From: an uncultured Ruminococcus sp.
GTDB lineage: Bacteria; Bacillota; Clostridia; Oscillospirales; Ruminococcaceae
Length of the DNA stretch: 12,833 nt
Assembly (NCBI GenBank): GCA_902783235.1
Contig: CACZQG010000200.1
Coordinates: 1 to 12,833 of the forward strand
Direction: 5' to 3'
The notes below the pieces were generated by a model that saw nothing but the letters and a program-made list of their open reading frames with translations, had not been told where the DNA came from and did not search any database. The first letter of the stretch is position 1; each line of letters opens with the position of its first letter. Made by a program: the position numbers and the translations under genes. Below, piece after piece: positions 1 through 12,833 of this stretch.

Positions 1-7
1 AGTTTTT

Positions 8-70
8 CATCAAATCTTTGATTTGACTTGAAAAACAAGTGCGTTTAGGTATTTGGATTGAAACACAAAT
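8..70 (+). repeat. Dispersed structured repeat, copy A (cut by window start)
   Basis: This stretch closely matches 9865-9956. It holds two small hairpins: CAAATC-TTT-GATTTG, and ACTTG-AAAAA-CAAGT at about 26-40. These are followed by a GTGCGTTTAGGTATTTGG block and the tail AAACACAAAT. It has one roughly 30-nt unit (25-54) where the 9865 copy has two in tandem. A further echo, TACGCCAGTATGCC at 81-94, resembles the GCCAGCAT part of the other copies. It is non-coding and lies upstream of the LysR-type gene. The element may extend left of the window. Confidence 0.7.
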
Positions 71-110
71 GCCCTTGGGGTACGCCAGTATGCCTGCATA
101 GATTTTGTAC

Positions 111-158
111 AATCTAACGAAAAATCTGACGGTCAATCTGACGCACAATCTTTGTGCG
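111..158 (+). repeat. 12-nt periodic repeat ending in a small hairpin
   Basis: The motif AATCT recurs every 12 nt, at 111, 123, 135 and 147. The units read AATCTAACGAAA, AATCTGACGGTC, AATCTGACGCAC and AATCTTTGTGCG. The last unit overlaps a perfect 7-bp hairpin, CGCACAA (142-148) with TTGTGCG (152-158). The array is directly upstream of the ribosome site of the LysR-type gene, so it is probably in its leader. A possible -10 (TACAAT, 108-113) overlaps the first unit, but no convincing -35 is seen. Confidence 0.6.
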
Positions 159-170
159 GTATTGCCTTAA
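154..170 (+). repeat. Left arm of a 17-bp inverted repeat flanking the LysR-type gene
   Basis: GTGCGGTATTGCCTTAA here matches the reverse complement of 1114-1130 at 15 of 17 positions. The pair brackets the regulator almost exactly: the left arm ends next to the ribosome site and the right arm begins at the stop codon. Confidence 0.6.
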
Positions 171-184
171 AAAGGAGCACTATC

Positions 185-1117
185 ATGAATCTTTTGCATA
201 TGAAATACGCTCTTGTTATAGCCGAAACCATGTCTTTAAATAAAGCTGCCGACGAGCTTTTAGTGGGAGCACCTGCACTCAGCCGTGCTGTCAAGGAGCT
301 GGAATGTAATCTTGGGGTGATACTGTTTGAACGCAGCTCTAAGGGTATGTTTCTCACTCCCGACGGTGAGCTTTTTATACAATACGCCAAAAGGATACTA
401 AAACAGGTAGATGACGTGGAATCTATCTTCAAGGAGGGTACAACTGCAAAAAAGCAGTTTTCTATTTCCGTACCGAGAATCACCTATGTGTCATATGCAT
501 TTGCTGAGTTTTCCAAACGCATCGAACGTACTTCGGACACTGAGATATTCTATAAAGAAACAAATGACTACGGGGTAATAAACAATATTCTGAAAGAAGA
601 TTACAAGCTGGGCATATTGCGCTACAGCGAACAGCACGACAGCTATTACAAGTCAATGATGATGAAGAAGGGAATTGTGGGCGAGCTTGTCACGGAGTTT
701 TCATATGTACTCATAATGAGTAAGGACAGCCCTCTTACAAAAAAAGATAACATATCCTTCGATGATCTTAACGGTTATATTGAAATAGCTTATGCAGACC
801 CATATGTTCCGTCGCTTCCGTTTTCAGAGGTGAAGAAGGATGAACTCTCCGACCATAAGGGGTGCCGTGTATTTGTCTTTGAAAGAGCGAGTCAGTTTGA
901 ACTGTTATCCAAAAACCCCGATTCATATATGTGGGTGTCATCCATACCGGATGATCTTCTGGAACGTTACGGACTTGCACAGATAGTCTGTCAGGACAAT
1001 AAAAAACGTTATAAGGATATTCTGATACATAAAGAGGAATACTCTCTTTCCGAGCTTGATAATATGTTCGTGGAGGAGCTTGTAAAAGCTAAAAGAAAAG
1101 TATTTTCAGGTAATTAA
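185..1117 (+). CDS. LysR-family transcriptional regulator
   Basis: This 310-aa protein has the length and layout of a LysR-type regulator. The N-terminal winged helix-turn-helix lies at about residues 1-65: a first helix MNLLHMKYALVIAE, then SLNKAADELLVGAPALSRAVKELE as the recognition unit, then the family-typical block LFERSSKGMFLTPDG. The rest would be a two-lobed periplasmic-binding-protein-like effector domain. ATG 185 is preferred because AAAGGAGC at 171-178 sits at proper distance. A TTG at 152 in the same frame lies inside a hairpin and has no ribosome site. The gene runs in the same direction as adhE, 361 nt upstream, not divergently as many LysR genes do. It may control the downstream hydrogenase/ethanol operon or an unrelated target. 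The inducer cannot be read from sequence. Confidence 0.92.
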   Translation: MNLLHMKYALVIAETMSLNKAADELLVGAPALSRAVKELECNLGVILFERSSKGMFLTPDGELFIQYAKRILKQVDDVESIFKEGTTAKKQFSISVPRITYVSYAFAEFSKRIERTSDTEIFYKETNDYGVINNILKEDYKLGILRYSEQHDSYYKSMMMKKGIVGELVTEFSYVLIMSKDSPLTKKDNISFDDLNGYIEIAYADPYVPSLPFSEVKKDELSDHKGCRVFVFERASQFELLSKNPDSYMWVSSIPDDLLERYGLAQIVCQDNKKRYKDILIHKEEYSLSELDNMFVEELVKAKRKVFSGN

Positions 1118-1130
1118 GGCAATGCCGCAT
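1114..1130 (-). repeat. Right arm of the inverted repeat flanking the LysR-type gene
   Basis: TTAAGGCAATGCCGCAT overlaps the TAA stop of the regulator. It is the inverted partner of 154-170 with two mismatches. A related word, AGTATTGCC, recurs at about 1142-1150. Confidence 0.6.
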
Positions 1131-1218
1131 GATCTTTGACCAGTATTGCCATAAAATGTAAAGTATGAGAGCGAATAGAGCTTTCCTTACTATCAGTTAT
1201 TTTTATTGCTTCACCAAT

Positions 1219-1284
1219 TAAACCTTGCCCAAAAGACGAAAGCAGAGAAATTTTCTATCCGGCAGGTATTGTTGGCAAGGTTTA
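1219..1284 (-). repeat. Inverted dispersed-repeat copy bounded by an 11-bp inverted repeat
   Basis: TAAACCTTGCC (1219-1229) is perfectly complementary to GGCAAGGTTTA (1274-1284), enclosing 44 nt. The reverse complement of 1242-1284 matches 9792-9834 at 39 of 43 positions, so this is an inverted copy of the element downstream of hydA2. It occupies the middle of the 361-nt gap between the LysR-type gene and adhE, and no ORF of interest lies there. Confidence 0.7.
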
Positions 1285-1375
1285 GCTAGAGGAGCAATAT
1301 CAGGTCGTAGCATCATAAAAATATATCACAGATGACTATGGCTTTAAATGCAATACCTAATTGAAAAAGCGGCAA

Positions 1376-1404
1376 TTCCCAAAGTGCAAAAAGTTTGTTA
1401 TAAT
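1376..1404 (+). promoter_or_regulatory. Probable sigmaA promoter of the adhE-hyd operon
   Basis: A perfect -10 hexamer TATAAT lies at 1399-1404. With 17-nt spacing the -35 position reads TTCCCA (1376-1381), matching four of six consensus bases. A weak -35 with a perfect -10 would suit a regulated promoter. The -10 lies inside the Rex-type operator at 1395-1412. The leader to the adhE start would be about 65-70 nt. Confidence 0.65.
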
Positions 1405-1412
1405 ATTAACAA
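1395..1412 (+). promoter_or_regulatory. Rex-type redox operator overlapping the -10 box
   Basis: TTGTTATAATATTAACAA has arms TTGTTA and TAACAA separated by six A/T bases. This is the architecture known for Rex operators in Firmicutes. The palindrome extends one further T/A pair on each side (1394-1413). It contains the -10 hexamer, so bound Rex would block RNA polymerase. Rex leaves DNA when the NADH/NAD+ ratio is high, which fits an operon for NADH-consuming ethanol formation and H2 production. No rex gene is in the window. Confidence 0.75.
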
Positions 1413-1478
1413 AGGCAGGTGGAACTAATAAACAGTACACCTAAGGACACAAAATAATATGATTTATGGAGGTAAAAC

Positions 1479-4196
1479 ATGGGAGCTGAAAACAGACAAA
1501 AAGTAGACAGCGTGGAGGCACTTGAAGCTACTCTTGAAAGGGTAAGAGCCGCACAAAAGGTGTTCGCTTCGTACACACAGGAGCAGGTAGACAACATCTT
1601 CAAGGCAGCAGCCGTTGCAGCTAATATGGCTCGTATCCCCCTTGCCAAAATGGCTGTTGAAGAAACGGGCATGGGTGTTGTAGAAGACAAGGTCATAAAG
1701 AACAACTACGCTGCCGAGTACATTTATAACGCTTACAAGGACACAAAGACCTGCGGCGTTATCGAAGAAGACAAGTCCTGCGGTATCAGGAAAGTTGCAG
1801 AACCTATCGGTGTTATAGCTGCGGTAATACCTACCACAAACCCCACATCTACCGCAATCTTTAAAACGCTTATAGCTCTCAAAACGAGAAATGCTATAAT
1901 CATCTCACCCCACCCCCGTGCCAAGGCTTCAACTATCGCTGCTGCAAAGATAGTTCTTGATGCGGCAGTGAAGGCAGGAGCACCGGAAGGCATCATTGAG
2001 TGGATCGATGTTCCCAGCCTTGACATGACAAACCTTGTCATGAAGGAAGCAGACATTATTCTTGCAACAGGCGGTCCCGGAATGGTGAAGGCAGCTTATT
2101 CAAGCGGTAAGCCGGCACTGGGCGTAGGTGCAGGAAACACCCCTGCTATCATTGACGATACAGCAGATCTTATACTCGCCGTAAGCTCAATAATCCACTC
2201 CAAGACATTTGATAACGGTATGATATGTGCTTCCGAGCAGTCTGTTATAGTTCACAAGGATGTTTACGAGGAAGTCAAGAAGGAGTTCGGCTACAGAGGC
2301 TGCTATTTCTTAAAGCCCGACGAAACCGAAAAGGTTAGAAAGACTATCCTTATCAACGGCGCACTCAATGCCAAGATAGTTGGGCAGAGTGCTTACAAGA
2401 TAGCACAGCTTGCAGGTGTGGAGGTGCCCAAGGGCTCCAAGATCCTCATCGGTGAAGTGGAAAGTGTTGAACTGAGTGAAGAGTTTGCTCACGAAAAACT
2501 CTCCCCTGTGCTTGCAATGTATAAGGCAAACGACATTCAGGATGCTTTCTCCAAAGCAGAACACCTTATTGCTGACGGCGGTTACGGTCATACATCATCT
2601 ATCTATCTTGACGTTACAACAGGTCAGGACAAACTCAAAGAGTTTGCAAGCCGCATGAAGACCTGTCGTATACTTGTAAATACCCCATCATCACACGGCG
2701 GTATCGGTGATCTTTATAACTTCAAGCTATCCCCGTCACTCACGCTGGGCTGCGGTTCATGGGGCGGCAATTCCGTAAGTGAGAACGTAGGTGTAAAGCA
2801 TCTTATAAACATTAAAACAGTAGCTGAAAGAAGGGAAAATATGTTGTGGTTCAGAGCACCCGAAAAGGTATACATAAAGAAAGGCTGTCTGCCTTTTGCG
2901 CTGGATGAACTGAAAAATGTTATGGGCAAAAAGAGAGCCTTTATCGTTACCGACAGCTTCCTTTATAATAACGGATATACAAAGCCTATCACTGACAAGC
3001 TTGATGAAATGGGCATAGTTCATGAGACATTCTTTGATGTTGCTCCCGACCCCACACTTGCCTGTGCCAAAGCTGGGGCAGAGCTTATGCGTTCATTCAA
3101 GCCCGACTGCATCATTGCTCTGGGCGGCGGTTCGGCAATGGATGCCGGCAAGATAATGTGGGTCCTTTACGAGCATCCCGAAGCTGACTTCATGGATATG
3201 GCTATGCGTTTTATAGATATACGAAAGAGAGTATATACATTCCCTAAAATGGGCGAAAAAGCATATTTCATCGCTATTCCGACCTCCGCAGGTACTGGCT
3301 CTGAGGTGACACCATTCGCAGTTATCACTGACGAACAGTCCGGTGTTAAGTATCCTCTTGCCGACTATCAGCTTCTTCCCAATATGGCTATTGTTGATAC
3401 GGACTATCACATGAGTGCTCCCAAGGGTCTTACAGCTGCATCAGGTATCGACGCTGTTTCCCACGCTCTTGAAGCCATCGCTTCCGTTATGGCTACAGAC
3501 TATACAGATGGTCTGGCAGTAAAGGCACTCCAGACAATATTTGAATATCTGCCCCGTGCATACGATAATGGACAGAATGATGTTGAAGCCCGTGAAAAAA
3601 TGGCTAACGCCGCTACAATGGCAGGTATGGCATTTGCAAATGCATTTCTTGGTGTCTGTCATTCCATGGCTCATAAGCTGGGTGCATTCCATCATATTCC
3701 TCACGGTGTGGCAAATGCCCTCATGCTTGAAGAGGTACTTAGATTCAACGCTGAGGAAGCACCTGCTAAAATGGGAACATTCTCACAGTACGATCATCCT
3801 CATACACTTGCCCGTTATGCAATGGTTGCTGATGAATTGCAGCTTGGCGGCAGCAATGATAAGGAAAAGCTCCAAAATCTTATTGATGCAGTCAATGAGC
3901 TTAAAGTTAAGGTGGGTATCAAGCCTGCAATCAAGGATTATGTTCCTGATGAAGCCGATTTCCTTGCACGGCTTGACGATATGGTGGAACAGGCATTCGA
4001 TGACCAGTGTACAGGTGCTAACCCGCGTTATCCTCTCATGAGCGAGATAAAGCAGATGTACCTGAACGCTTACTACGGGGAAAAGCACTTCACAGAAGAA
4101 AACAAGCCGACGGTCGCAGATATCCCTGCGGCAGAGGATGAACACAATTTTAAAAAGGCATATTACAAGACAAGATCGGCTGAAGCATTGCACTAA
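1479..4196 (+). CDS. adhE: Bifunctional acetaldehyde-CoA/alcohol dehydrogenase
   Basis: AdhE reduces acetyl-CoA to acetaldehyde and then to ethanol with two NADH, the main NADH sink of ethanologenic anaerobes. In this 905-aa protein the N-terminal aldehyde dehydrogenase half (about 1-440) has the nucleotide-site block GVGAGNTP (215-222) and the catalytic cysteine C250 in FDNGMICASEQ. The C-terminal iron-dependent alcohol dehydrogenase half (about 455-870) has the NAD motif GGGSAMDAGK (from 549) and metal ligands D658, H662, H728 and H742. These keep a constant +5 offset from the E. coli AdhE ligands as I remember them. All key residues are intact. It is slightly longer than the usual 870-890 aa. 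GGAGGT at 1468-1473 supports this start. It is the first gene of the operon and should be controlled by the Rex-type operator upstream. AdhE proteins typically assemble into cytoplasmic spirosome filaments. Confidence 0.97.
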   Translation: MGAENRQKVDSVEALEATLERVRAAQKVFASYTQEQVDNIFKAAAVAANMARIPLAKMAVEETGMGVVEDKVIKNNYAAEYIYNAYKDTKTCGVIEEDKSCGIRKVAEPIGVIAAVIPTTNPTSTAIFKTLIALKTRNAIIISPHPRAKASTIAAAKIVLDAAVKAGAPEGIIEWIDVPSLDMTNLVMKEADIILATGGPGMVKAAYSSGKPALGVGAGNTPAIIDDTADLILAVSSIIHSKTFDNGMICASEQSVIVHKDVYEEVKKEFGYRGCYFLKPDETEKVRKTILINGALNAKIVGQSAYKIAQLAGVEVPKGSKILIGEVESVELSEEFAHEKLSPVLAMYKANDIQDAFSKAEHLIADGGYGHTSSIYLDVTTGQDKLKEFASRMKTCRILVNTPSSHGGIGDLYNFKLSPSLTLGCGSWGGNSVSENVGVKHLINIKTVAERRENMLWFRAPEKVYIKKGCLPFALDELKNVMGKKRAFIVTDSFLYNNGYTKPITDKLDEMGIVHETFFDVAPDPTLACAKAGAELMRSFKPDCIIALGGGSAMDAGKIMWVLYEHPEADFMDMAMRFIDIRKRVYTFPKMGEKAYFIAIPTSAGTGSEVTPFAVITDEQSGVKYPLADYQLLPNMAIVDTDYHMSAPKGLTAASGIDAVSHALEAIASVMATDYTDGLAVKALQTIFEYLPRAYDNGQNDVEAREKMANAATMAGMAFANAFLGVCHSMAHKLGAFHHIPHGVANALMLEEVLRFNAEEAPAKMGTFSQYDHPHTLARYAMVADELQLGGSNDKEKLQNLIDAVNELKVKVGIKPAIKDYVPDEADFLARLDDMVEQAFDDQCTGANPRYPLMSEIKQMYLNAYYGEKHFTEENKPTVADIPAAEDEHNFKKAYYKTRSAEALH

Positions 4197-4208
4197 GGAG
4201 GTGTCGTT

Positions 4209-4958
4209 ATGAATCTGGACAGAATTATAGCAGTAAGAAACAATAAGACCGTTTACCGTGACGGCGATAAGGTGTACAAGGTTTTTGACAAAAGCTACTC
4301 AAAGGCTGATGTACTGAACGAGGCTCTCAATCAGGCTCGTGTTGAGGAAACAGGACTTAACATTCCAAAAATACTGGAAGTTACCATGACAGAGGGCAAG
4401 TGGACTATCGTTTCTGAATACATAAATGGCAAGACCCTTGCTATGCTTATTTCCGAAGATCCTGATAAGAAAGATGAATACCTTGAAATGTTCGTTGATC
4501 TGCAGCTTTCAATGCACGAAAAGACCTGTGCAGGGCTTAACAAGCTCAAAGACAAGATGAACAGAAAGATATGCGAAACTGACTTGTCAGCTACTGTCCG
4601 CTATGATCTTCACACACGTCTGGAAAGTATGCCCAAGCATAACAAGGTGTGTCATGGTGACTTTAATCCTTCAAATATAATAGTCACACCTGAGGGGACT
4701 CCCTATATCCTGGACTGGTCACACGCAACACAGGGCAATGCCTCAGCTGATGCCGCAAGAACGTATCTGCTTTTCTGGCTTTCGGGAGACATTGATGCTG
4801 CTGAGAAATACTTAGAGCTGTTCTGTAAAAAGAGCAATACTGCAAAACAGTATGTGCAGAAATGGATGCCGATAGTTGCCGCCTCGCAGACGGTAAAGGG
4901 AAATGAAAAGGAGCAGGAGTTCCTCCACACATGGATCAATGTTGTGGATTACGAATAA
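4209..4958 (+). CDS. Protein kinase-like phosphotransferase, APH/choline-kinase fold
   Basis: This 249-aa protein has the kinase core in compact form. A lysine-bearing strand VYKVFDK lies near residues 22-28, followed by a hinge region around SEYINGK. The catalytic loop HGDFNPSNIIV runs from H149, with D151 as catalytic base and N156 as metal ligand. The DFG-equivalent ILDW follows (D169). HGD and DW are the form used by aminoglycoside/choline-kinase-like families, not the HRD and DFG of Hanks kinases. It starts 12 nt after adhE with a full AAGGAGGT site (4195-4202). The corresponding gene in R. albus 7 was, as I recall, described as a serine/threonine protein kinase. A small-molecule substrate remains possible. 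Pairing in one operon with a PP2C-type phosphatase and a sensor hydrogenase favours a protein target (inference). No transmembrane segment is visible. Confidence 0.85.
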   Translation: MNLDRIIAVRNNKTVYRDGDKVYKVFDKSYSKADVLNEALNQARVEETGLNIPKILEVTMTEGKWTIVSEYINGKTLAMLISEDPDKKDEYLEMFVDLQLSMHEKTCAGLNKLKDKMNRKICETDLSATVRYDLHTRLESMPKHNKVCHGDFNPSNIIVTPEGTPYILDWSHATQGNASADAARTYLLFWLSGDIDAAEKYLELFCKKSNTAKQYVQKWMPIVAASQTVKGNEKEQEFLHTWINVVDYE

Positions 4959-4971
4959 GGAGGTTGACTAT

Positions 4972-5214
4972 ATGAAAGTAACTGTGTGTATCGGCTCTTC
5001 CTGCCATATAAAAGGCTCACGACAAGTGGTTGAACAGCTCCAGTACCTTATAAACGAAAACGATCTGGGAGATAAGGCAGAGCTTTCGGGAACATTCTGC
5101 ATGGGAAAATGCCAGCAGGGTGTCTGTGTTACGGTGGATGATGAATTCTTCTCGGTTACTCCCGAAAATGTAAAGGAATTCTTTGAAGAAAACATACGCT
5201 CCGGGGTGAACTGA
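4972..5214 (+). CDS. Thioredoxin-like [2Fe-2S] ferredoxin (first of tandem pair)
   Basis: This 80-aa protein is a single thioredoxin-fold [2Fe-2S] domain, the type fused in NuoE and HydC-like subunits. Cluster ligands are C6 and C11 (CIGSSC) and C43 and C47 (CMGKC), giving CX4C...CX3C. A fifth cysteine, C52, is unique to this copy. ATG 4972 is chosen because AAGGAGGT at 4957-4964 precedes it. A longer frame upstream would overlap the kinase gene. It would carry electrons in the cytoplasm, plausibly to or from one of the two hydrogenases downstream. It is paralogous to the next gene. Confidence 0.88.
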   Translation: MKVTVCIGSSCHIKGSRQVVEQLQYLINENDLGDKAELSGTFCMGKCQQGVCVTVDDEFFSVTPENVKEFFEENIRSGVN

Positions 5215-5215
5215 T

Positions 5216-5479
5216 ATGATAGTTCAGATATGCGTAGGTTCTTCATGTCACCTGAAGGGCTCGGAAAAGATAGTCGGACTTTTCGGAAAAGCGATAGAGG
5301 AACATAAACTGGAAAATGAGATAACCTTAGCGGGAAGCTTCTGTACAGGCAAATGCAACCGTATTGGTGTTACCGTTTCAGTGGATGATGATGTTCATAC
5401 AGGCATCACGCCCGAAAATTTCAGTGATTTTTTCCGTGAAAATGTACTTGATGTCCTGAAAAAAGAAAGGGAGAGATAA
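5216..5479 (+). CDS. Thioredoxin-like [2Fe-2S] ferredoxin (second of tandem pair)
   Basis: This 87-aa paralogue of the preceding gene keeps cluster cysteines at identical positions: C6, C11, C43 and C47 in CVGSSC and CTGKC. It lacks the extra C52 and ends in a charged tail, KKERER. It starts one base after the previous stop, with a GGGGTG ribosome site inside the upstream gene. Its own TAA abuts the ATG of hydS, so the three genes are probably translationally coupled. Differences between the copies are concentrated outside the ligand loops, which suggests different partners, for example HydS versus HydA2 (inference). Confidence 0.88.
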   Translation: MIVQICVGSSCHLKGSEKIVGLFGKAIEEHKLENEITLAGSFCTGKCNRIGVTVSVDDDVHTGITPENFSDFFRENVLDVLKKERER

Positions 5480-7153
5480 ATGGAGTGTCTGACACTAAAA
5501 AAATCCAACTGCAAAAACTGCTATAAGTGCATTCGCCATTGTCCTGTGAAATCAATTCGTTTTTCCGGGAATCAGGCTTATATAATCGGAAACGAATGCG
5601 TTATGTGCGGTCAATGCTTCGTTGTCTGTCCCCAGAACGCTAAACAGATAGTTGATGAGACGGAAAAGGTAAAGGTGCTTCTTCAGAGCGGAGACCCTGT
5701 TGTAGTAAGTCTTGCTCCTTCTTTTATTGCAAATTATGACGGTGTAGGCATAGACGCCATGAGAAAAGCCATAAAAGAGCTGGGATTTTATGATGTGGAA
5801 GAAACAGCCATTGGAGCCACTATCATAAAACGTGAATATGACCGTATATGCCGTGAGGAAGAACGTGACATTATTATAACCTCCTGCTGTCACTCGGTCA
5901 ATCTTCTTATACAGAAACATTTTCCCAAGCTGCTGCCGTACCTGGCGGATGTGCTGTCACCCATGCAGGCACACTGTAAAAGTATAAAGGAGCGTATTCC
6001 AAATGCTAAAACCGTATTTATAGGTCCATGCGTTGCCAAAAAGGATGAAGCTGAGCACTACGAGGGCTTCGTGGATGCGGTACTTACTTTTGATGAGCTG
6101 ACAAACTGGTTCAAGGCCGAGAATGTGATCCCTGAGGCGAAGCCGGACAGCAATGGAAACAGTAAGGCACGTTTTTTTCCTGTTACCGGAGGGATACTCA
6201 AAACTATGGAGCTGAACGTTCCACGGTTCAACTATATAGCTGTGGATGGAATAGAAAACTGTATAGCCTCTCTGAAGGAGATCGAAAACGGTAATCTGCA
6301 TAACTGTTTTATAGAAATGTCTGCTTGTACGGGAAGCTGTGTGGGAGGACCTGTAATGGAAAAATTCCACCGTTCTCCCATAAAAGACCGCATTTCCGTT
6401 ATAAATTATGCAGGAAGCAATGATTTTCCTGTGGATCAGCCTGACAGTACACAGCTTCACAAGCCCTTTGAAATAATAAGACAGAAGTCCTCTGACCCCA
6501 GTGAGTCAGAGATTCGTGAAACGCTTCATCAAATGGGCAAAACAAAGCCATCGGACGAGCTTAACTGCGGTTCATGCGGCTACAATACCTGTCGTGAAAA
6601 AGCTATAGCTATTTTGCGCGGCAAGGCGGAAATATCCATGTGTCTGCCCTTCCTGAAGGAAAAAGCGGAAAACCTGTCCGATATAATCTCACGCAACACG
6701 CCCAACGGACTTATAGTCCTGAATGAAAAGCTGGAGGTACAGCAGATAAATAAGGCTGCACTTAAAATAATGAATCTCCGCACTCCGTCGGATATACTTG
6801 GAGATCAGGTGGTAAGAGTTCTCGATCCGAAGGATTTCCTGGCGGTACTTTCAAATGGAGCTGCCCTTCATGGTAAGCATGAGTACCTGGCAGAATATGG
6901 AAAATATGTTGAAAAGACTATCATCTATGACAGGGAGTATAAGCTTATCGTCGGCATCCTACGTGATGTTACCGAGGAGGAGACACAGCGTGAGAAAAAA
7001 GAAAATATAAGTCGTCAGACTGTTGAGATAGCCGACAAGGTGGTTGACAAGCAGATGAGGATAGTCCAGGAGATAGCCTCACTGCTGGGTGAAACTGCCG
7101 CAGAGACTAAAATTGCTCTCACTAAGCTAAAGGAGTCGATAGGCAATGAATAA
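5480..7153 (+). CDS. hydS: Putative H2-sensing [FeFe]-hydrogenase with PAS domain (HydS type)
   Basis: This 557-aa protein has five parts. (1) Two [4Fe-4S] motifs: C11/C14/C17/C21 and C40/C43/C46/C50. (2) The H-cluster domain: L1 TSCCHSV (T134-V140), L2 GPCVAKK (C184), L3 EMSACTGSC (C283, C287). The four predicted H-cluster ligands are C137, C184, C283 and C287. (3) A further [4Fe-4S] motif, C363-X2-C366-X4-C371-X16-C388. (4) A PAS domain at about 406-495. (5) A helical, probably coiled-coil tail. L1 departs from TSCCPGW and L3 has Ser281 where catalytic enzymes have Met, as in sensory group C. No kinase or cyclase output domain is fused, so signalling must pass to a partner. The overlapping phosphatase gene is the obvious candidate. 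It is cytoplasmic, with no signal peptide. Confidence 0.93.
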   Translation: MECLTLKKSNCKNCYKCIRHCPVKSIRFSGNQAYIIGNECVMCGQCFVVCPQNAKQIVDETEKVKVLLQSGDPVVVSLAPSFIANYDGVGIDAMRKAIKELGFYDVEETAIGATIIKREYDRICREEERDIIITSCCHSVNLLIQKHFPKLLPYLADVLSPMQAHCKSIKERIPNAKTVFIGPCVAKKDEAEHYEGFVDAVLTFDELTNWFKAENVIPEAKPDSNGNSKARFFPVTGGILKTMELNVPRFNYIAVDGIENCIASLKEIENGNLHNCFIEMSACTGSCVGGPVMEKFHRSPIKDRISVINYAGSNDFPVDQPDSTQLHKPFEIIRQKSSDPSESEIRETLHQMGKTKPSDELNCGSCGYNTCREKAIAILRGKAEISMCLPFLKEKAENLSDIISRNTPNGLIVLNEKLEVQQINKAALKIMNLRTPSDILGDQVVRVLDPKDFLAVLSNGAALHGKHEYLAEYGKYVEKTIIYDREYKLIVGILRDVTEEETQREKKENISRQTVEIADKVVDKQMRIVQEIASLLGETAAETKIALTKLKESIGNE

Positions 7154-8318
7154 TCTGTGTGCTGATATAGGCTACAAGAGTATCAATCACTTTGGTGAAC
7201 AGCTTTGCGGAGATCATGTTGACATAATTGAGCAGGATGAGAACTCAACGGTGATAGTTCTTGCGGACGGACTTGGAAGCGGAGTTAAGGCGAGTATTCT
7301 TTCCACACTCACTTCCAAGATAATCTCTACTATGATGGCAGAGGGACTAAAGCTTGAGGACTGCGTGTCCACCATTGCCGCAACGCTGCCCATTTGCTCC
7401 GTGAGAGGTGTTGCTTATTCCACCTTTACTATACTGCACCTTATCGACAACAAAACTGTTGAGATAATCCAGTATGACAACCCTGATGTGATCTTCCTGC
7501 GTGATAACGAAATATACGATTATCCCAAGCAGGAACTGAATATTGACGGAAAAAATGTGCTGAAATCTATCATATCCCTCCGTGAAAATGATATTTTGGT
7601 CGCAATGAGCGACGGATGTCCCCATGCAGGTATCGGTCTGGCTTTCAATTTCGGCTGGAAATGGGATGATATAGCAGAATTCATGAAGGGGATATCTGTT
7701 GCGGGATATACTGCTAAAACTCTTGCCACTATGCTCGTGGATCAGTGCGATAAGGAGTACGGTCATAAACCGGGTGATGATGCAACAGCCTGTGTAATAA
7801 AGATACGCAGACGTGAGCCTGTAAACATACTTTTCGGTCCTCCACGAAACCGTGATGACTGCAACAGAATGATGTCCCTCTTCTTTTCAAAAGAGGGTAA
7901 GCATATTGTCTGCGGCGGAACTACCTCTTCCATTGCCGCAGCATACCTGGGTAAGCCTGTAAGGGCGAGTCTCTGCTTTGAAAGTGGAGAGATTCCACCC
8001 ATAGCTGAAATAGAGGGTGTAGATTTAGTGACAGAAGGTGTTATCACCATAAACAAGGTCATAGAATACGCCCGTGATGTTCTGGATAAAAATGAATTCT
8101 ATGAGACATGGAGCTTTAAAAGGGATGGTGCGTCCCTTATATGCCGTCTTCTTTTCGAGGAAGCTACGGATATAAACTTTTACGTTGGAAGAGCCGTTAA
8201 CCCCGCACATCAGAATCCTGATCTGCCAATAACTTTCAATATCAAAATGAATCTGGTAGAAGAGCTCTCATCATGCCTCAAACAAATGGGAAAGCGTATA
8301 AAAGTAAGTTATTTTTGA
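7146..8318 (+). CDS. SpoIIE/PP2C-family protein phosphatase with extra C-terminal domain
   Basis: This 390-aa protein is predicted to be a metal-dependent Ser/Thr phosphatase. Acidic metal-site motifs of the family are present: GDH (D23), LADGLGSG (D41), MSDG (D156) and GDDATAC (D211, D212). The catalytic domain thus ends near residue 220. About 170 residues follow that I do not recognise as any named domain. They include a glycine/serine-rich strand-turn HIVCGGTTSSIAAAYLG and end in KVSYF. The start overlaps the hydS stop by 8 nt, with AAGGAG at 7130-7135, so the two proteins are probably made together. That supports HydS as its regulator (inference). Its likely counter-enzyme is the kinase encoded at 4209-4958. 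SpoIIE-type enzymes often act on STAS anti-sigma antagonists, but none is encoded here. Confidence 0.9.
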   Translation: MNNLCADIGYKSINHFGEQLCGDHVDIIEQDENSTVIVLADGLGSGVKASILSTLTSKIISTMMAEGLKLEDCVSTIAATLPICSVRGVAYSTFTILHLIDNKTVEIIQYDNPDVIFLRDNEIYDYPKQELNIDGKNVLKSIISLRENDILVAMSDGCPHAGIGLAFNFGWKWDDIAEFMKGISVAGYTAKTLATMLVDQCDKEYGHKPGDDATACVIKIRRREPVNILFGPPRNRDDCNRMMSLFFSKEGKHIVCGGTTSSIAAAYLGKPVRASLCFESGEIPPIAEIEGVDLVTEGVITINKVIEYARDVLDKNEFYETWSFKRDGASLICRLLFEEATDINFYVGRAVNPAHQNPDLPITFNIKMNLVEELSSCLKQMGKRIKVSYF

Positions 8319-8329
8319 GAGGAGAAATC

Positions 8330-9754
8330 ATGCAAAAGTTTGATACCAAAGTACAGCATCTTAAATATAAAGTTCTCCGTGAAGTCGCAAGGCTTGCATG
8401 GAACGATCAGCTTCTTGAAAATGTTCTTGATATACCAAAGACCATAGTTCCCGGAAAGACTCCCACTATGCGCTGCTGCGTTTACAAGGAAAGAGCAATA
8501 CTCGGTGAGCGGGTAAAGCTTGCAATGGGTGGTAACAAGGAAAACCCAAACATAATCGAGGTCATCGAAACTGCCTGCGACGAATGTCCTATGGGCGGAT
8601 ATGAGGTGACTAACGCCTGCCGTGGCTGTCTTGCCCACAGGTGCGAGGATGCCTGTAGATTCGGAGCTATTTCCTTCGATCAGGATCATGTGGCACATAT
8701 CGACAAGACAAAGTGCCGTGAATGCGGAGCTTGCTCCAGAGTTTGCCCCTATACTGCTATTATCAGCAGAAAACGCCCCTGTGAAAATGCCTGTAAGATC
8801 AAGGCCATCAGCATGAATGAGAGCAAAGCTGCCGCCATAGATAACGATAAATGTATTTCCTGCGGTGCCTGTGTTTATCAATGTCCGTTTGGCGCATTTA
8901 TGGATAAGTCCTATATGCTGGACGTTATCGACATTATAAAAAAGAGCGAGGAAAACAAAAAATACAAGGTCTATGCCGTTGTAGCTCCCTCTATTTCAAG
9001 CCAGTTCAGGTATGCAAAGCTCGGACAGGTTATAACGGGACTTAAAGAGCTGGGCTTTCATACAGTTGTAGAAGCTGCACTGGGAGCTGACATGGTAGCT
9101 GATGCCGAAAGCCGTGAGCTTGTGGAAAAGGGCTTCCTGACAAGCTCATGCTGCCCGGCATTTGTAAGCTATATTGAGAAAAATCACCCTGATATGGTGC
9201 CTCTTATATCTCATAATCTATCACCTATGGCAGCGATCGGCCGATACCTTAAAGAACACGAACAGGGCTGTAAGGTGGTATTTATCGGACCATGTACAGC
9301 TAAGAAAGCAGAGGTTCAGAAAGAAAAAGTAAGGCCTTATGTGGATGTAGCAATGACATTTGAGGAGCTGCAGGCACTGTTCGATTCAAAGGATATAGAT
9401 ATAACAACACTTTCCGAAGGCGTTCTTGACAATGCGTCCTATTTTGGAAGGATATTTGCCCGTGTGGGCGGTCTTGCAGATGCGGTTGCGCAGGCTCTCA
9501 AGGAGCATAATGAAACGGAATTTGAGCTTAAAGCTGTATCATGTGACGGTATAGTGCAGTGCAAGGCGGCTCTCATAAAAAAGAGTAAAAACCTGAGTGA
9601 TTTCAATTTCATTGAAGGCATGGCGTGTGTAGGCGGATGCATCGGCGGCGCAGGATGTCTTACTCACGGTGAGAAAAATAAATCAGAAGTAGATAAATAC
9701 GGCAGAGAAGCACTGGAAAAGACCATAAGCGATGCTGTTTCTGTTTTGAAATGA
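8330..9754 (+). CDS. hydA2: Ferredoxin-dependent [FeFe]-hydrogenase, catalytic (HydA2 type)
   Basis: This 474-aa protein should reduce protons to H2 with reduced ferredoxin. The N-terminal third is rich in Fe-S cysteines: C83/C86, C97/C100/C105/C109, C129/C132/C135/C139, C151/C155 and C175/C178/C181/C185. The last ferredoxin-type motif leads into the H-cluster domain: L1 SSCCPAF (C274, C275), L2 GPCTAKK (C322), L3 EGMACVGGC (C433, C437). GPC instead of MPC and TSSCCPAF instead of TSCCPGW point to a group B-like enzyme rather than the classic CpI type. ATG 8330 follows GAGAGGAG (8317-8324). An in-frame ATG at 8273 would overlap the phosphatase gene by 46 nt and is not favoured. It is the last gene of the operon. 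The maturases HydEFG are not in this window. Confidence 0.93.
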   Translation: MQKFDTKVQHLKYKVLREVARLAWNDQLLENVLDIPKTIVPGKTPTMRCCVYKERAILGERVKLAMGGNKENPNIIEVIETACDECPMGGYEVTNACRGCLAHRCEDACRFGAISFDQDHVAHIDKTKCRECGACSRVCPYTAIISRKRPCENACKIKAISMNESKAAAIDNDKCISCGACVYQCPFGAFMDKSYMLDVIDIIKKSEENKKYKVYAVVAPSISSQFRYAKLGQVITGLKELGFHTVVEAALGADMVADAESRELVEKGFLTSSCCPAFVSYIEKNHPDMVPLISHNLSPMAAIGRYLKEHEQGCKVVFIGPCTAKKAEVQKEKVRPYVDVAMTFEELQALFDSKDIDITTLSEGVLDNASYFGRIFARVGGLADAVAQALKEHNETEFELKAVSCDGIVQCKAALIKKSKNLSDFNFIEGMACVGGCIGGAGCLTHGEKNKSEVDKYGREALEKTISDAVSVLK

Positions 9755-9768
9755 CAAGAATAATTCAC

Positions 9769-9956
9769 GGGTAGTATTGTTTCCCAAAAATTAAACATTG
9801 CCAACAATACTTGCCCGACAGAAAATTTCTCTGCGTCAGAAAGCCTGACAATATGCCAGCATTTCACCAAATCTTTGATTTGACTTGAAAAATAAGTACG
9901 TTCAGGTATTTGACTAAAAAACAAGTACGTTCAGGTATTCGGACAGAAACACAAAT
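9769..9956 (+). repeat. Dispersed structured repeat, longest copy
   Basis: This non-coding block follows hydA2. It begins with GGGTAGTATTGTT (9769-9781), which pairs with AACAATACTTGCCC (9803-9816), leaving a two-base asymmetry. Next, 9792-9834 matches the inverted copy at 1242-1284. Then 9830-9862 matches the window end (12801-12833) at 27 of 33 positions, and 9865-9956 matches copy A at 8-70. A roughly 30-nt unit containing AAGTACGTTCAGGTATT is tandemly duplicated (9882-9911 and 9912-9940). This copy therefore links the three partial copies into one element. Confidence 0.75.
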
Positions 9957-10032
9957 TTTCTTAGCTAACATTTCCCACCTCAAAGCGTGCAGCCAACCTC
10001 CACCCCACAGGTTACTGCCCGTTTCTGGCAAA

Positions 10033-10086
10033 CCTAAAAGGAACACTCCCGACCTTCGCAATGAAGATCGGGAGTGTTCTTTTAGG
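10033..10086. terminator. Strong hairpin terminator between convergent genes
   Basis: CCTAAAAG plus GAACACTCCCGA pairs with TCGGGAGTGTTC plus TTTTAGG, giving a stem of about 19 bp with one bulged G and an inner CTTC/GAAG pair. T-rich tracts follow on both strands. It lies between hydA2 (plus strand) and the secreted-protein gene (minus strand, ending at 10109), so it probably terminates both. Confidence 0.85.
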
Positions 10087-10108
10087 GTTTATTTTAAAAT
10101 GAAAACGC

Positions 10109-12310
10109 TTAATTTACTTTCACGTCAACCTTTGTTCCCCATGTCTTGTTTCCTTCCTTATCAAATGCAACCACAAAAACTTTGTAATCTGACTTGGGAA
10201 CATACTTGAATGTATAGCTTGTATCGGTAGTCTTGCTGCCGTAGTAGGTCTTGCCGTTTACTACCTTGCCCACCTTGTAGGCAACTGCGCCCTGTGCGGC
10301 ATTCCATGAGATAGTACCGTCCTTTACAGTCACACTGTTTACCGTACCAAGTTTGTTTTCCACCTTGACCTGCAAATGCTCGCTCCATGCAGTGCCGTAG
10401 TCATTTTTAGCGGCAACATAGATCTCGTAGTCCTGATTGGGCAGATTCTTGAACTTATAGCTGGTGTCCGTTACCCAACCGCTGTAATATGCAGTTCCGC
10501 CGTATTTTTTGAATACCTTGTACTGCGCTGCGTTGTCAGCATTGTCCCATGTGACCGTGCCGTCCTCGGAAATTGCAACGTTGGTTGGAGCTGAGGGCTT
10601 GTTATCTGTTGCCGGTTCAACAGCGTCAAGGTCTATGAATGTGTAGCCGTTCGCTTTCGCAAACTCCTCCGCAGCCGAACCTGTGTAACCGTAAATTGTC
10701 CCAAAGGCTGTGCAGTGGCTGAATGCGGTCTTGTTTATGTTTGTGACGGTGGCAGGGATCGTGAGGCTTTCAAGTGCCGTGCAGCCCCAGAATGCGTTTG
10801 CACCAATCTCCGTTATGCTGTCGGGGATCTTTACTTCTGTAAGGGATTTGCAGGAGTTGAATGCGTTTTCCCCGATCCTTGTCACGGGGACTGTTTTGCT
10901 GTCACCCTCGACCTCACTTGGTATCTCAACTTTTTCAGCGTTCACGTCACATTCGTAAACTTCAACGTAGTCATCGTAGTAGTTGTGGAAGGTGAAGGGG
11001 GGCTGCTCAATTGTGTTGTATGCAACGGAGCTGGGTCTCTTGCCTATAGAAACTGCTATGGGGTAATTAGATACAAACCAAGCACCATTATTCTTTTTTA
11101 CACGGTAATATACATTATAATCGCCCACTTCTTTTCCTGTAGCAGAGGATTTCCATGTACTTTTATCATCCGTGCTGTATTCAAATGTCAAACCGCTTGT
11201 CGTATCCGCTGTTACAAGCTCCTGATCCTGACCGTTTTCATGAAGGTCGGTTTTGGCTTTGGGGGCGGTGTATTCGGGTATAGACCAGTTTCCTTCTGTA
11301 ATTTCTGAACTTGTATTAGTACTTGTATCAGTGAATTCCACCTTTATAGCTAACAGCCTTGCTTCACCTTTGATCTGAACAATTGCATAGGTTGCAATAT
11401 TATCAAGAGCATCACTACCATTGCCCTGTAATGTATATATTTTTACACCGGGCGTATTATCTATCAATCTAAACGCTTTTTCACTGTCACCGCCACCATG
11501 TCCAACTGCTATCTGTCCCCAACCGTCATTGGGTATTTCATTCATTTCGACCAGAGCTTCAACTTTTTTAATATTATCAGGACTTATATTTAATTCGGAA
11601 CCTATATTATAATTTATATCAGACTCAACAGTGGTGCCGTTGTATATATGTAACTTAGCTGGTATGTTTTTTACATATATCGTGGATGAAGAAGTTAAAT
11701 TATCTAATGTAATACTGCTATTATTATTAATAATAGTATTGCTAACCGTGGATTCATTATCGCCTATATATTTATTCTCTCCGGATGTATTTGTAAGTGT
11801 AATGCTACTATCTGTCTTTGCTGTTACTTCAACATCGTTGATATAATCGTATTGAATTACAGATGAAAATTCCACACTTTCACCGTGAAAGTTAATTTGA
11901 GTGAAGATATATCTATCACTTGATGTACCACTGCCTCCTGATATCCTAAAACCTCCGGGAACCGCCCAGTCACCTTTATAAATTTGAGTTCCAGCAAAAT
12001 TTAATATATCATTAGAACCATCAGTGGTATGAGAGTAGGTTACCTCTTCAGATGTTAAGGTTATGTCGTTATTAAGGATTCTAACATAAATAGGGTTACT
12101 CGCACTTGCTCCGGAGAAAGTCATTGTTGTATTTGAACCTCGACCGGGCGTTTTAACTACTTGACCTACCATAGTGCCTTCCGCACTAACCGTCAGATCA
12201 TACCAATTATCATCATACTTAAACAGCTCACCACTGAAACCAACAGCCGACAGGGACAAAATCGTCGCCGTGACAGCCCCGATAATTCTTTTAAATTTCT
12301 TTGTTTTCAT
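10109..12310 (-). CDS. Secreted BspA-type leucine-rich-repeat protein with two fibronectin-III-like modules
   Basis: This 733-aa protein starts with a signal peptide: basic MKTKKFKR, then a hydrophobic run to about residue 25. Residues 40-340 form a Ser/Thr/Asn-rich, probably all-beta region I do not recognise. Residues about 345-425 resemble the bacterial Ig-like module with ELVTADTTSGLTFEYSTDD and YNVYYRVKKNNG. Residues 474-563 hold BspA-type repeats (RIGENAFNSCKSLTEVKIPDSI and two more). Two fibronectin-III-like repeats end the protein (571-652 and 653-733), sharing motifs such as TDTSYKFK and TDTSYTFK. No LPXTG signal, dockerin or catalytic motif is seen. It is probably extracellular or cell-associated, with a possible adhesion or carbohydrate-surface role. 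GGAGG at 12322-12326 precedes the start. It is transcribed towards hydA2 and is functionally unconnected to it. Confidence 0.88.
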   Translation of the reverse strand: MKTKKFKRIIGAVTATILSLSAVGFSGELFKYDDNWYDLTVSAEGTMVGQVVKTPGRGSNTTMTFSGASASNPIYVRILNNDITLTSEEVTYSHTTDGSNDILNFAGTQIYKGDWAVPGGFRISGGSGTSSDRYIFTQINFHGESVEFSSVIQYDYINDVEVTAKTDSSITLTNTSGENKYIGDNESTVSNTIINNNSSITLDNLTSSSTIYVKNIPAKLHIYNGTTVESDINYNIGSELNISPDNIKKVEALVEMNEIPNDGWGQIAVGHGGGDSEKAFRLIDNTPGVKIYTLQGNGSDALDNIATYAIVQIKGEARLLAIKVEFTDTSTNTSSEITEGNWSIPEYTAPKAKTDLHENGQDQELVTADTTSGLTFEYSTDDKSTWKSSATGKEVGDYNVYYRVKKNNGAWFVSNYPIAVSIGKRPSSVAYNTIEQPPFTFHNYYDDYVEVYECDVNAEKVEIPSEVEGDSKTVPVTRIGENAFNSCKSLTEVKIPDSITEIGANAFWGCTALESLTIPATVTNINKTAFSHCTAFGTIYGYTGSAAEEFAKANGYTFIDLDAVEPATDNKPSAPTNVAISEDGTVTWDNADNAAQYKVFKKYGGTAYYSGWVTDTSYKFKNLPNQDYEIYVAAKNDYGTAWSEHLQVKVENKLGTVNSVTVKDGTISWNAAQGAVAYKVGKVVNGKTYYGSKTTDTSYTFKYVPKSDYKVFVVAFDKEGNKTWGTKVDVKVN

Positions 12311-12344
12311 TATCTAAAAACCTCCGTTTTCTAAAATTTTTGGA

Positions 12345-12395
12345 AAACAAAAACGCACCCCCGGACGGTCTTTTCAAACCGCCCGAAAGTGCGTA
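12345..12395 (-). terminator. Terminator-like hairpin in the leader of the secreted-protein gene
   Basis: On the minus strand, ACGCAC pairs with GTGCGT at the base and GGGCGGT with ACCGTCC near the loop, followed at once by TTTTTGTTTT. This has the form of an intrinsic terminator. It lies between the predicted promoter (12524-12553) and the start codon at 12310, so it could act as an attenuator of this gene. It could instead be the leftover end of another transcription unit. Confidence 0.6.
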
Positions 12396-12450
12396 TTTAT
12401 GCATATGTGATTGTATTTTGGGTATGACAAAAGAGCGCAGTTTACCTTAA

Positions 12451-12520
12451 CTGTGCTGTGCTGTGCTGTGCTGTGCTGTGCTGTGCTGTGCTGTGCTGTG
12501 CTGTGCTGTGCTGTGCTGTG
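12451..12520 (-). repeat. Perfect pentanucleotide array (CTGTG)14
   Basis: Fourteen uninterrupted copies of CTGTG occupy 70 bp (CACAG on the minus strand). The array ends four bases before the -10 hexamer of the minus-strand promoter. The predicted start of transcription falls in its promoter-proximal copy, so the array would form the first 65-70 nt of the mRNA of the secreted-protein gene. Confidence 0.97.
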
Positions 12521-12523
12521 AAA

Positions 12524-12553
12524 ATTGTAACACGGTTTTGCATGACTTGTCAA
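12524..12553 (-). promoter_or_regulatory. SigmaA promoter of the secreted-protein gene
   Basis: On the minus strand a perfect -35 TTGACA (12553-12548) and a -10 TACAAT (12529-12524) are separated by 18 nt. Predicted transcription starts near 12517 and gives a leader of about 205 nt to the ATG at 12310. Confidence 0.8.
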
Positions 12554-12599
12554 CCCTTTCATGGAAATTGTAGTAAAAATGTAATATTTTCACTACTGC

Positions 12600-12614
12600 T
12601 GTTATATTATAACA
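12600..12614. promoter_or_regulatory. 15-nt AT-rich palindrome upstream of the minus-strand promoter
   Basis: TGTTATATTATAACA has perfect 7-nt arms around one base. It lies about 47 bp upstream of the -35 box of the secreted-protein gene. It could be an operator, but its spacing is one base shorter than the Rex-type site at 1395-1412. The rest of 12562-12833 shows no convincing gene. Confidence 0.35.
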
Positions 12615-12773
12615 TAATTATCGGAAAAGGTCAAGGATTTTACAGTGAATTATGATAAATTTGGCGATTTTGCATAAGGAAAAGGTTTAAGGGTTTTACA
12701 TTATGACAGAGAAAAGCATTACCGACCTTTATGGTGCAGTCAGAGTAATATTGATCCCCCAACTAAATCTTGA

Positions 12774-12833
12774 ATTTTCTGCTTGTCTAAATACTGAACT
12801 TCTGCGTCGGAAAGGCTTGAAATACGCCAGCAT
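12774..12833 (+). repeat. Dispersed repeat, partial copy cut by window end
   Basis: 12801-12833 matches 9830-9862 at 27 of 33 positions (TCTGCGTC, GAAAG, GCCAGCAT shared). The preceding AATTTTCTGCTTGTC also resembles the AAATTTCTCTGC part. The window ends where the CAAATC/GATTTG hairpin would be expected. Confidence 0.6.

What the first reader, a model, noticed from the sequence alone, without database searches (positions are those of the whole stretch)
1479..9754. One operon joining an H2 sensor, a kinase, a phosphatase, an H2-producing enzyme and an ethanol enzyme
Seven genes with gaps of 0-13 nt or an 8-nt overlap combine both electron outlets (AdhE, HydA2) with a probable sensor (HydS) and both halves of a phosphorylation switch. 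This is not a standard two-component or sigma-factor module: HydS has no output domain and no target protein is encoded. A similar unit has been reported in Ruminococcus albus 7, and related sensor-hydrogenase/SpoIIE loci occur, as I recall, in Thermoanaerobacterium. The signalling mechanism and the phosphorylated target are, to my knowledge, undefined. The target could even be AdhE or a hydrogenase, giving post-translational control.
Basis: partly seen in the sequence, partly recalled or inferred. Interest (0 to 1): 0.75.

Follow-up and report, generated by a model that had tools for sequence, protein, structure and literature searches.

The report
Two-cassette hydrogen and ethanol operon
A fermenting bacterium carries one gene cluster for its two electron outlets, ethanol and hydrogen; the cluster is already known from a rumen bacterium, but comparison suggests that it joins two separate modules, so its kinase probably belongs to the ethanol enzyme and not to the hydrogen sensor's phosphatase.

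Summary
In detail: seven genes run from 1479 to 9754 with gaps of 0-13 nt and one 8-nt overlap, with the domains described. The cluster is known: Ruminococcus albus 7 has it on pRUMAL01 in the same order, and a 111-fold expression change is published (PMC6776011).

The single kinase-phosphatase switch is not supported. HydS is directly before the phosphatase in 159 of 162 loci, the other three being contig ends. The APH-fold kinase tracks AdhE: 73 of 76 kinase-bearing genomes have AdhE, and 41 of the 76 lack this phosphatase. The operon joins two cassettes: adhE-kinase and ferredoxin-HydS-phosphatase-hydrogenase.

Missed before: an exact Rex operator on the -10 box (1395-1412), a LysR gene that recurs with this operon form, and a conserved C-terminal HydS helix. 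The phosphatase also has a conserved second domain without a convincing Pfam or NCBIfam match. No STAS protein is in the window, and eight of 120 phosphatase-bearing genomes show none. The target remains unknown.

The parts
185..1117 (+). LysR-type regulator; recurs beside this form of the operon
   Evidence: PF00126 57.1 bits over 26.6; LysR relative in 22 of 32 kinase/AdhE loci with room upstream, 5 of 27 without room, and 2 of 103 loci without kinase or AdhE
1376..1404 (+). promoter TTCCCA-17-TATAAT with TG before the second hexamer
   Evidence: 10 of 12 matches; a similar ATTCCC-spacer-TGTTAtAAT layout seen by eye in relatives
1395..1412 (+). Rex operator TTGTTATAATATTAACAA, overlapping the -10 box
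   Evidence: exact match; operator-bearing loci
1479..4196 (+). adhE, bifunctional acetaldehyde-CoA/alcohol dehydrogenase, 905 aa
4209..4958 (+). APH-fold phosphotransferase (APHk), 249 aa; K24, E38, H149, D151, N156, D169 conserved
   Evidence: linkage to AdhE
4972..5214 (+). thioredoxin-like [2Fe-2S] protein 1, 80 aa
   Evidence: PF01257
5216..5479 (+). thioredoxin-like [2Fe-2S] protein 2, 87 aa
   Evidence: PF01257
5480..7153 (+). HydS, group C-type sensory [FeFe] hydrogenase, 557 aa
7019..7129 (+). conserved C-terminal helix of HydS (residues 514-550), proposed output element
   Evidence: 22 residues at 85% or more identity in 152 sequences; mean column identity 0.76 (510-552) against 0.55 for PAS; that it is a helix is read from the sequence
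7146..8318 (+). SpoIIE/PP2C-type phosphatase, 390 aa
   Evidence: PF07228; acidic residues invariant in 35 sequences
7821..8315 (+). C-terminal domain of the phosphatase (residues 226-390), conserved, unnamed
   Evidence: no convincing Pfam or NCBIfam match among 16 members
8330..9754 (+). HydA2, monomeric [FeFe] hydrogenase; start at Met20 of the open frame 8273-9754
   Evidence: TIGR04105; start inferred from the family match
10041..10079 (.). hairpin with 17 pairs between convergent genes, likely terminator
   Evidence: one search lists it on the - strand; on the + strand TTTT follows it too

Best explanation
This is the R. albus 7-type fermentation-switch operon, and it is a composite of two cassettes. 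Cassette 1 is adhE plus an APH-fold kinase, transcribed from a promoter whose -10 box lies in a Rex operator, with a LysR regulator beside it. Cassette 2 is ferredoxin-like protein(s), HydS, a PP2C phosphatase and a hydrogenase. Proposed working: when H2 is high, NADH cannot be reoxidised through the bifurcating hydrogenase, Rex leaves the operator and the operon is induced, opening the ethanol and ferredoxin-H2 outlets. HydS reads H2 or ferredoxin potential at its H-cluster and FeS clusters, passes it through PAS to its C-terminal helix, and that helix controls the co-translated phosphatase in trans. The phosphatase then adjusts an outlet protein or regulator after translation. The kinase acts in the AdhE branch, on AdhE or on a small molecule tied to it. 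Shown here: gene order, linkage statistics, operator, conserved helix and domain. Inferred: contact between HydS and phosphatase, direction of the signal, and both substrates.
For: HydS directly upstream of the phosphatase in 159 of 162 loci, the remainder being contig ends; the genes overlap or abut in 138 of 159. The kinase tracks AdhE more than the phosphatase: 73 of 76 against 35 of 76 genomes; AdhE is the gene directly upstream of the kinase in 64 of 79 distinct loci and directly downstream in 2 more. Rex operator exact in the window and on the -10 box; upstream of operon genes 30 of 180 regions carry a site against 6.2 expected; of 24 adhE-headed loci 14 carry a rex gene without the operator, 9 the operator without rex, 1 neither, 0 both. 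The genome encodes a Rex with both Pfam domains. HydS helix. Published genetics fit a sensor that restrains the phosphatase: in T. saccharolyticum loss of hfsB raises ethanol, loss of hfsC or hfsD does not, and NADH-ADH but not NADH-ALDH activity rises (PMC5707799).
Against: I know of no experiment in this organism. Operator matches with at most one mismatch are not enriched in the own genome: 10 sites against 12 for the backwards control. The loci are related, so the P values are too small. In T. saccharolyticum adhE transcript rose two- to threefold in hfsA or hfsB deletions, so part of the effect is transcriptional, and high-ethanol strains had more rex transcript, the opposite of simple Rex relief (PMC5707799). 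[quoted passage not shown] No AdhE residue separates 47 kinase-linked AdhEs plus the window's from 20 unlinked ones, so no phosphosite is indicated. The phosphatase is patchy near home: 13 of 41 relatives have it. PAS is below its Pfam cut-off.
Confidence: 0.6

Rival explanations
1. One phosphorylation switch: the operon's kinase phosphorylates and the PP2C phosphatase dephosphorylates the same target under HydS control (first reader; close to Zheng 2014 as retold in PMC5707799).
For: Both genes sit in one operon in R. albus 7 and in 55 of 162 phosphatase loci. Five of 79 kinase loci have HydS downstream without AdhE counted directly upstream, though in one of them (L273) a cut AdhE is there. 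Over all 341 genomes kinase and phosphatase are associated (P 1e-4).
Against: 41 of 76 kinase genomes lack the phosphatase (36 of these 41 are at least 90% complete by the table) and 59 of 94 phosphatase genomes lack the kinase; within AdhE-bearing genomes the two are not significantly associated (32 of 73 against 23 of 77, P 0.09). The T. saccharolyticum operon studied by genetics is hfsABCD, with no kinase named in the sections read.
Confidence: 0.12
2. Partner switching of the SpoIIE/RsbU type: the phosphatase acts on a STAS-domain protein encoded elsewhere, releasing a sigma factor or other partner.
For: The catalytic domain is SpoIIE-type, the own genome has six STAS places, and 112 of the 120 phosphatase genomes have at least one.
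Against: None of the nine window proteins scanned hits a STAS or HATPase family. Of 120 phosphatase-bearing genomes, 8 show no PF01740 STAS (four of the eight by absence from the list of matches), and none of these 8 has PF13466 either; 5 of the 8 are at least 90% complete. One of the 8 (G072) has only a 28% identical phosphatase. HATPase_c_2 is present in 7 of the 8, so a kinase of that type is not excluded.
Confidence: 0.12
3. The H2 response is wholly transcriptional through Rex and LysR; HydS and phosphatase play a minor part in it.
For: Rex operator and LysR linkage. The published 111-fold change is in transcript (PMC6776011).
Against: HydS-phosphatase linkage is kept across the phylum with and without adhE, and hfsB deletion raised ethanol in all five species tested (PMC5707799).
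Confidence: 0.15
4. Sub-question: the APH-fold kinase phosphorylates a small molecule, not a protein.
For: Its family neighbours are mostly APH, choline and thiamine kinases.
Against: Tight pairing with AdhE, and in three loci with HydA2 directly downstream (L278, L282 with AdhE, L328 without), looks like control of enzymes. Besides AdhE, the ferredoxins, HydS and LysR, no gene cluster recurs beside it in more than six of the 79 loci. RIO1 also matches above its cut-off (33.8 against 22), a family known (recalled) for protein kinases.
Confidence: 0.45

Closest known systems
R. albus 7 pRUMAL01 cluster RUMAL_RS17345-RS17385 (LysR, Rex, adhE, phosphotransferase, two [2Fe-2S] proteins, HydS, SpoIIE phosphatase, HydA2)
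   Same: Same seven genes in the same order, LysR upstream, same 8-nt HydS-phosphatase overlap; phosphatase 74% identical.
   Different: R. albus 7 has a rex gene between LysR and adhE and no Rex operator with two or fewer mismatches within the cluster. The window has no rex there but an exact operator. R. albus 7 has it on a plasmid; the window's replicon is unknown.
hfsABCD of Thermoanaerobacterium saccharolyticum
   Same: HfsB corresponds to HydS, HfsC has homology with serine phosphatases, HfsD is like HydA2 (PMC11837493 passages, PMC5707799 sections; sequences not compared here).
   Different: No adhE and no kinase in the operon as described there.
SpoIIE/RsbU-type PP2C phosphatases
   Same: SpoIIE domain; best solved chains are 5mqh and SpoIIE 3t91.
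   Different: No N-terminal regulatory domain, an extra C-terminal domain of about 165 residues, and a hydrogenase-like sensor encoded next to it.
Sensory group C hydrogenase TmHydS
   Same: H-cluster, C-terminal FeS cluster, PAS (PMC10055695, PMC13104023, passages).
   Different: TmHydS has Ala at the proton-transfer Cys position (PMC10055695); the window keeps Cys (TSCC, residues 134-137), as do at least 92 of 152 sequences in a sample biased to relatives.

Membership tests
R. albus 7 HydS/HydA2 operon | adhE-phosphotransferase-Fd-Fd-HydS-SpoIIE-HydA2 in this order | tested here: met
R. albus 7 HydS/HydA2 operon | rex gene within the cluster | tested here: not met
   no frame of 60 aa or more lies on the + strand in the 361 nt between LysR and adhE; the one Rex found lies on another contig of the draft genome
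R. albus 7 HydS/HydA2 operon | expression falls when H2 is removed | not testable with these tools
   published for R. albus 7 (PMC6776011)
Group C sensory [FeFe] hydrogenase | H-cluster motifs, N-terminal 4Fe-4S pair, C-terminal FeS cluster | tested here: met
   PF02906, PF00037, PF04060; TSCC, GPCVAKK, ACTGSCVGG motifs
Group C sensory [FeFe] hydrogenase | PAS domain | tested here: inconclusive
   PF13426 at 408-499, 22.5 bits, below the cut-off of 27
Group C sensory [FeFe] hydrogenase | senses H2 | not testable with these tools
   also called putative in the literature (PMC8924675, passage)
SpoIIE/PP2C phosphatase | SpoIIE domain with its acidic residues | tested here: met
   invariant D23, D41, D156, D211, D212 in 35 sequences; that these bind metal is recalled from the family
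RsbU/V/W partner switching | STAS protein and HATPase kinase beside the phosphatase | tested here: not met
   nine window proteins scanned; neighbours in other loci were clustered, not scanned
RsbU/V/W partner switching | STAS target somewhere in the genome | tested here: inconclusive
   present in the own genome, none found in 8 of 120 phosphatase genomes
Ser/Thr protein kinase (Hanks type) | Pkinase match above cut-off | tested here: not met
   24.0 bits against 31.7
APH-fold phosphotransferase | PF01636 above cut-off and conserved catalytic residues | tested here: met
   the roles of the residues are recalled from the family
Rex regulon | operator at the promoter and a Rex in the genome | tested here: met
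Rex regulon | Rex binds and represses | not testable with these tools
   needs a binding assay

The most novel reading that the evidence does not exclude
HydS and its phosphatase form a phosphorylation pathway of their own kind: a hydrogenase used as sensor drives, through a conserved C-terminal helix, a PP2C phosphatase with an undescribed second ligand- or partner-binding domain and a non-STAS target. Separately, the APH-fold kinase is a regulator or modifier of AdhE found across Clostridia. The operon joins the two so that ethanol and H2 outlets are tuned after translation as well as by Rex.
Probability: 0.35. Interest if true: 0.72.

Novelty: new member of a known kind. Interest (0 to 1): 0.5.

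Why it matters
How fermenters choose between H2, acetate and ethanol bears on rumen methane and on biofuel yields, and the route from the hfs/HydS mutations to their effect is called unknown in a 2026 paper (PMC13277313, passage). Separating kinase from phosphatase changes which experiments to do first: look for the phosphatase's target without assuming that kinase, and test the kinase on AdhE. The HydS helix and the unnamed phosphatase domain are concrete places to cut.

Tried and rejected
By sequence, 16 members gave only single-member matches above E 0.02 in Pfam and NCBIfam, and the profile of the whole protein gave a weak PDB hit to a phosphoheptose isomerase over residues of this domain (3trj, E 0.057), which I do not rely on. 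A search with that domain alone returned 1567 proteins; the 120 listed look to me like pieces of the same phosphatase (several are named partial), with one isolated Pfam label.

Phosphosite on AdhE: 47 kinase-linked AdhEs plus the window's against 20 unlinked gave no position with 90% or more identity in the first group and 40% or less in the second.

Genome-wide Rex operators in the own assembly: no enrichment at one mismatch (10 sites against 12 in the control); the only other exact match lies inside a frame that reads like a chemoreceptor (not family-tested).

Own-genome STAS proteins as targets: six places found and their contigs fetched, but I did not analyse them further and nothing tied them to this operon.

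Literature: Zheng 2014 (PMC4248817) is not held and was not read; whether it mentions Rex or a link of kinase and AdhE is unknown to me. Searches for an AdhE-linked kinase listed nothing; the four papers do not describe it in the passages or sections that I saw. The library lacks most subscription journals.
Full report
What is there. The window is G000 contig C200, in a draft assembly of 2.12 Mb, 415 contigs, 88.1% complete. HydA2 matches NCBIfam's group B1 model; Greening 2019 calls the R. albus hydrogenase group A1, a difference in naming that I did not resolve.

Known already. A tblastn of the phosphatase against plasmids found three records: R. albus 7 pRUMAL01 (74% identity), Monoglobus and Acetoanaerobium. 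The R. albus record shows LysR, Rex, adhE, phosphotransferase, two [2Fe-2S] proteins, HydS, SpoIIE phosphatase and HydA2. Greening 2019 (PMC6776011, passages) reports a 111-fold drop of an eight-gene cluster of this kind in co-culture with an H2 user and proposes sensing by HydS with a Ser/Thr phosphatase that may modify regulators; the listing counts no occurrence of Rex in it. [quoted passage not shown]

Sensor and phosphatase belong together. I compared 162 loci. The first 82 are the window, its second copy L025 and 80 regions chosen from the matches in 398 genomes of the phylum (120 genomes with a match at E 1e-20) and 41 relatives (13 with a match); not all matches were fetched. HydS is directly upstream in 159; the other three start at a contig end. 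The genes overlap or abut in 138 of 159, with median -4 nt and -8 nt in the two sets, and a thioredoxin-like ferredoxin directly precedes HydS in 132 of 159. A hydrogenase of HydA2 type is found downstream in 88 of 162, HydABC-type subunits downstream in 29 and upstream in 10, and none in 35, contig ends included.

HydS has a candidate output element. In 152 HydS sequences, residues 514-550 hold 22 positions at 85% identity or more, around KQMRxVQEIASLLGETxAETKxALxKLK. Mean column identity is 0.76 there (510-552), 0.55 in PAS, 0.62 in the H-cluster domain and 0.78 in the FeS motif. A short motif from it is in 136 of 155 HydS proteins over 500 aa; of the 19 others, 18 have a variant and one (L164) looks frameshifted. 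One HydS not next to the phosphatase, but in the same locus (L147), also has it. That the helix touches the phosphatase is my inference, by analogy to helices that switch PP2C domains in SpoIIE relatives (recalled).

The phosphatase has a second domain. Residues 226-390 carry invariant motifs (GPP, CGGT, TEG, NxAxQNP), yet none of 16 members matches a Pfam or NCBIfam family convincingly. This is the least understood part.

The kinase goes with AdhE. Three searches over 341 genomes of the class, taken to be the same draw because the handles agree, gave 76 with the kinase (E 1e-20), 94 with the phosphatase (E 1e-30) and 150 with AdhE (E 1e-200, at most two candidates scored per genome). One of the 76 (G479) is only 34% identical. 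Kinase and AdhE co-occur in 73 of 76 (Fisher P 5e-28); kinase and phosphatase in 35 of 76 (P 1e-4); within AdhE genomes kinase and phosphatase are not significantly linked (32 of 73 against 23 of 77, P 0.09). Of 90 fetched kinase loci 11 were duplicates; of the 79 distinct ones AdhE is directly upstream in 64, directly downstream in two, and HydS is within the next three genes in 21 (eight loci end too soon to tell). Vertical descent of an AdhE clade inflates these figures, but reversed order (L320, L321) and HydS placed on the other side (L316) show that the pair has survived rearrangement. In the phosphatase sample the kinase is present in 55 of 162 loci (7 of 82 and 48 of 80). Catalytic-type residues are conserved in 50 kinases (five of 55 were dropped for length).

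Rex and LysR. The exact operator at 1395-1412 covers the -10 box. In the 162 loci, 30 of 180 upstream regions of operon genes carry a site with at most one mismatch in ten bases, against 6.2 expected from 26 hits in 759 other genes; for adhE 9 of 12. With the full 12-base operator and one mismatch, 17 of 139 operon starts away from contig ends have a site. Of 24 adhE-headed loci, 14 have a rex gene and no site in the 350 nt before adhE, 9 a site and no rex, one neither, none both. In the rex-bearing loci those 350 nt are largely rex coding sequence; upstream of rex itself 2 of 22 have a site, upstream of LysR 0 of 13. By eye, many rex-bearing operons share a box like TTATATCGATA...ATACCGATATAA before ATTCCC and TATAAT, possibly the LysR site. 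Outside this operon, adhE is also often headed by a Rex site (27 of 47 kinase-linked, 15 of 18 unlinked), so Rex control of adhE is ordinary.

No obligatory STAS partner. Of 120 phosphatase genomes in the phylum draw, 8 show no PF01740 (my count from the lists, four by absence from the list of matches) and all 8 lack PF13466; seven have HATPase_c_2. The other 112 do have a STAS protein.

How it works. Rex and LysR set the amount; HydS and phosphatase, I propose, set the activity. In T. saccharolyticum, loss of hfsA or hfsB raises ethanol to at least 3 mol per mol cellobiose, loss of hfsC or hfsD does not, and deleting the whole operon does not; NADH-ADH rises without NADH-ALDH, and adhE transcript rises two- to threefold. 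The simplest reading is that HydS restrains the phosphatase and that the dephosphorylated target favours H2 cycling and ethanol. This rests on another species and is contested by its own rex data and by reports of hfsB/C disruption.

Verdict. Real and functionally coherent, already reported as a unit, with a corrected partition, a missed operator and two protein elements that I could not match to a described family.

Noticed in passing
G000 contig C298 (L025 1-6675): A second copy of the operon (adhE cut by the contig end, through hydA2), 86% identical in DNA, 93-97% in the four proteins compared, most changes at third codon positions, followed by a PDDEXK_2 transposase gene and a helicase-domain frame. 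Paralogue or a second organism in the bin.
   Followed up: partly
window 5-70 with 9862-9956; 1242-1284 with 9792-9834: Short repeats on both sides of the operon, the second pair inverted; copies of parts of them occur on other contigs of the genome.
   Followed up: partly
L222 (Methanocorpusculum label), L227 (Alistipes label): The operon appears on short contigs of genomes labelled as an archaeon and a Bacteroidota; binning error or transfer.
   Followed up: no
L238 4706-5308 and relatives: A divergent Rex (30% identical to the window genome's Rex) sits inside the operon in R. albus 7 and relatives, mostly without the usual Rex operator; it may read a different DNA site.
   Followed up: partly
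window 5480-7153, residues 134-137: HydS keeps the proton-transfer cysteine that most sensory hydrogenases lack (17% have it according to PMC10055695, passage).
   Followed up: partly
L278, L282, L328, L358: HydA2 directly follows the kinase (L278, L282 with AdhE before it; L328 without AdhE) or AdhE alone (L358), with no phosphatase seen in the short stretches fetched.
   Followed up: no
window 10109-12310, - strand: BspA-type leucine-rich-repeat protein gene, convergent with the operon.
   Followed up: no
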